64,000 nucleotides of DNA from Candidatus Nitrospira kreftii (GTDB lineage Bacteria; Nitrospirota; Nitrospiria; Nitrospirales; Nitrospiraceae), in contig CP047423.1 in NCBI GenBank assembly GCA_014058405.1, positions 3,704,501 through 3,768,500 of the forward strand. The letters run 5' to 3'. Below are positions 1 through 64,000 of the stretch, in pieces. The notes beneath the pieces were generated by a model. That model ran no database searches, had not been told where the DNA came from, and saw only the letters and a list, made by a program, of their open reading frames with translations. The position numbers were made by a program, and so were the translations under genes. The number at the start of each line of letters is the position of its first letter. Within the stretch, counting starts at the first letter, position 1.

Positions 1-1
1 G

Positions 2-460
2 ATTGAAACGAATCTCGATGACCTGAATCCTCAAACGTACGAACACATCATGGAACAATTGTTTGATGTCGGGGCTATGGATGTTGCCCTCATCCCCGTC
101 GTCATGAAGAAGAATCGACCGGGAGTGGTGTTGAGCTGCCTCGCTAAGCAAGATCGGACCGATGCCATCATCGAGATCCTGTTTCAAGAGACCTCTACAC
201 TGGGAGTACGGCTTCAAGAGATGGCTCGTCAAGTCCTTCCCCGACGATTTGTGTCCGTCACGGTCCATGGCGGAACCGTTCGCATGAAAGTCGCCGATGT
301 CGGTGCCGGCTGGGAAAAGGCGTCACCGGAGTATATCGATTGCAAGCAGATCGCAAAACGAACGGGACGACCGCTCAAGACCATCATGGAAGACGCAATA
401 TCGACCTATCGGCTGGGACTCAGCAAAATGAAACCGGCAACTATGCGAGGCCGGGCATGA
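2..460 (+). CDS. larC: LarC, nickel-pincer cofactor cyclometallase, C-terminal part
   Basis: The reading frame is open from the window edge, so the N-terminus lies outside. The 152 residues visible begin ETNLDDLNPQTYEHIMEQL, which matches the LarC/DUF111 signature ETN(I/L)DD(M/L)NPQ, followed by the FDVGAMDV motif. LarC inserts nickel into the pincer cofactor of lactate racemase and related enzymes (family knowledge). The ATG at 50 is internal, not a start. The stop overlaps the start of the next gene as ATGA, so the two are probably translated together. No larA or larE is visible here, so the client enzyme is unknown. Confidence 0.85.
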   Translation: METNLDDLNPQTYEHIMEQLFDVGAMDVALIPVVMKKNRPGVVLSCLAKQDRTDAIIEILFQETSTLGVRLQEMARQVLPRRFVSVTVHGGTVRMKVADVGAGWEKASPEYIDCKQIAKRTGRPLKTIMEDAISTYRLGLSKMKPATMRGRA

Positions 461-1461
461 CCGCCCTGCTGTACGTGCTCCTTTTCCTCGTCTCTGTCGC
501 GGTCACGCTGGGTGGATGCGCGCTCTTTACCAATGCGATCGAATGGCTAGGCAAACGGCGAGGCATTTCCGAAGGCGCCGTGGGCAGTATTTTTGCGGCC
601 ATCGGAACCACCCTACCTGAAACGTCAATCCCAATCATCGCGATTTTCTTCGGCGAAAGTCAGGAGGAGGTCGAAGTAGGGTTGGGCGCGATCTTGGGCG
701 CCCCATTCATGCTGAGCACGCTGGTCCTGCCCATTCTAGCGCTGCTGCTGCTGCTCTATGCTCGGGCCGGCAAACGGACCGCGCGCTTTCAGCTGAATTA
801 TCGTGAAGTCATGACGGATCTGACGTTTTTCATATTTGGGTATCTTGTGGCGTTAGGCTGCGCCTTCAGTCCATCCAGACTCCTCCACCTCATCGCAGCC
901 GGCGCACTCGTCTGTTTGTACATTTTCTACATGAAGATCAAATTTACTCCGACTGGCGAAGATGGAGAAGGCAGCGAATTGGAACCTCTCATTTTCGACA
1001 AGGCTGCCGACACGCCTTCCTACCTGATGATCAGCCTTCAAGCTTTCTTGGGTTTAGGGGGCTTGATACTGGGCGCCCATTTATTCGTCATGGCTGCCGA
1101 ATCGATGGCCGGTCTTTTCTCGATGTCACCGTTGATTTTAGCCTTGCTCATCGCTCCCCTTGCCACTGAGTTACCTGAGATGTCCAACAGCTTTCTCTGG
1201 CTGTATCGAAAGAAAGACCGACTCGCCGTGGCCAATGTCACAGGAGCCATGGTATTTCAGGGAACCTTGCCGGTCTCTTTGGGTTTGATTGGAACAGAGT
1301 GGGTGATTGCCCCAACTGCCATGACCAGCATGGTTTTAGCGGTGCAGGCCGTAGGTCTCTGTCTGCTGCAGATCTTGATCGGAGGCCGATGGCGCCCCTG
1401 GTTGCTTGCTGCCGGCGTGGTGTTTTATCTCGGTTATACCTTGCATCTCTATGCCAATTAA
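457..1461 (+). CDS. Sodium/calcium exchanger family membrane protein
   Basis: A 334-residue membrane protein of the Ca2+/cation antiporter superfamily. Two inverted alpha repeats are visible: an N-terminal one with AAIGTTLPETSIPI and a C-terminal one with LIAPLATELPEMSNS. Both carry the acidic residue (TLPE, ELPE) that binds cation in this family. About ten hydrophobic segments surround an acidic loop near the middle (TGEDGEGSELEP). The ATG at 457 is chosen because it overlaps the larC stop and is followed directly by a transmembrane segment; an upstream ATG at 340 would overlap larC by 120 bases. The transported ion cannot be told from sequence. Confidence 0.85.
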   Translation: MTALLYVLLFLVSVAVTLGGCALFTNAIEWLGKRRGISEGAVGSIFAAIGTTLPETSIPIIAIFFGESQEEVEVGLGAILGAPFMLSTLVLPILALLLLLYARAGKRTARFQLNYREVMTDLTFFIFGYLVALGCAFSPSRLLHLIAAGALVCLYIFYMKIKFTPTGEDGEGSELEPLIFDKAADTPSYLMISLQAFLGLGGLILGAHLFVMAAESMAGLFSMSPLILALLIAPLATELPEMSNSFLWLYRKKDRLAVANVTGAMVFQGTLPVSLGLIGTEWVIAPTAMTSMVLAVQAVGLCLLQILIGGRWRPWLLAAGVVFYLGYTLHLYAN

Positions 1462-2533
1462 ATCGCTATCATCCCGAAGTCGGCCATCAGCATCTCCTCT
1501 TCCCTTACTGGGAATTACGATGGGAGACCCCGCAGGCATTGGCCCCGAAGTCATTGCCAAAGCTCTATCAGAACCTCGTTTACAGAACGTGTGCCGATCG
1601 ATTGTGATTGGGTCCCTTCCCGTAATGGAGCGAACAGTCAAGGCCTTGAGACTCAAGTTACGCGTATGCCGTATTGATGACCCTATGACCTTACCGCCCC
1701 GCAGAGGAACCGTCGCCGTACTGGACCCGCTGGATGCTCCATTGCGAACATTCAGACCTGGCCGCGCAGCTGCAGAGACTGGTGCTGCATCGGTGGCCTT
1801 CATCAAGAAAGCCGTTGAACTGGCCCAGGTGGGTTGTATCGATGGAATGGTCACAGCCCCCATCAACAAGGAAGCCATCCATATGGCCGGCTATCATTAC
1901 CCAGGCCACACTGAATTGTTGGCGGATCTGACCCAGGCACACGAGTCGGGCATGATGATTGTGGGAGGGCCGTTGCGGATTATGTTCGTGACGACTCATG
2001 TCGCGATCAGAGATCTCTCATCGCTGCTCACTCAAGTGAAAATCGAAAGGGCAATTCGCTTGGCTCACCTCGCACTGACAACGTTGTTCAGAATCAAGCG
2101 CCCTAAAATCGGAGTGGCTGCCCTCAATCCCCACGCGGGTGAGCACGGACTGTTCGGCGACGAAGAAGCTCGCGTCATTCTCCCTGCTGCGCGTTCGGCC
2201 CAACAGCAGGGCATGCTGGCCAGTGATCCTTTGCCGGCTGATACCTTATTTGGAAAAGCTGCCAAAGGGGACTATGATGGCATCGTGGCTCTCTACCATG
2301 ATCAAGGCTTAATTCCGTTGAAACTCGTCTCGTTCGGCTTGTGTGTGAATCTTACGGTAGGGCTCCCTATCATTCGTACCTCGGTCGACCATGGAACCGC
2401 CTTTGACATCGTTGGGCGAGGAATTGCTGATCCAGGGAGTCTCGTGGAGGCCATGAAGCTAGCTGCAAATATTGCACAGACCAAGACCAGACGTCGGCAT
2501 GTCAAGAAAGGACCATCCAGACGTGTCGCCTGA
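1451..2533 (+). CDS. pdxA: 4-hydroxythreonine-4-phosphate dehydrogenase PdxA
   Basis: A 360-residue protein of normal PdxA length. The N-terminal ITMGDPAGIGPEV motif, TAPINKEAI, the metal-ligand segment YPGHTELL and the HDQGLIPLK motif are all present. PdxA oxidises 4-phosphohydroxy-L-threonine with NAD in the DXP-dependent pyridoxal phosphate pathway, using a divalent metal bound by histidines. The ATG at 1451 overlaps the end of the preceding antiporter gene by 11 bases; the further upstream start at 1406 is less likely. The next small gene overlaps its 3' end, so the block is probably one transcript leading to ksgA, a pdxA-ksgA linkage seen in many bacteria. Confidence 0.95.
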   Translation: MPIKSLSSRSRPSASPLPLLGITMGDPAGIGPEVIAKALSEPRLQNVCRSIVIGSLPVMERTVKALRLKLRVCRIDDPMTLPPRRGTVAVLDPLDAPLRTFRPGRAAAETGAASVAFIKKAVELAQVGCIDGMVTAPINKEAIHMAGYHYPGHTELLADLTQAHESGMMIVGGPLRIMFVTTHVAIRDLSSLLTQVKIERAIRLAHLALTTLFRIKRPKIGVAALNPHAGEHGLFGDEEARVILPAARSAQQQGMLASDPLPADTLFGKAAKGDYDGIVALYHDQGLIPLKLVSFGLCVNLTVGLPIIRTSVDHGTAFDIVGRGIADPGSLVEAMKLAANIAQTKTRRRHVKKGPSRRVA

Positions 2534-2840
2534 CGTGCCAAATGGCGTTTCCATCGTTCTCCAGCAACTTAAAGAACTGGAGACGATTGCGAGTCAGACT
2601 CTTCAGGATTTGAACACCGTAGCCGGGGCCGAACGAATCACAAAATGGAAAGCACAGACTGCATCGCTCATTTCGAATTCGGTTGGACCTCAACAGGGTG
2701 CGGCATTCGCCGACATCCATCCAGGACCATCATTCACCAACGATTTGGTCGAAGAATTTAGTGATCTCGTCGACTGTTATCGCACCCCTCTGCTGGCACT
2801 CGTCAAACAGTTGTCGCACACCCCTTCACCCGGGAGTTGA
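2499..2840 (+). CDS. Small hypothetical protein between pdxA and ksgA
   Basis: A 113-residue soluble protein that I do not recognise. It is mostly helical and polar (ELETIASQTLQDLNTVAGAE near residue 25), with no signal peptide or metal motif. It starts inside the 3' end of pdxA (35-base overlap) and its TGA stop overlaps the TTG proposed for ksgA. It therefore appears to be translationally coupled on both sides. The tight packing on one strand supports it being a real gene rather than chance. Confidence 0.6.
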   Translation: MSRKDHPDVSPDVPNGVSIVLQQLKELETIASQTLQDLNTVAGAERITKWKAQTASLISNSVGPQQGAAFADIHPGPSFTNDLVEEFSDLVDCYRTPLLALVKQLSHTPSPGS

Positions 2841-3682
2841 CGGTGGGCGATTCGCCCGTCCCGGCAGCCATTAAGCACCTCGGACAGAATTTCCTCATTG
2901 ACCCCAACATCGTCCGCAAGATTATTTCGGTCGCTGAACTCTCCCCCAATGACAGCGTCTTGGAAATCGGGCCCGGTCGAGGCATCCTGACAGACGCACT
3001 TTGTCAATCCGCTGGGCGAGTCACGGCGATTGAGATCGACTCTCGACTCCATGCGTACCTAACCGAACGACCAACTCAGTTTCAGAATCTCACGCTTGTA
3101 CTCGGCGACGCGATGACGTACCCGCTTGAACAGCTTCCGCTTGGTACCATCGTGGTCTCGAATCTCCCCTATTACCTATCCACCCCCCTTCTTTTTCGTC
3201 TCCTTGAGCAACCACAGCGCATCACCCGCTTGGTCCTGATGCTCCAAAACGAAGTTGCCGATCGATTAGTCGCAAAATCTGGAAGTTCGGACTACGGCCT
3301 CTTATCCGTTATGGCTCAATACTCGGCTGACATCACCAAAGCGTTCAAGGTCTCGCCACAATGTTTCCGCCCGAGACCTGGCGTTGATTCTGCGGTCGTG
3401 TTACTTCGGACTAAAGGTCGGATTGAACAGGTGAGAGAAATCCGAGATCAGTTCGCAGCGCTCGTACGAGCGGCCTTTGCGCATCGCCGCAAAACGCTCG
3501 TCAATTCACTGAGGGATCAGGGATACGATCAGCAGCATGTCGTAGCGGCATTGACGGCACTTCATTTATCTCTTTCCATACGAGCAGAAAACCTTTCTCT
3601 CGATAAATTCATTGCATTAACCCAGCAAATCCATGGATCACCTCACTCGTCCCGTCTTCGGCGAACAGATCAGCTCTCGTGA
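2837..3682 (+). CDS. ksgA: 16S rRNA dimethyladenosine transferase KsgA/RsmA
   Basis: A 281-residue Rossmann methyltransferase. It shows the family motifs HLGQNFLID near residue 15, the SAM-binding EIGPGRGILT near residue 45, and the catalytic NLPYYLSTPLL near residue 115. It dimethylates two adjacent adenosines in the 3' helix of 16S rRNA during 30S maturation. The start is TTG at 2837, overlapping the previous stop; an in-frame GTG at 2843 is an alternative. The C-terminal helical domain (FAHRRKTLVNSL) is complete. Confidence 0.93.
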   Translation: MTVGDSPVPAAIKHLGQNFLIDPNIVRKIISVAELSPNDSVLEIGPGRGILTDALCQSAGRVTAIEIDSRLHAYLTERPTQFQNLTLVLGDAMTYPLEQLPLGTIVVSNLPYYLSTPLLFRLLEQPQRITRLVLMLQNEVADRLVAKSGSSDYGLLSVMAQYSADITKAFKVSPQCFRPRPGVDSAVVLLRTKGRIEQVREIRDQFAALVRAAFAHRRKTLVNSLRDQGYDQQHVVAALTALHLSLSIRAENLSLDKFIALTQQIHGSPHSSRLRRTDQLS

Positions 3683-3734
3683 CGTTCTCGGATAACTGAC
3701 GCTTGTATTTTACAGACTTCCAGTGATGAACACC

Positions 3735-4367
3735 TTACTTTTGGCGCATGTGAATTTGAAACATGACGCGTCGGCTTTTCTCTCGGTCGAGGTGTCCGGT
3801 GCCATTTCGCAGGAGGTGCTGTCTTCCACGCCCGTTCGCCGTGGCTTTCTGTAAGAAACATTCATAGGCCCAAGGAAGCTTCTCGTGGATGACTTCCAAA
3901 CTTTTAGCCAACACGGCGAAGGACCGATCCTGACTCAACCGCAAATTGCGCACATCATCTCCGAGGTCATCGGTATATCCTTCAATCACAAAGGCCTCCA
4001 CGTCCGCCCCTTCCGGTCCGCAGGCGATGGTGGCATAGTGAGGTATGACTTCGGATAAGAAAGTTTCTGCTGGCGGTAGCAGTGTGCTCTTTCCAAACTC
4101 AAAGTTGAGCACGCTATCCGGTATCGTGGCAGTAAGAATGCTCGGGCTTTGGGCCTCCAGCCTTGTATGAAGTGGGTCGAGCCTGGGCTTTGACTCCAGG
4201 GGAGCGGTTCGGTTCAGGTCCGGCTTCACATTTCCATCCTCAACACGAGTCACATAAGCCGCGAACAAGAGAATGAAAATCACGGCGAGCGAGGTCATCA
4301 GATCTGCAACGCCGTTTGTCAGAAAAGATGACCGTTCATAGGAGTCCGGCCCAAATGATGGCTTCAT
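3735..4367 (-). CDS. MotB/ZorB-like OmpA-domain protein
   Basis: A 210-residue protein with one N-terminal membrane helix beginning at VADLMTSLAVIFILLF. Asp22 sits at the position of the proton-carrying Asp of MotB, ExbD and ZorB. The C-terminal half (about residues 95-208) is an OmpA-type peptidoglycan-binding domain with IEGYTDDLG, NLRLSQDR and REKSRRVMF. The partner channel gene lies 24 bases upstream on the same strand, so the pair should form an ion-driven membrane unit anchored to peptidoglycan. No flagellar, Tol or TonB genes are nearby. This favours a ZorAB-like pair over a flagellar stator, but the family assignment is by pattern only. Confidence 0.7.
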   Translation of the reverse strand: MKPSFGPDSYERSSFLTNGVADLMTSLAVIFILLFAAYVTRVEDGNVKPDLNRTAPLESKPRLDPLHTRLEAQSPSILTATIPDSVLNFEFGKSTLLPPAETFLSEVIPHYATIACGPEGADVEAFVIEGYTDDLGDDVRNLRLSQDRSFAVLAKSLEVIHEKLPWAYECFLQKATANGRGRQHLLRNGTGHLDREKSRRVMFQIHMRQK

Positions 4368-4391
4368 CGGTTTCCCTGATTCACGGCTTTC

Positions 4392-5594
4392 TCATTGCTT
4401 CTCTTGCGTGTGACTTCTTAGTTCTTGAAACATAGCTTCTATTTCTGGTTGCGAGAGCTGGACCGAGGAAGATTGGCTATTGATCGCCCTGGTTAGATCC
4501 TGGACGGCTTCCAGCAAAGGGGTCATGATCGGTCTCATAGCCCGTTGAACCTCATGAGCGATCTCACTAGGCAGATCATCAAGCTTCACCGGCGACTGCT
4601 TGGAGGTCAGCGCTGTGACAGCTTGAGTCGCCGATGTCAAGGCAGTAACCATCGAGCTCAAGCGTTGCTGTAGCACTTCCGCAAGTTGGGTTGTCCCATC
4701 CGTTCTGATTGGGCTGACCACAGAAATAGACCCTCCATTCATCGCCTGAGACGTCTGAAGGTGATGGCCCCCAGCTTTCTGCGGGAATAGTTCATCCAAC
4801 AGAGATAGGCACGTGCGATGCTGGCTCTCTAGACGTTGCCATATCGAATTTTCCAGCAGTGTAAAGGCATTGGCACAGGTCAAGCCGACGATTGAAGTCA
4901 CAAACTTTCCCGATAGTCCATTAATAAGACCTTGGATTCCTTCGATGTGGGGTCCGTTCGCATGGAGCCTGCTGAGACCGATCAAAATGGCAATAAACGT
5001 GAATAGCAGCCCTACTCCGGTCAGAAATGAGGGGAGTTGCCTGTAGAAACGAACGTTGAGTTGGCCTGCGCAGAGAGCCTCAAAGGAAAAGAATTCGGTG
5101 GCGGACCGCTGACTATGGACCGTCGGCTCAAGAAACCATACGGACTGTTCCACTGCGAAAGTCTTGCGGTACGAAAGCCATTCTTTTGCCAATGCCGGTT
5201 CGGCGCGGAACGTACGATCAAGGGCCTGGAGATCGTCGAGATCGCGTCGAGCATCAGCCGTCTCATTGGGAGAGGCTCGTTTCTTGGCCAAAGTTGGAAT
5301 GATAAGCCAGTCTTTGGCAACCTGTTGTCGTGCCACGACCAGAGGCAGGACAGAGGAATAGACCCTGGATAGGATCCGTCGAAGCTTGAATAGGCTCCGA
5401 AGGAGCATGGTGCCATGCCATAGAAAGAGGGTAAGGATACCAGTCACACCGATCCAGCTCAGCATCGGCCCCTGAATGCCGCCGATCATCGTCATATCCT
5501 GGCTGACCACTCCCCAAATATTTTCAGAAAGAGACCTCAGATCCATGCCATACGCCTCTCTGGTAAACCACGCATGATTCGCGGCATCCGACAA
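4392..5594 (-). CDS. MotA/TolQ/ExbB-type proton channel protein, ZorA-like
   Basis: A 400-residue protein with three membrane helices, at about residues 44-66, 188-208 and 229-248. The second contains LPSFLTGVGLLFTFIAILIG and the third GKFVTSIVGLTCANAF; both resemble the channel-lining helices of ZorA and MotA-family proteins. About 150 residues follow that are rich in helix-forming sequence and could form a cytoplasmic tail, as in ZorA. The following gene supplies the MotB-like partner. The start is near the CGGATCGCCC spacer; no better start is visible. It lacks ZorC, ZorD or ZorE partners within the window. Confidence 0.65.
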   Translation of the reverse strand: MSDAANHAWFTREAYGMDLRSLSENIWGVVSQDMTMIGGIQGPMLSWIGVTGILTLFLWHGTMLLRSLFKLRRILSRVYSSVLPLVVARQQVAKDWLIIPTLAKKRASPNETADARRDLDDLQALDRTFRAEPALAKEWLSYRKTFAVEQSVWFLEPTVHSQRSATEFFSFEALCAGQLNVRFYRQLPSFLTGVGLLFTFIAILIGLSRLHANGPHIEGIQGLINGLSGKFVTSIVGLTCANAFTLLENSIWQRLESQHRTCLSLLDELFPQKAGGHHLQTSQAMNGGSISVVSPIRTDGTTQLAEVLQQRLSSMVTALTSATQAVTALTSKQSPVKLDDLPSEIAHEVQRAMRPIMTPLLEAVQDLTRAINSQSSSVQLSQPEIEAMFQELRSHTQEKQ

Positions 5595-5951
5595 ACCAGA
5601 TCGCCCTCCTCAACTTCCGTGCCAGAGAAACTCTGGTTGATAGTAAGCCATCTTTCACTACATGCTTGGGGATATGACACAGGCGAAAGGAAATTCTTGC
5701 AGGGAGGGCGGCAATATTTTCAGGGAAGGTGTGAACTTGGTGTATGAGCCAATATGCACTTGGCCTGAATCAGACAACGCATCCAGATCTGAGTCATCAT
5801 TGATGAAACCATGGTGTTATCTCGATCTCTGGCTATCGCGGATCGAGCAAGATCTGTTGGGCGCTCGATTGAAAGCCAGTGTTCGTGGTATGGTTGGACG
5901 TATGGTGTCTGTATACGCTGAAGGCACAAACCTCGAGGATCCCAAATTCTA
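5595..5951. other. Intergenic region without a convincing gene
   Basis: A 357-base stretch between the divergent ZorA-like gene and the lipoprotein gene. A 96-codon open frame on the plus strand (5662-5952) and one on the minus strand (5720-6037) overlap each other. Neither has a recognisable domain, a good ribosome site or family-like composition. It probably carries the promoters for the two divergent flanking genes; no clear -35/-10 pair was identified. Confidence 0.4.
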
Positions 5952-6293
5952 ATGGTAGCCTTAACATCCGTCAGAGTTTTCATTGGCATACTTTTGATTT
6001 CAGTTGGCATAACGGGCTGTGCCAGTGAATTTATCATGGTGGGGACCTCTGGAGAACCACTCCTAATATCGCGACGGGGATTTACACCGGCTGAATGTAC
6101 GGCACTCGTAAAAGGTGACGCCGCAGATATGGGCCTTACGTTGAGATATATTCATATACGAGGAAACACCGTTGGACGTTCACTCTTATGGCCTTTTGAA
6201 CCCGGATATGCCTGTGAGGGTGGAGTAGGTCCAGAACAGGGTCCAATCGGTACTTACCTCCAGACTCTTCATATTCCTCGCCGCGGCTCATGA
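5952..6293 (+). CDS. Small predicted lipoprotein
   Basis: A 113-residue protein with a basic-hydrophobic N-terminus (VRVFIGILLISVGITGC) ending in the lipobox ITGC at about residue 23, consistent with lipoprotein signal peptidase cleavage. The mature part contains two further cysteines (FTPAECTALV and GYACEGG) that could pair. No family is recognised. GAGG upstream at about 5937 is a weak ribosome site. It stands alone between the ZorAB-like pair and the diguanylate cyclase. Confidence 0.5.
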   Translation: MVALTSVRVFIGILLISVGITGCASEFIMVGTSGEPLLISRRGFTPAECTALVKGDAADMGLTLRYIHIRGNTVGRSLLWPFEPGYACEGGVGPEQGPIGTYLQTLHIPRRGS

Positions 6294-6590
6294 TCGAGCG
6301 TTCTCTCACCTCCCTCCTGTTCCTTTCTCTTGTTGATGGCTCATGCCATGAAGGCGTGTGAACGGATCTTGAGAGCCTGACTTGGCTTAGACCGCTCAGT
6401 CATCTTGTAAACCGTCGATTGTTCAGGGCTTTCGTACGCTGTGAGTGTGACCAAGATGTCGGCGCGGCATTCTTAGCCCATATGAGCTCTTCAGCGATTC
6501 GCTTGTTCGATACCGGTCTTCAGTTATACTTATTGAAGGTCTCAAGGCTGGATGGTCTTGGCTTCCAGAATCGTTTCCGATGAGCACGCG

Positions 6591-7517
6591 ATGATCAAGG
6601 TCCTACTGGTTGAAGACAACGTCGTCGACGCATGCCTCACCCGGGACATCCTGGCTGAATGGAGCCTGGAAACATTTGAGATCACGCATGTAAGCCGTTT
6701 GAGTGACGCCTTCAGGCATCTGGCCCGTGCACGGTTTGATGCGGTGCTCTTGGATCTTTCGCTCCCGGACGGCTATGGACTTTCGACAGTACGCCAAATG
6801 CAGGCCGCCAACCCTACGATTGCTATCATCGTGCTGAGCGGACTCAATGATCAAACGCTCGCGTTGCAGGCTGTCAAGAATGGGGCACAGGATTATCTGG
6901 TCAAAGGAGAACGACAATCGGAATTACTGGCACGCTCAATCCGTTATGCCATCGAACGAAAACGGGCTGAAGAACGGCTCACATACCTGGCCCAATATGA
7001 TCAGTTAACCGGCCTTGTGAACCGCACCTTGTTTCGAGATCGCCTCGTTCAAGCCATGGCCAGGAGCAAGCGGCTCCAACAACCTTTGGGTCTCATGCTG
7101 CTTGATCTTGATGGATTCAAACCGGTGAATGATACCCTGGGCCATAATGTCGGTGATCAACTCTTGAAATTAGTCGCTGAACGATTGCACGAGTGCGTAC
7201 GCGAAGTGGACACCGTAGCACGCATGGGTGGAGATGAGTTCACCATTATACTTGAGGGCCTGATATGCGAAGAGGATATCACGCTGGTCGCAGAGCGCAT
7301 CACGAAATCACTGGCGCAGCCTTTTCAGATCGACACTCACCAAGCATCTATCGGAGTCAGTATCGGAATTACCGTTTATCCAACTGACGATCATGATGTC
7401 GACGAGCTGTTAAAGCACGCCGATGCCGCCATGTATCGCGCTAAGCAGCAAGGTGGCAGCTCCTATCAGTTCCACATCCCCAACGACCCCCAGCCCTCTC
7501 TTCTCCCACGACCATAA
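6591..7517 (+). CDS. Response regulator with GGDEF diguanylate cyclase domain
   Basis: A 308-residue two-domain signalling protein. Residues 1-120 form a receiver domain with the acidic pair E8/D9, phospho-acceptor D55 (LLDLSLPDG) and conserved K105 (LVKGE). Residues 130-300 form a GGDEF domain with an intact RMGGDEF active site (213-217). The inhibitory I-site RxxD (REVD, 204-207) is exactly five residues ahead of it. It should make cyclic di-GMP from two GTP when phosphorylated, with product inhibition. No EAL domain is present. No histidine kinase lies next to it. The start at ATG 6591 fits the receiver fold; ATG 6552 is an alternative with an AAGG upstream. Confidence 0.9.
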   Translation: MIKVLLVEDNVVDACLTRDILAEWSLETFEITHVSRLSDAFRHLARARFDAVLLDLSLPDGYGLSTVRQMQAANPTIAIIVLSGLNDQTLALQAVKNGAQDYLVKGERQSELLARSIRYAIERKRAEERLTYLAQYDQLTGLVNRTLFRDRLVQAMARSKRLQQPLGLMLLDLDGFKPVNDTLGHNVGDQLLKLVAERLHECVREVDTVARMGGDEFTIILEGLICEEDITLVAERITKSLAQPFQIDTHQASIGVSIGITVYPTDDHDVDELLKHADAAMYRAKQQGGSSYQFHIPNDPQPSLLPRP

Positions 7518-7548
7518 CCAGCAAGTCCGTAGGGTCGCCTCGTAGTCA

Positions 7549-8340
7549 TTAGCGACCGATTTCAGCAAGGGGCTGATCGGAAATCGAATAGGATCCGAGC
7601 GGATTCGGGGTGAGCTGATTCATCCTCGGAAGCTCTGAAGGGGACGGATTGGGGCGCGCATCCGGAGTCAGCAGAAGGCCCCATTGCTGATTGTTCTGAC
7701 ACAGGTTGTCCACGATGAGACTCTCCGCGTCCTGGAACAGCAGAATGCCGCTGAGCATATTTCCCTCACACCGATTGCGCACCAACTCTGGATGGCTTCC
7801 CGGATCACGCACGGCGATACCAAAGTGGTGATTATCGAAACAATGGTTATCGGTCACTCGCGGATAGGCTCCGGCAAATATAAAAATGCCTGATTCACGG
7901 TTCCGACACACTTCATTGTCGACCAATGTCGCACCGCACTGAGGACCATACAAAACCACCCCAGACAAAATTCCTTCCATAGCTCGACAGTGCCTAATCG
8001 TACAGGTAGAGTTGAGGATGTTGAGGGCTGAGTGCTGATCACTACCGACATAGCGGAACGTGATACCGGCAATCCACCCTTCCGGCACTTCTTGTAGGTA
8101 AAGAGGGCCTCCGCGCCGTGAAAAAATCTGGACAAGGTCACGACCCGCACCAACGAGTCGAATAGGCCGCTGACTGACGAAAATTTTGTCTTCGTAAATC
8201 CCGGGACGCACATAAACTTGATCCGACTCACCCATATCATGTATCGCCTCGCTTGGGAGCATGTATTTGTTCTGCCCAGAGCAGTCAACGATCAGTGTTT
8301 TGCCTCCTAAGGGATTAGACGGGACTGAATCTATATTCAT
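7549..8340 (-). CDS. Right-handed parallel beta-helix (NosD-like) protein
   Basis: A 263-residue protein built of short repeats typical of a parallel beta-helix: IRLVGAGRDLVQI, SALNILNSTCTIRHC, GVVLYGPQCGATLVDNEV, GIFIFAGAYPRVTDNHC, GIAVRDPGSHPELVRNRC, GILLFQDAESLIVDNLC. The N-terminal part (YVRPGIYEDKIFV) resembles DUF1565. There is no signal peptide, so it seems to be cytoplasmic. Such folds occur in carbohydrate-active enzymes and structural proteins; no catalytic residues can be named. It is convergent with the diguanylate cyclase and divergent from the YbgF-like gene. Confidence 0.75.
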   Translation of the reverse strand: MNIDSVPSNPLGGKTLIVDCSGQNKYMLPSEAIHDMGESDQVYVRPGIYEDKIFVSQRPIRLVGAGRDLVQIFSRRGGPLYLQEVPEGWIAGITFRYVGSDQHSALNILNSTCTIRHCRAMEGILSGVVLYGPQCGATLVDNEVCRNRESGIFIFAGAYPRVTDNHCFDNHHFGIAVRDPGSHPELVRNRCEGNMLSGILLFQDAESLIVDNLCQNNQQWGLLLTPDARPNPSPSELPRMNQLTPNPLGSYSISDQPLAEIGR

Positions 8341-8547
8341 GATCTTTTCTCCTTACACATGCTCTCAACGTTTTACACAAACTCTTCGTCCTTAGGGGGT
8401 ATCCACTGAATGACGGAGGAGAACGGTTCTGTACAATTCTGTGTCTTTACTCATCAGTTTCATGAACCATTCGAGAGTCGGAAGGACACGATCTTGTAGT
8501 GAGCTCCTGTTATTCAATGGGTTTGCATCAGCAGACAACATAGGTCA

Positions 8548-8562
8548 TGGCATAGCGATTGC
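8548..8562 (+). promoter_or_regulatory. Candidate sigma-54 promoter (-24/-12)
   Basis: TGGCATAGCGATTGC matches the sigma-54 core TGGC-N7-TTGC with exact spacing. It lies 46 bases before the ATG of the YbgF-like gene. Two FhlA-type activators encoded elsewhere in the window show that sigma-54 regulation is used in this genome. No obvious activator-binding dyad was found in the 200 bases upstream. Confidence 0.45.
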
Positions 8563-8607
8563 GTAATCTAGGCATTCGTCTATGGCTTGAGCGGATGGAG
8601 GATCGGC

Positions 8608-9099
8608 ATGATTCTGAAAAGTCTCACAATCTTCCTACTCCTGCTTCTCTTGACATCCACGAACCTGTCTGTCGCGGCCCCTACACAGCGGCAAGATACG
8701 ACCCGTCGATTATACGATCGGGTGATGGATGAATTTAAGCACCGAGATTACGCAGCAGCAATGGCAGGTTTTCAACTATTTATTGAGCTACACAGTCAGT
8801 CCACACTCGCGGCCAATGCGCAATATTGGATCGGGGAATGTCAGTATCGTATGGGGCGATACCGGGAGGCGTTAAAGTCCTTCTACGATGTAGTGTCAAA
8901 TTACCCGCTCAGCCCAAAAGTAGCCGCTTCGACGCTGAAACTCGGCCAAACCTACGCCAAATTACGTGATCCCGAAAAGGCACGGCTTATGTTTGATCGA
9001 GTTGTGGATCAATACCCGGATAGTTCGGAAGCTGAGGTCGCCCGCAAAGCCCTAGAAGCAGCATCAAGCAGCAACGAGGACCCCGCTCCATCCCAGTAA
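8608..9099 (+). CDS. YbgF/CpoB-like tetratricopeptide protein, exported
   Basis: A 163-residue protein with a signal peptide (hydrophobic stretch LTIFLLLLLLTSTNLSVAA). Three tetratricopeptide repeats follow, e.g. AAMAGFQLFIELHSQST, EALKSFYDVVSNYPLSP and KARLMFDRVVDQYPDSSEA, spaced as in the C-terminal domain of CpoB/YbgF. It lacks the N-terminal coiled coil of full-length CpoB and is not next to tol-pal genes, so its partner is unknown. The start at ATG 8608 is set by GGAGGA five bases upstream; a TTG at 8587 is less likely. A sigma-54-like site precedes it. Confidence 0.75.
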   Translation: MILKSLTIFLLLLLLTSTNLSVAAPTQRQDTTRRLYDRVMDEFKHRDYAAAMAGFQLFIELHSQSTLAANAQYWIGECQYRMGRYREALKSFYDVVSNYPLSPKVAASTLKLGQTYAKLRDPEKARLMFDRVVDQYPDSSEAEVARKALEAASSSNEDPAPSQ

Positions 9100-9131
9100 G
9101 AAACGTTTGTGATGAGCAGAGCATGCTGTTC

Positions 9132-9641
9132 CTATTCATCCTCCTGTAATTCTAACCGTGTAGCAAGATCTGGAAGAGAGTAACTTGCATTGGACTGCAA
9201 CTTCACGAGTTTGATCCCGGCCGCAAGTACCACCGATTCAATAATGCGTTGGCTCTCTGCCTCGCCATGTTGCGGAGATGCCTCTTCAATTTGCACCACC
9301 TGTTCAGCGTGGCACGATCCGGGATGAATCAATACGAAATCCACTCGTTTCAGTGCGATGTGTCGTAGGATATGCGAACGAACCGTATCCTTAGCATCGA
9401 CCGCTATGAAGGACCATAACGGCACTTGAGTGAGAACGAGATACCGCTCTTGGACGACTAATTGAAGGAGATTATAGAGGGCAATTTCCTTTTCAGTGAG
9501 TAATGGCACGGTTCTGATGCTGGCGTCAGCTGGAATCGTGAACGGCAGTGTTTTACTCGTACTTCGACGTCGGGCCTTCCTAAGCCACCGGATGCCGAAC
9601 ACCACGGCAGCAATCACGATCGCGAGTAGAACGATTTTCAT
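9132..9641 (-). CDS. DUF2726-type membrane-anchored protein
   Basis: A 169-residue protein with an N-terminal membrane helix (IVLLAIVIAAVVFGIRWL) followed by a basic stretch. A DUF2726-like domain then begins LLTEKEIALYNLLQLVV and contains VDFVLIHPGSCHAEQVVQIEEA. The domain resembles restriction-endonuclease-fold or topoisomerase-associated DUF2726 proteins, but catalytic residues are not clear. It ends just upstream of anmK on the same strand and is probably transcribed after it. Confidence 0.65.
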   Translation of the reverse strand: MKIVLLAIVIAAVVFGIRWLRKARRRSTSKTLPFTIPADASIRTVPLLTEKEIALYNLLQLVVQERYLVLTQVPLWSFIAVDAKDTVRSHILRHIALKRVDFVLIHPGSCHAEQVVQIEEASPQHGEAESQRIIESVVLAAGIKLVKLQSNASYSLPDLATRLELQEDE

Positions 9642-9647
9642 CGTGTG

Positions 9648-10838
9648 TTACTTTTTCCTTCTATTGGGATGTAATCGTTCAAACCACCGAGGACCGCTTG
9701 GAACGATACACCCCAACAGCCGTGGGAAGGCCGCACCCGTAACTGACGGCACATTTCCACTTTCTTCCATCACGGTCTGATATGCCAAGACGGCAAAAGC
9801 CACCGACTCAAGTGCTTTACTATCCCACCCATGTGCTTCAAATGTTGTGACAGGAATAGGATCGAACAGGGTCGTTAGCTGTGCCATAATTGCCCGGTTT
9901 CTGACTCCCCCCCCACCGACGATGACTTCGTCTATCCCACCTCGGATCCAGCGCCTGGCCGTGCCCACGGCCTCGGCAGTCCAGCGGCTACAGGTGGCGA
10001 GAAGATCTTCGATCGATAGCACGCCGGTCTGTTGCCAACCGAGCAATTCATCGAGCATCTTTCCCCCAAATGCCTCGCGCCCTGTTGATTTTGGAGGCGG
10101 CTGAGAGAGATAGGGGTGTGCGAGAAGTTTGGCCAATAGCCTCGAGTCGATCTTGCCTCGTAAAGCCAAACGCCCTTCACGATCCATGGTGGAGCGTCCG
10201 TTGGTCTTCCGAAACATGATGCCATCCAGAACCATGTTCGCTGGCCCGGTGTCGAATGCGGCGATACCAGCCGTCCCTGACCCTCGTGGGAGATACGTGA
10301 CGTTGCTGATACCCCCAAGATTCACGATGAGACGGGACCGACGAAGATGTCGAAACAACAAGGCATGGACCCCTGGCGTCAGCGGAGCACCTTGACCACC
10401 AGCCGCGATGTCGCGTGGGCGGAAGTTTGCGACCGTCGTGATCCCCGTACGCTCCGCAATCACTGCAGGTTCTGCGATTTGAAGCGTGGAGCGTATGGAG
10501 CCGACACGCGTATCTTTGATGCCGGCTGGAAGATGGTGCACGGTTTGGCCATGCGAACCGATCAGGTCTATGTCCGTTGGGGTCAAGTCAGCCGACCGGA
10601 TGACACTTGATGCCGCGTCGGCAAACCATTCGCCAAGGAGCGCATTCAGGTGACAAATATCCGACACGGTCCCCGCAATTGAGGCAGAGAGAATTCGTTG
10701 TTGGAGGGATCGTGGATAGGGCAGTGAATGGAACGCGACCATCTCCACATGAATGCCGGCTTTCCGCCGCTCGATCGAGACGAGCGCGGCATCGACTCCA
10801 TCTGCCGACGTTCCCGACATTAACCCCACAACTTTCAT
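9648..10838 (-). CDS. anmK: Anhydro-N-acetylmuramic acid kinase
   Basis: A 396-residue protein starting MKVVGLMSGTSADGVDAALV, the AnmK signature, with GSHGQTVHH, FRPRDIAAGGQGAPLTPG, NLGGISNVTYLP and FDTGPANMVLD following in order. AnmK phosphorylates and opens 1,6-anhydro-N-acetylmuramic acid from peptidoglycan turnover to give MurNAc-6-phosphate. The length is somewhat longer than the E. coli enzyme but the motifs are complete. No murQ lies beside it in the window. Confidence 0.95.
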   Translation of the reverse strand: MKVVGLMSGTSADGVDAALVSIERRKAGIHVEMVAFHSLPYPRSLQQRILSASIAGTVSDICHLNALLGEWFADAASSVIRSADLTPTDIDLIGSHGQTVHHLPAGIKDTRVGSIRSTLQIAEPAVIAERTGITTVANFRPRDIAAGGQGAPLTPGVHALLFRHLRRSRLIVNLGGISNVTYLPRGSGTAGIAAFDTGPANMVLDGIMFRKTNGRSTMDREGRLALRGKIDSRLLAKLLAHPYLSQPPPKSTGREAFGGKMLDELLGWQQTGVLSIEDLLATCSRWTAEAVGTARRWIRGGIDEVIVGGGGVRNRAIMAQLTTLFDPIPVTTFEAHGWDSKALESVAFAVLAYQTVMEESGNVPSVTGAAFPRLLGCIVPSGPRWFERLHPNRRKK

Positions 10839-10980
10839 GTGATGAATCCTTTCGCACCTCAGCAGGACGTCAACTGGATCAGATGGGGTGCTACGCTAAT
10901 GGAACTGGCGCCAGGGGTCAAGGAGTCGAATGGACAGGGCCTATGAGCAGTACTTCAGCTGGAGACGTCGTTGACACCGC

Positions 10981-11949
10981 ATGACTTGGATGGTACGGTC
11001 CCCGCCGATGTTTTTCGTCCATTATCTGCTGCAATTTGGTATCTCAGCCTTTATCGGCATTCTCACCGTCTTGCTTCCAGTATGTGATGCCAACCCCGAG
11101 GCCCGTGATCCGATTCCCGTGGTCGTCACAATCCCGATCCTGAAGGATTTAGCCGAGCAAGTCGGTGGCCCCTACGTGAGAGTCACTTCCTTGTTGAGCG
11201 GCTACGAGAATGAACACACTTATTCGCCAAAACCCTCTGATCTGGTTGCGGTTCGGAAGGCTCGGTTGCTGTTTGAGGTTGGCCTCGGACTTGAGGTTTG
11301 GGTGTCTTCATTGGTGAGAAATGCGGGGAGTCAGACGCTACGTGTGGTCACCACATCTCACGAGGTGGAGCTGATTCAAGACGGTACCGATGCGCATGAA
11401 GATACACATACGGAAGGAACCGGGATGGATCCGGAGGGAAACCCACATATTTGGCTGGACCCGGCGAATGCCTTGATCATGCTTCGACACATTACCGACG
11501 CCCTCATTGAGATTGATCCCCATCACGAAGCTCAATTCAAGGCCAATCAAGCGGCCTACTGTGAACGATTGGCACAGCTGCAAAAAGAACTCTCTGCTCG
11601 CACGCAGATCCTAGCCGATCGTCGGTTTATTGCGCACCACTCAGCTTGGCCTTATCTGGCAAAACGATTCGATTTGCACATTGTCGGTACCATTCACGTC
11701 CAGGCGAGCACGGAGCCTTCAGCCCTTCACCTCCAATCTCTCATAGGAAAGATTAGAAAAGAACAAATCAAAGTGATTGCCTCCGAGATTCAGCTCAGCC
11801 AACGACTCCCCGAACTCCTCGCGAGAGAAACGAAAGCCCGTGTGGTAATCCTGACGACGATGCCTGGCGGTCTGCCGGGAACTGAGACCTACCTCGACAT
11901 GCTTCGTTATAATGTGCTCCAATTGGCCAACGCATTGGAAACCCCCTAA
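10981..11949 (+). CDS. znuA: Metal ABC transporter substrate-binding protein (ZnuA-like)
   Basis: A 322-residue cluster A-I solute-binding protein. After an N-terminal hydrophobic export segment, the mature part carries the three metal histidines in their usual contexts: NEHTYSPKPSD, GNPHIWLDPANA and AHHSAWPYLAKRF. The fourth ligand region is the acidic EIQLSQRLPELL. A short His/Asp/Glu-rich loop (HEDTHTEG) lies before the second histidine, as in zinc-binding family members. It is the first gene of a three-gene importer. The start is uncertain among ATGs at 10981, 10993 and 11008. Confidence 0.88.
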   Translation: MTWMVRSPPMFFVHYLLQFGISAFIGILTVLLPVCDANPEARDPIPVVVTIPILKDLAEQVGGPYVRVTSLLSGYENEHTYSPKPSDLVAVRKARLLFEVGLGLEVWVSSLVRNAGSQTLRVVTTSHEVELIQDGTDAHEDTHTEGTGMDPEGNPHIWLDPANALIMLRHITDALIEIDPHHEAQFKANQAAYCERLAQLQKELSARTQILADRRFIAHHSAWPYLAKRFDLHIVGTIHVQASTEPSALHLQSLIGKIRKEQIKVIASEIQLSQRLPELLARETKARVVILTTMPGGLPGTETYLDMLRYNVLQLANALETP

Positions 11950-11996
11950 CAGCCCTTCAGATTAGGTTATGGTGACGTGGGAGGAGCCTTACACTC

Positions 11997-12788
11997 GTGT
12001 CTGATCCTCGAGAGCCGATCATTCGCTTCGATCATGCCTCATTCGGATTTCCTGGTCTCATTGCCCTGCATGATATCTCGCTGACTATATATGAAGGCGA
12101 ATTCGTGGGGGTGATCGGTCCGAACGGATCAGGCAAGACCACACTCTGTCGAGCGGTCTTAGGGCTGCTCGCTCCTGTTCAGGGGCATCTTCATATCTTC
12201 GACTGTGCCTGTGACAAACTCCGTTGTTACCATCGTGCCAAGATCGGCTACCTCCCGCAAAAAGGGGTCGTCGACCGGAACTTCCCGGTGACAGTCCTTG
12301 AGACGGTAATGATGGGACGCTATGGAGCCCTAGGGTTATTCAAGCGGCCAGGCCGGACGGATCATGCCATTGCAATGGAAGCGCTGACCCAAGTAGGAAT
12401 GGACGCACATAAGGATGATGCACTGGGACTGCTCTCCGGAGGTCAACAACAGCGCGTGTTTATTGCGAGAGCCCTCGCACAGCAACCCAAAGTCCTAATC
12501 CTGGATGAGCCAACGACTGGGCTCGATATCACGACCCAGCACAACGTCATTGAATTGGTGCAGCATCTTCACGACCAACTCAAATTAACGGTGCTCTTGA
12601 TTACTCATGATATCAATATGATCCGTTCCAGAGTAGATCGTTTGGTACTGCTCAAAACTAGGCTCTTCGCTGCGGCCTCCCCTGCGGAGGTGCTCAAGCC
12701 GGAGATTCTCCACCAGGTGTACGGCAAAGAGTTGGTCATTACGGAGAACGACCTCATCATCGTTGAGGATTACCACCATCACCATTAG
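11997..12788 (+). CDS. znuC: Metal ABC transporter ATP-binding protein (ZnuC-like)
   Basis: A 263-residue ABC ATPase with Walker A GPNGSGKTT near residue 42, Q-loop LPQKG, signature LSGGQQQRVFIARAL and Walker B VLILDEPTTGLD. The C-terminus ends in EDYHHHH, a histidine cluster that could bind the transported metal. The start is GTG at 11997, preceded by GGAGGAGCC. It lies 47 bases after znuA and is followed 16 bases later by the permease. It supplies energy for Zn(II) or Mn(II) uptake at the inner membrane. Confidence 0.93.
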   Translation: MSDPREPIIRFDHASFGFPGLIALHDISLTIYEGEFVGVIGPNGSGKTTLCRAVLGLLAPVQGHLHIFDCACDKLRCYHRAKIGYLPQKGVVDRNFPVTVLETVMMGRYGALGLFKRPGRTDHAIAMEALTQVGMDAHKDDALGLLSGGQQQRVFIARALAQQPKVLILDEPTTGLDITTQHNVIELVQHLHDQLKLTVLLITHDINMIRSRVDRLVLLKTRLFAAASPAEVLKPEILHQVYGKELVITENDLIIVEDYHHHH

Positions 12789-12804
12789 AAATTGATTCCA
12801 ACTC

Positions 12805-13635
12805 ATGCTCGATCTTCTCGCCTACGACTTCATGCAACGTTCACTCTTTGCCGCCGCAATGGTTGGCGGGCTTTGCTCGGTCATTGGGGTGTTTGTCGTG
12901 TTACGAGGACTGGCTTTCGTCGGCGCCGGGACATCGCATGCCGCCTTTGCAGGTGTCGCACTCGGCTATTTGATGGGATGGCCGCCATTGTTGCTGGCCA
13001 TTGTATTCGGTTTGGCGACGGTTTGGATTACGGGGTGGGTTGAAGAGAAAGGCCGAATGAAGCTGGATGTCTCGATTGGGATTCTCTACACCACGACGAT
13101 GGCACTGGCCATTCTCTTCATCGGGTTGATGAAAAGCTACAATGCTGAAGTCTACGGCTACTTGTTTGGCAGTGTGCTCTCAGTCACTCCTGAAGAGCTA
13201 CGCATCATTGGGGCCCTCAGCATCCTGGTGCTCGGGCTCATACTTGTCTTCTCCAAGGAACTCTACTTTATTGCGTTCGATCAAGAAATGGCCGAAGCCT
13301 CCGGTGTTCCCGCACGACAAATCTTTTTTCTTCTCCTGACCCTGGTCGCCTTGACGGTGGTGGTCTCATTAAAGACTGTCGGCGCAATTCTGGTGTTCGC
13401 CATGATTCTGATTCCAGCTTCGACCGCTTACCAGCTGACTCATAGCCTGAGCACACTGACATTGTACTCAGCAATCATCGGCGTCTCCACCTCCGTGGCA
13501 GGTGTCCTCATTTCTGCTATTTGGGACGTCCCCTCTGGGCCTGCAATTGTTCTTTTGGCCACCTCGATATTTTTCATTTCTCTCTTCTTGTCACCAAAAC
13601 GCGTGAAGCGGGCAGTCGTCGTTCACGCTCATTAA
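12805..13635 (+). CDS. znuB: Metal ABC transporter permease (ZnuB-like)
   Basis: A 276-residue ABC-3 family permease with about eight membrane helices. The segments GVFVVLRGLAFVGAGTSHAA and SLKTVGAILVFAMILIPAS are characteristic of ZnuB/MntB permeases. It completes the znuA-znuC-znuB operon. The extreme C-terminus contains VHAH, again histidine-bearing. No Fur/Zur box was identified upstream of the operon with confidence, so the metal (zinc more likely than manganese) is inferred from the binding protein. Confidence 0.92.
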   Translation: MLDLLAYDFMQRSLFAAAMVGGLCSVIGVFVVLRGLAFVGAGTSHAAFAGVALGYLMGWPPLLLAIVFGLATVWITGWVEEKGRMKLDVSIGILYTTTMALAILFIGLMKSYNAEVYGYLFGSVLSVTPEELRIIGALSILVLGLILVFSKELYFIAFDQEMAEASGVPARQIFFLLLTLVALTVVVSLKTVGAILVFAMILIPASTAYQLTHSLSTLTLYSAIIGVSTSVAGVLISAIWDVPSGPAIVLLATSIFFISLFLSPKRVKRAVVVHAH

Positions 13636-13704
13636 GAACCTGGCTCCGTTTCCCGCTTCCACCACAGTGATACTGGACACAACCTCTCGAGCAATGATGC
13701 CCAT
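13591..13704 (-). CDS. Possible 37-residue peptide overlapping the znuB 3' end
   Basis: A short frame starting MGIIAREVVSSITVVEAG, preceded by an exceptionally strong ribosome site (GAGGAGGAGGAC, 4 bases before the ATG at 13704 on the minus strand). It runs into the 3' end of znuB on the opposite strand. No family is recognised and length gives little coding evidence. It is listed only because of the ribosome site. Confidence 0.2.
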   Translation of the reverse strand: MGIIAREVVSSITVVEAGNGARFLMSVNDDCPLHAFW

Positions 13705-13939
13705 GATGTCCTCCTCCTCATAGTACGATTGCCCAGCCGAATGTCATGCAGTCCAGTCATGTTGGAGGTTCCAGGCACCAAGCGCCCATACGCACTGTCC
13801 GCACGGGGGATGATTAAAGCTGGAATTGTCTTTGGTTCATGATGCAGTATAGGCACATGTCTCGCTGTTATAGAGACTGACCTTCAGGCATACTGAACAA
13901 ACTGTGGATGGCCATACCCCACTGAGAGAGGAGGAGTCC
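13705..13939. other. Intergenic region before the outer-membrane protein gene
   Basis: This is most of the roughly 300-base gap between znuB and the next plus-strand gene. The proximal part holds the possible minus-strand peptide described separately and its ribosome site. The rest shows no coding pattern. It should contain the promoter of the downstream outer-membrane-type protein; no unambiguous -35/-10 or -24/-12 element was found. Confidence 0.35.
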
Positions 13940-14569
13940 ATGCGAAAGCAAGCGCTCAGCGCTAGATTGACCGGAATCGCGTTCGCTCTGATCATAACCG
14001 TTTCTCCATTTTTACCTTCCGCCTGGGCAGACGAATTTGGCGGGACAGAACCCGGGAAATGGGTACTCGGTTTTCGTGTAGGATTTACTCCGCTCACCCA
14101 GCAGCTTTCGGACAATACCTCGACATCGGTTGGTCCACTTGTCAATTTCCAAGGACTGTATAGTGTCAATTCTTGGTTTTTGGTCGGATTGATGCTCGAG
14201 TGGGAACGGCATGGAGTCAGCCTGGAACGGCCAGATGTGGATCTCGGACATCAAGATACGGTTTCGGTTCTTCCCACGATGGAACTGCGTCCTGTAAAAT
14301 TAGGACAATTCATCCCGTATGTGAATATGAGTTTCGGCGTGAACGTCAACAGTTTTGGCGAGGATACCGGAACTCGAATCAGCCCGAGCAATACCTTTGC
14401 CTGGCGGTTAGGCTGGGGAGCAGATTATAAGCTATACGAACGGTTTGCCCTCAACGCGGAATGGGCGTATAAACGGAACGATGGACATGCGACGGTCAAC
14501 GGATTCCGAAATGATGACTGGAGTGCTTCATCGTTCGGCTTTCTCTTCGGCGCGAAGATGTTCTTCTGA
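13940..14569 (+). CDS. Outer-membrane beta-barrel-type protein
   Basis: A 209-residue protein with a signal peptide (LTGIAFALIITVSPFLPSAWA, cleavage likely after AWA). Alternating hydrophobic/polar strands follow, e.g. KWVLGFRVGFTPLTQ, SWFLVGLMLEWERHGVSL, IPYVNMSFGVNVNS and ALNAEWAYKRN, ending in a terminal strand GFLFGAKMFF. The C-terminal phenylalanine is the usual outer-membrane assembly signal. It is probably an eight-stranded OmpW/OmpX-like barrel. The start at 13940 follows GAGGAGGAG closely. Its ligand, if any, is unknown. Confidence 0.75.
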   Translation: MRKQALSARLTGIAFALIITVSPFLPSAWADEFGGTEPGKWVLGFRVGFTPLTQQLSDNTSTSVGPLVNFQGLYSVNSWFLVGLMLEWERHGVSLERPDVDLGHQDTVSVLPTMELRPVKLGQFIPYVNMSFGVNVNSFGEDTGTRISPSNTFAWRLGWGADYKLYERFALNAEWAYKRNDGHATVNGFRNDDWSASSFGFLFGAKMFF

Positions 14570-14648
14570 TTTTCGTAAGGGGCAGACTCTTGAGCAGCCC
14601 TTCTCTTTCTATGAAGACGAGCGGGCAAAGAGGGTGAGATCCCTCTTC

Positions 14649-15080
14649 CTACTCAAGCCGACTGTTCGCGCTGCGACTCCACACCATACCGGTTTGCTCT
14701 TTGGAACTGAATCCTAGTTTTTCATAAAAACCTGGCCGCCTCGTGCAAAGCCAAACGAGCTCCACCCGATTCAGACGTGGGTGATGGAGAATTCGCTGGA
14801 CAATTTCCCTTCCAATCCCTTTGCCCTGATATCCTTTGTCCACGATGACGTCCCAGATTGTTGCACGGTAGATGAAGTCTGTGAGTACACGGCCGAACCC
14901 GATGAGCCGATCTCCATCCCATGCGCAAAGAGTCAGATCGGTATGCTGGAGCATTTCCTTTGCATCATCGAGAGAGCGATCTTTGGCCCAGGGGGCCTGA
15001 TGGAATAAGTGTAGGAGCTGAGAAGCTTTGGGTGGTCCCTGATTGGAATAGGTCACCGCGGACTTGAGGGTTGGAGGCAT
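14649..15080 (-). CDS. GNAT family N-acetyltransferase
   Basis: A 143-residue acetyltransferase fold with the acetyl-CoA pyrophosphate loop VDKGYQGKGIGREIV near residue 82, preceded by the beta-strand ATIWDVIV. The C-terminal part VWLCTRRPGFYEKLGF is typical of GNAT domain ends. The substrate cannot be inferred. It is transcribed away from the zinc-ribbon gene. Confidence 0.88.
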   Translation of the reverse strand: MPPTLKSAVTYSNQGPPKASQLLHLFHQAPWAKDRSLDDAKEMLQHTDLTLCAWDGDRLIGFGRVLTDFIYRATIWDVIVDKGYQGKGIGREIVQRILHHPRLNRVELVWLCTRRPGFYEKLGFSSKEQTGMVWSRSANSRLE

Positions 15081-15129
15081 CTTATACTAGAGTATCCCCC
15101 GAATTCATTTGGAGTGTACGAGGAAACTC

Positions 15130-15309
15130 ATGTCAACGCAAGTCCGTAGCTGTCCAAAGTGCTTTCAACTCATGTGGTTGAAGGCGGATGAGTATGAGAT
15201 GCTCGACTCTGAGACCGTTCGGGCAAAATGTCCGCACTGTGGTACGACCTCGCGATTCAAACTTGTCACCGCTGGAGCAAACGCGTTAGGCCCAAAAATG
15301 GGACACTGA
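15130..15309 (+). CDS. Small zinc-ribbon protein
   Basis: A 59-residue protein with two CxxC knuckles, CPKC at residues 8-11 and CPHC at 34-37, the spacing of a zinc ribbon (MJ0042/FmdB-like). The start at ATG 15130 follows GAGGAAA; a TTG at 15109 would add seven residues. It could be a nucleic-acid-binding or accessory protein. No neighbours point to a pathway. Confidence 0.6.
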   Translation: MSTQVRSCPKCFQLMWLKADEYEMLDSETVRAKCPHCGTTSRFKLVTAGANALGPKMGH

Positions 15310-15400
15310 CCGTAGCCGTTCCTCGTGTCTCCTGTTTTTTGAATCGTTCGCGGCCACCCATGGCCGTCGTATGGATTCGAGTATTTATACCCCTGACACC

Positions 15401-15826
15401 TCAGGATATCCCGCCGCCTGCCCCATCCAATTCGGGCTGATTTCCCGGAAGAACTTTTCGCAGCACGACACGGTATTCTTTGAATCGTTGTTCATCAAGG
15501 CGCCCTACGTTAATTTCTTTTTCTGATTGCATGCGTTCGAGATGGTCCAAGACCATGAGTAGCGGCTGGACCGCGCCGAGGAGGTTCCCGATTTCGAATG
15601 CCTCGAGCGATGACACGAAGGACTCATTCAGCCCCTTGTACGGAGTCCCTGCGCTCTGGCTGCGTATACGAGAGACGATAGTTTCATAGCTATCGATGGC
15701 CTCCATCGACGGCTTCACTCCGGATGGTACTGCGTTCAAGCGCACCATCGATGGCAATTTCGCTGCGTAGACTTTGATAAGCGCAGCCAATCCTCCGATG
15801 GCGTCAAGAAGGTCTCCGGTCAGCAT
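15401..15826 (-). CDS. Hypothetical helical protein upstream of no known partner
   Basis: A 141-residue soluble protein, largely alpha-helical (LLDAIGGLAALIKVYAAKLP; LLGAVQPLLMVLDHLERMQ) with a glycine-rich end. No domain is recognised. It begins seven bases after the rluD stop on the same strand and is therefore probably co-transcribed with rluD. Confidence 0.55.
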   Translation of the reverse strand: MLTGDLLDAIGGLAALIKVYAAKLPSMVRLNAVPSGVKPSMEAIDSYETIVSRIRSQSAGTPYKGLNESFVSSLEAFEIGNLLGAVQPLLMVLDHLERMQSEKEINVGRLDEQRFKEYRVVLRKVLPGNQPELDGAGGGIS

Positions 15827-15832
15827 AAATTC

Positions 15833-16831
15833 TCAGGATCGAGCATGTTGAGATGTCTGTCCTGATGCATTCTCTGCCATAACCGTTTTCCTTTCAAGTT
15901 GAGACATAACCGTCTGCATATCTTCCGGCACCGGTCTCGTAAATTCCTCCATGGTGCCCGTCGTCGGATGAATAAAGCCAAGTGTTCTGGCATGAAGCAT
16001 CACCCGTGGAATTTCGATTCCGTCGATTTCGGAGACTTTGAGTCCACCATAGGTGCGATCACCCAGAATGGGATGTCCGAGTGAGGTAAGATGGACCCGG
16101 AGTTGGTGAGTGCGGCCCGTTCGTGGATACAGCAACACATGCGCGGCCACTTTGCCATATCGCCGAATCACGACATACTCTGTCGTCGATTGTTTCGGGC
16201 TGGTCGTTCTGGCGGAAAACTTTTTCCGATCTTTGGTGTCCCGACCAATCGCCAATTCTATGAGCCCCCGGCCCTTCTTGGGAACTCCCCAAACCAGCGC
16301 CTCATACATTCGCGCGATCGTATGGAGTTTGAATTGTGCGGCGAGAGCACGATGTGCTGAATCGGTCTTCGTAATCACCATGATTCCTGAGGTTTCTTTG
16401 TCGAGTCGATGAACAAGGCCAGGTCGCTCCTTTCCTCCGATCGTTGAAATGGTTCCGCCGGAAGTCTGGAAGTGATGCAGCAACGCGTTGACAAGCGTAC
16501 CTGTCCAGTTTCCTGGAGCAGGGTGGGCGACAATACCGGCTGGTTTATTCAAGACAAGAAGCGCTTCATCTTCGAAGAGGACATCAAGGGGAATAGCCTC
16601 GCCTCGTATTGAAAGCGGTTCGGGTTTCGGCACATCCATTGTGATTCGATCGCCAGGTTTGATCTTCTGGCTGGCCCTCACAACCTGGTCGTTGAGCCTG
16701 ATCCGACCCATCTCGATCAGGCGCTGGAGTGCAGACCGAGAGATGTCCCGTTCTCGGTTCACGAGGAAGACATCTAATCGTTTAGGTTGTTCGCCCGCTG
16801 TGACGACGAATTCCGTAATCATGGCATCCAC
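15833..16831 (-). CDS. rluD: 23S rRNA pseudouridine synthase RluD family
   Basis: A 332-residue protein with an N-terminal S4 RNA-binding domain (RLDVFLVNRERDISRSALQR) and a RluA-family catalytic domain. The catalytic aspartate lies in VHRLDKETSGIMVITK near residue 140, and PRTGRTHQLRVH is also present. It isomerises uridines in helix 69 or a related site of 23S rRNA. The start is ATG 16831 or, nine bases later, ATG 16822. A C-terminal tail of about 25 residues beyond the domain is variable. Confidence 0.93.
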   Translation of the reverse strand: MDAMITEFVVTAGEQPKRLDVFLVNRERDISRSALQRLIEMGRIRLNDQVVRASQKIKPGDRITMDVPKPEPLSIRGEAIPLDVLFEDEALLVLNKPAGIVAHPAPGNWTGTLVNALLHHFQTSGGTISTIGGKERPGLVHRLDKETSGIMVITKTDSAHRALAAQFKLHTIARMYEALVWGVPKKGRGLIELAIGRDTKDRKKFSARTTSPKQSTTEYVVIRRYGKVAAHVLLYPRTGRTHQLRVHLTSLGHPILGDRTYGGLKVSEIDGIEIPRVMLHARTLGFIHPTTGTMEEFTRPVPEDMQTVMSQLERKTVMAENASGQTSQHARS

Positions 16832-16957
16832 GCCACTGCGGATTGTCGTGTCATTTCAAATAGATCAATATCATGGTACACAAAACCATGCCTGGAGCGG
16901 CCAGGACGACGGGCTGGAAAGGGCTGGTGAGAAATCGACCTAGATGGAATCGACGTA

Positions 16958-17380
16958 TTAGGCGTGGCTGGTTTTTCTCGCCCGCTCGGCAATTTTTTTG
17001 CGTAGGCGAGCCTTCTCAAGACTGATCTGCGCTTCTTTCACTTCTGACGGCAAGCCTCCAGCTTGGAGGCGCCGCTCTGCATCAGCCACTTTGGCTGTTG
17101 CCCGCTCGACATCAATATCTTCGGCATTTTCCGCGATCTCCGCCATGACTGTGACTTTGGTCGGTGTGACTTCGGCAAACCCCCAGAGCACGGCCATGGA
17201 ATGGGTCTGGTCGCCGATCCGGTAGCGGAGTTCGCCGATGCGGAGCGTCGAAAGGAAATGGCAATGGCCAGGGAGAACGCCAAACTCTCCTTCTGACCCT
17301 GGTGCGATGACCTCATCGACCTGTTGGCTCAGCAGCAGTTTTTCGGGCGTGACGACTTCTAATAGAATTGTCCCTGGCAT
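16958..17380 (-). CDS. atpC: F1 ATP synthase epsilon subunit
   Basis: A 140-residue protein with the N-terminal beta-barrel of epsilon (ILLEVVTPEKLLLSQQVDEV, EGEFGVLPGHCHFLSTL) and a C-terminal helical hairpin (DIDVERATAKVADAERRL). Epsilon links the rotor to the catalytic head and inhibits ATP hydrolysis. It is the last gene of atpHAGDC. A good ribosome site (AAGAGGAAGG) lies before the start. A long hairpin separates it from atpD. Confidence 0.95.
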   Translation of the reverse strand: MPGTILLEVVTPEKLLLSQQVDEVIAPGSEGEFGVLPGHCHFLSTLRIGELRYRIGDQTHSMAVLWGFAEVTPTKVTVMAEIAENAEDIDVERATAKVADAERRLQAGGLPSEVKEAQISLEKARLRKKIAERARKTSHA

Positions 17381-17423
17381 TCCTTCCTCTTTTCTTACCT
17401 CTTCCCCACTACAGGCGGGGAAG

Positions 17424-17498
17424 CGAGGCGTCCTCCACTGCGCGCATGCAACGAGGGTCTTCCGAGACCGCGCGTTGCGCGAGCGAGGAGGATGCTCG
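17424..17498. repeat. Long imperfect hairpin between atpD and atpC
   Basis: A 75-base inverted repeat. The innermost stem GGTCT/AGACC encloses the loop TCCG (17456-17469). It is extended by GCAACG (17448-17453) with CGTTGC (17473-17478) and by TCCTCC (17431-17436) with GGAGGA (17487-17492), and closed by CGAG with CTCG. No T-run follows on the minus strand, so it is not a simple terminator. It may slow decay or reduce readthrough into atpC, or be a REP-type element. Confidence 0.6.
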
Positions 17499-17512
17499 GT
17501 TCATCCGCCTCC

Positions 17513-18985
<1,473 letters not shown>

Positions 18986-19864
18986 TTATTTCAGCGCTTC
19001 GGCGCCACCGACGATATCCATCAGTTCTTTTGTAATCGCTGCTTGTCTGGTTTTGTTGTAGTACAGCGTCACTTTTTTGATGAGTTGGCCCGCATTGCGC
19101 GTCGCTCCATCCATAGCCGCCATGCGAGCACCATGCTCGGCAGCAGCGGACTCCAACAAAATCCTGTAGGTCTGCACCTGAAAATGTTTCGGTATCAGCG
19201 CGCTCAACAGCGCGGCTTCATCCGGTTCATAGAGGTACCCCCCGCCACTCATCCCTTCGTGTGGCGCGGAACTGAACTCTTCCTGAGCATCGATCGGAAA
19301 CAGTTTTTCGACGATCACCCGTTGCTGAATGGCGGACTTGAACTCGTTGTAGACGACATACAATTCGTCGAACGTGCCTTTCACAAAGTTATCCGTGAGA
19401 TCGGCTCCGATATCGAGTGCATGTTCGAAACTGAGTTTATCGAAAATCCCAGTCCATTCTTGGCGAATGGGCCAAGCCCGGCGGCGAAAATAGTCGCGGC
19501 CTTTACGGCCGACGATACTCAAGTTGACCTGTAGACCGCGTGCCTCACATTGCCGGACGAACTCCGAGCTCTTGCGGACAATGTTGCCGTTAAAGCCGCC
19601 GCATAGCCCTCGGTCGCTTGTGACGACGAGCACTTCGACTCTTTTCCCCTCGCGCTTCTGCAAGAGGGGATGAGAGGAACGGTTGACACGCTGACTCAGG
19701 TTGCTCAACACCCCACGCATCTTATGCGCATAGGGACGAGCAGCCAGAATGCGGTCCTGAGACCGTTTCAGCTTCGCCGCGGCGACCATCTTCATGGCCT
19801 TGGTGATTTTTTGCGTATTCTTGAACGCCGCAATCTTGCGGCGTAGCGATTGAAGACTTGGCAT
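18986..19864 (-). CDS. atpG: F1 ATP synthase gamma subunit
   Basis: A 292-residue central-stalk subunit. The N-terminal helix LRRKIAAFKNTQKITKAMKM, the middle VTSDRGLCGGFNGNIVRKS and the C-terminal helix NKTRQAAITKELMDIVGGAEAL are the conserved parts that rotate inside the alpha3beta3 ring. It stands between atpA and atpD in the operon. An intergenic inverted repeat lies upstream. Confidence 0.97.
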   Translation of the reverse strand: MPSLQSLRRKIAAFKNTQKITKAMKMVAAAKLKRSQDRILAARPYAHKMRGVLSNLSQRVNRSSHPLLQKREGKRVEVLVVTSDRGLCGGFNGNIVRKSSEFVRQCEARGLQVNLSIVGRKGRDYFRRRAWPIRQEWTGIFDKLSFEHALDIGADLTDNFVKGTFDELYVVYNEFKSAIQQRVIVEKLFPIDAQEEFSSAPHEGMSGGGYLYEPDEAALLSALIPKHFQVQTYRILLESAAAEHGARMAAMDGATRNAGQLIKKVTLYYNKTRQAAITKELMDIVGGAEALK

Positions 19865-19896
19865 TGTATTCTCTTAGGACGGTGGACTGAGCGTTG

Positions 19897-19940
19897 AGGA
19901 CTGAGGTTACCCTGGGCTCCCTGCCTTCCGTCTCAGTCCT
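19897..19940. repeat. Intergenic inverted repeat between atpA and atpG
   Basis: AGGACTGAG (19897-19905) and CTCAGTCCT (19932-19940) form a perfect nine-base stem with a 26-base loop. Further partial copies of GGACTGAG and CTGAGTCC flank it. No T-run follows, so termination is unlikely. It may be an mRNA processing or stability element, or a decayed repeat. Confidence 0.5.
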
Positions 19941-19958
19941 GAGTCCTCACTCCTGTAC

Positions 19959-21479
19959 TTACGCTTTCCCCCCGTACCCCATCTTTTGCTTGAAGGTCGA
20001 GAGAATCTCTTTCAAACGGCCGCCGACCTTGTCGTCGATCTTGCCGATACTGGCCACTTCCTTCTTGAGGTCGGGATGGTTCTGTTGAACATGATGCAAA
20101 AAGTCCGCTTCGAACTGCTGCACCTTGTCGACCGGAACATCGTCCAGAAACCCATTCACACCGGCATAGATCGACAGCACTTGATCAGCCACCGGCATCG
20201 GCTTGTATTGGCCCTGCTTGAGCAATTCGACCATACGAACACCGCGTGCCAGCTGCATCTGGGTGGCCTTGTCCAGTTCACTGCCGAACTGAGAAAACGC
20301 CGCCATCTCACGATATTGAGCGAGATCGAGCCGGAGCGTACCAGCCACCTGCTTCATGGTCTTAATCTGCGCGGATCCGCCGACACGTGAGACCGACAGC
20401 CCGACGTTAATGGCTGGACGAATCCCGGAATAAAAGAGGTCGCTTCCGAGATAGATTTGGCCGTCGGTGATCGAAATGACGTTGGTCGGGATGTAGGCTG
20501 ACACGTCACCAGCTTGAGTTTCGATGATCGGCAGCGCGGTCAGGCTGCCACCGCCCAGCTTATCGCTCAGTTTGGCAGCGCGCTCCAACAACCGAGAATG
20601 CAGATAAAACACATCGCCTGGATAGGCTTCTCGGCCTGGTGGTCTGCGGAGCAGCAACGATAACTCACGATAGGCAACCGCGTGCTTGGATAAATCGTCA
20701 TAGACAATCAACGCGTGCTTGCCGTTATCTCGGAAATACTCGCCGATTGCTGCACCCGAGAACGGCGCCAGAAACTGCATCGGCGCCGGGTCGCTGGCAC
20801 TCGCCGATACGACCACGCTGTATTCCATCGCATGACTCTCTTCCAGGGTCTTGACGACGCGCGCAACGGTCGAACGCTTTTGGCCGATGGCGACATAGAT
20901 ACAAAATACGCCGAGTCCTTTTTGATTGATAATCGTATCGACGGCGATTGCGGTTTTGCCTGTCTGACGATCGCCGATGATCAATTCCCGCTGTCCACGA
21001 CCGATCGGGATCATGGCATCGATGGCCTTGATGCCGGTCTGCAACGGTTCCCGAACCGACTGACGGGTATTGACTCCAGGGGCGACCATTTCGATGCGCG
21101 AAGAAAGCGAGGACTTGATGGCTCCCTTCCCATCGATCGGCTGGCCGATCGCATTCACCACACGACCGACCAACGCTTCACCCACCGGAATTTCCGCGAT
21201 GCGGCCGGTGCGCTTGACAGGATCGCCTTCCTTCACCCCGACAGAGTCGCCCATCAACACCGCGCCAACGTTGTCTTCCTCGAGGTTCAGCGCAATGCCG
21301 TAGAGGCCTCCAGGAAATTCGAGCATTTCGCCGGCCATGGCTCCATCCAGGCCGTACACCTTGGCGATCCCGTCCCCGACTTGGATGACGGAACCCGTTT
21401 CTTTAACATCGACCTGCTTGTCGAAGCCCTTGATCTTTTCTTTGATAATGGCACTGATTTCTTCCGCCCTAATCTGCAT
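19959..21479 (-). CDS. atpA: F1 ATP synthase alpha subunit
   Basis: A 506-residue subunit with Walker [16 protein letters not shown] near residue 170. Other motifs are [14 protein letters not shown], the [20 protein letters not shown] segment, [20 protein letters not shown] and the alpha-specific [20 protein letters not shown]. It carries the regulatory nucleotide sites and the arginine finger for beta. It lies nine bases after atpH. Confidence 0.98.
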
Positions 21480-21488
21480 GACAACTCC

Positions 21489-22028
21489 TTATTCTCGCGT
21501 CAACGTCACTTGCAAATCGCGCAAGCGGCCTCGGACCGTACTGTCGACCACCGTGCTGCCGATAGAGATCTGCAAGCCGGCGAGATGACTCGCGTCGGTC
21601 TGAAATGTCACATCCACCTCGCGCTTTAGCGTTTCGCGGAGACGCACCTTGATCCGATCTTGTTCTGTTCCTGGAAGGGGGGTTGCCGAGGACACCGTGA
21701 CCGGTTGGGTTCCTTTGGCTTGGTCCACGAGCTTGCCGAACGCATGGGCGATTTCAGGCAGAAATCCAACTCGGCTCTTCCTTACCAATTGACCCAGAAA
21801 TGCCCTGCCGACTGGCGGGCAGCCGAGCTTGTCAGCAAGCGCCGTCAGAACCGCGATTTTTTCCTCTGCCCCGAAAGCAGGCGAGGCCACCACGTGGCGC
21901 AGTTCGCCTGACTCCCTCATGGCCTGACTCAGGCTGTCGAGAGCACTCCTTGTCACTTCAATGTTGGACTGATCGAGGAGCTCAAAGAGGGCCTGTGCAT
22001 AACGTCGCGCAACTGTTGTCTTTATCAC
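21489..22028 (-). CDS. atpH: F1 ATP synthase delta subunit
   Basis: A 179-residue protein with the delta/OSCP pattern: N-terminal ARRYAQALFELLDQ and C-terminal VDVTFQTDASHLAGLQISIG followed by VDSTVRGRLRDLQVTL. It connects the peripheral stalk to the F1 head. It is the first gene of this operon. No atpB, atpE or atpF lies upstream, where a divergent gene begins instead, so the F0 genes must be elsewhere. Confidence 0.93.
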   Translation of the reverse strand: MIKTTVARRYAQALFELLDQSNIEVTRSALDSLSQAMRESGELRHVVASPAFGAEEKIAVLTALADKLGCPPVGRAFLGQLVRKSRVGFLPEIAHAFGKLVDQAKGTQPVTVSSATPLPGTEQDRIKVRLRETLKREVDVTFQTDASHLAGLQISIGSTVVDSTVRGRLRDLQVTLTRE

Positions 22029-22266
22029 CGTTCTCTACTCACTCTTGTTATTTGGACAGACCTGAAAGTTTCGTGTGAGTCACGAAGTAGAGCAGCGGAA
22101 ATTAGCACTGAGACCTGCAAACTGTCAATATGATGCTGGTGACTGTTTATCAGATCTCCGGCATGAGCTCATCGGTGTATACTCACATTCGAGCGGCACA
22201 TCAGCGCCAGCCGCCTCACAAGACTGGTGCGCTCGCATGCGAGGAGACAGGGCGGGGAGGTGAACC

Positions 22267-23349
22267 ATGCGAATTCGATTTGTTTTACCATGGCTTGGGT
22301 TCTGTCTAGCTCTCAGCCTGTATCACACTCTTGCGCTAGCCTACCGCGAATACTTCACACCTGAGCAGCGAACGCAGCTGGAGAACATTCAGACCATTTT
22401 GGTCCAGGTCCTCGCCCTCACCGATCAAGGCGAAGCACCAGGTACTGCCCTCGCTGACGCCGTGGCACAGCGTCTCGGCGAAGTCGGATACGCGACCGTA
22501 CGAGATCCTGCCTCGCCTCACGATGTCGTCTTTCGAGTCAAATGCGAGCAACGCAAAACCTGGGAAGGCACGACTGCGACCGGCGGAGACGCGGACCTGC
22601 CGGACTCGCCGGCCCGCCTTTGGAAAGGCCCCGCGTGCCAACTCAGCTACCTGCTCGGTGGAATGAAAATCAAATGGCAGAAAGAAGTGCGGACGGAGTT
22701 TGAAGATGCCGTCGCTGCCGCACAAGCGGCACAGGCAGGCGACGCGGGCGTTTACGCGATGACCAAGCTACAGGAGGCGCTGGAAAAGTATGAATTTCCC
22801 CTCCTGTTAGCGGCGGAATGGGACCACGTCGATCGTCTTCTCAAGCTTCTCGATTCGCCCGATACCGGCCAAGCACGAAAGATCAAGATCATGTCCCTCC
22901 TGGGAGACATGCAGGCAGACGAAGCGCTCCCAAAACTGAAAGACGCACTGAAGGACCGAGATCTCGCGAAACAGGCGCTCGTTGCCATGGGTAATCTCGG
23001 CAGGGAAGGGATTCCCCTCCTCATCGATATGATGAACACAGCGCCCCAGCTGGAAGTCCAGGCAGCGGCAGCCAAAGGACTTGGGCAGATCGGTGGCATT
23101 GCAGGAGATGCGTCCGTCGTGCTTCCGTTATTGGCTAAGCTCCAAGATCCCAAGACTGATTGGGCCGTCTTAACGGAAGTCGCCTGGGCCCTCGGCAAGA
23201 TTCCTGACAAACGATCGATCCAGCCGCTGTATGACCTCGACAAGAAGCTGCAGGCCATCCGTGATCCCGACAACGTGATCCTCAAGAAGCTCAAGGAAGC
23301 GGTGTTTTGGTCGATCAAGCAATGCGACACGTGGGATCAGTATAGCTAA
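22267..23349 (+). CDS. Exported HEAT-repeat protein
   Basis: A 360-residue protein with a signal peptide (FVLPWLGFCLALSLYHTLALA). A middle domain of unknown type with two cysteines follows. From about residue 180 to 345 there are HEAT/PBS-lyase-like repeats, e.g. SLLGDMQADEALPKLKDAL, VAMGNLGREGIPLLIDMM and EVAWALGKIPDKRSIQPLYD. Such repeats mediate protein contacts. A strong ribosome site (GGGGAGGTGAACC) sets the start. It diverges from the atp operon and has no obvious partner. Confidence 0.78.
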   Translation: MRIRFVLPWLGFCLALSLYHTLALAYREYFTPEQRTQLENIQTILVQVLALTDQGEAPGTALADAVAQRLGEVGYATVRDPASPHDVVFRVKCEQRKTWEGTTATGGDADLPDSPARLWKGPACQLSYLLGGMKIKWQKEVRTEFEDAVAAAQAAQAGDAGVYAMTKLQEALEKYEFPLLLAAEWDHVDRLLKLLDSPDTGQARKIKIMSLLGDMQADEALPKLKDALKDRDLAKQALVAMGNLGREGIPLLIDMMNTAPQLEVQAAAAKGLGQIGGIAGDASVVLPLLAKLQDPKTDWAVLTEVAWALGKIPDKRSIQPLYDLDKKLQAIRDPDNVILKKLKEAVFWSIKQCDTWDQYS

Positions 23350-23448
23350 GCATGCCTCCTGCGATTTCTTTATTTCCAATTAATGGGGCAACTCCAATCG
23401 TGGTGCCACCCCCTTGCCAATGTCCTAATTTTGAGACATACTCCGCAT

Positions 23449-23781
23449 GTGAAGTCGATCACCTTTCATCCGAAAGCCCTGGCATTTATCCGAGACCAGT
23501 CGCCGGCGCTTAAGCGGGAAATCGGTGAGGCACTTCGGGATCTGCAGAAAGGCATCAGCATTGGCCTCCCGCTCAGCAGACCAATGCCTTCAGTCGCAAC
23601 AGGAGCATATGAGCTCAGAGTGCGAAGCGCGACAACGACAGTGCGAGTATTCTACTTTGTTAAACTGGCCGACACGATTCTGGTGTTTCATGGGTTTCAG
23701 AAGAAGACGCAGAAGACACCAGCCCACGAACTTGCACTCGGCCAACGGCGTTTACAGGAGATGGTAGATGGCAACGACTAG
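23449..23781 (+). CDS. RelE/HigB-like toxin (Gp49 family)
   Basis: A 110-residue protein from GTG 23449, reading VKSITFHPKALAFIRDQ. It continues with ELRVRSATTTVRVFYFVK and ILVFHGFQKKTQKTPAHEL, the layout of Gp49-like/HigB ribosome-dependent mRNA nucleases. An open frame extends to ATG 23383, but the extra 22 residues do not fit the family. The 3' end overlaps the antitoxin gene by 14 bases, a toxin-first order typical of HigBA-like pairs. Confidence 0.75.
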   Translation: MKSITFHPKALAFIRDQSPALKREIGEALRDLQKGISIGLPLSRPMPSVATGAYELRVRSATTTVRVFYFVKLADTILVFHGFQKKTQKTPAHELALGQRRLQEMVDGND

Positions 23782-24079
23782 AACCAGCAAACGAGTGACG
23801 GTTGTGACAGCCAACGATCTTGGGCACGCGCTGGGTTTGTCAGCAGCGGATACCGCTGAAATGGAATTTCGGTCGGAACTCACCGTTGTCCTGGCCAAGA
23901 TCATTCAAGCCGGGCGGCTAACCCATGCCGCGATTGCAAAGAGCGCAGGCACATCGAGAACGCGAGTGACGGCGATTGCGAACGGGAATACCCACGGGGT
24001 TTCGACCGATGTGCTGATTCGAGTCCTGGCCGCAACCGGTCATCGGGCAGAAGTCCGGGTCAAGAAGGCAGCAGCCTAA
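23768..24079 (+). CDS. XRE-type antitoxin
   Basis: A 103-residue protein with a helix-turn-helix domain (LTHAAIAKSAGTSRTRVTAIANG at about residues 56-78). It is encoded directly after and overlapping the RelE-like toxin. The expected roles are neutralising the toxin and repressing the pair. The N-terminal half (LGHALGLSAADTAEMEF) probably contacts the toxin. Its stop codon abuts a short fragment resembling a Lon protease C-terminus. Confidence 0.75.
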   Translation: MATTRTSKRVTVVTANDLGHALGLSAADTAEMEFRSELTVVLAKIIQAGRLTHAAIAKSAGTSRTRVTAIANGNTHGVSTDVLIRVLAATGHRAEVRVKKAAA

Positions 24080-24181
24080 TCAGATAACCTGCCGAGGGAA
24101 GAACGCGACGAGCTCACCGTCATTCCGGTGGAGCGGATCGAAGAATCCCTGCCGGAGTCCTCAACCAGGACATCCCCATAG
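24080..24181 (+). pseudogene. Fragment resembling a Lon protease C-terminus
   Basis: Directly after the antitoxin stop, the same frame reads SDNLPREERDELTVIPVERI followed by EESL and ends at TAG 24181. The spacing of the prolines, DEL and the acid-hydrophobic end resembles the last 25-30 residues of Lon (NL-x-(D/E)LP-x-E-x-R). No start, ATPase or protease domain is present, so this would be a leftover of a deleted gene. The match is short and made by eye. Confidence 0.35.
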
Positions 24182-24361
24182 GCCCACCGGCTGAACTGAA
24201 TCAACCGCTAACGACCTTCTCTGCCTCGTACCCTTACTGCTCCGAACGGACATTCGCCGCTGCCACATTCCCCTTCAGCCTTCCCCCTGTGTAGACTTGC
24301 TTTCTACTCGCCAGAGGGGTAGGACATTGGCCATCCAACCTACTAGACGGAGCAGGACTTC

Positions 24362-25649
24362 ATGACAGAACCAACGATCACCTGCCCGAACTGCAAAACA
24401 GAGATCAAGCTGACCGAATCCCTCGCCGCCCCGTTGATTGAATCCACTCGCCGTGATTTCGAAAAGCGACTCGCGCTCAAAGATTCAGACATCGCCAAAA
24501 AGGAAGAAGTGCTGCGCGAGCGGGAGGAAGCCGTCTCGAAGGCCAAGCAGGCCATCGACGATCAGGTGGCCGAGAAGCTTGTCGCGGAACGCGCGAAGAT
24601 TGTTAGCGAGGAATCCAAGAAGGCCAAACTTGCCCTGCAAACGGATATCGACCAGAAGACGAGAGAACTCGCCGAACTTCAAGATGTCCTCACTCAACGC
24701 GATGTCAAACTCGCTGAGGCGCAGAAAGCACAGGCCGATCTCATTCGACAAAAGCGCGAACTGGACGATGCCAAACGGGAATTAGAACTCACGGTCGAAA
24801 AGCGCGTACAGGATGGATTGTTGGCGACCCGCGAACAGGCCAAGAAGGAAGCGGAGGAAGGCCTGAAGCTCAAGGTGATAGAGAAAGAACAAACCATCGC
24901 CTCCATGCAGACCCAGATCGAAGAACTTAAGCGCAGAGCAGAACAAGGATCACAGCAGCTCCAGGGCGAAGTCCAGGAGTTGGAACTTGAAGCGTTACTC
25001 AGAGCAAAGTTCCCGAGAGACACGATCGAACCTGTGCCCAAAGGCGAATTCGGCGGGGATGCACTCCAGCGGGTCATGGGCCCTCTTGGTCAGGTCTGCG
25101 GAACCATTCTTATGGGAATCCAAGCGCACCAAGAATTGGAGCGACGGCTGGCTGGTCAAACTCCGTGACGATCAGCGAACGGCGAAAGCAGACATTGCTA
25201 TTATCGTCAGTCAGACTCTTCCCAAGGACGTTGAGTCTTTTGATCTGGTCGATAGAATTTGGGTGACGAACGCAAAGTCGGTGTTCTCCTTGGCAGTCGC
25301 TCTCCGCCATTCCTTAATCGAACTCGCCTCAGCCCGGCAGGCACTTGATGGCCAACAGACCAAGACCGAAATGGTCTATCAGTATCTCACCGGCCCACGG
25401 TTCCGCCATCGAGTCGAAGCCATCGTCGAGGCGTTCTCGTCAATGCAAGAGGATTTGGATCGGGAAAAGAAAGCCATTACAAAGCAATGGGCCAAGCGAG
25501 AGGAACAGATCGAACGAGTGATGCAAGCGACCGTCGGCATGTATGGGGACTTACAAGCGATTGCCGGAAAACCGTTCCAAGAAATAGAAGGACTTGAACT
25601 CACCGCATTGGAGTCCAAAAACCCAATCCAACAATTGCTGCCTGAGTAA
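24362..25649 (+). pseudogene. DUF2130 coiled-coil protein, frameshifted
   Basis: The first frame (24362-25168) encodes an N-terminal zinc-knuckle-like segment (ITCPNCKTEIKL), a long coiled coil (about residues 25-210) and the start of DUF2130 (DTIEPVPKGEFGGDALQRV). The domain then continues in the +1 frame as FLWESKRTKNWSDGWLVKL to the stop at 25649, with IIVSQTLPKDVESFDLVD, VALRHSLIELASARQAL and MYGDLQAIAGKPFQEIEG. The shift falls at about 25105-25115, where CTTATGG replaces an expected CTNTGG. Joined, it would be about 428 residues, the normal DUF2130 length. A sequencing error or true mutation cannot be separated here. Confidence 0.8.
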
Positions 25650-25808
25650 AAAATCAGCGGCGATGCGTCGGTCGTACTGCTGCTAACTGCAATTCTCCCT
25701 ACTGCCTTGTTGATTTCTATACGCAATGAAGGTAGGAGTTGATTAGAACCGTCCGTTAGAGAAAACGGATCTACACCCCAATACCTATTCAGCAATACGC
25801 TAGCACCG

Positions 25809-28800
25809 ATGCAACTACCTGATGGGTTATACGATAGGCTTGTTACCGAATCGTTGTCACAGCTAATAGATGGCCTTCGAGATCCATCTTACCGCACACT
25901 ATCAACTCTCCCTTCTGAACAAGCAGCAGAGCGAATCACGGACGCTCTTGCCAAACAAGTGACTCAGCTGCTCGATGAAATTGAAGGAAATGATGCGGAT
26001 AAGGCAAAGCAACAGCTCGCCCTCGTCAACGCATTACTAGTTCACCTTAGGCAACAGGTAGCAGGAAACGTGGACCCGCTAATTGAGCCGCCTCAAATCC
26101 TCCAGGCTGTTCATAGAATCGGAGTTGCGCCGAAATTTCCAGAAACTGGACTTGCCATTCCATGGCTTTTTACTTCGGGCAAAGGCTCTCCATCTCTGCT
26201 CTCCGAACTTCGTCGTGAAATTTCCTGCTGCGAGCAAGTGGACGTACTGGTCAGTTTCATCACAGTCGCAGGAGTTCGAAAGCTGTTCGATATTCTCCAG
26301 GCAGCTACAGCTGTGAGCGCTAGTGGCCAACCACGAACACACCTGCGAATCCTGACCACCACTTACACTGGTGCGACTGAGATAGAAGCCCTGGACTATT
26401 TCGCGAAAATGCCAGGCTGCGAAATTAAGGTTTCTCTCGATGGCAGACGGACACGGCTCCACGCAAAAGCATGGATCTTCCACCGTAAAACGAGGTTCGG
26501 CTCGGCTTACGTCGGTAGTGCGAATCTATCAGGCTCGGCCCTGCTCGGCGGGCTCGAATGGACAGTCAAATTCACCGAGCAAGGACAGACTGAACTGTTT
26601 ACTCGCGCTCAAGCCCACTTCGAGACACTCTGGAACGATGGTGAATTCCAACATTACGATGCTGCAAACCCTGAGCACCGCTCCGAGTTGACCCGCGCCC
26701 TGAAGCGGGAGGCCAGTGATCAAATTTCTGCCACAACGACGTTCTTCGATCTTGAGCCTAAGGACTACCAGAAAGACATGCTAGAGCAACTTGCGCTGGA
26801 GCGAGAACGTAGCAGGTCGCGCAACCTCGTTGTCGCAGCGACCGGCACGGGCAAGACCATAGTTGCAGCGTTTGATTACCGTACTGCCTGTCAAACTGTC
26901 GGCGGACGCCCACGTTTGCTATTCGTTGCGCACCGCAAAGAAATTCTACTACAAACTCGACGAACCTACCGCGAGGTATTGCGCGATCACTCATTCGGTG
27001 AAATATTGGCGGGTGGTTCTGAGCTGCAAAGCTACGACCATATTTTCGCCACCATCGACAGCGTTTGTGCGCGTGACCTCGTCTCAATATGCGGGCCACA
27101 ATATTGGCACACAGTCGTTGTCGACGAATGTCATCGGTTAGCAGCGGACCGCTTCGATGCTTTCGTTAAATCAGTATCCCCTCAGGTCTTGCTAGGGCTA
27201 ACTGCCACACCAGAACGTTCAGATGGCAAATCAATCTTCCCGTACTTTGACAATCGCCCTGATGGATCGCCTGCTGTCGAGTTACGCCTCTGGCATGCAC
27301 TAGACCTCCAACTGCTCTGCCCGTTTGAATACTATGGCTGCGACGACGACACCGATTTCTCAGAAGTGCCTTGGGATAAACCAGGTGAGCGAGAGGCCAT
27401 CGACAATCTTGTGACCGGAAATCATACTCGCGCGAGACTTGTTATCGACGAATGGCGGCGATTGACTGGCAACCCAAAGCGGAGCAAAACGATCGCATTT
27501 TGCATATCAGTCGCACACGCCGAATTCATGACGCGGAAGTTCAACGAGGCCGGGCTACCTTCGCTCTGTATAGTAGGCTCGACAGATACTGATGTTCGTC
27601 GCCAAGCACCAGAACGTTTAGCGCGGGGGGAAGTTTGCGCGCTCGTCACTTGCGACCTTTATAACGAGGGCATTGATCTTCCATCTGTTGATACGCTGCT
27701 ACTCCTTCGACCGACACAAAGCCCCGTCTTATTCCAACAACAGATCGGACGTGGTCTACGACTCCATGAGGGCAAGCAAGGTTGTCTTGTCTTAGACTTC
27801 GTCGGCCGATACCGTGCAGACTTTCGTTTCGATCGTTTACTTTCATCGATTAGTGGGCTTTCGCGTAGCCAGATGATTGACGCAGTGAACGAAGGATTCA
27901 GCTCCCTTCCCGTGGGCTGCCACATTCAGCTGCAGCAATTGACGAAAGAGCAAATTCTCAAGAGCCTGCGGACCGCCACGAACCAGTCATGGCGCCGCCT
28001 CCGCAACGAGCTTCAGACCTATATTGCACTCCGCGGACGAGCCACTGTTCGACTTGCAGAATTCCTGCGCGAGCAAGCAGTGCAACTAGATGAGCTTTAT
28101 CGCAATCAAGGCCGCAGCGGGTGGACTGCATTGCGACGCGATGCAGGATTACTGCCCACACCTGAGGCCATTGAGGACGAATATTTTGGCCACCGCTTTA
28201 CAGACTTGCTGCACTGTAACGACCCAGAGCAAGTGGATCTTCTTGTGCGCATCGGTGAATCTTCAGTACACTATCAACGCTTCAGTGACCGTGAACGTTG
28301 CCGACTCCAGATGCTCGCATATCAGATAGACGGCCAACATCACCAGACAGGTAGTGGAGAAGCCTTCATTACTCGACTCTCACAGACACCAGAGCTTTCT
28401 GCCGAACTTGGCGAATTAGGCGCAGTTCTTCAAGCTAGAAGTACTCTGCGATTTCAACAGATACCTGGCCTAACCGACGTGCCTCTGTGCCTTCACGCAA
28501 GCTACGGCATTCGTGAAATTCTAACCGCGGTCGGCTGGCTAACCGCAACACGAAGAACTCCGTTCCAATCCGGTGTGCTTTCGCTACAAGACAGGAAGGT
28601 TGAACTCCTCTTCGTCACGCTCGACAAGTCAGAGGGCTTCCACGACCGTATTGCCTACCGCGATTACGCTATCAGCACCGAACGCTTTCACTGGCAAAGC
28701 CAGAATTCAGCCGGACCTGATACGCCAGCCGGTCGACGATATATTGAAAGCCCAAAGAATGGTTGGTCCTTTCAGCTTTTCGTGAGGCGAAGCAAAGGGG

Positions 28801-28934
28801 GCCCCTATCAAGCTTGTGGCCCAGTGAAGATCGAAAAAGCAGAGGGAGAGAAACCAATGTCCATTGAATGGAAGCTTGTAGTACCTCTACCGATTCGGCT
28901 ATTTCAAGAATTCAACATCCTTCGCGGACAATAG
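25809..28934 (+). CDS. PLD-nuclease/SF2 helicase/DUF3427 protein
   Basis: A 1041-residue protein with three parts. Residues about 110-290 form a phospholipase-D-type domain with an HxK motif (LHAKAWIFHRKT near 217, then GSANLSGSALLGG). About 310-680 form an SF2 helicase with Walker A VAATGTGKTIVAAF near 345, DECH box VVVDECHRLAADRF near 437, LGLTATPERSDG and motif VI QQIGRGLRLHEG near 643. The C-terminal about 330 residues match DUF3427. Such proteins often lie in defence islands, and the toxin-antitoxin and DUF2130 neighbours fit that, but a defence role is inference. It looks intact, with ATG at 25809 and no strong ribosome site. Confidence 0.85.
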   Translation: MQLPDGLYDRLVTESLSQLIDGLRDPSYRTLSTLPSEQAAERITDALAKQVTQLLDEIEGNDADKAKQQLALVNALLVHLRQQVAGNVDPLIEPPQILQAVHRIGVAPKFPETGLAIPWLFTSGKGSPSLLSELRREISCCEQVDVLVSFITVAGVRKLFDILQAATAVSASGQPRTHLRILTTTYTGATEIEALDYFAKMPGCEIKVSLDGRRTRLHAKAWIFHRKTRFGSAYVGSANLSGSALLGGLEWTVKFTEQGQTELFTRAQAHFETLWNDGEFQHYDAANPEHRSELTRALKREASDQISATTTFFDLEPKDYQKDMLEQLALERERSRSRNLVVAATGTGKTIVAAFDYRTACQTVGGRPRLLFVAHRKEILLQTRRTYREVLRDHSFGEILAGGSELQSYDHIFATIDSVCARDLVSICGPQYWHTVVVDECHRLAADRFDAFVKSVSPQVLLGLTATPERSDGKSIFPYFDNRPDGSPAVELRLWHALDLQLLCPFEYYGCDDDTDFSEVPWDKPGEREAIDNLVTGNHTRARLVIDEWRRLTGNPKRSKTIAFCISVAHAEFMTRKFNEAGLPSLCIVGSTDTDVRRQAPERLARGEVCALVTCDLYNEGIDLPSVDTLLLLRPTQSPVLFQQQIGRGLRLHEGKQGCLVLDFVGRYRADFRFDRLLSSISGLSRSQMIDAVNEGFSSLPVGCHIQLQQLTKEQILKSLRTATNQSWRRLRNELQTYIALRGRATVRLAEFLREQAVQLDELYRNQGRSGWTALRRDAGLLPTPEAIEDEYFGHRFTDLLHCNDPEQVDLLVRIGESSVHYQRFSDRERCRLQMLAYQIDGQHHQTGSGEAFITRLSQTPELSAELGELGAVLQARSTLRFQQIPGLTDVPLCLHASYGIREILTAVGWLTATRRTPFQSGVLSLQDRKVELLFVTLDKSEGFHDRIAYRDYAISTERFHWQSQNSAGPDTPAGRRYIESPKNGWSFQLFVRRSKGGPYQACGPVKIEKAEGEKPMSIEWKLVVPLPIRLFQEFNILRGQ

Positions 28935-28974
28935 AAACCACTGGTGCAGATTCACCCTTACTTTGGAGGAACCT

Positions 28975-29199
28975 ATGCTAGCAAACCAAGAGAGGGCTGA
29001 TCGTGGCAGGGAAATTCTAGAGATCTATGCGCGTAAGTTCGGCGATCCTTATGATCCATCCGCGAACTTGACTGATGTGCTGACCGACCTTATGCATACG
29101 GCGGTAATCCGGCCTGAATTGGGGCTAGAATTTACATCCAGCTTGAGAATGGCCAACTCACATTTTCAAGCTGAGACTGAAGAACAATTCAATGCTTGA
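28975..29199 (+). CDS. Small hypothetical protein after the helicase
   Basis: A 74-residue protein beginning MLANQERADRGREILEIYA, with a strong ribosome site (GGAGGAACCT) before ATG 28975. It is acidic and probably helical, with no known domain. It begins 40 bases after the helicase stop on the same strand and is probably co-transcribed with it. Similar short proteins occur as orphan genes in mobile regions. Confidence 0.5.
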   Translation: MLANQERADRGREILEIYARKFGDPYDPSANLTDVLTDLMHTAVIRPELGLEFTSSLRMANSHFQAETEEQFNA

Positions 29200-29283
29200 T
29201 GCCCGAATGAGGCAAAAGGCGACATTCTAAGTTTTTGAACATGCGGCAGATCCTGAAACCTCATTACACCAGGGATTCAGCCC

Positions 29284-29474
29284 ATGACCGACGACTACAA
29301 CCTCCACCGCTTCCTCACCGCCCAAGCGCCCATCTACGACACAGTCCTTGCTGAACTGCGCGCCGGAAGAAAGTCCAGATCACTGGATCTGGTTTATCTT
29401 TCCGCAGATCGCCGGGCTTGGTCGCAGTGGGACGGCGCAGCAGTTTGCCATTGGCTCACTCGACGAGGCTAGCC
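29284..29474 (+). pseudogene. DUF1810 gene fragment A (frameshifted, 3' truncated)
   Basis: It begins MTDDYNLHRFLTAQAPIYDT, nearly the same as the intact DUF1810 gene at 32448. After codon 30 an extra base (TCCAGATCAC where the intact copy has GCCAGTCAC) shifts the frame. The DNA similarity continues to GAGGCTAGCC at 29474 and then stops at a 21-base inverted-repeat motif. No functional DUF1810 product is possible. Confidence 0.8.
29388..29474 (+). repeat. 87-bp direct repeat, left copy
   Basis: This segment of the DUF1810 fragment, from TCTGGTTTATCTTTCC to GAGGCTAGCC, recurs in the same orientation at 30937-31023 with about nine differences. The two copies bracket the DUF4143 ATPase gene. 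Both carry GAGGCTAGCC where the intact gene at 32448 has GAGGCCAAG, so they derive from one another rather than independently from that gene. Confidence 0.8.
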
Positions 29475-29489
29475 TGCATTATTCATGAC
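29469..29489 (+). repeat. 21-bp inverted repeat, left copy
   Basis: CTAGCCTGCATTATTCATGA plus C. The same sequence with one difference (CTAGCCCGCATTATTCATGA plus C) lies in inverted orientation at 31548-31568. Each copy sits exactly where a gene is truncated: DUF1810 fragment A here and brnT at the other end. Confidence 0.75.
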
Positions 29490-29562
29490 GGTTCGTCACG
29501 AAACCGCCAAGACGCCAGGCCCTCGGCTTCGCCGCGAGGCGAGCGAGACAGGTGTGCGGAGA

Positions 29563-29624
29563 TCAGGGGGACTGCGTCCGAATCGGGACAGGCACCTCGC
29601 CTGCGGCGGGAGCCAGTCCCCGAC
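29563..29624. repeat. REP-like palindrome
   Basis: GGGAC (29585-29589) pairs with GTCCC (29616-29620). Inside, GGC pairs with GCC and CC with GG, separated by symmetric A-A mismatches, a layout typical of REP elements mobilised by RAYT transposases. A half-copy GGGGGACTGCGTCC precedes it. No transposase gene is present in the window. Confidence 0.55.
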
Positions 29625-29682
29625 AGTATGTTGAGGTTACGGCGGGCGTACGGCTGTACACGCTGGGCGGCTGGTATGTCGA

Positions 29683-30858
29683 TCAGCCCAGAATTTCCAG
29701 AAGTTCAGTCATCATGTCAACCAGCGGCATCACAATCACGCCATTCGATATCGGATATTGTTCCGCACCTGGATAGACGATATAGCGGTGTGTGGCTTTA
29801 ATATCCTCGCACCCAAGATGGAAGCCTTTGGATACGGATGGCGCGAGCGACCGCTTGATCTCAATCGCTATCCGTTGACGCAATCCCTGTTCGATCACAA
29901 GATCGATCTCCGCGCCTGCTGCTGTCCGGTAAAACCAGGATGTCGCCCCGTCCGGCATGCCTGACAGGATATTCTCCAGCGCAAACCCTTCCCAGCTGGC
30001 GCCTACGACGGGATGCCCTAATACATCATCAAGCGTCGTCAGGTTTAACAGGGCGTGGGCAATGCCGCTGTCCCTAATGTACACCTTTGGCGCTTTGACC
30101 AGGCGTTTTTTGATATTGCCCGCCCAGGGGCGCAGCGTCCTGACCAGCAGAAGATCTTCGAGCAATTCGATATACCGCTGTGCCGTATGGGCCGACACGT
30201 CAAGCCCGCCCGCCAGTTTCGCGACATTGACCTGCTCCCCCTGACTGTGGGCCAGCATGGTCCATAGTCGCCGCAGGGTGACGGCAGGGATACGCGGTCC
30301 CAGTTGCGGCACATCCCGCTCCAGATAGGTGCTGATAAAATTCATTCGCCAGCGCATGCTGGCCCTCTCATCATGAGCCAGAAAGCTATCGGGGAATCCG
30401 CCGCGCAGCCAGAGGGTCTCCTGATCGTTGCGTGTGATCTCGGACACGGTCAAGCCTGTGAGTTCCTTGTAGGCAATGCGCCCGGCGAGAGACTCCGAGG
30501 ATTGTTTCAACAGATCACGCGACGCTGAGCCCAGGATGAGAAACTGTCCGGCTTGCTGTCCGGCCCGGCGGCGGCGATCGATGACGCCACGCAGAACCTG
30601 AAACAGCCCGGGCGTGCGCTGTATTTCGTCAAGAATGATCAAGCGATCGGTGCGGGTCTGAAAATACTGGCCAGGATCATCGAGTTTTGCGAGGTCGATA
30701 GGATTTTCAAGGTCGAGATACACCGGAGAAGGTTTGGTGCGGGCGGCAATCTGTTGGGCCAGAGTGGTCTTGCCGATCTGGCGCGGTCCTAAAATCGCGG
30801 CTGCCGGAAACTGCTCCAGAAGCTGTACTAGTTCCGTTTCTGTGTGACGTTTTATCAT
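29683..30858 (-). CDS. AAA ATPase with DUF4143 domain
   Basis: A 391-residue protein. Residues 1-200 are an AAA_14 ATPase with Walker A AAILGPRQIGKTTLAQQI near 24-32, Walker B RLIILDEIQRTPGLFQVL and sensor motif FLILGSASRDLLKQSSESLAG. The C-terminal half is DUF4143, with a winged-helix-like segment (GGLDVSAHTAQRYIELLEDL) and an endonuclease-like motif GAEIDLVIEQG...IAIEIKRS. These proteins are common in mobile and defence regions, and their target is usually unknown. The gene lies alone between direct repeats and opposite to its neighbours. Confidence 0.88.
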   Translation of the reverse strand: MIKRHTETELVQLLEQFPAAAILGPRQIGKTTLAQQIAARTKPSPVYLDLENPIDLAKLDDPGQYFQTRTDRLIILDEIQRTPGLFQVLRGVIDRRRRAGQQAGQFLILGSASRDLLKQSSESLAGRIAYKELTGLTVSEITRNDQETLWLRGGFPDSFLAHDERASMRWRMNFISTYLERDVPQLGPRIPAVTLRRLWTMLAHSQGEQVNVAKLAGGLDVSAHTAQRYIELLEDLLLVRTLRPWAGNIKKRLVKAPKVYIRDSGIAHALLNLTTLDDVLGHPVVGASWEGFALENILSGMPDGATSWFYRTAAGAEIDLVIEQGLRQRIAIEIKRSLAPSVSKGFHLGCEDIKATHRYIVYPGAEQYPISNGVIVMPLVDMMTELLEILG

Positions 30859-30936
30859 CCTTGTAAATATGCCACATCATGTCATATTTGCAAGGACTGA
30901 ATTCTGTGCCTGCCCGACCCAGCAAAGGGTGCCAGG

Positions 30937-31023
30937 TCTGGTTTATCTTTCCCCAGATCGCCGGTCTTGGTCATAGTGGCATGGCGCAGCAGTTTGCCAT
31001 TGCTTCACTCGGCGAGGCTAGCC
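30937..31023 (+). repeat. 87-bp direct repeat, right copy
   Basis: The second copy of the 29388-29474 segment, about 90% identical. Recombination between the copies would remove the ATPase gene and leave one copy. Upstream of the repeat (30890-30936) there is no similarity to the DUF1810 gene. Confidence 0.8.
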
Positions 31024-31075
31024 CGACCAACTGACGCTGGATATCCTGGCGCGGCACAACATGCCACGGTGCTAG
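30937..31075 (+). pseudogene. DUF1810 gene fragment B (internal deletion)
   Basis: The DNA matches the middle of the intact DUF1810 gene (IWFIFPQIAGLGHSGMAQQF region). At GAGGCTAGCCCGACC it then jumps to the gene's end (PDQQTLDILA region), missing about 200 bases. The junction shares GGC on both sides, as expected from a short-homology deletion. It is not expressed as a full protein. Confidence 0.7.
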
Positions 31076-31143
31076 GAAGCTGGCGCGCTGCCCCGCCCGC
31101 CACATTCAAACCAGCTTCCAGCAATCGCCGTGATCGGATCCTG

Positions 31144-31434
31144 CTAGGAGGCTTTGGCGGGTTTGTGATGCAACTCAGCCTGGACGCGTTCGAGCACGAA
31201 GAGCTTGAGCAGTGTCTGATACGGGACGTCGCGTTTGTTCGCGATCGTCTTGAGTTGATCCAAGAGGGATTTCGGCAGACGAAGCGAGATCGTCTTGGTG
31301 GACGGCTTCAACCGGGGAAACACCATCCGACGACTCTTGGAGTAGTCGACATACTCCGTTGAGTCGTGTGACGCCCAAAACTCAGCTTCCTGTTTCTCAC
31401 TCTTGAACGTCGGTCTTTTTTTGAGTTTGGTCAC
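31144..31434 (-). CDS. brnA: BrnA-type antitoxin
   Basis: A 96-residue protein with the BrnA layout: N-terminal EAEFWASHDSTEYVDYSKS and a C-terminal ribbon-helix-helix segment KTISLRLPKSLLDQLKTIAN. BrnA binds and neutralises the RNase toxin BrnT and represses the operon. The toxin gene directly upstream is truncated and its 3' end overlaps this gene. The antitoxin is therefore either an orphan or pairs with a toxin elsewhere. Confidence 0.8.
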   Translation of the reverse strand: MTKLKKRPTFKSEKQEAEFWASHDSTEYVDYSKSRRMVFPRLKPSTKTISLRLPKSLLDQLKTIANKRDVPYQTLLKLFVLERVQAELHHKPAKAS

Positions 31435-31552
31435 GATACATCCTCCGCTCCTTGGGACTCATATCTCTGGCTGAAATAATACGGATGCGCCGTCGACGGA
31501 TGGTGAAGACGATAAACAAGCGGCGTATCGGCGATTGCAGCAGAAAAGTCAT
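31397..31552 (-). pseudogene. brnT: BrnT toxin, 5'-truncated
   Basis: On the minus strand the frame reads SPIRRLFIVFTIRRRRIRII then SARDMSPKERRMYRDQ, the C-terminal half of BrnT, and ends inside brnA. The N-terminal half is missing. The first available ATG (31552) is supplied by the 21-bp inverted repeat (CATTATTCATGAC), so the truncation coincides with that motif. About 51 codons remain of a usual 90 or so. Confidence 0.65.
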
Positions 31553-31568
31553 GAATAATGCGGGCTAG
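31548..31568 (-). repeat. 21-bp inverted repeat, right copy
   Basis: On the minus strand CTAGCCCGCATTATTCATGA plus C, matching 29469-29489 at 20 of 21 positions. The two copies face each other across 2.06 kb. They could be ends of a mobile element or scars of the same insertion type at two sites. Confidence 0.75.
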
Positions 31569-31606
31569 GGACAAAACCGTTGAAGCTCCTATAGACAATG
31601 AAGCCG

Positions 31607-31906
31607 TCACGGGTGCAGCGTCGCATGGAAGCGCCGCACACCTTTGATTTCTTTCTCTCGGCGGCGCGTCGCTGCAATGTCATAGTTGGATTGCATCTTC
31701 ATCAATGTATCCATTTTGACGCCGAACGCCTTTTCGATTCGCAAGGCCATATCGCCGGTCAGGTCGGCCTTGCCGTTCAATAAATTCGAGAGGGCAGGAC
31801 GCGACACGTCCAGCACGTCGGCGGCGGCGGTCACGGACAGGCCAGCCGGTTGAATAATTTCAGTTCGGATAAAATCGCCGGGGTGCGGCGGGTTCTTCAT
31901 CGGCAT
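31607..31906 (-). CDS. higA: HigA antitoxin
   Basis: A 99-residue HigA-type protein: NPPHPGDFIRTEIIQPAGLS at the N-terminus followed by the HTH VTAAADVLDVSRPALSNLLNG and IEKAFGVKMDTLMKMQ. It represses the operon and neutralises HigB. It starts 17 bases after the toxin gene on the same strand, the normal higBA order. Both genes look intact. Confidence 0.92.
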   Translation of the reverse strand: MPMKNPPHPGDFIRTEIIQPAGLSVTAAADVLDVSRPALSNLLNGKADLTGDMALRIEKAFGVKMDTLMKMQSNYDIAATRRREKEIKGVRRFHATLHP

Positions 31907-31923
31907 AGTCTGGTACTCCTGTG

Positions 31924-32214
31924 CTAGTGATAATCCTCTAAATTCACATCATAGATTTCTTGTTCGGCGGTATCAACGCGGAACGTCAAGCGGCGGTTGC
32001 GTGTCACGCTCAAGCTCACCGTGCCTTTACGGTCTCCGGTCAACGTGTGCGCCTTCCATGAGGTGAGGGCGCGCACTTCGTCGGCACTGCTCATCACCTC
32101 CAGAAACGCGAACATCTTCCGTAGCTTGTCCACGGTATCGGGCGGTACGCCCTTGGCGCTGCCGTCCAGATAAAGTCGTTGCAAGCCTTTATGAATAAAG
32201 TTCCGTATCTTCAC
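31924..32214 (-). CDS. higB: HigB toxin
   Basis: A 96-residue HigB/RelE-fold toxin: MKIRNFIHKGLQRLYLDG, PDTVDKLRKMFAFLE, TLTGDRKGTVSLSVTRNRRL and a C-terminal EIYDVNLEDYH. It is slightly longer than the usual 92 residues. HigB cleaves mRNA in translating ribosomes. It is paired with the adjacent higA. Confidence 0.9.
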   Translation of the reverse strand: MKIRNFIHKGLQRLYLDGSAKGVPPDTVDKLRKMFAFLEVMSSADEVRALTSWKAHTLTGDRKGTVSLSVTRNRRLTFRVDTAEQEIYDVNLEDYH

Positions 32215-32447
32215 CGGGAGACTGTAGCTTGTAACGCAACACGTGTCAAAATAAAACTCTAGACAGATCGCGTGGCCCGATAGTGGTGGGGATTGAATTA
32301 TTTCGCTACAAAGCTCACCACTTGTGAAACCGTGTCATGCTAATTGGGCGGGTCGCGCCAAAAGAGTGACGAGTGTCCGGTCTCGCAATCCAACATTGTC
32401 AGGCATGATATTGTTCTAGGAAGATCCTACTTGACCACGGATAGTTT

Positions 32448-32882
32448 ATGAGCGACGCTTACAATCTCCACCGCTTTCTCACCGCCCAGGAGCCTGTCTA
32501 TGACACAGTCCTTGATGAGCTCCGCGCCGGAAGAAAAGCCAGTCACTGGATCTGGTTCATCTTCCCGCAGATCGCCGGTCTTGGTCACAGTGGAATGGCG
32601 CAGCAGTTTGCAATTGGCTCGCTCGACGAGGCCAAGGTCTATTTACAACACCCTGTCTTAGGTCCAAGGCTCAGAGCCTGCACGCAGCTTGTGTTGGAGG
32701 TGAATGGTCGCAGCGCGGAGGAGATCTTCGGCTATCCCGACAACCTGAAATTCCGGTCCTGCATGACCTTGTTCATGGCCTCAACCACCGACAACACCAT
32801 CTTCAAAGGCGCCCTGCTCACATACTTCGACGGCCAGCCCGATCAACAGACTCTGGATATCCTGGCTCAGCAATCGTCTTAG
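32448..32882 (+). CDS. DUF1810 family protein, intact copy
   Basis: A 144-residue DUF1810 protein (SDAYNLHRFLTAQEPVYDTV, WIWFIFPQIAGLGHSGMAQQ, FGYPDNLKFRSCMTLFMAST). The fold is calpastatin/YbiA-adjacent in databases and the function is not established. Two damaged fragments of the same family lie at 29284 and 30937, all on the plus strand. This is the only complete copy. It closes the accessory region before the sigma-54 module. Confidence 0.85.
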   Translation: MSDAYNLHRFLTAQEPVYDTVLDELRAGRKASHWIWFIFPQIAGLGHSGMAQQFAIGSLDEAKVYLQHPVLGPRLRACTQLVLEVNGRSAEEIFGYPDNLKFRSCMTLFMASTTDNTIFKGALLTYFDGQPDQQTLDILAQQSS

Positions 32883-33040
32883 CAGATGCGGAGGCCCGGA
32901 AGCACTTAGCCGGACAGCTTGTCCCTCTGCGAGAATCGCCAATCCTCATCCCCACCGCCTTCCCCTCTGCTGATTGACAATCCTCCATCAGAGACTTATC
33001 GTCCTCCACGCTAGATCCAGTCCTGATTGGAGGCCACCAG

Positions 33041-34618
33041 TTGGATAATCCTTCTGCATCACCCCTATCCTGCCCCGATGGCAAAGCGCTCGAACGCATC
33101 GCGCTGCAGATGGCGTCGAGCTTGGATCTCCATGTCGTCCTCACGACGATCACCCAAGGGCTCGTGGATGACCTGGATGCCGCCTTTGCCCGCATCTGGC
33201 TCCTCGGTCCGGGCGATCTCTGTACCTGCTGCTACAAAGCCTCTGACTGCAGAGACCGCACCCAGTGCTTACATCTGAGGGCGAGTGCGGGACTCTATTC
33301 GAACCTTGATGGGGAATACCGCCGCATTCCGCTGGGTTCTCTGAAGATCGGGAAGATTGCCCAAGGGTCCGGGCCGATGCAGACCAACGACGTGCTCGGC
33401 GACGATCGACTCCCGAACAAGCAATGGATGAAAGACAACGGGCTCCAGTCCTTTGCCGGCTATCCACTCGTCTTTCGTGGGGATGTGCTTGGCGTCATCG
33501 CGATGTTTGGACGACGCCCGTTGGCTGAGGATGAATATGAACGGCTGGCCACCTTCGCCCATCAAGCCGCCACCGCGATCAAGAACGCTCAGCTCTTCGC
33601 GGAGGTTGAGCAACTGACGAACCGACTCCAGGCCGAAAATGTGTATCTCCGGGAAGAGATCAAACTAGATCATCATTTTGATGAAATCATCGGTGAGAGC
33701 CAGGCGATGAAGGCCGTATTGAAGAAAGTCGAACAAGTGGCTCCGACTGATTCAACGGTTCTGCTCTTAGGCGAAACCGGCACCGGCAAGGAGCTCATCG
33801 CTCGGTCCGTGCACGACCTCAGCCCCCGCAGTACGAGACCGCTCGTTCGTGTCAATTGCGGAGCCATCCCCGCCAATCTGGTAGAGAGCGAGTTATTCGG
33901 TCATGAAAAAGGCTCCTTCACGGGAGCGCTCGCCAAACGAATCGGCCGCTTTGAGCTGGCGGATGGGGGAACGATCTTCCTGGACGAGATTGGTGAATTG
34001 CCGTTGGACGCCCAGGTGAAGCTCTTGCGCATCCTTCAAGAACGAGAATTCGAACGGATCGGCAGCGGTCGTTCCACAAAAGTGAACATTCGAGTGATCG
34101 CTGCAACGAATCGAGACCTCCATGCGGCTGTGAAGGCTGGCTCCTTCCGCTCCGATCTCCTCTACCGGCTCAATGTCTTTCCAATCGATCTGCCACCCTT
34201 GCGAAACCGCTCGTCGGACATTCCGCTCTTCGTGCGCGCATTTGCCGGCAGATTTTCTAAGAAGTTCGGGAAACAGCTCGACCAGATCCCACAACAGACC
34301 ATGGATCAACTCATGCACTATGCCTGGCCCGGCAATATCCGAGAACTGGAGAATGTCATCGAACGGGCGGCCATTCTCTCACCAGGACCCGTCCTCCAGA
34401 TTGATGGAGTACTATTCCAATCGGATCGTGCTGCAGCCTCTGACACGTCACGCACGCTGGAAGAAGTGGAACGGGACCATATCACCCGTATCCTCCAAGA
34501 AGTCGATTGGGTCGTTGAAGGGAAGCAGGGTGCCTCGACGAGACTTGGTCTCCATCCCAACACGCTCCGATCCCGGATGCAAAAGCTTGGCATCAAGAAA
34601 CCTCTCCCCACCGTATAG
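33041..34618 (+). CDS. Sigma-54-dependent activator with cysteine-bearing GAF domain
   Basis: A 525-residue FhlA-like enhancer-binding protein. Residues about 15-185 form a GAF domain containing a cysteine cluster (C61, C63, C64, C70, C76; [17 protein letters not shown]) that could bind a metal or iron-sulfur centre. Then come a short coiled coil and the AAA+ domain, with GETGTGKE at 244-251, the sigma-54 loop GSFTGA at 291-296 and [16 protein letters not shown]-terminal Fis-type HTH reads [20 protein letters not shown]. The start is TTG 33041 after GGAGG. It probably controls the adjacent -24/-12 promoter. Confidence 0.9.
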
Positions 34619-34640
34619 TAACGCATCTCACGTTCCATCC

Positions 34641-34674
34641 CCACGACATATCGTAGTTCCACAATATCTCGTGG
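34641..34674. promoter_or_regulatory. Twin dyad element, candidate activator-binding sites
   Basis: CCACGACATATCGTAG (34641-34656) is an imperfect dyad. The following CCACAATATCTCGTGG (34659-34674), read on the other strand, is CCACGAGATATTGTGG, matching the first at 13 of 16 positions. The pair lies about 100 bases upstream of the sigma-54 core, the usual place for enhancer sites. It directly follows the activator gene. Confidence 0.55.
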
Positions 34675-34773
34675 AGGTGCCTCTCTTTTGATTTCATTGT
34701 TCCTTCTGCACCGACTTCGCTAACTCCATATCCCACCGGCAGTTTATCTCGTCTCACTGATCGTCATGGCATG

Positions 34774-34788
34774 TGGCATCGGCCTTGC
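34774..34788 (+). promoter_or_regulatory. Sigma-54 promoter core (-24/-12)
   Basis: TGGCATCGGCCTTGC has TGGC and TTGC separated by exactly seven bases. It stands 84 bases before the MOSC gene and downstream of the twin dyads, with the activator gene just upstream. All three parts needed for sigma-54 control are present in order. Confidence 0.65.
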
Positions 34789-34871
34789 GCTAGCCAATGA
34801 ACATGATGACCAAGGCAAAGTAGAGAACACGCCGATGGAAAGACATTTCTTTTTTCAAAGGAGCTCACACC

Positions 34872-35537
34872 ATGAAAGTGGCACAGATCTGGCGCTATCC
34901 GGTGAAGTCGATGGCCGGTGAACAGATTGATCATGCCCGCATCGGACCACTCGGCATTGAGGGAGATCGCGTCGTGCATATGGAGGATGAGGATGGTCAT
35001 GTAATCACGTCCAGGACGTACCATCGGCTGCTCGGTCACCATGCCACGCTCAATGAATCCGGCGAGCCTGTGGTTGATGGCCTGCTATGGAGCGATCCCA
35101 AGGTCCGCACAGATGTTGAGGACATCGTAGGGCCTGGCGCCAAGCTCGTACGAGATGAATCCAGCGATCGCTTCGATGTGTTGCCGTTGCTGGTGGCGAC
35201 AGATGGAGCGATTGCGGCATTCGGGCGTGACGGCCGGCGGCTCAGACCGAATCTGGTAATCGGCGGGGTCGAAGGTCTGGCAGAGCGCTCATGGCCCGGG
35301 CAGTGCCTGCATATCGGAGAGGTCATCATCGGGATCCAGGATCTCAGAGGGCGCTGCATCATGACGACCTTTGACCCCGATACCCTGAAACAAGACCGTC
35401 AGGTGCTCACAGACATTGTGCGGAGATTTGGAGGCACGCTTGCCTTGAATTGTTTTGTGATCCGGGGCGGAGCGATTCGAGTCGGCGACAGCGTAGAGCT
35501 GACCCGGCACCATGAATGCGAAACCGTTCACGCATAG
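34872..35537 (+). CDS. MOSC domain protein
   Basis: A 221-residue protein with an N-terminal MOSC beta-barrel (VAQIWRYPVKSMAGEQIDHA, GDRVVHMEDEDGHVITSR) and a C-terminal MOSC core (RPNLVIGGVEGLAERSWPGQ, GRCIMTTFDPDTLKQDR). The cysteine in GRCIMT fits the sulfur-carrying role of MOSC domains in molybdenum-cofactor-linked reactions. AAAGGAGCTCACACC gives a good ribosome site. It is first in the sigma-54 controlled gene row. Confidence 0.88.
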   Translation: MKVAQIWRYPVKSMAGEQIDHARIGPLGIEGDRVVHMEDEDGHVITSRTYHRLLGHHATLNESGEPVVDGLLWSDPKVRTDVEDIVGPGAKLVRDESSDRFDVLPLLVATDGAIAAFGRDGRRLRPNLVIGGVEGLAERSWPGQCLHIGEVIIGIQDLRGRCIMTTFDPDTLKQDRQVLTDIVRRFGGTLALNCFVIRGGAIRVGDSVELTRHHECETVHA

Positions 35538-35607
35538 AGAGGCCACCGCGTGAGTGAACTCGCTGCCCGGCGGACAAACCATCAGACGTAAGAAGGGAGA
35601 CATTATC

Positions 35608-36330
35608 ATGAGTCACGAAACAAAGACCGTTCACTACATCGGAGGGCCCCGTGCCGATGCCCCCATTCCGCGTCCTGGAATGAAGCTCAGGAAGGGGCAG
35701 GTCGCAGTGGTGGTCACCGATCCTCAGAATGATTTCCTCAGCCCAAAAGGGGTGGCATGGGGAGTTGTTGGCCAAAGTGTGACCGAAAACAGGACTGTCG
35801 AAAACATCGAGAGCCTCTTCAAGGCAGCCAAGAAGGCTGATGTGCCAGTCTTTATCAGTCCGCACTACTATTACCACCACGACCTACAGTGGAAGTTCGA
35901 AGGCGCGCTGGAAGCACTCATGCACAACATCAGGATGTTCGACCGCAAAGGGGTTCTGACGACCGAAGGCTTCGGGGAATCAGGAGCCGATTGGCTTGAG
36001 CAGTACAAGCCGTACATTAACGACGGCAAGACGATCGTGACCAGTCCACACAAGGTGTATGGCCCGCAGACGAATGATCTCGTCCTGCAACTGCGTAAGG
36101 CCGGTGTGACGCAGGTGATTCTCGCCGGCATGTCGGCGAACCTCTGCGTGGAATCCCATATGCGTGATCTGATTGAGCAGGGATTCAACGTGGTGGTCGT
36201 GCCCAATGCCACAGCCGCTGCAAAACTCCCTGGGTACGACGGGTTCGAAGCGGCCTTCGTGAATTACCGGATGATCGCCAGCGATGTGTGGAGCACGAGC
36301 GAATCCGTGACTCTGATCGCCGGGATATGA
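35608..36330 (+). CDS. Isochorismatase-family cysteine hydrolase
   Basis: A 240-residue protein with the catalytic triad of the family in its usual contexts: D38 in VTDPQNDFLSP, K149 in TSPHKVYGPQTND and nucleophile C180 in ILAGMSANLCVESHMRDLI. Members hydrolyse amides such as nicotinamide, ureidoacrylate or biuret. The substrate here is not defined. The start at ATG 35608 follows AAGGGAGAC; an in-frame ATG at 35554 is less likely. It lies 70 bases after the MOSC gene. Confidence 0.9.
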   Translation: MSHETKTVHYIGGPRADAPIPRPGMKLRKGQVAVVVTDPQNDFLSPKGVAWGVVGQSVTENRTVENIESLFKAAKKADVPVFISPHYYYHHDLQWKFEGALEALMHNIRMFDRKGVLTTEGFGESGADWLEQYKPYINDGKTIVTSPHKVYGPQTNDLVLQLRKAGVTQVILAGMSANLCVESHMRDLIEQGFNVVVVPNATAAAKLPGYDGFEAAFVNYRMIASDVWSTSESVTLIAGI

Positions 36331-36477
36331 GCTGACAAGGAGAATCTGAATCGAGTGGAGAGTCTGGCGCAACTCACAGCAGAAGGTGACAGTATCGCGA
36401 CTTTTTATCCATTTCCCCTGTGGGAATTTCTGATTTCCACACATTAATCGCCGAGAGGCATAGAAGGAGGAAGCACC

Positions 36478-36837
36478 ATGAGCAAGTCAGTGAAGGACAC
36501 ATTGGAAGAAATGTTGGGCATTTTGAGGCAGGGTCAAATGATCGAAGGTCAGAAGATCTACTTTGCTGATTCGGTCGTGACACAAGAAGGCAACCAGGCA
36601 CCCGTCGTGGGCAAACAGGCTGCCATTGAGCGACTGGACAAATTCAGAGAGACAATCGGCGTGGCCGCCTTTGTCAGCTACATCATCGGTGCCGTGGCTG
36701 TTTCTGGAAATACCAGCTTCTACGACTCGGTGCTGACCGTGAAATTGAAGAATGGGCAAACCATCAGCGTCGAACAAGTCGTCAAAACGGACTGGCAGGA
36801 TGGCAAGATCGTCAAAGAGCGCTACTACCATAGCTGA
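36478..36837 (+). CDS. SnoaL/NTF2-like small protein
   Basis: A 119-residue cone-shaped alpha+beta fold: MSKSVKDTLEEMLGILRQGQ, an acidic strand, GKQAAIERLDKFRETIG, ISVEQVVKTDWQDGKIVKER. This pattern matches SnoaL-like/NTF2 proteins, which act as small-molecule isomerases or binding proteins. AAGGAGGAAG provides a strong ribosome site. It is part of the row controlled from the upstream sigma-54 promoter, although a 147-base gap precedes it. Confidence 0.75.
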   Translation: MSKSVKDTLEEMLGILRQGQMIEGQKIYFADSVVTQEGNQAPVVGKQAAIERLDKFRETIGVAAFVSYIIGAVAVSGNTSFYDSVLTVKLKNGQTISVEQVVKTDWQDGKIVKERYYHS

Positions 36838-36937
36838 TCACGGGTGATGTCGCGTGGGAGTGGATGGCTAAGGCCATTCGCTCCCACATGAATCTCAAAT
36901 CTGTAGTAAGAGCGTTCATGTATAGGGAGTGAAAACC

Positions 36938-37951
36938 ATGACAATTCAAAGACAATCATATCGGTATCCGCAGACACGGCTGTGGCGACGACTTATGTCA
37001 CCACTGTTGTTAGGCCTGGTGTTTCTAACCATGGAGATCTCGGTGTTCGCGCAAACGACGGAGCAATCGACTCCGGCTCGCCTGACGCACAACACCGTCA
37101 AAGTTGATGGCGTGGATGTGTTCTATCGCGAAGCAGGGCCGAAGGACGCCCCGGTTCTGTTGCTGCTTCACGGCTTTCCAACATCATCACATATGTATCG
37201 TAATCTCATCCCGCAACTGGCCGACAAGTACCGTGTCATTGCGCCTGACTACCCGGGCTTTGGCCAGAGTGGGATGCCCGATCGGTCGAAGTTTGCCTAC
37301 ACGTTCGACAACTACGCGCAGGTGGTGGACAAGCTGATCCATCAACTTGGCGTGAATCGTTATGCCCTGTATGTGATGGATTACGGGGCGCCGGTTGGCT
37401 TCCGGCTGGCGGCAAAGAATCCGGAACGAGTGCTCGCGCTTATCGTGCAGAACGGCAACGCCTACGACGAAGGACTCGAAAAGTTCTGGGACCCCATCAA
37501 GGCCTATTGGAGCACAGGGGGATCGACGGAGCGCGAAGCAATCCGCTGGCTGACCTCTCTCGCGGCCACCAAGTGGCAGTATACGAACGGCGTGAAGAAC
37601 GCATCGCTAGTGAGTCCTGATACATGGACAATGGACCAGGCACTGCTCGACCGAGCGGGTAACGCAGAAATTCAGCTCGACTTGTTCTACGACTATCGCA
37701 CGAACATTCCGTTGTATCCCCAGTGGCAGGCCTATTTTCGCGAATACAAGCCAGCAACGCTGGTCGTATGGGGCAAGAACGACGCCATCTTCGTGGCAGC
37801 CGGTGCCGCCCCTTACAAGCACGACATTCCGAACGCGGAAATCCATCTCCTTAATACCGGACACTTCGCCTTGGAGACGCACGGCCACGAGATCGCGAAG
37901 CTGATTCGCGAATTCCTCAGCCGCAACCTGAAGTCTGGACGCCAAGGTTGA
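36938..37951 (+). CDS. Exported alpha/beta hydrolase with Asp nucleophile
   Basis: A 337-residue protein with an N-terminal signal sequence ([21 protein letters not shown]). The alpha/beta fold shows oxyanion motif [26 protein letters not shown], nucleophile elbow [14 protein letters not shown] (D148) and a late histidine in [11 protein letters not shown]. An aspartate nucleophile is typical of haloalkane dehalogenases and epoxide hydrolases rather than esterases. The start at ATG 36938 follows GGGAG. Secretion of such an enzyme together with the two hydrolase-like neighbours suggests handling of an external organic compound (inference). Confidence 0.87.
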
Positions 37952-38084
37952 CCGGGCAACGAACGTCTCTCATGTCGATCTGCCTGCAAGGGGGAGGATG
38001 GAAGAATGGCGGTAATCCAATCCGTGCAGTGACGTCATGTTCTATCGTCCTCTTATGTGAGGACAATTTAAGGAGGTCATCATC

Positions 38085-38564
38085 ATGAACGGTCTCGAAC
38101 AGGCGAGACCGCCTTTGCCCCCATTCGATGCTGAATCCGCGACCCAAAAAGTACGGATGGCTGAGGACGCATGGAATACGCGAGACCCCGAGCGGGTGTC
38201 GCTGGCATACACGGTAGATAGCACATGGCGAAACCGTTCAGAATTTCTGACTGGTCGAGAGGCGATCGTTCACTTCCTAACGCACAAGTGGAACGAGGAG
38301 CTGGATTATCGACTCATCAAGGAACTGTGGGCGTTCCACGATAACCGAATCGCCGTGCGGTTCGCGTATGAGTGGCACGATGCCTCAGGAAATTGGTTTC
38401 GCGCATATGGGAACGAAAATTGGGAATTCGACAGCAATGGTCTCATGCGTCGACGCATCGCGAGCATTAATGATGTACCGATCACGGAAAAGGATCGAGA
38501 ATATTTCTGGCCCCTTGGTCCCCGTCCTGACGATCATCCGGGGCTGTCTGAGCTTGGGCTATAG
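38085..38564 (+). CDS. DUF1348/NTF2-like protein
   Basis: A 159-residue protein with the DUF1348 pattern: [59 protein letters not shown] and [17 protein letters not shown]. The fold is a SnoaL-like cone and the function is not established. A ribosome site AAGGAGGTCATC precedes ATG 38085. It is the last gene of the plus-strand row. Confidence 0.88.
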
Positions 38565-38692
38565 AATTCGTGACGCTCCAGGCGATGCTGGATGGAGGAA
38601 AGCCGCACGGCATCGATTTTATTGGGTGGTCGATGGGCGCCTGTCTGTAGTGAGGAGCCACGAGGAAGGGAGTTGTCGTCTATGCAGCCAGG

Positions 38693-38726
38693 CAGAAGGG
38701 GCAACGAAGATGTCGCTGCCCCTCTG
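38693..38726 (-). terminator. Strong hairpin after the OmpA lipoprotein gene
   Basis: AGGGGCA (38697-38703) pairs with TGCCCCT (38717-38723), with an inner CGA/TCG stem and an outer CAGA/CTG extension. It lies 16 bases after the stop of the minus-strand OmpA gene, between it and a convergent gene. A T-run is lacking, so termination may be Rho-assisted or the hairpin may act in both directions. Confidence 0.45.
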
Positions 38727-38741
38727 CGATGTGTTGAGTCG

Positions 38742-39734
38742 TTACTTCGTGACGCGCACTTCGACGCGCCGGTTTTTTGCCCGACCTGCCTCAGTCGTAT
38801 TGGGCGCCTTGGGCTTGGTGTCCGCATATCCTTGAGTGATGGCGTTGCTCAAGCCACCTTCTTCCAGTGCTTTCGCGGCGTTGGCGGCGCGGGCTTCTGA
38901 CAGCTCCATATTCGTCGGGAACTTTTTCTTCAACGCCCCGCCGATGGGTCGGTTGTCCGTATGGCCGTCAACCGCCACCTTGTACTCTGGGTAATCTTTC
39001 AAGATTTCGCCTACCTGTTTCAAGGCGTCCGCTCCAGCGGGCTTGAGTTGATCTTCACCAGACGCAAAAAGATAACCGGACGCCAAGTTGATCAGCAGGC
39101 GCTCGTCGTTCAAATGGATTGCGATATCACCCTTGGTGATTTGAGGACGAAGCGCTCGGATCAACCCACGCTCTGCCTCTTTCAGCTTTGCCATTTCTGC
39201 AGACAAGTCGCCACGAAGACCGGCGAGTTCTTTGTCACGCTCGGCAAGCTGGCTTTCCAGACCATCCATACGCTGGTTGGCCGCTGCGAGTTGCGCTTCA
39301 AGCTCGGCGATCTGCTGCTTCGCAGCAGTCAATTCGGAAGACAACTTATCCGCTTCACCGGATTCAACTTGCATGGTGGCTAACTTAGCTGCGGCCTGCT
39401 CTCGATCGGCCTGTGCGTTCGAAAGCTGGCGTTCCAGTTCACTCACGCGGCCGTTCAGAGCCTCATTCTGTTTCCGAGCCGCCTCCAGTTCATCGGCCAG
39501 TTCGTTGCGCTGCTGCTCAAGCGCCGCAAGACGGGCTGCCCTTTCCTGCGCTGGATCGGGTGCCACGGCTTTCGTGGTGGAGGGGCATCCCGCGCCTAGA
39601 TGATAGCCGTACCATCCTTTATCGACACAGACAGTCGGCTGCTTGATATAGGAAGAAGCATGGTGCTTAGAGGATGAACAACCGGCCAGCACGACTAATC
39701 CTATCAACACCACCGATGTCTTGAGCGTTCGCAT
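38742..39734 (-). CDS. OmpA-family lipoprotein with coiled coil
   Basis: A 330-residue protein. The signal sequence VVLIGLVVLAGCS ends in the lipobox LAGC (C19). A long coiled coil runs from about residue 65 to 190 (ERAARLAALEQQRNELADEL, AELEAQLAAANQRMDGLESQ). A C-terminal OmpA domain (about 210-330) shows KVAVDGHTDNRPIG, FPTNMELSEARAANAAKALE and GRAKNRRVEVRV. It is expected to be lipid-anchored and to bind peptidoglycan. A weak -24/-12-like match lies 42 bases upstream. Confidence 0.88.
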   Translation of the reverse strand: MRTLKTSVVLIGLVVLAGCSSSKHHASSYIKQPTVCVDKGWYGYHLGAGCPSTTKAVAPDPAQERAARLAALEQQRNELADELEAARKQNEALNGRVSELERQLSNAQADREQAAAKLATMQVESGEADKLSSELTAAKQQIAELEAQLAAANQRMDGLESQLAERDKELAGLRGDLSAEMAKLKEAERGLIRALRPQITKGDIAIHLNDERLLINLASGYLFASGEDQLKPAGADALKQVGEILKDYPEYKVAVDGHTDNRPIGGALKKKFPTNMELSEARAANAAKALEEGGLSNAITQGYADTKPKAPNTTEAGRAKNRRVEVRVTK

Positions 39735-39806
39735 AAGGATCTCCCTCTTCTCCAGTGTGCGCGGCGGACGCCCCGCAACGTGCTGGCCTAGGTTGTAGCC
39801 GCAACC

Positions 39807-40223
39807 CTACTGGCGGCCCTTGAGCGCATCACGGATTTCCATCAACAATTTCTCTTCATTCGTCGGCCCTGGTGGCGGTGGCGGTGGAGCAGTCTCGTTC
39901 TTAAACCGGTTCACCTGCTTGACCAACATGAAGATAACGAACGCGATGATAAGGAAGTCGAACATGCTTTGCAAGAAAACCCCATAATTGAGGGTCGGCA
40001 CTCCCGCAGCTTTCGCTGCTTCCAAAGACTGAGGGGATGTATTCGACAAATCGATGAACAAGCTGGAAAAATTTACTTTGCCCATCAGTAACCCTAACGG
40101 TGGCATCAGAACGTCACTGACGAGCGACGACACGATTTTTCCAAACGCCCCACCGATGATGACCCCGATCGCCATATCTAGAACATTCCCCTTCATGGCG
40201 AATTCTTTGAATTCTTTCAGCAT
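39807..40223 (-). CDS. mscL: Large-conductance mechanosensitive channel MscL
   Basis: A 138-residue MscL with N-terminal [20 protein letters not shown], pore-lining TM1 [20 protein letters not shown], a periplasmic loop, TM2 [20 protein letters not shown] and a proline-rich linker ([20 protein letters not shown]) before the C-terminal helix. It opens under membrane tension to release solutes on hypo-osmotic shock. CTCCT on the plus strand marks a good ribosome site. Confidence 0.97.
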
Positions 40224-40433
40224 AGTGCTCCTCCTTATGAGAACGCTGCTCAGTATGGATACTGCAAAAACCCTATGGCAGTGGGTCAGTCTGCACTAAG
40301 ACGATAGCATTTCCCCCAAACAGAAAATGGTCAAAAGTGAACACTGTTCAATCGAGGCTGTGAGCCATGGACTCGTAGTTACGAAAGTCGCATGTCAGGG
40401 AATAGCGGAATTCAAACTGACCCGCTATTCAGC

Positions 40434-41552
40434 CTATCGTTTGCGTGTGGTGTCGAACGCATAGCCCAGCGTGAGCAAGTATAGATTGTCGGTATCGCCT
40501 GTGCCGGCAGGCGGACGATTGTTGTAGCGGGTGGTCACCTGGAACCCACTCGACAGACCAGCCAAGATTTTCATACGAACCCCGTTATCCATCGTGAAGA
40601 AGAAATCCGACGCGTTCTGGAGCGAGGGGAAGATCTCGTTGTGATGGTACAGCGTGATACGACCATCGAACAGCGGCCAATCCCATTTCATCGCGAGGCG
40701 CGCGCGAAAGCTCGCCCTATCGTCGGTGATGCTGTTATCGCGGTAGTCCTCATTGAAATAGGCCGGACCGCCTTCGGCGTAAAAGGTCATCTCCTTAAAC
40801 ATACCGGTAAGGTCTCCGCGCTCGAGGAATTGGTACCCCGGTCCACTGGCGATGGCTGTTCTTAACTTGAGATTTTGGAGAAAATCGTTTTCGACATAGG
40901 CCGACGCAAACCAGTACAGCCGTTTGGTAATAAAGAAGTCCAGCTTGATCGTTCCTCGGGCATTTCGAACGTTTAGGCTCCCGGCATTGTCGCCGTAGAC
41001 GTACCGCCCCAGCAAGCTCAGTCGGAGTTGCTCACTCCGGGCCACGAAGTCTGCGAGTATGCTGACGTTCCGGAGTTGGCTGTTGCCCGTAGATTGTGAG
41101 TAGCCCGCGTTCAAGCTACCGTTATAGATGACCGGCGGTTGGACCACAGGGTTGACCTTCGTCACCGCATCCATCGGCACGCTCATCGTGCTTCCCATGG
41201 GCCCGACTTTCAGCTTCATGGTTCCCGGCTCACCCTCTTCGGCTGTGCTGACAAGCACGGTTCCCTCCTTTAAGTGGAAAGGAATGGGATGAGAGACTGC
41301 CAGCTTGCTCACTTCAGACCACTTAATCTTAATCAGATCGTCCGCTAGCGCAGTCTTAATCTGGAGCACCCCACCCACCATCTCTATCACTTCCCCATGA
41401 ATGACACTGCCGTCCTTCAGCGTCACCACATCCTGAGCAGGAGCTGCCTGTGGAACAGCGCTCGGGTCATCGGTAGGAAATGCGGAGCTCACCGCCGTAG
41501 TCGTCATGAACAAACCCATGACTAACGCAACCGTGACGCATGCTTGCTTCAT
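40434..41552 (-). CDS. DUF481 outer-membrane-type protein
   Basis: A 372-residue protein with a signal peptide (TVALVMGLFMTTTAVSSAFP) and a small N-terminal beta domain (VVTLKDGSVIHGEVIEMVGG). A C-terminal DUF481 barrel runs from about residue 150 (GSLNAGYSQSTGNSQLRNVS, ANRLYWFASAYVENDF-type strands), ending in LYLLTLGYAFDTTRKR. DUF481 proteins are salt-stress-induced outer-membrane barrels. Regulation is unknown. Confidence 0.85.
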   Translation of the reverse strand: MKQACVTVALVMGLFMTTTAVSSAFPTDDPSAVPQAAPAQDVVTLKDGSVIHGEVIEMVGGVLQIKTALADDLIKIKWSEVSKLAVSHPIPFHLKEGTVLVSTAEEGEPGTMKLKVGPMGSTMSVPMDAVTKVNPVVQPPVIYNGSLNAGYSQSTGNSQLRNVSILADFVARSEQLRLSLLGRYVYGDNAGSLNVRNARGTIKLDFFITKRLYWFASAYVENDFLQNLKLRTAIASGPGYQFLERGDLTGMFKEMTFYAEGGPAYFNEDYRDNSITDDRASFRARLAMKWDWPLFDGRITLYHHNEIFPSLQNASDFFFTMDNGVRMKILAGLSSGFQVTTRYNNRPPAGTGDTDNLYLLTLGYAFDTTRKR

Positions 41553-42227
41553 CTATCCTCCTTATCGTGTATACGTACTTATCTAGATCTAATGAAACTT
41601 AGGTGTATACAGAATTGGCACTGCCAGCACAATCAGATGTTGATGGATACGTTGATGGATACCATGGAGCGAGACATATGCCTTGACATAGCTGTAACAC
41701 GCCCAGAACAAGTCTGTCGTTCGTCGTTCACCGCCGACACTTACACGGCACATGAGCACAACCACACTTTGTATCGCCGGCCAGATGGGATGGAAGACGG
41801 AGACTCCAGCGAATAATTTCGCCACGTGCGCGACAGGCAGAGGAAGCGATACTCACGAGGCACTTCTCCCGTGGTGAAGATGGTCATCGGCTTAGGTGGA
41901 GGGCTTCGACCGTACCCAAGGTTCATTGCCTATCGCGTAATGTGAGATCCATTCCCCTTATTGATCCAAGCCGTGTTCACTCTGCATATAGTAGCGCGCC
42001 GATTCGGATCTTCGGGATATTCTTACACGCTTGTAGAAGCTTAGGAGGGGAGTTTTATTTCGCGGAGCATCACACGGTCCTGTTCTTCAAGAAGACATAC
42101 CCCTTGTCACTCACGCCCGACTACCTCTTCAGTCCTGATGCCCAAGAGCTCAAGCCCGACATCGCTGGCCAATGTAATAGGCTGTCTCCGCGCGAGAAGC
42201 GAACTGATGGGTTTTCTCAATCGTCTG
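41553..42227. other. Long intergenic region without a gene
   Basis: A 675-base gap between two minus-strand genes. Short open frames in it show no family pattern or ribosome site. It includes a perfect 12-base tandem duplication GTTGATGGATAC (41639-41650 and 41651-41662) and a GTGTATAC pair near 41566 and 41605. It could be the remains of deleted genes. The proximal part must hold the DUF481 promoter. Confidence 0.4.
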
Positions 42228-43877
42228 CTATCGACCGAACAATCCTTTGAGCAACTCTTGTCCTTCCCGTTTGAGGTCGTCGGGTTTCGTCGTCCCTTTC
42301 AGCAATCCGCCGACGGCTTCTTCCACTTTCTTCTTCACCTGCTCCTGCACCTTGCCGGTCAGACCTTTGACGTCAACTCCGTATGCTGGGGCTTGCGCAG
42401 TGCCGGTGATCGCCAAGGGAAGACTGAGCCGGCCGTCTTTCATTGCGATCTTGACAACCGGCGACGCCCCGGCGAGCTTGTGGCTCACCTCCTGCGAGAG
42501 ATTCAGGTTGACGAGCAAATTCAATTGTTGGTCGAATCCGATGGTGCCGCCGCCCGTGGCCTGAAAGTCATGACTGTCCATCAAGAGATTCTGCAACTTG
42601 ATGAGACCTTGCTTGATGGCGAGGTCCGTCTCGATCGTGGAGAAGACCGTGGCTTTGGGGTCATCGATCGAAATACCTGCCACGTTTAGAGCGGATACCA
42701 CCTCTTGGAGTATATTCACGCCTTGAATCTTCCCATCCTTTACGGCCAAGTGACCCGTTCCCTGCAACGCCTTGGTCAAATCGGGCAGAGAGAACCCTCG
42801 CCCTTGTATGGAAAGATCCGCACCGGCTGTTCCACTGACGGAGACCGGCGTCTCAGCGACGGCATTGAGCGCCGGACCGAGCTGCAGTCCTTGCATCACG
42901 ACACCACCACTGAATGGTGGCGTCGCTGATCCTACAACCAATTTTCCTTGCCCCTTCACCTCGCCCTCAAACAACTGGAAGGACAGACCATGAAGCTTGG
43001 CCTCCTGCCCCTTCACTTCTGCCGCAATCTTGAGATTCTTAATCTCGACCGGTTTCTTGAGGGGAAGAGCGACGGGAAGGTTCGCAGTATTGACTACCGG
43101 CGAGCTGATATTGGCCGTGGCGTCATTCCCAGCAGCGCGTCCCGTGATGGTAAAGTCCGTCTTTCCCACACCCAGCTGGAAATTGATCGCGTCGATCTCC
43201 ATCGTCTCTTTCAGTGGACCAAACGTCCCGTCGAGTTTCACCGGCACATTAAAAGGCTGTACCAGTGTGGCGAAATGAAGGTTCGGCGTTTGGCCGAGTC
43301 GAACCTCACGCAGGAGCACCTCTAGATCTTGCAGCACATACTCCGTTGGTTTAGAGGTCGTCAGATCCCGATAGGTCAACTTTCCACCATCGACTGAAAC
43401 ACGATCCACGGCCAAGAGCGCCAATACCTTTAACGGAACCTCTGTCGAGGGGATCGGAGCGCGGGAGGGTGTCTCAGGCACCGCCACGCCTGTTCGGCCG
43501 ATGGTTGAGACATTCAAAACACCCTTCTGGTTCTTGATCACCGTGATGACCGGATCACGAAGCGTCACCTCTTCGACCTCCACCTGCCCGCTCAACAATG
43601 GCATCAACTTCACACCGACATCGAGCGACGAGAGTGATGCAAATGGACCCGAACCGAAGGACGGATCGTCCAGCACGGCGAACCCTGCCACACTCGCACC
43701 GATTCTTGGCCAAATCGTCAAGCGGATATCTTGCAGCTGAACCTTACGATTGAGGGCATCTTCGATGAGTGGTTTGTATTGGTCTTGATACTTATTCAGG
43801 TCGACCAGGAAGGGAAGCGAGAGCGCAAGACCGACAAGCAGCACAACGACGACGAGCAGACCTATCAGAATCTTCAT
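42228..43877 (-). CDS. AsmA family protein
   Basis: A 549-residue protein with an N-terminal membrane helix (MKILIGLLVVVVLLVGLALS) and an AsmA-type beta-rich body. It shows DALNRKVQLQDIRLTIWPRI near residue 40 and the C-terminal AsmA_2 region TGHLAVKDGKIQGVNILQEV. AsmA-like proteins bridge the periplasm and move phospholipids or affect outer-membrane assembly. The start at 43877 is set by CTGGAGGCGATCGAG; an upstream ATG at 43931 would add 18 residues before the helix. Confidence 0.87.
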   Translation of the reverse strand: MKILIGLLVVVVLLVGLALSLPFLVDLNKYQDQYKPLIEDALNRKVQLQDIRLTIWPRIGASVAGFAVLDDPSFGSGPFASLSSLDVGVKLMPLLSGQVEVEEVTLRDPVITVIKNQKGVLNVSTIGRTGVAVPETPSRAPIPSTEVPLKVLALLAVDRVSVDGGKLTYRDLTTSKPTEYVLQDLEVLLREVRLGQTPNLHFATLVQPFNVPVKLDGTFGPLKETMEIDAINFQLGVGKTDFTITGRAAGNDATANISSPVVNTANLPVALPLKKPVEIKNLKIAAEVKGQEAKLHGLSFQLFEGEVKGQGKLVVGSATPPFSGGVVMQGLQLGPALNAVAETPVSVSGTAGADLSIQGRGFSLPDLTKALQGTGHLAVKDGKIQGVNILQEVVSALNVAGISIDDPKATVFSTIETDLAIKQGLIKLQNLLMDSHDFQATGGGTIGFDQQLNLLVNLNLSQEVSHKLAGASPVVKIAMKDGRLSLPLAITGTAQAPAYGVDVKGLTGKVQEQVKKKVEEAVGGLLKGTTKPDDLKREGQELLKGLFGR

Positions 43878-44559
43878 CTCGATCGCCTCCAGGTGAAGTG
43901 TAAGTATAGAAACTGATTTGGTGTGAGTCAAACGAGCAGCGGCTCAAACAGAATCGTGATCGCTCCCAGAAGAACGATCACTTCTCCGAGCTCGCAACTG
44001 GTGTACTGATTGATAGCGACGTCAGAAGCATGCCGCGCGAGTAAATACAACCTTCCACCAGTCATCGATGAGCGAGTTCAGTGAGCAACTTTGTGTATAG
44101 ACAGGCGTCGGCAAAGGCGTCACTTGTACCGAACCGTGGAAATACTGGACTTAATGAGTGCAGACGAGAGGTGAAAAGTCGGTGAAACAAAGCAGGCCCC
44201 TGCATGGCGTCTCTCATACCCAATTTCGAAGCATAGATTAGAAATGCGCCGACATTCAGGGAGGTTGTGGCTGAGTGAGGCAGATACAGATGTTGGTTCC
44301 AGCCTCATCTTGATGTGAAGGGACGCCTTCACTTCTGTAGCGGCGGCTGTTTCCGCTCATGAAAAGCTTGGTCTTCTTCCGCCTCGCCACCACATTGCCA
44401 CATCGAACGTTGAGTTGGCTAAATCCAGTGAGACCGTCATCCTCGACTTTATGACAGGGTTACCAACATGCCACTCCATGTGCCAATGAATGCGCAGAAC
44501 AAAACTGCTCGTTGAGAGATGCTTGAGGGGCTCGCACGAAGCAAGCCCCTCAGTTCCTC
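43878..44559. other. Long intergenic region
   Basis: A 682-base gap upstream of the AsmA gene and downstream of the guanidine hydrolase. No convincing gene is seen; a 70-codon minus-strand frame at 44120-44332 has no family pattern. It contains a hairpin GTGATCG/CGATCAC (43956-43981) and the terminator-like hairpin listed separately at 44524. Confidence 0.4.
44524..44552 (-). terminator. Hairpin after the guanidine hydrolase gene
   Basis: TGAGGGGCT (44524-44532) pairs perfectly with AGCCCCTCA (44544-44552), an 11-base loop between. It lies eight bases past the minus-strand stop and closes the permease-hydrolase operon. The following bases are not a pure T-run. Confidence 0.55.
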
Positions 44560-45708
44560 TCAGCGTATCTTTCGGTTGCCCAGGTTGCCGGATCGCACCT
44601 GACAGGCCAGGACATCACAAATGACGCGCGTGGCCATGAGGCTGGTGATTTCGGCTGCGTCGTAGGGCGGTGAACATTCCACAATTTCCATCCCCGCCAG
44701 CGGCTTCGTATCCGCGATGATTTGGAGAAACTTCAGCACTTCACGCGGGAGAAATCCTCCTGGCTCGGGCCAGCCGGTGCCGGGCACGAAGGCGGCGTCC
44801 AAACAATCCACATCAAAGCTCAACCACACCGCATCCACCCCATCAAACGCCACTTCGAGCGCTTGCTTCGCCGCATTCTCGATGCCCATTTCCACGCAGT
44901 CGGTCACGGTCATGATCGTGGTTTGGCGTTCACGGCCGGACTTTACACCGGGTCTGGGCGCTTGCCAGCCGCCGATGCCGATCTGAACAAGATTCTTGGC
45001 CGGCACGTTGGGAATGTTGGTTGCATGGAACCAAGGAGTAGTGTGCATCCGTTCATCGAGATCGGTTTCCTGCGTGTCTACATGTCGGTCGAAGTGAAGG
45101 ATCCCGAGCTTCTTGCCGTTCATATTCTGAGCCACGCCTCTTACGGTCGCAAATCCCAGAGAATGGTCGCCACCCAATACCACGGGAAAGGCCCCGCTTG
45201 CATAGACATGCCCCACTCCCTTACTGACTTGATCAAATGTCTTCTCAATGTTCCCGGGGATGGTGAACACGTCACCGAGATCGCACATAGAGATCGACTC
45301 TCTGAGATCCACGCCGAGCTCGAAACTGTAGGTACCGTACAACGCAGAAATCTTACGGATGCCTTGGGGACCGAATCGAGTTCCTGCCCGATAGGTGGTC
45401 CCGCCGTCGAACGGCGCCCCGAGAATGGCGACATCGTATTCCCCGCATTTGCGGACGTCTTCGACATACGGCGCTTTAGTGAAGGTATTGATGCCCGCAA
45501 AGTGCGGGAGCTCTCCGCGACTAAAGGTGGGAATACGGCGATCTTTGATGGAATCGGCACCAGGCAGGCCTAATTCGAGGCCTCGGGCCACTTCTTCCTC
45601 ATATTTCGTGGTCGGCAGCAGCGCCTCCGCTTCGACGGCGAACTTCGCTTCCGGTCCGTATTTGTCATGCAGTGGAACCTTGCCCTGGTACGTTCTCTTC
45701 TTTGCCAT
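44560..45708 (-). CDS. gdmH: Guanidine hydrolase GdmH-like (ureohydrolase family)
   Basis: A 382-residue arginase/agmatinase-fold enzyme. All metal ligands are present: H182 (VVLGGDHSLG), D207, H209 and D211 (LHFDRHVDTQ), D299 and D301 (WLSFDVDCLD). FDRHVD replaces the FDAHxD common in agmatinases, and the N-terminal extension and HTTPWFHATN are like nickel-dependent guanidine hydrolases as I know them. Guanidine would give urea and ammonia. The placement after a guanidine-I riboswitch and a permease strongly supports this over agmatinase. GdmA/GdmB-type nickel chaperones are not in the window. Confidence 0.82.
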   Translation of the reverse strand: MAKKRTYQGKVPLHDKYGPEAKFAVEAEALLPTTKYEEEVARGLELGLPGADSIKDRRIPTFSRGELPHFAGINTFTKAPYVEDVRKCGEYDVAILGAPFDGGTTYRAGTRFGPQGIRKISALYGTYSFELGVDLRESISMCDLGDVFTIPGNIEKTFDQVSKGVGHVYASGAFPVVLGGDHSLGFATVRGVAQNMNGKKLGILHFDRHVDTQETDLDERMHTTPWFHATNIPNVPAKNLVQIGIGGWQAPRPGVKSGRERQTTIMTVTDCVEMGIENAAKQALEVAFDGVDAVWLSFDVDCLDAAFVPGTGWPEPGGFLPREVLKFLQIIADTKPLAGMEIVECSPPYDAAEITSLMATRVICDVLACQVRSGNLGNRKIR

Positions 45709-45793
45709 AATTGTTCCTTTCTATGGGATGAATGAATTCTGACTCTTTGTGAAACACTCCTTGCGATACAAACCTTGACCAACGACTTGTCTT

Positions 45794-47272
45794 TCATTCG
45801 TGAGTGGGTGCTGACTCCTGCGGGCTCAGCGGGGCATCGCGCCTTGTCGATCTCTCGACCAGGAGATATAGCGTGGTCACACTGAGGATACTTCCGAGAA
45901 CCAGCGGGACGGCCCAGAGCTGCCACCAAGGGGCATCGGGCGACACGGCATAGGGGCGTGGCCACGCGATATTAACAAATTCAAAGAGCGACCAGAGAAA
46001 TGCCGCCGTATTGATCAGAAGTCCCCATGAACCGAGTTTTAGTTGGCCCAACGAAGGGTCCCAGCGACCTGTGAGCCTGGTGTAGAGCCCAACCCCAGTG
46101 GTCATCGCAAACATGGCGTACAAGCCGCCCGTGCCGAATGCCAGCACCGTGGCGACGGCTTCATCATTGAGGCCAAAGAGCAAGCCAAGCGTGGCCAACA
46201 GCACCGTGAACATCACGGCATTCCGCGGCGCGCCGGCAGCGGTCACTCGACTGAGGACGGCCGGCATACTACCTTCGCGCGCCATGGAAAATACGATCCG
46301 GGAGGTGTACTGGACCATAGAGGACCCGCAAGCCAGGAACGCAACCATGACAATGGCCAGAAACGGGGTCTCTGCCCAGGCGCCAAAGTTGGCGACAATC
46401 ACCGGTGTGACAGGATCGGATGCGGCACTCGTCTGCTGTAGGGTATCGCGGTTAAAGCTCAGGGTCAGAGCGGCGGAGTTGAAGAGCACCACGCTTCCTA
46501 CCATGCAGAGAGAGAAAAAGATTGCACGCGGTACCATCCGTTTGGGCTCGTGTGTTTCTTCGGCGATGGTCGAGCAGGCATCGAAGCCGATGAATGCCCA
46601 ACCAGAAATGGCAAGCGCCGCCAGAAACGCAGCGGTCTGGCTTGGAGCGGCTCCTGTCCCCAGATGGGCGAACAGTTCGGAGAAACCATGCTGTCTGAAA
46701 AAGAAAAACAGCAGCAGCGCGACGCCAAACGAGCCGACAATTTCCGCATAGACTCCCAGGGAGATGAGGAACTTGAAGACCGAGACATGGACGAGATTGA
46801 GGATAGTACAAACCAGCAAGAACACCGCACCCCAGATGACCAGAGTCACTCCCGTTCCGCTTGCAGATCCGAAGAAGATCGCCAGCCAGACCCCCCCGGT
46901 ATAGGCGGTCGTGGTGAGCATCGCGATGGTGGAGCTCACATAGATCGCCCCGGCGTACGTGCCGGTGGTGGCACCTCCGAGCTGCCTGGCCCATTTGTAC
47001 GCACCTCCCGCGATCGGAATCTGGGAAGACAACTCCGCATACACGGTTGCGACCAACAACTGCATCACCAAACAGAGCGCCAGTGCCGGAAACCAACCGC
47101 CACCCGTCACAACCGTCTGCACACCGATAATGGCATAGAGCCCCGCAACCGGCGAAACCGTTGCGAACCCGATGGTCAGGCTGTTCCAGAGACTGAGGCT
47201 GCGATGGAGCATCTCGGAAGGACGCGTAGCGGAAGCAGGAGGAGCCGTATCCGGACTTTCGTCGCTTACCAT
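45794..47272 (-). CDS. APC-superfamily permease, probable guanidine importer
   Basis: A 492-residue transporter with about 12 membrane helices. The APC signature near helix 1 (FATVSPVAGLYAIIGVQTVV) is followed by SQIPIAGGAYKWARQLGGAT and, in helix 6, SGWAFIGFDACSTIAEETHE. It belongs to the amino acid/polyamine/choline group. The riboswitch upstream and hydrolase 85 bases downstream on the same strand point to guanidine as substrate. The start ATG at 47272 is about 100 bases past the terminator. Confidence 0.85.
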   Translation of the reverse strand: MVSDESPDTAPPASATRPSEMLHRSLSLWNSLTIGFATVSPVAGLYAIIGVQTVVTGGGWFPALALCLVMQLLVATVYAELSSQIPIAGGAYKWARQLGGATTGTYAGAIYVSSTIAMLTTTAYTGGVWLAIFFGSASGTGVTLVIWGAVFLLVCTILNLVHVSVFKFLISLGVYAEIVGSFGVALLLFFFFRQHGFSELFAHLGTGAAPSQTAAFLAALAISGWAFIGFDACSTIAEETHEPKRMVPRAIFFSLCMVGSVVLFNSAALTLSFNRDTLQQTSAASDPVTPVIVANFGAWAETPFLAIVMVAFLACGSSMVQYTSRIVFSMAREGSMPAVLSRVTAAGAPRNAVMFTVLLATLGLLFGLNDEAVATVLAFGTGGLYAMFAMTTGVGLYTRLTGRWDPSLGQLKLGSWGLLINTAAFLWSLFEFVNIAWPRPYAVSPDAPWWQLWAVPLVLGSILSVTTLYLLVERSTRRDAPLSPQESAPTHE

Positions 47273-47375
47273 GGCAGACCCCTCTGCCTAGGTCGTAGGT
47301 CAGATTGATCTGGCACGAAAGGAACTATGCGATGGAGATGCATAACGAAGTCTCCTGCTGGAAAGTTAAATTCCC

Positions 47376-47400
47376 AAAAAGCCATGTACCTCAGTACACG
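47376..47400 (-). terminator. Intrinsic terminator of the guanidine riboswitch
   Basis: On the minus strand CGTGTAC (47394-47400) pairs with GTACATG (47383-47389) through loop TGAG, followed by GCTTTTT. It begins immediately after the aptamer's GGGAGATC and probably forms when guanidine is absent, the usual ON-switch logic of guanidine-I elements. Confidence 0.65.
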
Positions 47401-47508
47401 ATCTCCCGGGTTTTTATCCCTCCGTGGAGCCTCATTATGCGAGGCCGAAAACTCTTGGACCAGACGCTTCCTCCTACAAGAAAAAGGAAGCCGGAACCCT
47501 AGTTTTCC
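47399..47508 (-). ncRNA. Guanidine-I (ykkC) riboswitch
   Basis: On the minus strand the conserved elements appear in order and spacing: CTAGGGTTCCGG (47491-47502), GTCTGGTCC with AAGAG (near 47460), then ACGGAGGGATAAAAACCCGG and GAGATC (47401-47424). A variable hairpin (GCCTCGC/GAGGC) lies between. These are the core motifs of guanidine-I aptamers. It precedes the APC permease and GdmH-like hydrolase, so guanidine should induce its own uptake and breakdown. Confidence 0.92.
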
Positions 47509-47529
47509 TTTTGGAAGTACTATTCGAAG

Positions 47530-47558
47530 ATCCTATGGACTTGCCATACCAAAGTCAA
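47530..47558 (-). promoter_or_regulatory. Sigma-70-type promoter of the guanidine operon
   Basis: On the minus strand TTGACT (47553-47558) and TAGGAT (47530-47535) are separated by exactly 17 bases. Transcription would start near 47523, about 20 bases before the riboswitch core. Confidence 0.6.
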
Positions 47559-47744
47559 GTCTCTAAACACACCCCACATTTTCACCGGTGACTCTGCAGC
47601 TGTAGCCTTCTCTATTCCCATCTTTCCTGATCATCTACCACGAAGATCAGGAGACTTCATCCGCAGCCCTGGCTCGATTGACTTTTTTTGTCCCTGGCGA
47701 GTAGGGTCCATGCTTAAAATAGTTCATGCGAGGGAGGGAGTCGG

Positions 47745-48059
47745 ATGCAGATTCAGGTCAATACGGATAACCATATCCATGGACGTGAGGAGATCGTCGC
47801 GCTTGTTGAGACCAGCGTCGAGGGAGCGGTCGGGCGATTTCGAGATCGAATTACTCGAGTTGAGGCGCATCTCAGCGATACCAACAGCCATAAGACCAAG
47901 GGGGATGACATCCGGTGCGTGCTGGAGGCCAGACTGGCCGGCCACCAGCCCATCGCCGTCACCCATCAGGCCGCGACCGTCGAGCTCGCGTTGAGTGGAG
48001 CGGCGGACAAACTCGAGCGGTCGGTGGAGAGCACCCTCGATCGCCTCAAGGAGCGATAA
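47745..48059 (+). CDS. HPF/RaiA-family ribosome-associated protein
   Basis: A 104-residue protein with a beta-alpha fold like hibernation factors: MQIQVNTDNHIHGREEIVAL, RVEAHLSDTNSHKTKGDDIR, CVLEARLAGHQPIAVTHQAA, AADKLERSVESTLDRLKER. The basic patches that bind 16S rRNA in true HPF are reduced, so it may be a stress-linked variant. GAGGGAGTCGG upstream provides the ribosome site. It diverges from the guanidine operon. Confidence 0.8.
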   Translation: MQIQVNTDNHIHGREEIVALVETSVEGAVGRFRDRITRVEAHLSDTNSHKTKGDDIRCVLEARLAGHQPIAVTHQAATVELALSGAADKLERSVESTLDRLKER

Positions 48060-48103
48060 TCCCAGAACCACAATCCCCTTCTCTCTCATCAGGAGGTCCA
48101 GCG

Positions 48104-48577
48104 ATGCGGAAACGTCTTCTCGATCCAGCTCAGAAACGCGTTGCATCCGTTGACCCCTACTGGTTGGACCTCGACAGCCTGGCTGACGTCGAAGTCACGT
48201 CGGAAGACCCTGCACATCCGATTGAAGCTGCACTGTTGCCCAATCGGTCGTCGGGCTGGCGTGCAGGTGAGCTGGGAGAACAAACGATTCGGCTGCTCTT
48301 TTCTTCTCCACAACAAGTTCGCCGGATCCGACTGAACTTCGTGGAGTCTGAAATCGAGCGGGTTCAAGAGTATGTGCTGCGGTGGTCGAGCGATGGGGGA
48401 AATACCTTCCAGGATATCGTGCGTCAACAGTGGAACTTCAGTCCCCAAGGGGCAACCTCGGAAACGGAAGATCATCACGTCGATCTTCCTGGTGTCACGG
48501 CACTGGAGCTCTGCATCATTCCCGACATTGGAGGAACCCGCGCGCTGGCATCTCTTGACCAGATGCGAGTGGCCTAA
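48104..48577 (+). CDS. Discoidin-like (F5/8 type C) protein
   Basis: A 157-residue protein beginning MRKRLLDPAQKRVASVDPYW. It resembles a galactose-binding jelly roll: HPIEAALLPNRSSGWRAGEL, EQTIRLLFSSPQQVRRIRLN, VLRWSSDGGNTFQDIVRQQW. There is no signal peptide, so a cytoplasmic role is likely. A strong ribosome site (AGGAGG, 48091-48096) before ATG 48104 fixes the start. The gene follows the RaiA-like gene by 44 bases and may be co-transcribed. Confidence 0.7.
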   Translation: MRKRLLDPAQKRVASVDPYWLDLDSLADVEVTSEDPAHPIEAALLPNRSSGWRAGELGEQTIRLLFSSPQQVRRIRLNFVESEIERVQEYVLRWSSDGGNTFQDIVRQQWNFSPQGATSETEDHHVDLPGVTALELCIIPDIGGTRALASLDQMRVA

Positions 48578-48664
48578 CTTCCGCAAGAATGGGCGGAACC
48601 ATTGTGCTAGGATACGCTACTCCGTCCGTGGGTTTGCGATCTTCGTTGGTCACGTCTGGATGCC

Positions 48665-49693
48665 ATGACACCCCCGGCTCCCTCACACTCCTCTGACTAT
48701 CGATTCTTGCTCCTCATCATTCCCCCGGTATTCATCCTGCTGCTTGCGATCGGACTGTTTGAGTTCAGTTCCAATATCACGGTCGATGACTTCCACGGCC
48801 TCACCAAGCGACTGATGCACCCAACCGCAGAGGCTTCGGAACAGCCCTTCAACGCCACCCATTTTCTGGTGGAGGTTAAATCACGGTATATCTGGCTCAC
48901 TACCGTAGTGCTGGCGCTGGTGGCTGGGATTTACGCTTTCATCCTCTGCGCGATGATCATTTACCAATGTCATCCGCGCCGTCGGATACTGGTGGTCACC
49001 GCCATCGGAATGGTCTTTGCCTTAAGCGGCGTGGCCTTTATTTGGTCACTCGATGAAACGTATACCCTCTACCGCGCCATCTTCGCCTTTAGCTACGACA
49101 ACCTCCGTCAGGCGGGACCCCCGCGGATCGGCGAGCATCTTTTGCGCTACGTCATGGTGGTGGTGTCCGTCGTGAATGTGCAATCCATGATCGTCCCCGT
49201 GGTAGCCCTGCTGGCGGCTTGCAGCACTCTTGCACCGACGATTTTAGGCCAGGCGCCCGATCCAAAATGTTATGCGTCACAGATGAAGCGGTTAAAAGAG
49301 GTCTTGACCGCCGCCTCGGCTATCCTTGTCTCCGGGATCCTGCACATGGGAGCCTGGCTTCGGTGGCCTGCGGCGTTGGTGTCCGACAAAGCTGGTCAAG
49401 AGGCGGTGCTGGGGACAGCCCTTGCCATTACCCTCTACTGGGGCGTCACCTTTACGTTGATGTTGGTGGCTACTTACCTGCCCGCCGCCCTCCTTCTCGC
49501 AAGGCGAGCCGAGGCGCTGCTGCTGGAACAGCCTTCTGAGTCAGTCGAGCCAGAACCTGACCAATGGCTCAAAGATCACGGCTTGTTCCTCTCGTTACAA
49601 GATCACTTCCCGCAATTCGGATTGATCCTCGCGCCCCTGCTCGCTAGCCCTCTGAGTTCCCTCCTGATCGCCCCGCTGAGTCCGGCTGGATAA
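48665..49693 (+). CDS. Hypothetical multi-pass membrane protein
   Basis: A 342-residue protein with about five or six hydrophobic segments: FLLLIIPPVFILLLAIGLFE, VVLALVAGIYAFILCAMIIY, LVVTAIGMVFALSGVAFIW, MIVPVVALLAACSTLAPTIL and VTFTLMLVATYLPAALLLAR. A soluble loop follows the first helix. The C-terminus is a proline/leucine-rich membrane-surface segment. No family is recognised, and it is not obviously a transporter. Confidence 0.6.
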   Translation: MTPPAPSHSSDYRFLLLIIPPVFILLLAIGLFEFSSNITVDDFHGLTKRLMHPTAEASEQPFNATHFLVEVKSRYIWLTTVVLALVAGIYAFILCAMIIYQCHPRRRILVVTAIGMVFALSGVAFIWSLDETYTLYRAIFAFSYDNLRQAGPPRIGEHLLRYVMVVVSVVNVQSMIVPVVALLAACSTLAPTILGQAPDPKCYASQMKRLKEVLTAASAILVSGILHMGAWLRWPAALVSDKAGQEAVLGTALAITLYWGVTFTLMLVATYLPAALLLARRAEALLLEQPSESVEPEPDQWLKDHGLFLSLQDHFPQFGLILAPLLASPLSSLLIAPLSPAG

Positions 49694-49720
49694 CAACGAT
49701 CTCACCCACGTCGACCGTTA

Positions 49721-49735
49721 CGGCACCTCGTGCCG
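49721..49735 (+). terminator. Short hairpin after the membrane protein gene
   Basis: CGGCAC and GTGCCG form a perfect six-base stem with loop CTC, 28 bases past the stop at 49693. A T-rich patch (GGGGGGTTTTGTTT) lies about 20 bases further, too far for a classic terminator. Confidence 0.35.
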
Positions 49736-49926
49736 CGACGCAATCGCATGAAGGGGGGTTTTGTTTGGGAAACTCTGTGAGAGCCGCCTACGACCAATCA
49801 AGGTCCGCAGCCAATTGACTGCTTGTTGCGTATGAAACGGAGTGTGGTTCGTCTTGTCCTTAACGGAGCATGTTCAAACTGGGTAACAAGGCATTCCTAC
49901 GCGCATCTCCCCATTGAGCACAGGGG

Positions 49927-50991
49927 TTACGCGTTCGAGATTAGCTTAGTTGAGACTGGAGGACTGTAGGTGGCTTTCCTACGACTTCCGTCGAACGGTT
50001 CCAGGAGCGACACAAATCGCTCCGTCCAGTTCAGCCAAGAATGCTGCTTGGCGTAAGCCGCGCAATCAGCTGGATCAAGCTTTAACGCGCCAAGCACAGC
50101 CTGACGAAGATCGTTGTGAAGGATCCCAGTCTTGCCTTGCTGCACCACGTCGATCGGACCAGTGACAGGGAAGGCCGCAACCGGCAAGCCACAGGCCATA
50201 GCTTCGAGCAACACCAGTCCGAACGTGTCCGTCAAACTGGGAAACACGAAGACATCAGCCGCACCAAGGTAGGCCGTCAGTTCCTGCCCGCTCTTTTGCC
50301 CGACAAACATTACGTCAGGATAACGCGATCGAAATTGTTCCAGGGCAGGCCCATCTCCTACCACGTACTTAGAACCAGGTATGTCGAGCTTTAGGAAGGC
50401 TTCGATGTTCTTCTCAACTGCCACTCGCCCCATATAGATGGAGATTGGTCGGGGAGCTGATAGAAATGACTTTGGTCCAGGGTGAAACAGTGTAGCGTCC
50501 ACTCCTCTCGCCCAAATGACCAGATTCTTGAATCCCCGCTCTTCCAACCTTGCCCGCATCGACTGTGTGGCTACCATCGTGCGGATGGCACGGCTGTGGT
50601 ATCGCCGCAAATACGCGTAGGACCAACTAATCGGCAGCGGAACCCGAGCACGAACATACTCAGGAAACTGTGTGTGGTACGAGGTGGTAAAGGGCAGCGC
50701 GAGACGATTGCACCAAGCGTTCGTTGCATGGCCGATAGGCCCTTCGGTAGCAATATGAATGGCCTGTGGGCGAAATTCATTCAGCAGGCGCTGGACGCCG
50801 TGCTTCGGGAACGCCGCAAGTTTAATCGAGGGATAGGTCGGACAAGGATAGGTCGTAAACCGGTCCGGAGTGATGATCTGTACCTCGTGACCAAGCTCTT
50901 TCAAGAATTTAGTGGTCTCCCCCAGAGTCCGAACCACTCCGTTGATCTGAGGGTACCACGCATCGGTCGCAACAGTGATTCTCATCGTCAC
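49927..50991 (-). CDS. Family-1/GT4 glycosyltransferase
   Basis: A 354-residue GT-B enzyme like GDP-mannose-dependent mannosyltransferases. Motifs include DAWYPQINGVVRTLGETTKF, HIATEGPIGHATNAWCN and YMGRVAVEKNIEAFLKLD. The donor-site EX7E region is DVFVFPSLTDTFGLVLLEAM. It is last of a three-gene minus-strand row after an LpxH-like phosphoesterase and a membrane aminotransferase, so it probably glycosylates an envelope lipid. The sugar and acceptor are unknown. Confidence 0.87.
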   Translation of the reverse strand: MTMRITVATDAWYPQINGVVRTLGETTKFLKELGHEVQIITPDRFTTYPCPTYPSIKLAAFPKHGVQRLLNEFRPQAIHIATEGPIGHATNAWCNRLALPFTTSYHTQFPEYVRARVPLPISWSYAYLRRYHSRAIRTMVATQSMRARLEERGFKNLVIWARGVDATLFHPGPKSFLSAPRPISIYMGRVAVEKNIEAFLKLDIPGSKYVVGDGPALEQFRSRYPDVMFVGQKSGQELTAYLGAADVFVFPSLTDTFGLVLLEAMACGLPVAAFPVTGPIDVVQQGKTGILHNDLRQAVLGALKLDPADCAAYAKQHSWLNWTERFVSLLEPFDGSRRKATYSPPVSTKLISNA

Positions 50992-51099
50992 AAGTGGAAG
51001 TAATGAACTCTACTGCCTCACGCTGAGCCGCATTGCATCCGTACCACCTCAACCATCTCGCGTCGAACAGTCGAAGACACGGCAGCCTTGATCGGCTGC

Positions 51100-53412
51100 T
51101 CAATGCCTCTGACTCATCTCCTTCAGGCCATAGGGAGGTAGAAATGCCCGCCATTCTCGTGAGGATCGCGGGAGATAGGCCTTGATGTCCGTGAAGGGAT
51201 CGGTAATCAGCTTGATGAACCAGACCATGGAGGTCTTGAAATCATGTAACCAGGCCAAATAAGCAACACGGCCAAGGACTACGACCAGAGTCAGCCCCCA
51301 CCATTGCTGAGCGATGACGGGCCACCGCTCCAGAAAGGCAGAAAAGGTCCAACTCCCTGCCGCCAACATATTGGCGAGAGGAATCAGGCAGTAGGCTGAC
51401 ACAATCATGGTCTTGTTCGGCGTATTGAACCCCAGTAACAACTCTTCCTTGTCGTGACAAGGCGGCTCGACGAGGGCGTGCCCGAATTGGCGAACGAACA
51501 GGGCTACCAAGCTGGCCGTGACCGCAGTCGTGAGATCCGTGAAGATTAGGAAGTAACAATAGATGAAGACACTTGAACTGAAGAGGTGAAACAGTTGATT
51601 CAATGGGTGGCTATGAGACGCGACGTGATCATCATGCTTCCGACGCATGACCTCTGAGTAAAAGGTTTTGAGCGGCTTGGGCATCTGTACAATGCTCCCG
51701 ATCATTTCCCAAGTGAGCCGTAACTTCATAGCTTTCCTCCGTTCCGGCTGGTCGAGTCCTTCCAACCACCAGCCATCCTGTTTCATACGGGATGCGGCAA
51801 CAATCAGTTTTGTGTGCAGCTCTGCGTACTGTTCCGATGCAAAAGCCATGTTGCTCAGGCATCGGCCCGTGCCGACCCAGCTCAGCGTCACCCCTTCGGC
51901 GCGTAAATAGTATTGAAGGAGCCAGTTGTATCGACCCGGCTGCTGGAACAAGATCGTCCAAACCGTCGTCAGATTGACGATGCGCAACGGAAGCGCTCGC
52001 GCTGCGAGATCCCTGTTGACGGAAGCCGCCCATTCAGTGCAGCTATGGTCAGCTTCTTGGTAGAGCTGTGTGGTTTGGGGTTTGGTGACCCAACACAAGA
52101 ATTCATTCATGGCTCCCATGACATGCGGGTGGGCGGAAAATGTGCCGATCACGTACGCCAGTCTCATGGGGTGATCCGGATCGAATCGACGCATTAGATC
52201 TTTTTTGCCGCAGCACACGCCGATCGGCATACCACCGCCGACTGTTTTGCCATAAATCACGACGTCGGCCTGGACGCCAAAGTATTCCTGTGCGCCGCCC
52301 GGTGCCAGCCGAAAGCCAGAATAGACCTCGTCAAAAATGAGCGGGATGTCGCAAGCCGTACAGACCTCACGCAGCTGTTTCAGCCACTGTGCATATGGAC
52401 CGTGGGCCGCTTCAGTCTTTCGGATGTCACTGGTCAAGAGGATTGCGTCGCTCGGAGGCGGGGAATTGGGGTGGAACGCTTGGATCGGATTGACGATGAC
52501 ACCCGCTATATCCTGTTTTATCCTCCGAATGGCATCAAGTGAGGCGGAATTGACGTCTTTCAAGGTGATGCAGTCCTTGATCTCCCGTTCGCTGCCAAGT
52601 CCAGGCTGGACGCCGTCCCACCACCCGTGGTAGGCGCCGGCGAAAGAGACAATGAACTTGCGGCGGGTATTAAAGCGCGCCAGTCGGATGGCCGCCATGA
52701 CAGCTTCTGTGCCGCTCATGTGGAAGGAAATTTCGTCCAACTTAGAGATGGCCTTGAGCATCGCGATGTTGTCTGCCACAATGGGGTGCAATGGCCCTAA
52801 GACAGGCCCCAGACTTTTCACGCGCTCCCATCCCTTCTCCATCCATCCCTTATACTGGTCATATCCGGCGACATTGACTCCGTACGAGCCGGTCACATCG
52901 AGCGACCAGTGACCGTCGAGGTCGCAGAGTTTCGTTCCTTCGGACGCGGTGACGACGGAGCAGAGGTTGAACTTTTCCTGCATCATGCGTGCGAACGGGA
53001 AGGGCACCCGACCGGCATCCGTGAACCGCAGATCAGATAGGCCATCGCGAATGGCGTTGCTCCACATGATCGACTTTGGGTAGTGTTCGCGAAAATAGCC
53101 GGCCAGACGATTCAAAGCACGGTGTCGCTGTGCGGCAGTCTCATTATCGGCGCCATCGGCGGTAAAAAATGTCTCCTCTGTATACGAGTTGGTTTGAACC
53201 CAGCCGGACAGAAGGCGCGAAATAGTTGGCGTGAACGATCTGGCAGGAAGGATGAGCAGCGCCCGCGTCGCGCGCACACAGAACAGGATGACGAACCCGG
53301 CGAGGAGCAAGACTCCGACGGTCGCTCCAAGGTCTCCCCATTGTAGTTGGCATTCGCCTGGCGTGTGGAAACCCACGCATGCTGCCCATCTTAGTAGGTT
53401 GTCCTCGAACAT
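51100..53412 (-). CDS. Membrane aminotransferase fused to Mpo1/DUF962-like domain
   Basis: A 770-residue protein. A membrane helix lies near residues 30-55 (VGVLLLAGFVILFCVRATRA). A class-III PLP aminotransferase or aminomutase domain spans about 100-560, with FHMSGTEAVMAAIRLAR, SFAGAYHGWWDGVQPG, FDEVYSGFRLAPGG and the PLP-lysine motif VIYGKTVGGGMPIG (K389). A C-terminal domain (about 600-740) has HPLNQLFHLF and VRQFGHALVEPP in the arrangement of Mpo1-like DUF962 enzymes, plus several helices. The start at 53412 follows AGGAGGGACT. This fusion suggests action on a lipid amine or amino ketone; the function is not established. Confidence 0.8.
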   Translation of the reverse strand: MFEDNLLRWAACVGFHTPGECQLQWGDLGATVGVLLLAGFVILFCVRATRALLILPARSFTPTISRLLSGWVQTNSYTEETFFTADGADNETAAQRHRALNRLAGYFREHYPKSIMWSNAIRDGLSDLRFTDAGRVPFPFARMMQEKFNLCSVVTASEGTKLCDLDGHWSLDVTGSYGVNVAGYDQYKGWMEKGWERVKSLGPVLGPLHPIVADNIAMLKAISKLDEISFHMSGTEAVMAAIRLARFNTRRKFIVSFAGAYHGWWDGVQPGLGSEREIKDCITLKDVNSASLDAIRRIKQDIAGVIVNPIQAFHPNSPPPSDAILLTSDIRKTEAAHGPYAQWLKQLREVCTACDIPLIFDEVYSGFRLAPGGAQEYFGVQADVVIYGKTVGGGMPIGVCCGKKDLMRRFDPDHPMRLAYVIGTFSAHPHVMGAMNEFLCWVTKPQTTQLYQEADHSCTEWAASVNRDLAARALPLRIVNLTTVWTILFQQPGRYNWLLQYYLRAEGVTLSWVGTGRCLSNMAFASEQYAELHTKLIVAASRMKQDGWWLEGLDQPERRKAMKLRLTWEMIGSIVQMPKPLKTFYSEVMRRKHDDHVASHSHPLNQLFHLFSSSVFIYCYFLIFTDLTTAVTASLVALFVRQFGHALVEPPCHDKEELLLGFNTPNKTMIVSAYCLIPLANMLAAGSWTFSAFLERWPVIAQQWWGLTLVVVLGRVAYLAWLHDFKTSMVWFIKLITDPFTDIKAYLPRSSREWRAFLPPYGLKEMSQRH

Positions 53413-53450
53413 AGTCCCTCCTTCCGCATTCATCTGGTATCGGGCGGTCA

Positions 53451-54308
53451 CTACGCCACGCTGCGCTCGCCTGAGGCAACGACCAGAACCTCATCCGGAA
53501 CCAAAGTCATCCGCTCTCGGTCTGCGACGCGTGAACGTTTCAAGCTCGCAACAGTATCCTCCCAGCGCAGTAGCTCGAGACTCCCATCATGATGTTCAAC
53601 CAGTGCGCTGCAGCTCTCGACCCAATCACCACAGTTGCAATAGATTACGTCGTTCAGCTTCGCGATTTCCGGGCGGTGAATATGACCGCAGACTACGCCG
53701 TCAACCCCGAGGCGAGCTGCCTCGTAGGCCACTACGGCCTCAAAGTTACTGATGAACTGGACGGCGTTCTTGACTTTGTGCTTCAGGAAAGCGGCAAGCG
53801 ACCAGTATGGTAGGTTGGTTTTTCTGCGAACCCAGTGAACAAGATAGTTCGCTTTGAGCAACCAGTCGTACAGCCGGGTGCCCAGCATCGCGATGGCTCT
53901 CGAACTCCGTACCACACTGTCGAATTTATCTCCGTGAGTGATCAGAAACCTGCGGCCGTCCACATTGGTGTGGATCGTCTCTTCCATGATGTGCACATTC
54001 CCGAAGGTCATATCATGATAGTCGCGAAGGATCTCATCATGATTACCCGGAACGTAAACAACCATGGTGCCATGCTTGGCTTTACCCAGGATCGTTCTCA
54101 ATACATTGTTGTGAGATTGCGGCCAGCACATCCTCCGTTTCATTTCCCAGACGTCGATGATATCTCCGACGAGGTAGAGAAACTCGCAATCAACGGAGTG
54201 GAGGAAGTCAAGGAGGTGATCGGCGCTGCAGCCACGGAACCCCAAGTGGACATCTGAAATCCAAACCGTCCGATAGGAAAGCGGATGACTGCGGAGGGAT
54301 TTATTCAC
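53451..54308 (-). CDS. LpxH-like metallophosphoesterase
   Basis: A 285-residue calcineurin-type phosphoesterase with all metal-site motifs: WISDVHLGFRG, LVGDIIDVWEM, VYVPGNHDEILRD, FLITHGDKFDSVV and GVVCGHIHRPEIAK. It resembles UDP-2,3-diacylglucosamine pyrophosphatase but is longer, and no lpxA, lpxB or lpxD are adjacent. The start is GTG 54308, with GGAGG eight bases upstream. It is first in the row leading to the aminotransferase fusion and the glycosyltransferase. Confidence 0.87.
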   Translation of the reverse strand: MNKSLRSHPLSYRTVWISDVHLGFRGCSADHLLDFLHSVDCEFLYLVGDIIDVWEMKRRMCWPQSHNNVLRTILGKAKHGTMVVYVPGNHDEILRDYHDMTFGNVHIMEETIHTNVDGRRFLITHGDKFDSVVRSSRAIAMLGTRLYDWLLKANYLVHWVRRKTNLPYWSLAAFLKHKVKNAVQFISNFEAVVAYEAARLGVDGVVCGHIHRPEIAKLNDVIYCNCGDWVESCSALVEHHDGSLELLRWEDTVASLKRSRVADRERMTLVPDEVLVVASGERSVA

Positions 54309-54601
54309 CCGCTCGGCCTCCAGTGAACTGCGCCTTGCACAGGTTCTGCATGGAAGAAGGATAACGGAGGAGTGTTTCTCATCGATTACAGTTGAGGAAA
54401 TTCTGAGTGACAAAATGATGAGATTTGCGTAATCACCGCAATACAACGATAACAATTCACCCCTCGTGCGGTACAATTTTGTGCGATGCTCCCCGTTGTC
54501 TCCCAGACGACATCCGATCCATGGGACCCAGTTAAGATTTGGTTAACCGTGCGGATCTGGATTGACCAAGAGGGCTCGGCTCTTCACAATGGACGGGTGG
54601 C

Positions 54602-55381
54602 TTGTCGGCTGGAAACTATGAAAGACGTCGGCTGTTTGTGATTCAGCGAGCCGCCCACCTCTGGTCGGTCAAGAAGCCACCTTTTAAGCCGATCACCCTT
54701 GTGCTCTTGCCGGGACTCGATGGCACCGATGTGTTCTTTCGTCCGTTGTTGATGACGTTGCCTGAGTGGATAGCGCCGCTGGTCGTCCACTTTCCACCCT
54801 CAGGGGTAAATGAATACCCCGACTTGCTCCAGATGATTCGTGCCATGCTGGCGGAGACACCGCGTTACTATGTACTCGGCTGGTCGTTTTCCGGACCTTT
54901 GGCGCTCATGCTCGCCCAAGCCGAGCCGGAAAAGGTACAGGGTGTCGTTCTGGTCTCGTCCTTCGTCCGTCCGCCCCGACGTCTCTTCGCGCAGTTGCGC
55001 TGGGCCGCCATCACACCCGTGGTTTGGCTTCTCCGTTTTGGAAAGAGACTTCCTGTCTGGCTTTCGCGAAGCTCGCACGATCGGCTGCGACTAGATAAGA
55101 CGGAAACATGGAAACGGGTAAACGCTGAGATGATCGCGGCACGCATTCGCACGCTCCTCGATGTGGATGCGCGACATCTGTTGAAGCACTGTCCCTGTCC
55201 GGTGCTGTGTGTCGTTGGAGGAAACGACAGGATCGTGCCGTACGATAATGTAGAAGAAATGGCTCGCATACGTGAGTCGGTTCGTGTGCGAACGATTACC
55301 GGCGAGCATTTCGCTATTTATACCAACCCGACGGCCGCGTTAGCCGCGATCACGGAGTTCATCATAACGGAAACCCGTTGA
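54602..55381 (+). CDS. Alpha/beta hydrolase
   Basis: A 259-residue protein. The oxyanion region LLPGLDGTDVFFRPLL, nucleophile elbow YVLGWSFSGPLALML (serine), late aspartate region CVVGGNDRIVPYDNVEEM and histidine GEHFAIY complete a serine hydrolase triad. There is no signal peptide; a positively charged patch near LRWAAITPVVWLLRFGKRL could bind membranes. The start is TTG 54602 or GTG 54638, both weakly supported. It diverges from the LpxH-like gene. Confidence 0.8.
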   Translation: MSAGNYERRRLFVIQRAAHLWSVKKPPFKPITLVLLPGLDGTDVFFRPLLMTLPEWIAPLVVHFPPSGVNEYPDLLQMIRAMLAETPRYYVLGWSFSGPLALMLAQAEPEKVQGVVLVSSFVRPPRRLFAQLRWAAITPVVWLLRFGKRLPVWLSRSSHDRLRLDKTETWKRVNAEMIAARIRTLLDVDARHLLKHCPCPVLCVVGGNDRIVPYDNVEEMARIRESVRVRTITGEHFAIYTNPTAALAAITEFIITETR

Positions 55382-55555
55382 CGAATGCCTTCTTGATGGT
55401 CGGTTTCTCCTCCATGCGTAGCCTCTCCGTTCCAGTTGCGCCGACGTTGGTTCACGCGGAACCCGTCTCTCACATTGAACGATCCGTCCACTCACATCCC
55501 CACAAAAGCGCACATAATTGACCGAATGGTGACACAGCCTTGAGTTGGTTGTTAC

Positions 55556-56584
55556 ATGACCCTGCTACCATATACAGGCGTTTACCTTAACCAAGAAGCT
55601 GCCTCATGGCACAGGGTGACACAGATGTACGATGGTGCCACGCCTCGCGGTACTCAATGGCAACGGCTGTTCTCTCTCTTTGCTGGGCTATCTATTATTA
55701 TGATCTTCGTGAACGGATGTTCCGTCAAGCGCCTGCTGGTCGACGTTGTAGGGAATGCGCTGACGGGGGACTCTGAGATCTTGGCCTCCGACGATGACCC
55801 GGATCTCATCCGAGAGGCAATTCCTTTTGGCCTGAAGACTCTCGAAAGTTTTCTGGAGAGTTCGCCCAATCATCGAGGCATACTTTTTTCCTCCGCGAAA
55901 GGCTTTACCACCTATGCGTACCTCCTCCAGGATGAGGCCGACCGATTGGAAGAAAACGACCGCCGTCGGGCCCGGCTGCTGCGCGCTCGCATCAAAAGGC
56001 TATATTTGCGAGGCCGTGAGTATGCACTCAGGGGATTAGAGCTCGATCACCCCCAGTTCGAAGCGCTGCTACGACGCGATCAGGCTTCCGTCTTGGCCCA
56101 GACCACAGGAAAGGATGCATCCTTTCTCTATTGGGCTGGTGTGTCTTGGGGCGGTGCTCTCTCTGCCGGATCGGACGATCTCGCATTAGTCTCCGAAGCA
56201 CCACTGTTTGCCGCTTTGGTGCGCCGAGTCGTAGAAGTAGGCGAATGGTACGAAGCGGGAGCCGCGTACGAATTTCTCATCTCATACGAAGCAAGCCGTC
56301 TGGGCGGCAGCGCCGGTCTGGCTCGTGAGCATTTTCGCCGTGCGCTGGCACTCACGGATACTCCGCGCGCCTCCCTGTTCGTGGCGCTGGCGGAAGGCCT
56401 CTCGATCAAGGAGCAGAACCTCGACGAATTCAAAGCGCTTCTGGAGCGCGCATTGGCCGTCGATCCTGACCGTGAACCGAAAGGGCGTCTTGTCAACGTG
56501 CTGGCCCAGCGTCGGGCCCGGTGGCTCCTCGCGCGCATTCCCGAACTCTTTTTAGATATTGATCACAAGGAGGTCGCCCCATGA
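55556..56584 (+). CDS. TRAP transporter TatT-component lipoprotein
   Basis: A 342-residue protein with a lipobox FVNGC after a hydrophobic segment (LSIIMIFVNGC near residue 52). TPR-like helices follow, with the TatT pattern IREAIPFGLKTLESFLESSP, RLYLRGREYALRGLEL and LYWAGVSWGGALSAGSDD. TatT forms a trimeric periplasmic partner of TRAP binding proteins. It overlaps the next gene's ATG by four bases. The start may be ATG 55625. Confidence 0.85.
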   Translation: MTLLPYTGVYLNQEAASWHRVTQMYDGATPRGTQWQRLFSLFAGLSIIMIFVNGCSVKRLLVDVVGNALTGDSEILASDDDPDLIREAIPFGLKTLESFLESSPNHRGILFSSAKGFTTYAYLLQDEADRLEENDRRRARLLRARIKRLYLRGREYALRGLELDHPQFEALLRRDQASVLAQTTGKDASFLYWAGVSWGGALSAGSDDLALVSEAPLFAALVRRVVEVGEWYEAGAAYEFLISYEASRLGGSAGLAREHFRRALALTDTPRASLFVALAEGLSIKEQNLDEFKALLERALAVDPDREPKGRLVNVLAQRRARWLLARIPELFLDIDHKEVAP

Positions 56585-57575
56585 AACGAACGACCCTCGC
56601 AGGTCTTATTATTACGGCCATCCTCCTCGTGTGTCAGACGGTCTCAGCCGAAACCATCAAATTAGGGACCTTGGCCCCGAACAATTCACCCTATTACGAT
56701 ATCCTGCGAGATCTTGGCGAGGATTGGGCGAAGATCTCGAACGGGTCCGTTCGTCTGCGTATTTACGCCGGTGGTGTGGCCGGCGATGATCCCGACATGG
56801 TCAGGAAAATGCGAATCGGGCACTTGTGGCCGGCTCAGGTCTCTACGAGATCGCTCACGAGACCAAGGCGATCCAACTACCCATGATGTTTCGCGACGAC
56901 GACGAGTGGGATCATGTTCGGACACAGATCGCCGGAAAACTGGAAAAGATCTATGCCGCGAAGGGATTCAGAGTGCTCCTCTGGGGAGACGGCGGCTGGG
57001 TCTACCTGTTTACGCAAAAGCCCGTCGTCCATCCAGATGATCTGAAACCCCTCCGGCTGTTTGTGTGGGCCGGCGATCAGGATAACTTACAGGCGTGGAA
57101 GAATTTGGGCTACCGCGCGGTTCCGCTCGCCGTGAACGAAATTCATTCCGCGCTCCACTCAGGCTTGATCAATGCCTACATCACCACTCCACTCGCCGCG
57201 CTCTCGTTTCAATGGTTCGGCTTGAGCAAGGAAATGACTGACGTGAAGGTGGTCCCTCTTGTCGGCGCCCTCGTGATCGCGGAAAGAAAGTGGCAGGCAA
57301 TTCCCGTTGAAATCAGGGAACACCTTGTTCAATCCTCGCAAGAGGCCGGCAAGCGTTTCCTTGTTCAAATGAGGCAGCATAGTGCCGAGGCTGTCAAAGT
57401 GATGCAACAACATGGGCTCAAGATCCATGCCGTGTCGCCCGATGTGCTGGCCGAATGGAACAAGCGGTTCCGGGCCAATTACCCCACCATCATGGGCGAA
57501 AACGTTCCCCCGGAACTTGTCGCTGAAGTAGAACGGATTCGCGACGAGTACCGGGCGGCAAAGCGTCTTCCCTAA
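56581..57575 (+). pseudogene. dctP: TRAP transporter binding protein DctP, frameshifted
   Basis: The first frame (from 56581) gives a signal peptide (LIITAILLVCQTVSA) and the DctP start ETIKLGTLAPNNSPYYDILR to MVRKMRIG. It then drifts into HLWPAQVSTR and stops at 56886. The DctP sequence resumes in another frame near 56826 as AGSGLYEIAHETKAIQLPMM, running to the stop at 57575 (RDDDEWDHVRTQIAG, VNEIHSALHSGLINAYITTP). A loss of one base near 56815-56828 would explain it. TatT and DctQM on each side are intact, so this may be an error in the sequence. Confidence 0.75.
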
Positions 57576-57659
57576 ACGGGACAGATCGGACATCGTCAAG
57601 CTGGCGGCGGTTCCCCGCCATGCACATCGATGCGGAACGGATAGGACTGAGACAGGCAC

Positions 57660-59483
57660 ATGGCGACGGACAGCACGAGCCGGTTCAACGGGCTCACACA
57701 GGCAACAGCCCTGTTTCGCTGGGGTGAAAACAGCCTGGCAGGGCTCACCTTGCTGCTGATGGCCGGTCTGCCTGTGACAGAAATCGCGCTCCGTGTCCTC
57801 TTCAACACCGGGATTCCTGCTTCTTCCACCTACGTCCAGAATCTGACTCTATGGGTCGGATTTTCGGGCGCGGTGCTTGCGGCGAGGGACGACGGCCATC
57901 TGACTTTTTTCCTCGGGAGAGATCTCTTCCCTCAGGGCACGCACAGTTACTGGGTCGCCTTGATCGCGATGGTCTCAACAGCTGTCGCCGCCAGCCTGAG
58001 CTGGGCCGCGCTGGATTTTGTGCGCGCCGATATGCAGTCGCCTGTGGTCATTGCCGGGTGGTTGCCGACATGGGCGGTGGAAGCGATTCTTCCGGCAAGT
58101 TTCGCCGTCATCGCGGTCCGTTTTGCCATGAAGCCGGAGACCGGGTTGGCCCGACTGTTTGCCTTGCTTGGCATCCCTCTCGCCGCGGGCATCGGGTTTC
58201 TTATGCCGGGGGACTCGCCCGAACTTATGTGGGCGTCGCTCTTCGTCTTGTTTCTTGCAGCGGTTCTCGGGACACCCATTTTTATTATCCTAGGAGGCGT
58301 GACGCTGCTGCTCTTCCGGATGGAAGGAACGAGCGCAGCGGCGATTCCCGTCGAAACCTACCGCCTCGTGGTTTCTCCGTCGATTCCGGCCATTCCCCTC
58401 TTCACATTGGCCGGGTATGTCCTTGCGGAAGGCGGCGCAAGCCGCCGGCTCGTTCGCGTATTCCGCGCATGGTTCGGCTGGCTTCCAGGCGGGCTGGCGG
58501 TCGTCGTGACGATGTTGTGCGCATTTCTTACGACCTTTACCGGCGCATCGGGCGTCACCATCTTGGCGGTCGGCGGGCTCCTGCTTCCCGTTTTGATCGA
58601 GAGCGGGTATCGCAAAAGTTTCTCGATCGGACTGCTCACCAGCTCTGGCTCTGTCGGACTCCTGTTCCCGCCGAGTCTTGCGGTCATTCTGTACGGCGTC
58701 ATGGCACATGTGTCCATACTGGATCTGTTCAAGGCCGGTATCCTGCCCGGCCTCCTTCTGGTGACGGCGGTGTGCCTGTTGGGGATTCGGGAAGCATGGA
58801 GCAAGACCGGGCCGCGGGTCCCTTTTGCGCTGGGCGAAGGCATGACCGCGCTGTGGGAAGCCAAATGGGAGCTGATGATCCCCGTCCTCGTCCTCGGCAG
58901 TTTGTTCGGCGGCTATGGGACACTCATCGAGACGGCAGCCATCACGGCCGTATACACCATGGTGGTGGAGGTACTAATACACAGGGAATTGAATGTTCGG
59001 CGAGACTTTCCCTCGGTCTTGATCAAGTGCCTCACGCTCATTGGCGGCGTCTTTGCCATCCTCGGCGTGGCAATGGGTCTCGCGAATTATCTCGTCGACG
59101 CGGAAGTTCCCATGAGTGCGGCAAACTGGTTTCAAACCCACATCGAGTCGAAATTCGTCTTCCTGCTGGCGCTGAACCTGTTCCTGATTCTAGTCGGCAG
59201 TGTGTTGGACATTTTCTCAGCCATCACGATCGTGGTCCCGTTGATACAGCCGATCAGCCAGGTATTCGGCATCGATCCCCTGCATCTCGGCATGATCTTT
59301 TTGCTCAACATGCAACTGGGATATTTGACGCCGCCGGTCGGTCTCGATTTGTTTTTTGCCTCCTACCGGTTCGGCGCGCCGCTGGCGCAGGTGTTCCGGT
59401 ACACCTTTCCGTTTTTCATCGCCATGCTCATCGTGTTGTTGCTTGTGACCTACGTGCCATGGCTGTCGCTGGCGTTCGTATAA
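57660..59483 (+). CDS. dctM: Fused TRAP transporter permease DctQM
   Basis: A 607-residue permease. About residues 1-170 are the small DctQ part with four helices; about 180-607 are the large DctM part with some 12 helices. Signatures are IFIILGGVTLLLFRMEGTSA, TTFTGASGVTILAVGGLLLP, GSVGLLFPPSLAVILYGVMA and LNMQLGYLTPPVGLDLFFAS. With TatT and DctP it forms a Na+-coupled uptake system for an organic anion; the substrate is unknown. A long open frame in another phase overlaps this gene and is not coding. Confidence 0.92.
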   Translation: MATDSTSRFNGLTQATALFRWGENSLAGLTLLLMAGLPVTEIALRVLFNTGIPASSTYVQNLTLWVGFSGAVLAARDDGHLTFFLGRDLFPQGTHSYWVALIAMVSTAVAASLSWAALDFVRADMQSPVVIAGWLPTWAVEAILPASFAVIAVRFAMKPETGLARLFALLGIPLAAGIGFLMPGDSPELMWASLFVLFLAAVLGTPIFIILGGVTLLLFRMEGTSAAAIPVETYRLVVSPSIPAIPLFTLAGYVLAEGGASRRLVRVFRAWFGWLPGGLAVVVTMLCAFLTTFTGASGVTILAVGGLLLPVLIESGYRKSFSIGLLTSSGSVGLLFPPSLAVILYGVMAHVSILDLFKAGILPGLLLVTAVCLLGIREAWSKTGPRVPFALGEGMTALWEAKWELMIPVLVLGSLFGGYGTLIETAAITAVYTMVVEVLIHRELNVRRDFPSVLIKCLTLIGGVFAILGVAMGLANYLVDAEVPMSAANWFQTHIESKFVFLLALNLFLILVGSVLDIFSAITIVVPLIQPISQVFGIDPLHLGMIFLLNMQLGYLTPPVGLDLFFASYRFGAPLAQVFRYTFPFFIAMLIVLLLVTYVPWLSLAFV

Positions 59484-59580
59484 ATTGGTTTGGTCGGAAG
59501 CCATCAGCACAACAGCTCCTGCACGAACTCAGGCATCCCTAGGAGGAAACTGGTGAACGGCATATTTAAGGGAAATACCC

Positions 59581-60999
59581 TTACCGGCAGGAGAAGTGGC
59601 AATATTCGATGGGACTGGGAGGAGCGCTTAAGGCCATCTTGATGGCCTCGTGCTCGTAACCGAGATCTTCTAAATCCTTCTGCGCGTGGGTAAGCTCTTC
59701 CTCGGTCAGGTAGGCCACGGTATCTGGAATACCATTCTCTTTCAGCGCTCGCAGGATGGCGCCTAAGGTCTCCCGCTCTTCCGGTGGTATGTTCGTCCCG
59801 AGTGGAAATTCGAGCCGACGACGATAGGGACTTTCAAAGGTTTCATTCAACGCCTTGATCGTCTTCAGAACCAGTCGATCCTGTTCCCAGGATTGGAGCT
59901 TGGGGCCTGCACTAGGATGGGTAGCGAACAGCTCCATGAGGGTGATGGCGTTCGTATTCAGCGACCGTCCCACGAACTCCCGTTGAGGCTCCAGCCTCGT
60001 CTCGTTCATCCCCAAATGCTTCGCCACAGATTCGACCATCGCGAAGTTGACCATGAAGCTGTATTGGCCACCGAACTGGCCATAACATGGCTTCTCTGGA
60101 TCATTCAACACGTTCATATCGGCGGTCCCCGCATCGAAGGCGCTGAATCCAATGGCGCCTGGAGCTAAGAGCCGCTTAGCCTCTTTCAGTGTCGCATAGG
60201 CGCCCACATTGACGGGCACTACGACGTCTTGATTGATGCGCTGGAGAAACTCGACGATGGTTTTTCGATAAGACACGTCTTTCCATTCGACCTTGCGATA
60301 CTCCTTCTCCCATACCAACTCGTCAAGGAACGGCGGAAAGGTCTTGAGCAAGTCGAGGTCCTTGCTTTGGAACGCCCGGACAAATGCCGACCAATCTTGG
60401 ATGACCGCATGCAGAGTTTCGCTGAGGTTAGGACGGATATACTCTTCCTCGACGTCGCCTCCGTGTTTGGCCAGCAACTTTGTTGGCAAATCATTCCACA
60501 ATTCATTGCAGAAGATTCGATCAACGCTCCCATCGGCAATTCCATCCACCTCTTCAATCGAGCCACAGGTGGTATCTACACGATCTCGATGTCCCGCCAG
60601 GTCAGGATGAGCCAGCGCCGCGTCCAACACCGGCTGTTCCCAATCGACCATGACGTACCGCACACGAGGATACACTGCGCGTTGTCGATCGAGCACCTTG
60701 AGATGGCTGAGAAAACACGCGGCAAGATTGCCGTTGCCGGGCCCCAGTTCCAGTATGGTTAACTGATCAGAGGACGATGGTGGACGGCTGCCAGCCTTCT
60801 CTCGCTTCGTCACGCGCTCGTAATAATCGGCCGCCAACGCATGGGCCAGCCGGAAGTCCGCCGAGGCGAACGTCTGATAATAGGATCGGAGTTGGTCTCC
60901 CCGCAGCCCATAAAAGAGCTGGTTGAGATGAGTTTGCCACTGATCAAGCGGCTTATATTCTCCGATCAGCTGAGGAAGGGCATCAGCATCTTGCAACAT
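59581..60999 (-). CDS. SAM-dependent methyltransferase, MidA-like
   Basis: A 472-residue protein with SAM-binding motif ILELGPGNGNLAACFLSHLK near residue 85, then YVMVDWEQPVLDAALAHPDL and DRIFCNELWNDLPTKLL. The arrangement resembles the MidA/DUF185 family, whose members methylate arginine of respiratory complex subunits. The C-terminal half is helical and mostly family-specific. It ends 98 bases after the convergent DctQM gene. Confidence 0.75.
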   Translation of the reverse strand: MLQDADALPQLIGEYKPLDQWQTHLNQLFYGLRGDQLRSYYQTFASADFRLAHALAADYYERVTKREKAGSRPPSSSDQLTILELGPGNGNLAACFLSHLKVLDRQRAVYPRVRYVMVDWEQPVLDAALAHPDLAGHRDRVDTTCGSIEEVDGIADGSVDRIFCNELWNDLPTKLLAKHGGDVEEEYIRPNLSETLHAVIQDWSAFVRAFQSKDLDLLKTFPPFLDELVWEKEYRKVEWKDVSYRKTIVEFLQRINQDVVVPVNVGAYATLKEAKRLLAPGAIGFSAFDAGTADMNVLNDPEKPCYGQFGGQYSFMVNFAMVESVAKHLGMNETRLEPQREFVGRSLNTNAITLMELFATHPSAGPKLQSWEQDRLVLKTIKALNETFESPYRRRLEFPLGTNIPPEERETLGAILRALKENGIPDTVAYLTEEELTHAQKDLEDLGYEHEAIKMALSAPPSPIEYCHFSCR

Positions 61000-61137
61000 A
61001 TTCCACGATCACTTCCAATTGGTTTGATGAGGAGGCCGTACAGTGGGCGAAATCCTAACAGATGGCGGGAAAACGTGGCAATGGGCTACTCGCTCGGTTT
61101 ATTGACAGTGCTATTCCGACAGGTGTAGCAGAGAGGC

Positions 61138-61701
61138 ATGGTGTCCAGAGAGTTTCATCTGGCCGGTGGTGTGATGGTGGCCGTTCTGCTGTGGTACTCA
61201 GCCGCGCCTGGCGAAGAGCTCCCCCTCACCGAAAACGTGCCGATCTCGGAGTTTCAAAACCGCACAGAGGACGTCAACGTTTACAATTTCGATGCTCCTC
61301 CACAGGGCATGTTTCGCTCAATCGCCACGGCGGAAGACTTTGAGGAGCGCTTGGGGCCTCTTCGAACTCATGAAATCCTGCCGATCAAACCAACCGAACG
61401 TTTTCGCACTGATGTGGCCGCCATTTTCATCGTGTTCTCGTTGCATCAACATTATCAAGCCTTCACGGTCTTCGGCCGTTGCATGCCCGAACAGGTGGCC
61501 GGTGTCCTGCCCGGGACGATCATCAGCGAAGACGCGATGCATATCGCGTTGGAAGACGAGAGCGGCTATCTGAAATTGTCCGCTCCAAAGACCAGCTGGA
61601 AACCGGGACGGTACAAAGTCGAGATCCATGCAGGCGAGCAAGTGAACGAAATGAGCCTCATGGGCACGATGCGTTTCACTATCGTGGCGTCTGGGAAATA
61701 G
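61138..61701 (+). CDS. Exported hypothetical protein
   Basis: A 187-residue protein with a signal peptide (LAGGVMVAVLLWYSAAPGEE). The mature part shows FIVFSLHQHYQAFTVFGRCM, LEDESGYLKLSAPKTSW and KPGRYKVEIHAGEQVNEM, suggesting a beta-sandwich like those found in Ig-type or cohesin folds. AGAGAGGC before the ATG is a good ribosome site. No family is recognised, and there is no adjacent partner. Confidence 0.6.
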   Translation: MVSREFHLAGGVMVAVLLWYSAAPGEELPLTENVPISEFQNRTEDVNVYNFDAPPQGMFRSIATAEDFEERLGPLRTHEILPIKPTERFRTDVAAIFIVFSLHQHYQAFTVFGRCMPEQVAGVLPGTIISEDAMHIALEDESGYLKLSAPKTSWKPGRYKVEIHAGEQVNEMSLMGTMRFTIVASGK

Positions 61702-61839
61702 CTGAGCCTGCATGTCAAGAAGCCGCAATCTATGTCAGTTGGCGCTTGCGCAATGGCAAGCAGAGAATACCACCCCCTGGCACAGTTATTTGGACGAACT
61801 ATATAATGGCGCTGCTTTCGCTAGCGGGAGAGCCTGCCC

Positions 61840-63903
61840 ATGGTTTCACCTGATATCCCAAATGAGCAGTACCGCGCCCTCCTGAAAGTTTCTGAATCCA
61901 TTGCAGCGCACCATGACCTGACCAAGTTACTTCGCGCTCTCGCCCAACAACTCCCGCGAGTACTCACGTTCTCATCCATGGAACTGGGTCTACACGACCC
62001 AGGCAAGAATGTCATGCGCCTGCACATGCTGGAAGGCTCGCAACCGATGCCTGTGGCGTCGGGCATTGAATGTCCCGTCGAAGACGTTCCCGGTGGGTGG
62101 GTGTGGCAACATCAGCAGCCCTTGGTCTGCATCAACCTCGAGGGAGAGACCCGATTCCCCAAAGTGATGCCGATGATTCGCCAGGAGGGTATCCGGTCAC
62201 TATGCATCGTCCCTCTCACAACAGTGCGCCGACGGCTTGGTGCGATGGGCGTCAGAAACGTGGAAGCTCATCACTACGGACAGGTGGAGCTCGATTTTCT
62301 GCAACTGGTGGCCAAGCAGGTCGCCGTTGCGGTTGAAAACACAATGAACTTCGAACGCGCACGCCGGGCAGAGCAAGAAGCAAGACGCCAGTTGGAGCGC
62401 GAGCGCTTGATGCTGGAAATCAACAACGCCGTCGTATCGCACCTCAGTCTCCGCGACCTCCTGAAGGCCATTTCCCTCAGCCTGCGTCTCGTCATTCCCC
62501 ATGATGCAGCCTTGTTGACACTTCATGAGCCTGGGAGCAATCAGCTTCGCCTTCACGCTCTGGATTTGCACATGTTCGGCACAGTTCCCTTTGAGGAAGG
62601 GGTGCTCATCTCGTTACACGATACGCCCGAAGGACAAGCAATCGCGTCACGTCAATCCGTTCTAGTAGGTCCTCTCGTTGATCTCACCCGGTTCTCATCC
62701 CCTTGGGTCCGGCACGCGGTTGAGAACGGCGTCAGATCTGGGTGTGCGGTTCCCCTGATCACACACGACCGTACCGTTGGGGCACTGAGCGTCGTAAGTG
62801 CGAACGAAAATGCGTTCAGTGAAGCGGATGCCGGGTTGCTCACCCTGTGCGCCAAGCAAATCGCCATCGCGGTCGAGAACGTACTTGCTTATCAAGAAAT
62901 TGCAACTCTGAAAGACAAATTGAACAAAGAAAAACTCTACCTGGAAGGCGAAATCCGGAGTGAATTGAACTTCGAGGAGATCATCGGCGAGAGTCCCGCG
63001 ATCAAGCAGGTGCTACAACAAGTTGGCATTGTGGCACCCACTGACTCCACGGTGCTGATTCTTGGTGAGACGGGTACGGGGAAAGAACTGCTCGCCCGTG
63101 CCATCCACGACCGAAGCAAACGACGAGAACGGACCTTCGTGAAATTGAATTGTGCGGCAATTCCGACGGGGCTTCTGGAAAGCGAGTTGTTTGGTCATGA
63201 GCGGGGAGCCTTTACCGGAGCGATCGCTACCAAGGTAGGCCGGTTCGAGTTGGCAGACGGCGGCACCCTCTTCCTCGACGAGGTGGGGGACATCCCCCTT
63301 GAACTGCAGTCCAAGTTGCTTCGTGTGCTGCAGGAGCAGGAGTTTGAGCGGCTTGGCAGTACAAGAACCATCAAGGTCAGCGTGCGGCTGCTCGCGGCCA
63401 CGAACCGAGACCTCGCAGACATGGTGGAGAAGAAACTCTTTCGGAGCGACCTGTATTATCGGTTGAATGTGTTTCCACTCACCGTGCCGGCGTTGAGAGA
63501 TCGCCGCCAGGACATTCCTCTTCTGGTTCGGTATTTTGTCCAACAGTTTGCTCGCCGCATGGACAAGACCATCGACACGATTCCCACCCAGACCATCACG
63601 GCGTTGTCCCGGTACAACTGGCCGGGTAACATTCGTGAGCTGGAAAACTTGATTGAACGGGCCATCATTCTCACCCAGAGTACGTCACTCTATGTCCCAC
63701 TGACCGAATTGAAATCGCAGGCTGGAGATGAAATTCCATCTCCCGCGACGTTGGAGGAAACGGAACGGCAACACATCTTGAGAGTCCTCAAATCAACCAA
63801 GTGGGTGATCGGCGGTCCAACGGGCGCTGCCGCCCAACTCGGCATGAAACGAACGACCCTCCAGTCCAAGATGCAGCGGCTCGGTATCGTCCGCCCCATT
63901 TGA
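61840..63903 (+). CDS. Sigma-54-dependent activator with two GAF domains
   Basis: A 687-residue FhlA-like protein. Two GAF domains (about residues 10-165 and 195-345) are joined by a helical linker. Then comes the AAA+ domain with [16 protein letters not shown] near 409, GAFTGA near 458 and DGGTLFLDEVGDIPLE, and an HTH (AAQLGMKRTTLQSKMQRLG). Unlike the activator at 33041 it has no cysteine cluster in the first GAF domain. TATAAT at 61802-61807 may be a promoter -10, but no good -35 was found. Its target genes are not evident. Confidence 0.9.
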   Translation: MVSPDIPNEQYRALLKVSESIAAHHDLTKLLRALAQQLPRVLTFSSMELGLHDPGKNVMRLHMLEGSQPMPVASGIECPVEDVPGGWVWQHQQPLVCINLEGETRFPKVMPMIRQEGIRSLCIVPLTTVRRRLGAMGVRNVEAHHYGQVELDFLQLVAKQVAVAVENTMNFERARRAEQEARRQLERERLMLEINNAVVSHLSLRDLLKAISLSLRLVIPHDAALLTLHEPGSNQLRLHALDLHMFGTVPFEEGVLISLHDTPEGQAIASRQSVLVGPLVDLTRFSSPWVRHAVENGVRSGCAVPLITHDRTVGALSVVSANENAFSEADAGLLTLCAKQIAIAVENVLAYQEIATLKDKLNKEKLYLEGEIRSELNFEEIIGESPAIKQVLQQVGIVAPTDSTVLILGETGTGKELLARAIHDRSKRRERTFVKLNCAAIPTGLLESELFGHERGAFTGAIATKVGRFELADGGTLFLDEVGDIPLELQSKLLRVLQEQEFERLGSTRTIKVSVRLLAATNRDLADMVEKKLFRSDLYYRLNVFPLTVPALRDRRQDIPLLVRYFVQQFARRMDKTIDTIPTQTITALSRYNWPGNIRELENLIERAIILTQSTSLYVPLTELKSQAGDEIPSPATLEETERQHILRVLKSTKWVIGGPTGAAAQLGMKRTTLQSKMQRLGIVRPI

Positions 63904-63914
63904 TGACGATTACT

Positions 63915-63928
63915 TCGGCACGTGCCGA
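63915..63928. repeat. Perfect 14-base palindrome
   Basis: TCGGCACGTGCCGA is identical on both strands and lies 12 bases after the stop of the sigma-54 activator. No T-run follows. It could be a short hairpin ending the transcript or an operator for the next gene beyond the window. Confidence 0.5.
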
Positions 63929-64000
63929 CGGCTAGGCAAACGCGCTCGTCAGTGAAGTCCCCCCTCACATAGCCACCATCTCTGTTCAGCCTGACAATCC

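Follow-up and report, generated by a model that had tools for sequence, protein, structure and literature searches.

A standalone ZorAB-type gene pair in Candidatus Nitrospira kreftii that may serve the cell envelope rather than phage defence

Zorya is presented in parts of one source (PMC11890865) as a bacterial motor part that has been adapted for phage defence. Two adjoining genes of Candidatus Nitrospira kreftii, here called A and B, resemble the motor part of this system. They lie in a stretch of 64,000 nucleotides (the window) and raise the question of what such a motor does when the other Zorya genes are not beside it. The original prediction, made from the letters of the window, offered two readings. 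The pair is either an orphan ZorAB-type sensor working with effectors encoded elsewhere, or a different ion-driven envelope machine.

Both reading frames were confirmed at the places first proposed, on the minus strand and with a gap of 24 bases. The features are as follows.

4392..5594, minus strand: A, ZorA-type channel subunit (PADLOC ZorA1 match, ZorA chains as the top six Foldseek matches, AlphaFold model).
4827..5066, minus strand: core of A formed by TM2 and TM3, at residues about 177-256 and containing Thr199 and Ser234 (conservation in 47/47, alignment with ZorA, MotA and TolQ).
4395..4697, minus strand: short C-terminal helical tail of A, residues 300-400 (low-confidence model, comparison of post-TM3 lengths).
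3735..4367, minus strand: B, ZorB/MotB-type subunit of 210 aa (PADLOC ZorB1 and Pfam OmpA matches, model and fold search).
4368..4391, minus strand: A-B spacer of 24 bases (compared with the spacing in relatives).

Read from its TTG, A has 400 aa. An alternative ATG at 5546 gives 384 aa; this is likely the truer start and suits many relatives. A is predicted to have three membrane helices, a cytoplasmic domain with two strands, and a short helical tail. B has one membrane helix with Asp22, a variable linker, and a periplasmic OmpA-like domain with the invariant Cys116 and Cys170. B stands directly behind A in 78 of the 80 named loci, and contig ends cut the other two. By tblastn in the Nitrospirota genome set, B is found at every standalone locus except L065, which lies at a contig end. 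The A-B spacing in relatives runs from -4 to 52 bases, with the -4 overlap in 26 loci. Six comparisons with three relatives gave dN/dS (NG86) of 0.10-0.22 (A 0.18-0.22, B 0.10-0.18). Because order and spacing are conserved and dN/dS is low, A and B are taken to be real genes.

Profile searches point to Zorya. The PADLOC model ZorA1 (PDLC00598) matches A at 1e-23 over residues 118-379, and ZorB1 (PDLC00609) matches B at 2e-31 over residues 19-209. The PADLOC ZorA3 and ZorB3 models match neither A nor B. NCBIfam ZorA models reach at most 56.5 bits on A, below their curated cut-offs (56.5 vs 100 bits), and automatic naming of A is therefore borderline. Pfam MotA_ExbB (PF01618) gave no match to A at E 1. 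When the PDB was searched with a profile of the A family, ZorA was recovered from Shewanella (2e-15), from E. coli (4e-14 to 2e-11) and from a type II system (2e-4). The same search with B returned type II, E. coli and Shewanella ZorB (1e-12 to 8e-9) and then OmpA domains.

The AlphaFold model of A, made from a 47-sequence alignment, has a moderate mean pLDDT of 69.5 and a pTM of 0.50. In the numbering of the 384-aa form, TM1 falls in 28-80, TM2 in 165-197 and TM3 in 204-253. Cytoplasmic strands are placed at 130-133 and 142-145, and tail helices at 284-316, 325-358 and 366-383, with tail pLDDT mostly under 75. The three-helix ZorA-type channel with a helical tail that had been proposed is borne out by this model, the tail at low confidence. 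In a Foldseek search of the PDB the top six matches were ZorA chains (E 1.6e-8 to 3.7e-6), followed by TolQ (6.9e-3) and ExbB. B is modelled (pLDDT 74.9) with one membrane helix at 14-44 and an OmpA-like domain; its fold search returned OmpA, ZorB and MotB domains intermixed. The profile comparison suggested with the original prediction thus sets A nearest to ZorA by PADLOC, NCBIfam, PDB sequence and fold, ahead of TolQ, ExbB and MotA. Best matches to TolQR or ExbBD would have spoken for another identity; ZorA ranks first in both profile and fold searches. A Tol, Exb or Mot identity was rejected on these ranks.

The residues expected of an ion channel are retained. Thr192, Thr199, Ser234, Glu248, Asp118, Asp121, Trp139 and Arg143 of A are invariant in 47/47 members. 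The same holds in B for Asp22, Cys116, Cys170, Asp133, Asp134, Asp138, Ser145, Arg148, Arg199 and Arg200. Thr199 and Ser234 align with Ser or Thr in ZorA, TolQ and ExbB; the MotA of the same genome has Ala at one of the two. In the relevant part of PMC11890865 the ZorB Asp packs against a Ser/Thr of ZorA. The channel Asp of B and the Ser/Thr ring of A that belong to the ZorAB core are present (D22, T199 and S234, all 47/47). So is the OmpA domain, predicted to bind peptidoglycan; Pfam OmpA matches B at 2.2e-6, with 28.4 bits vs a cut-off of 27.2. Asp22 and the OmpA domain had both been read correctly from the letters. Within A, mean pairwise identity is highest in TM2-TM3 (0.71) and lowest in the tail (0.30).

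The pair is widespread among relatives and single-copy in its own genome. In a sample of 59 genomes that includes this one, 36 are carriers: the genome itself, 31/34 of the same genus and 4/24 of the same order. The survey of the family was sampled from the phylum Nitrospirota, where 71 of 295 genomes have a match (the genome itself, 36/39 same-genus, 26 same-family, 6 same-order and 2 elsewhere). Four of these 71 were set aside. One match is weak (G077, E 8e-4) and the other three genomes carry Zorya. G281 and G264 have a long ZorA together with ZorB, ZorC and ZorD, and G275 has ZorA2-ZorB-ZorE. A pattern scan of GTDB contigs gave 125 relatives. The 80 of these that are listed with names belong by title to Nitrospira, Nitrospirales or other Nitrospirota, among them Ca. 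Nitrospira defluvii (L151), and two are titled uncultured 'Nitrosospira'. No viral copy of the pair was found in IMG/VR, and a plasmid search with A returned only two distant annotated zorA genes.

Five same-genus genomes were scored as lacking the pair. The contig of G245 ends inside B and that of G002 just past rsmA, and G015 is 54% complete. G021 retains a broken B at the old site and A is gone; G159, a genome of 2.0 Mb, has lost the pair from the locus. The pair is dispensable, since losses occur. In G005 the old site is empty and the pair is located elsewhere in the genome. Where A was lost beside the broken B of G021 there is an ORF (L221, 6777-7475) with a motif suggestive of a lytic transglycosylase. 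The B of G014 (L061, 10228-10974) is interrupted by an in-frame stop, whether from genuine decay or from a sequencing error.

The surroundings of the pair hold no constant partner. The comparison took ORFs of at least 70 aa at 52 loci, the window included, and left out L066, the locus of a decayed 26% ZorA in G001. The loci fall into ten chromosomal contexts in which A and B are the sole constant genes. At 23 of the 52 loci the context is that of the window: rsmA and pdxA flank the pair on one side, and on the other lies a response regulator of the GGDEF type. The conserved third component that was to be sought across Nitrospirota did not appear in any form common to the ten contexts. Families that occur in several contexts are few and reach at most 3/10; one of them is an ORF that overlaps B on the opposite strand. 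Nor was any transport gene linked to the pair across contexts, a linkage that would have pointed away from the original prediction. Three candidate partners were dropped: rsmA, the GGDEF gene and, at 5952-6293, a divergent lipoprotein-like gene. These neighbours are bystanders, because they are kept in G021 and G005, where the pair is lost or lies elsewhere.

Several other genes of the window deserve mention. AnmK, a peptidoglycan recycling kinase (9648-10838), and a TPR protein with a YfiO-like match (8587-9099) lie near the pair; their proximity is synteny of the main context only, with no conserved link. About 20 kb away, at 24362-30858, is a defence-like group that has no sign of a tie to A-B. 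It comprises a DUF2130 protein, a 1041-aa protein with PLD, ResIII helicase and DUF3427 that matches the type IV restriction model of PADLOC at 1.7e-191, and an AAA_14/DUF4143 protein that matches the PDC-S01 model at 1.6e-91. A second OmpA-type protein of 330 aa is encoded at 38742-39734; its C-terminal half matches ZorB models at 2.5e-17, in the periplasmic part only.

The reported lack of Zorya effectors near the pair stood up: no ZorC, ZorD or ZorE is seen among the 65 ORFs of the window, within the 25 of 53 families listed. Flagellar and Tol genes are likewise not seen among the 25 Pfam families listed first, out of 96, for the 64-kb window. The search for effectors encoded elsewhere covered 47 carrier genomes and 3 Zorya controls, 50 in all. 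ZorC was sought with the PADLOC ZorC model and positive controls; this replaced a Pfam EH_Signature search that matched nothing, controls included. ZorC was found in 0/47 carriers, this genome included, and in 2/2 type I controls. For ZorE, the control G275 scores 127.9 bits and 36 carriers have patches in the HNH region of up to 33.5 bits. For ZorD, G281 and G264 score 715 and 706 bits, and carriers have SNF2-region matches of up to 271 bits. Matches to the ZorD model also occur in 11/14 control genomes. One SNF2 protein that recurs in many carriers is encoded by the Ca. N. kreftii genome itself, in an open frame of 1229 aa, and scores 265 bits against the helicase part of ZorD.

One carrier, G001, is an exception. 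Alongside an intact A-B, its genome holds a second, decayed ZorA interrupted by an in-frame stop, and two fragments that match ZorD at 305 and 172 bits (L066, C161); these seem to be what is left of a separate Zorya system. Otherwise the ZorE and ZorD matches of carriers are best read as lying at the level of the HNH or SNF2 domain only. The pair does not belong to type I, which has ZorC and ZorD with ZorAB, and full ZorD-level scores are confined to the two controls. It would not be placed in type II either, where ZorE accompanies ZorAB. As far as the sequence tells, A and B would fall outside Zorya as a defence system, yet would work like a ZorAB motor. For the orphan sensor of the original prediction this means that the ZorAB-type identity stands, and that the idea of Zorya effectors elsewhere is weakened by the absence of ZorC and by ZorE and ZorD matches at domain level or, in G001, in pieces. 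That A and B form a standalone ZorAB-type pair kept by selection we hold with high confidence.

Named plasmid Zorya loci provide a view of what accompanies ZorAB elsewhere. EH-signature and helicase genes lie beside ZorAB in four of the 11 (L171, L172, L176, L181), and an HNH or ZorE-like gene in three (L175, L178, L179). Three have other same-strand genes (L173, L174, L177), and L180 is without annotation. In L174, from a Prevotella sp. E2-28 plasmid, ZorAB is flanked by two genes whose annotation is DNA translocase of the FtsK type, together with a 274-aa uncharacterised protein; this is possibly an unusual Zorya variant.

The history of the pair is tied to that of type I Zorya. In an A+B tree of 48 rows, the 36 standalone rows form one group (89/91) that joins L079 and L080 (100/98) to the exclusion of the other type I and type II references. 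Long branches are present. The B of L061 was excluded from the alignments. A rooted tree of short columns also unites the standalone rows with L079 and L080 (100/99), but mixes them, and the standalone rows are not one clade. This rooted tree, with the TolQR, MotAB and ExbBD of this genome as outgroup, is weak (5/27 forks starred) and puts the outgroup beside other type I Zorya; it is taken as a hint only. Common ancestry of the pair with the type I Zorya of Nitrospirota is well supported. The pair would share an ancestor with type I Zorya or descend from it, and either direction would fit, a loss of effectors or a gain of them in L079 and L080. Compared with an rpoB tree of 28 genomes, the main Nitrospira group broadly agrees, and g14 and the G022 group join f3. 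This conflict indicates some transfer or ancient duplication, as with defence genes. Strict vertical descent is not upheld, as the deeper forks conflict with rpoB. Within the main context, distances of A and B correlate with a Spearman coefficient of 0.88, and those of A and the neighbours with 0.61-0.80.

We lean, with little more than even confidence, towards a Zorya-related, peptidoglycan-anchored, ion-driven unit that is kept without ZorC, ZorD and ZorE and most likely serves an envelope task, not phage defence. A and B would form a ZorAB-type unit, expected as A5B2, in which the OmpA domain of B would grip peptidoglycan. The channel would open when the wall moves or is damaged, or merely on docking. 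Ion flow could then run between Asp22, in B, and the ring of Thr199 and Ser234, in A, with A turning around B. Through the short helical tails of its five subunits, A may relay this motion, or a change of conformation, to a partner in the cytoplasm whose gene lies elsewhere. The output would most likely be a cell-envelope task and not phage defence. That the pair does something other than phage defence seems on balance probable, because the effectors are absent, the tail is reduced, the pair has long been retained at ordinary chromosomal sites, and viral or plasmid copies are lacking. Of the two original readings, the different ion-driven envelope machine fits better than the orphan sensor, given a pair that is conserved, single-copy in its genome, without a shared defence neighbour and short in the tail.

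An anti-phage role nevertheless deserves weight, although we judge it rather unlikely. ZorAB would still sense wall damage at phage entry and would recruit an unrelated nuclease or helicase encoded elsewhere. The nearest relatives are complete type I Zorya systems, the SNF2 protein shared by many carriers could be such a helicase, and type III Zorya, in the part of PMC8565338 that describes it, has other partners in place of C, D and E. Yet ZorC is missing in 47/47 carriers, the SNF2 matches cover the helicase part only and recur in most control genomes, and there are no viral copies and no neighbour common to the contexts. Moreover, the passages of PMC11890865 on types I and II state that defence requires the wall-binding domain and the cytoplasmic extension of ZorA, and that tail is short here. 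Less probable again is a wall-gated leak valve, in which the ion flow itself is the output and lowers the membrane potential under wall strain. The lack of a third gene in ten contexts would suit a valve, as would channel residues kept in 47/47 and far better conserved than the tail; the 144-208 residues past TM3 in all 47 members suggest cytoplasmic contact instead.

The last two alternatives are both very improbable. Absent effectors, a shortened tail and the broken B of G021 are what a decaying Zorya relic would leave, but such a relic is hard to reconcile with the low dN/dS, frames open nearly everywhere, invariant functional residues and retention across two families. Slightly more remote still is the case that a unit of the ExbBD/TolQR or MotAB type has been mistaken for Zorya. 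Such a unit would belong to the same 5:2 superfamily, and TolQ is the next fold match; however, TolQ ranks after six ZorA chains, PF01618 does not find A, and the genome already has its own TolQR, ExbBD and MotAB.

The pair may have its origin in a domestication, a proposal to which we give somewhat less than even chances. In Nitrospirales, a type I ZorAB would have become a general machine, anchored to the wall and driven by ions, whose short tail drives a new partner. To our knowledge, this would be the first ZorAB-type motor shown working outside defence. A search of the literature found no report of standalone ZorAB in Nitrospira. A lineage that has long kept the motor without the known DNA-attacking parts would allow wall-anchor sensing and tail transmission to be studied apart from the effector. 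The standalone pair also bears on whether the motor or the defence came first. Model-based annotation may label the pair as anti-phage ZorA/ZorB and thereby credit nitrifiers with defence systems that they probably lack.

The closest known system is type I Zorya (E. coli 8QYD, Shewanella 8VVN, L079, L080). It shares with the pair the three-helix A, the cytoplasmic strands, the Asp of B, the OmpA domain and the A-B order. PMC12505986 describes a cytoplasmic beta sheet as unique to Zorya-type proteins. The pair differs in lacking ZorC and ZorD and in having extra residues, with the invariant D118 and D121, ahead of W139. The part of A after TM3 measures 144-208 residues (median 169, n=47), compared with 259-610 in 12 Zorya references. 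The long ZorA tail of type I, 396-610 residues in six references, is not seen in any member; even the ZorA of L079 (= G281) and L080 (= G264) has 396 and 424. A further difference concerns Glu86 and Glu89 of E. coli ZorA, whose calcium-site role we take from the title of 8QYH ('calcium binding site mutation'). Aligned via W84/W139, they correspond to Ser141 and Lys144 of A, and neither place is acidic in any of the 47 members. Among type I references, L079, L171 and L181 are acidic at both, L176 at one and L080 at none. Since L176 and L080 deviate too, the missing pair is a tendency and not a strict mark of Zorya. Type II Zorya (8VVI; L081 = G275; L178, L179) can have a short ZorA (363 aa in L178) and an OmpA-bearing ZorB, as here. 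It has an adjoining ZorE or HNH gene, whereas this genome is without a ZorE-level match and A is closer to type I.

Other ion-driven units are more distant. The MotAB stator resembles the pair in its Asp motif (DLMTSL vs DFITLL) and OmpA wall anchor. Unlike A, MotA has four membrane helices, and the MotAB of this genome is encoded by two genes of its own, next to chemotaxis-like ones. ExbD and TolR, unlike B, are not known to have an OmpA domain. The fold match of A to TolQR/ExbBD is far weaker than that to ZorA, and separate copies are present in the genome. According to parts of PMC11890865, TolQR and ExbBD share the 5:2 ion-driven plan. Four further genes of the genome are found by PF01618. 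From their neighbours and sequence motifs, these presumably represent TolQ-TolR, MotA-MotB beside CheY- and CheZ-like genes, and two ExbB-ExbD-TonB sets. The two sets (L089, L090) are similar, and their ExbB is unusually short, at 141-143 aa. Because the genome has its own TolQR, MotAB and two ExbBD-TonB, A-B is a fifth unit and no stand-in for a missing one.

Follow-up and report, generated by a model that had tools for sequence, protein, structure and literature searches.

The window analysed here, a stretch of 64,000 nucleotides from the complete 4.13 Mb genome of Candidatus Nitrospira kreftii, carries on its minus strand an operon of three open reading frames. They encode a metallophosphoesterase (MPE), a fusion of a class-III aminotransferase (AT) with an Mpo1/DUF962-like domain (MPO), and a GT4 glycosyltransferase (GT4). 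An earlier note on this DNA had given coordinates for the operon, and these were right. The following features were located:

54407..54434, minus strand: Pho-box-like array of three half-sites with 11-bp spacing (GATTACGCAAATCTCATCATTTTGTCAC), starting 126 bp upstream of the MPE start
53451..54308, minus strand: MPE, calcineurin-type metallophosphoesterase, 285 aa; GTG start with a GGAGG site; PlcP-like by context
51100..53412, minus strand: AT-MPO fusion protein, 770 aa; ATG start
53275..53331, minus strand: N-terminal transmembrane helix of AT-MPO, residues 28-46; hydropathy 2.64, predicted helix 25-54
51808..52968, minus strand: class-III aminotransferase domain, residues about 149-535; PF00202 (1.6e-30), fold match to the AMT domain 6kfm
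52246..52248, minus strand: PLP lysine K389 (YGKTVGGG), invariant in the family alignment
51178..51678, minus strand: Mpo1/DUF962-like membrane domain, residues 579-745; invariant DDH, H, NQ, H, GH, E and TDP..D
49927..50991, minus strand: GT4 glycosyltransferase, 354 aa; PF13439 and PF00534

The MPE start matches that of 285-aa homologues in two other loci (L024, L025). For the fusion protein, translation most likely starts at the ATG at position 53412 (770 aa) and not at the GTG at position 53451, because an AAGGAGG ribosome-binding site precedes the ATG and because this start agrees with 770-aa homologues.

Several genes on the plus strand surround the operon. The divergent neighbour of MPE (54602-55381) encodes an alpha/beta hydrolase that is BioH-like (below the cut-off), and homologues of this protein occupy the same MPE-adjoining place in several other Nitrospira loci. 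At 55556-59483 a TRAP transporter is encoded, which consists of a DctP-like part and a fused DctQM permease; its genes follow that of a 342-aa protein whose start resembles that of a lipoprotein. Homologues of the transporter genes are found close to the module in several Nitrospira loci, and a link to lipid or acid transport is possible. A 104-aa reading frame (47745-48059) resembles the ribosome hibernation factor HPF as judged by eye, and at 48104-48577 lies the gene of a small protein in which an F5/8 type C (discoidin) domain was recognized (5e-8).

Structural properties of the encoded proteins

The earlier note had described the central protein as a membrane-anchored class-III aminotransferase with the PLP lysine in the motif YGKTVGGG, and our data confirm this description. 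The domain matches Aminotran_3 (PF00202) with an E-value of 1.6e-30 (106.6 bits, cut-off 30.5), the lysine is K389 of the 770-aa form, and both K389 and the PLP aspartate D361 are invariant across fused and unfused AT relatives. The single N-terminal helix (residues 28-46) is predicted to anchor the protein in the membrane. When solved structures were compared, the AMT domain of mycosubtilin synthase (6kfm) was the best relative by sequence (2.6e-45) and also by fold (4.7e-26), with glutamate-1-semialdehyde aminomutase (HemL) ranking behind. The protein's AlphaFold2 model has a mean pLDDT of 85. The AMT domain adds a beta-amino group to an acyl chain. AT shares fold and PLP residues with this group of enzymes, but differs from it in being membrane-anchored and in standing off any assembly line. 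A HemL identity of AT was rejected, since the score of 163.9 bits was far below the TIGR00713 equivalog cut-off of 527.3. A separate HemL-like homologue is present elsewhere in the same genome.

For the C-terminal part, the earlier note had suggested similarity to Mpo1/DUF962. The window domain scored 15.7-18.7 bits against the profile of the Mpo1 2-hydroxy fatty acid dioxygenase family (PF06127), which is below the gathering score of 24, yet every one of the 26 relatives scanned, whether fused or stand-alone, matched this profile (best E-value 3.9e-7), and it was the only family matched by more than one of them. Stand-alone MPO relatives even exceeded the cut-off in several genomes (24-26 bits). 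The residues DDH, H, NQ, H, RQxGH, E, D, E and TDPxxD are invariant in MPO, and those of the H-x4-N-x3-H and GH motifs are common to MPO and canonical Mpo1-like proteins when the sequences are read by eye. Alignment with long canonical Mpo1-like proteins by hhalign covered 24 columns over the motif only, at a probability of 1 percent. MPO is predicted to be all-helical and of membrane type (model pLDDT 87). A Foldseek search of the PDB and of viral models with the MPO model gave no match at E <= 0.001; this lack of a match is no sign of a different fold. Because the profile matches are below the cut-off but consistent, and because the motif is partly common, we class MPO as a distant relative of Mpo1 with a signature of its own, and the suggestion of the earlier note is supported. 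MPO differs from Mpo1 by the additional invariant DDH and TDP..D residues, by the sub-cut-off scores of most of its members and by its fusion to, or pairing with, an aminotransferase. Since the relationship is only a distant one, the chemistry of MPO may differ as well. A search of 148 Nitrospirota genomes detected no canonical Mpo1-like protein with a score above the cut-off; in some of the genomes surveyed such proteins co-occur with MPO.

MPE had been called LpxH-like in the earlier note. Membership in the LpxH superfamily could be verified, but identity with LpxH itself (UDP-2,3-diacylglucosamine diphosphatase) was rejected, as the protein reached only 47.4 and 47.0 bits against NCBIfam equivalog cut-offs of 134 and 190. 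MPE is better read as a PlcP-like enzyme, which would convert phospholipids to diacylglycerol, than as a relative of the LpxH of lipid A synthesis. GT4 showed weak similarity, below the cut-off, to glycolipid synthase models. The likeness of MPE to PlcP and of GT4 to Agt rests on gene context, set beside the published descriptions of the two enzymes. The substrate of GT4 is probably diacylglycerol rather than an amino-lipid itself. The earlier note had proposed that the operon makes and glycosylates an amino-lipid; the membrane-lipid context stands and we retain the amino-lipid as a putative product, but its glycosylation is probably not the task of GT4. In one Nitrospira genome (G077, C1:4470434-4471267) the MPE match carries one in-frame TGA, which may point to a pseudogene or to a mistake in the assembly.

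Occurrence and gene neighbourhood of the AT-MPO pair

Among 59 Nitrospira genomes, MPE was found in 7, MPO in 9 and the GT4 ortholog (at least 70 percent identity) in 10, and these genome sets are nested if fragments at contig ends are excepted. The module is thus accessory in this genus and not core. MPE and GT4 are linked in most MPE-bearing loci. In the window, all three genes form one operon with GT4 on the same strand as the fusion gene, but in the other Nitrospira loci examined GT4 lies on the opposite strand, and therefore one common transcript is not universal. The synteny expected by the earlier note is supported, with an orientation of GT4 that varies.

A scan of public genomes yielded 80 loci, in which partner genes were mapped by tblastn. 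Wherever the contig allows, AT is accompanied by MPO, and the two are an obligatory pair that is conserved across many bacterial phyla. In one clade (support 0.974) both parts are fused in 29 of 29 sequences; in its sister clade they are separate genes. GT4 is usual in the fused-clade loci and MPE is often present. A phosphatidylserine decarboxylase gene (PSD) was mapped in none of 28 fused-clade loci, and therefore PSD is dispensable for the module. In the split clade, PSD adjoins AT/MPO in 46 of 53 loci. Of the seven other loci, six come from contigs that are short or cut off; in the genome of the seventh, PSD and MPO were found about 9 kb away. The decarboxylase scores 169.6 against the TIGR00163 cut-off of 111.75 and has retained the GST processing motif. 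Each of the 13 split-type genomes examined has two or more PSD genes, and each of the three fused-type genomes has a single one (3/3). These gene counts characterize the PSD beside AT/MPO in the split clade as an apparently dedicated second paralogue.

In Gammaproteobacteria and some other bacteria the gene order is AT, PHP-GT4 fusion, PSD, MPO, and the PHP D-x-H-x-H motif was found in nearly all long GT4 proteins. Two PHP sub-types exist, each fused to GT4: VDFHLHSYASNVTDYY versus DLHCHDxNSxxPDELWGR (L054, L073, L089 and L092 compared with L051-L053 and L090). Because two different sub-types are each fused to GT4, the sequences suggest either two fusion events or a deep divergence.

Six fused loci carry BtaA (PF11899/DUF3419, 4e-110) together with a BtaB-like methyltransferase, and MPE lies alongside in most of them. 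Two Bradyrhizobium loci encode a PmtA-like methyltransferase (145 bits, below the cut-off of 390). The recurring neighbours of AT are thus lipid genes (GT4, MPE, PSD, PHP-GT4, BtaA/BtaB or a PmtA-like methyltransferase). Three loci with the fused module (L037, L039, L041) are located on contigs labelled as Bordetella parapertussis and Klebsiella pneumoniae MAGs, and these labels look wrong.

Pho-box-like promoter arrays

Published Pho-box-type half-sites were scored in 250-bp upstream regions with a manually entered motif that follows the published consensus. A simple consensus scan proved noisy, and period-specific tests that included controls took its place. The array upstream of MPE in the window (54407-54434) scored 15.2, and the 95th percentile of other upstream regions was 12.3. 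Across the loci, triple half-sites with 11-bp spacing were enriched upstream of MPE (p=3e-7), AT (p=8e-4) and BtaA (p=0.002), but since related loci were treated as independent in these tests, the p-values overstate the independent evidence. Upstream of the operon-internal PSD there was no enrichment of triple half-sites (p=0.92). When other periods were tried, the AT signal was seen only at period 11 and that of BtaA was strongest there; for MPE the median score was 12.6 at period 11 and 3.3-7.0 at the other periods, some of which also gave low p-values. For Nitrospira alone, period 11 yielded p=7e-6 for MPE and p=0.99 for the operon-internal AT.

Arrays of the same 11-bp type are present in the same genome at pstS and at its upstream porin gene. 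In this Nitrospira the arrays of the pstS and porin promoters (L167:3397-3424 and L167:4837-4864) are of TGTTAC type, which is possibly a genus-specific form of the Pho-box. Taken together, the promoter sequences suggest that the operon is probably controlled by phosphate starvation, and we infer PhoB as its regulator.

Putative function of the operon

Lipid renovation under phosphate starvation by the PlcP-Agt system has been described by Sebastian et al. (PMC4796936), and PA3219/PA3218 are the PlcP/Agt pair of P. aeruginosa (PMC8528852). That system and the loci studied here have in common an LpxH-superfamily metallophosphoesterase with a GT4 glycosyltransferase, a Pho-box-like promoter and sometimes btaA/btaB nearby. 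The neighbourhood of BtaA/BtaB, MPE and AT in fused loci corresponds to the plcP-btaAB arrangement that PMC4796936 describes for Phaeobacter. In contrast, an aminotransferase-Mpo1-like module within the operon is not mentioned in the passages of PMC4796936 and PMC8528852 consulted, and the gammaproteobacterial loci additionally involve the PHP-GT4 fusion and the second PSD. The betaine-lipid pathway of BtaA/BtaB also leads to an amine-bearing phosphorus-free lipid, and its genes adjoin AT in the six loci mentioned above; however, the window genome lacks BtaA, and AT-MPO is unrelated to it. The earlier note had called the aminotransferase/Mpo1-like fusion unusual, and in keeping with this we found no publication on the aminotransferase-DUF962 pair in the open-access literature. 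Thus, phosphate-starvation lipid renovation is known, but to the extent that we could check, no description exists of the aminotransferase-Mpo1 module.

The combination of a phosphoesterase, a lipid glycosyltransferase, PSD, enzymes of betaine-lipid formation and N-methylation, and Pho-type promoters argues for membrane remodelling of the PlcP-Agt type. Amine or amino-acid head groups are the common theme of AT, PSD, BtaA and the methyltransferases, and the most economical reading is therefore that AT-MPO supplies the amine moiety of a lipid that lacks phosphorus. On balance, we lean towards an operon for membrane-lipid remodelling in phosphate starvation, with such a role for AT-MPO. From the observed genes, their conservation, the obligatory pairing, the PSD, Bta and PHP contexts and the 11-bp promoter repeats, we infer the enzymatic steps, substrates and products as follows. 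MPE would strip the phosphate head groups from phospholipids like PlcP, and the diacylglycerol formed would be glycosylated by GT4 in an Agt-like reaction. The MPO part of the membrane-held fusion protein might oxidize a lipid-bound head group at an Mpo1-like metal site, and AT could then aminate the oxidized product in a PLP-dependent reaction to an amine-bearing phosphorus-free lipid, which would stand in for phosphatidylethanolamine. In the split clade, the dedicated PSD paralogue would then decarboxylate the resulting amino-acid head group.

In the main rival to this proposal, the target of AT-MPO is the acyl or long-chain moiety of a lipid, so that AMT-like beta-amination of an oxo-fatty acid and Mpo1-like alpha-oxidation would yield an amino-fatty-acid or sphingoid-like lipid. 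The nearest solved structure of AT, the mycosubtilin AMT domain, does aminate an acyl chain, and Mpo1 itself is described as acting on 2-hydroxy fatty acids. However, the recurring partners (PSD, BtaA, BtaB, PmtA-like methyltransferase, GT4, phosphoesterase) are head-group enzymes, and among the recurring neighbour families, part of which are annotated, we noticed neither an acyltransferase nor an acyl carrier protein. We therefore consider this scenario unlikely.

Two further scenarios appear improbable. The operon might serve lipid A or envelope glycan synthesis, with MPE as LpxH-type pyrophosphatase and AT forming an amino sugar. The superfamily membership of MPE fits such a function, as does the fact that sugar C-6' aminotransferases are class-III enzymes, but MPE is far below the LpxH equivalog cut-offs, the partners are glycerolipid enzymes, and with an occurrence in only 7 of 59 Nitrospira genomes MPE is not a core lipid A enzyme. 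Alternatively, AT-MPO might be catabolic and take nitrogen and carbon from the amine head groups of phospholipids during starvation, building no new lipid. A phosphoesterase is usually close by, and omega-amines serve as substrates for class-III aminotransferases and for the phospholyases related to them; however, a dedicated second PSD would raise and not lower the amount of amine head group, and the co-localization with BtaA/BtaB and a methyltransferase points to synthesis. That AT-MPO merely adjoins MPE and GT4 without a functional relation, as the differing GT4/MPE partners of the two clades and the variable orientation of GT4 within Nitrospira might indicate, is very improbable given that the co-localization recurs across phyla and that the presence patterns in Nitrospira are near-identical.

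Returning to the remodelling proposal, AT-MPO, joined by PSD in the split clade, could form the centre of a hitherto undescribed biosynthetic pathway whose products are a new class of aminolipids that lack phosphorus. Nitrospira, Binatota, many Proteobacteria, Planctomycetota and Acidobacteriota would make them when starved of phosphate; this wider conclusion we put forward tentatively. Nitrifiers and ocean bacteria meet phosphorus scarcity by changing their membranes, and if the proposal is true, an amine-bearing phosphorus-free lipid would fill a gap between the glycolipid, betaine lipid and ornithine lipid pathways. It would also provide a gene marker for such a lipid in metagenomes, and it would explain what a widespread but unannotated aminotransferase does, and likewise the second phosphatidylserine decarboxylase of many Gammaproteobacteria.
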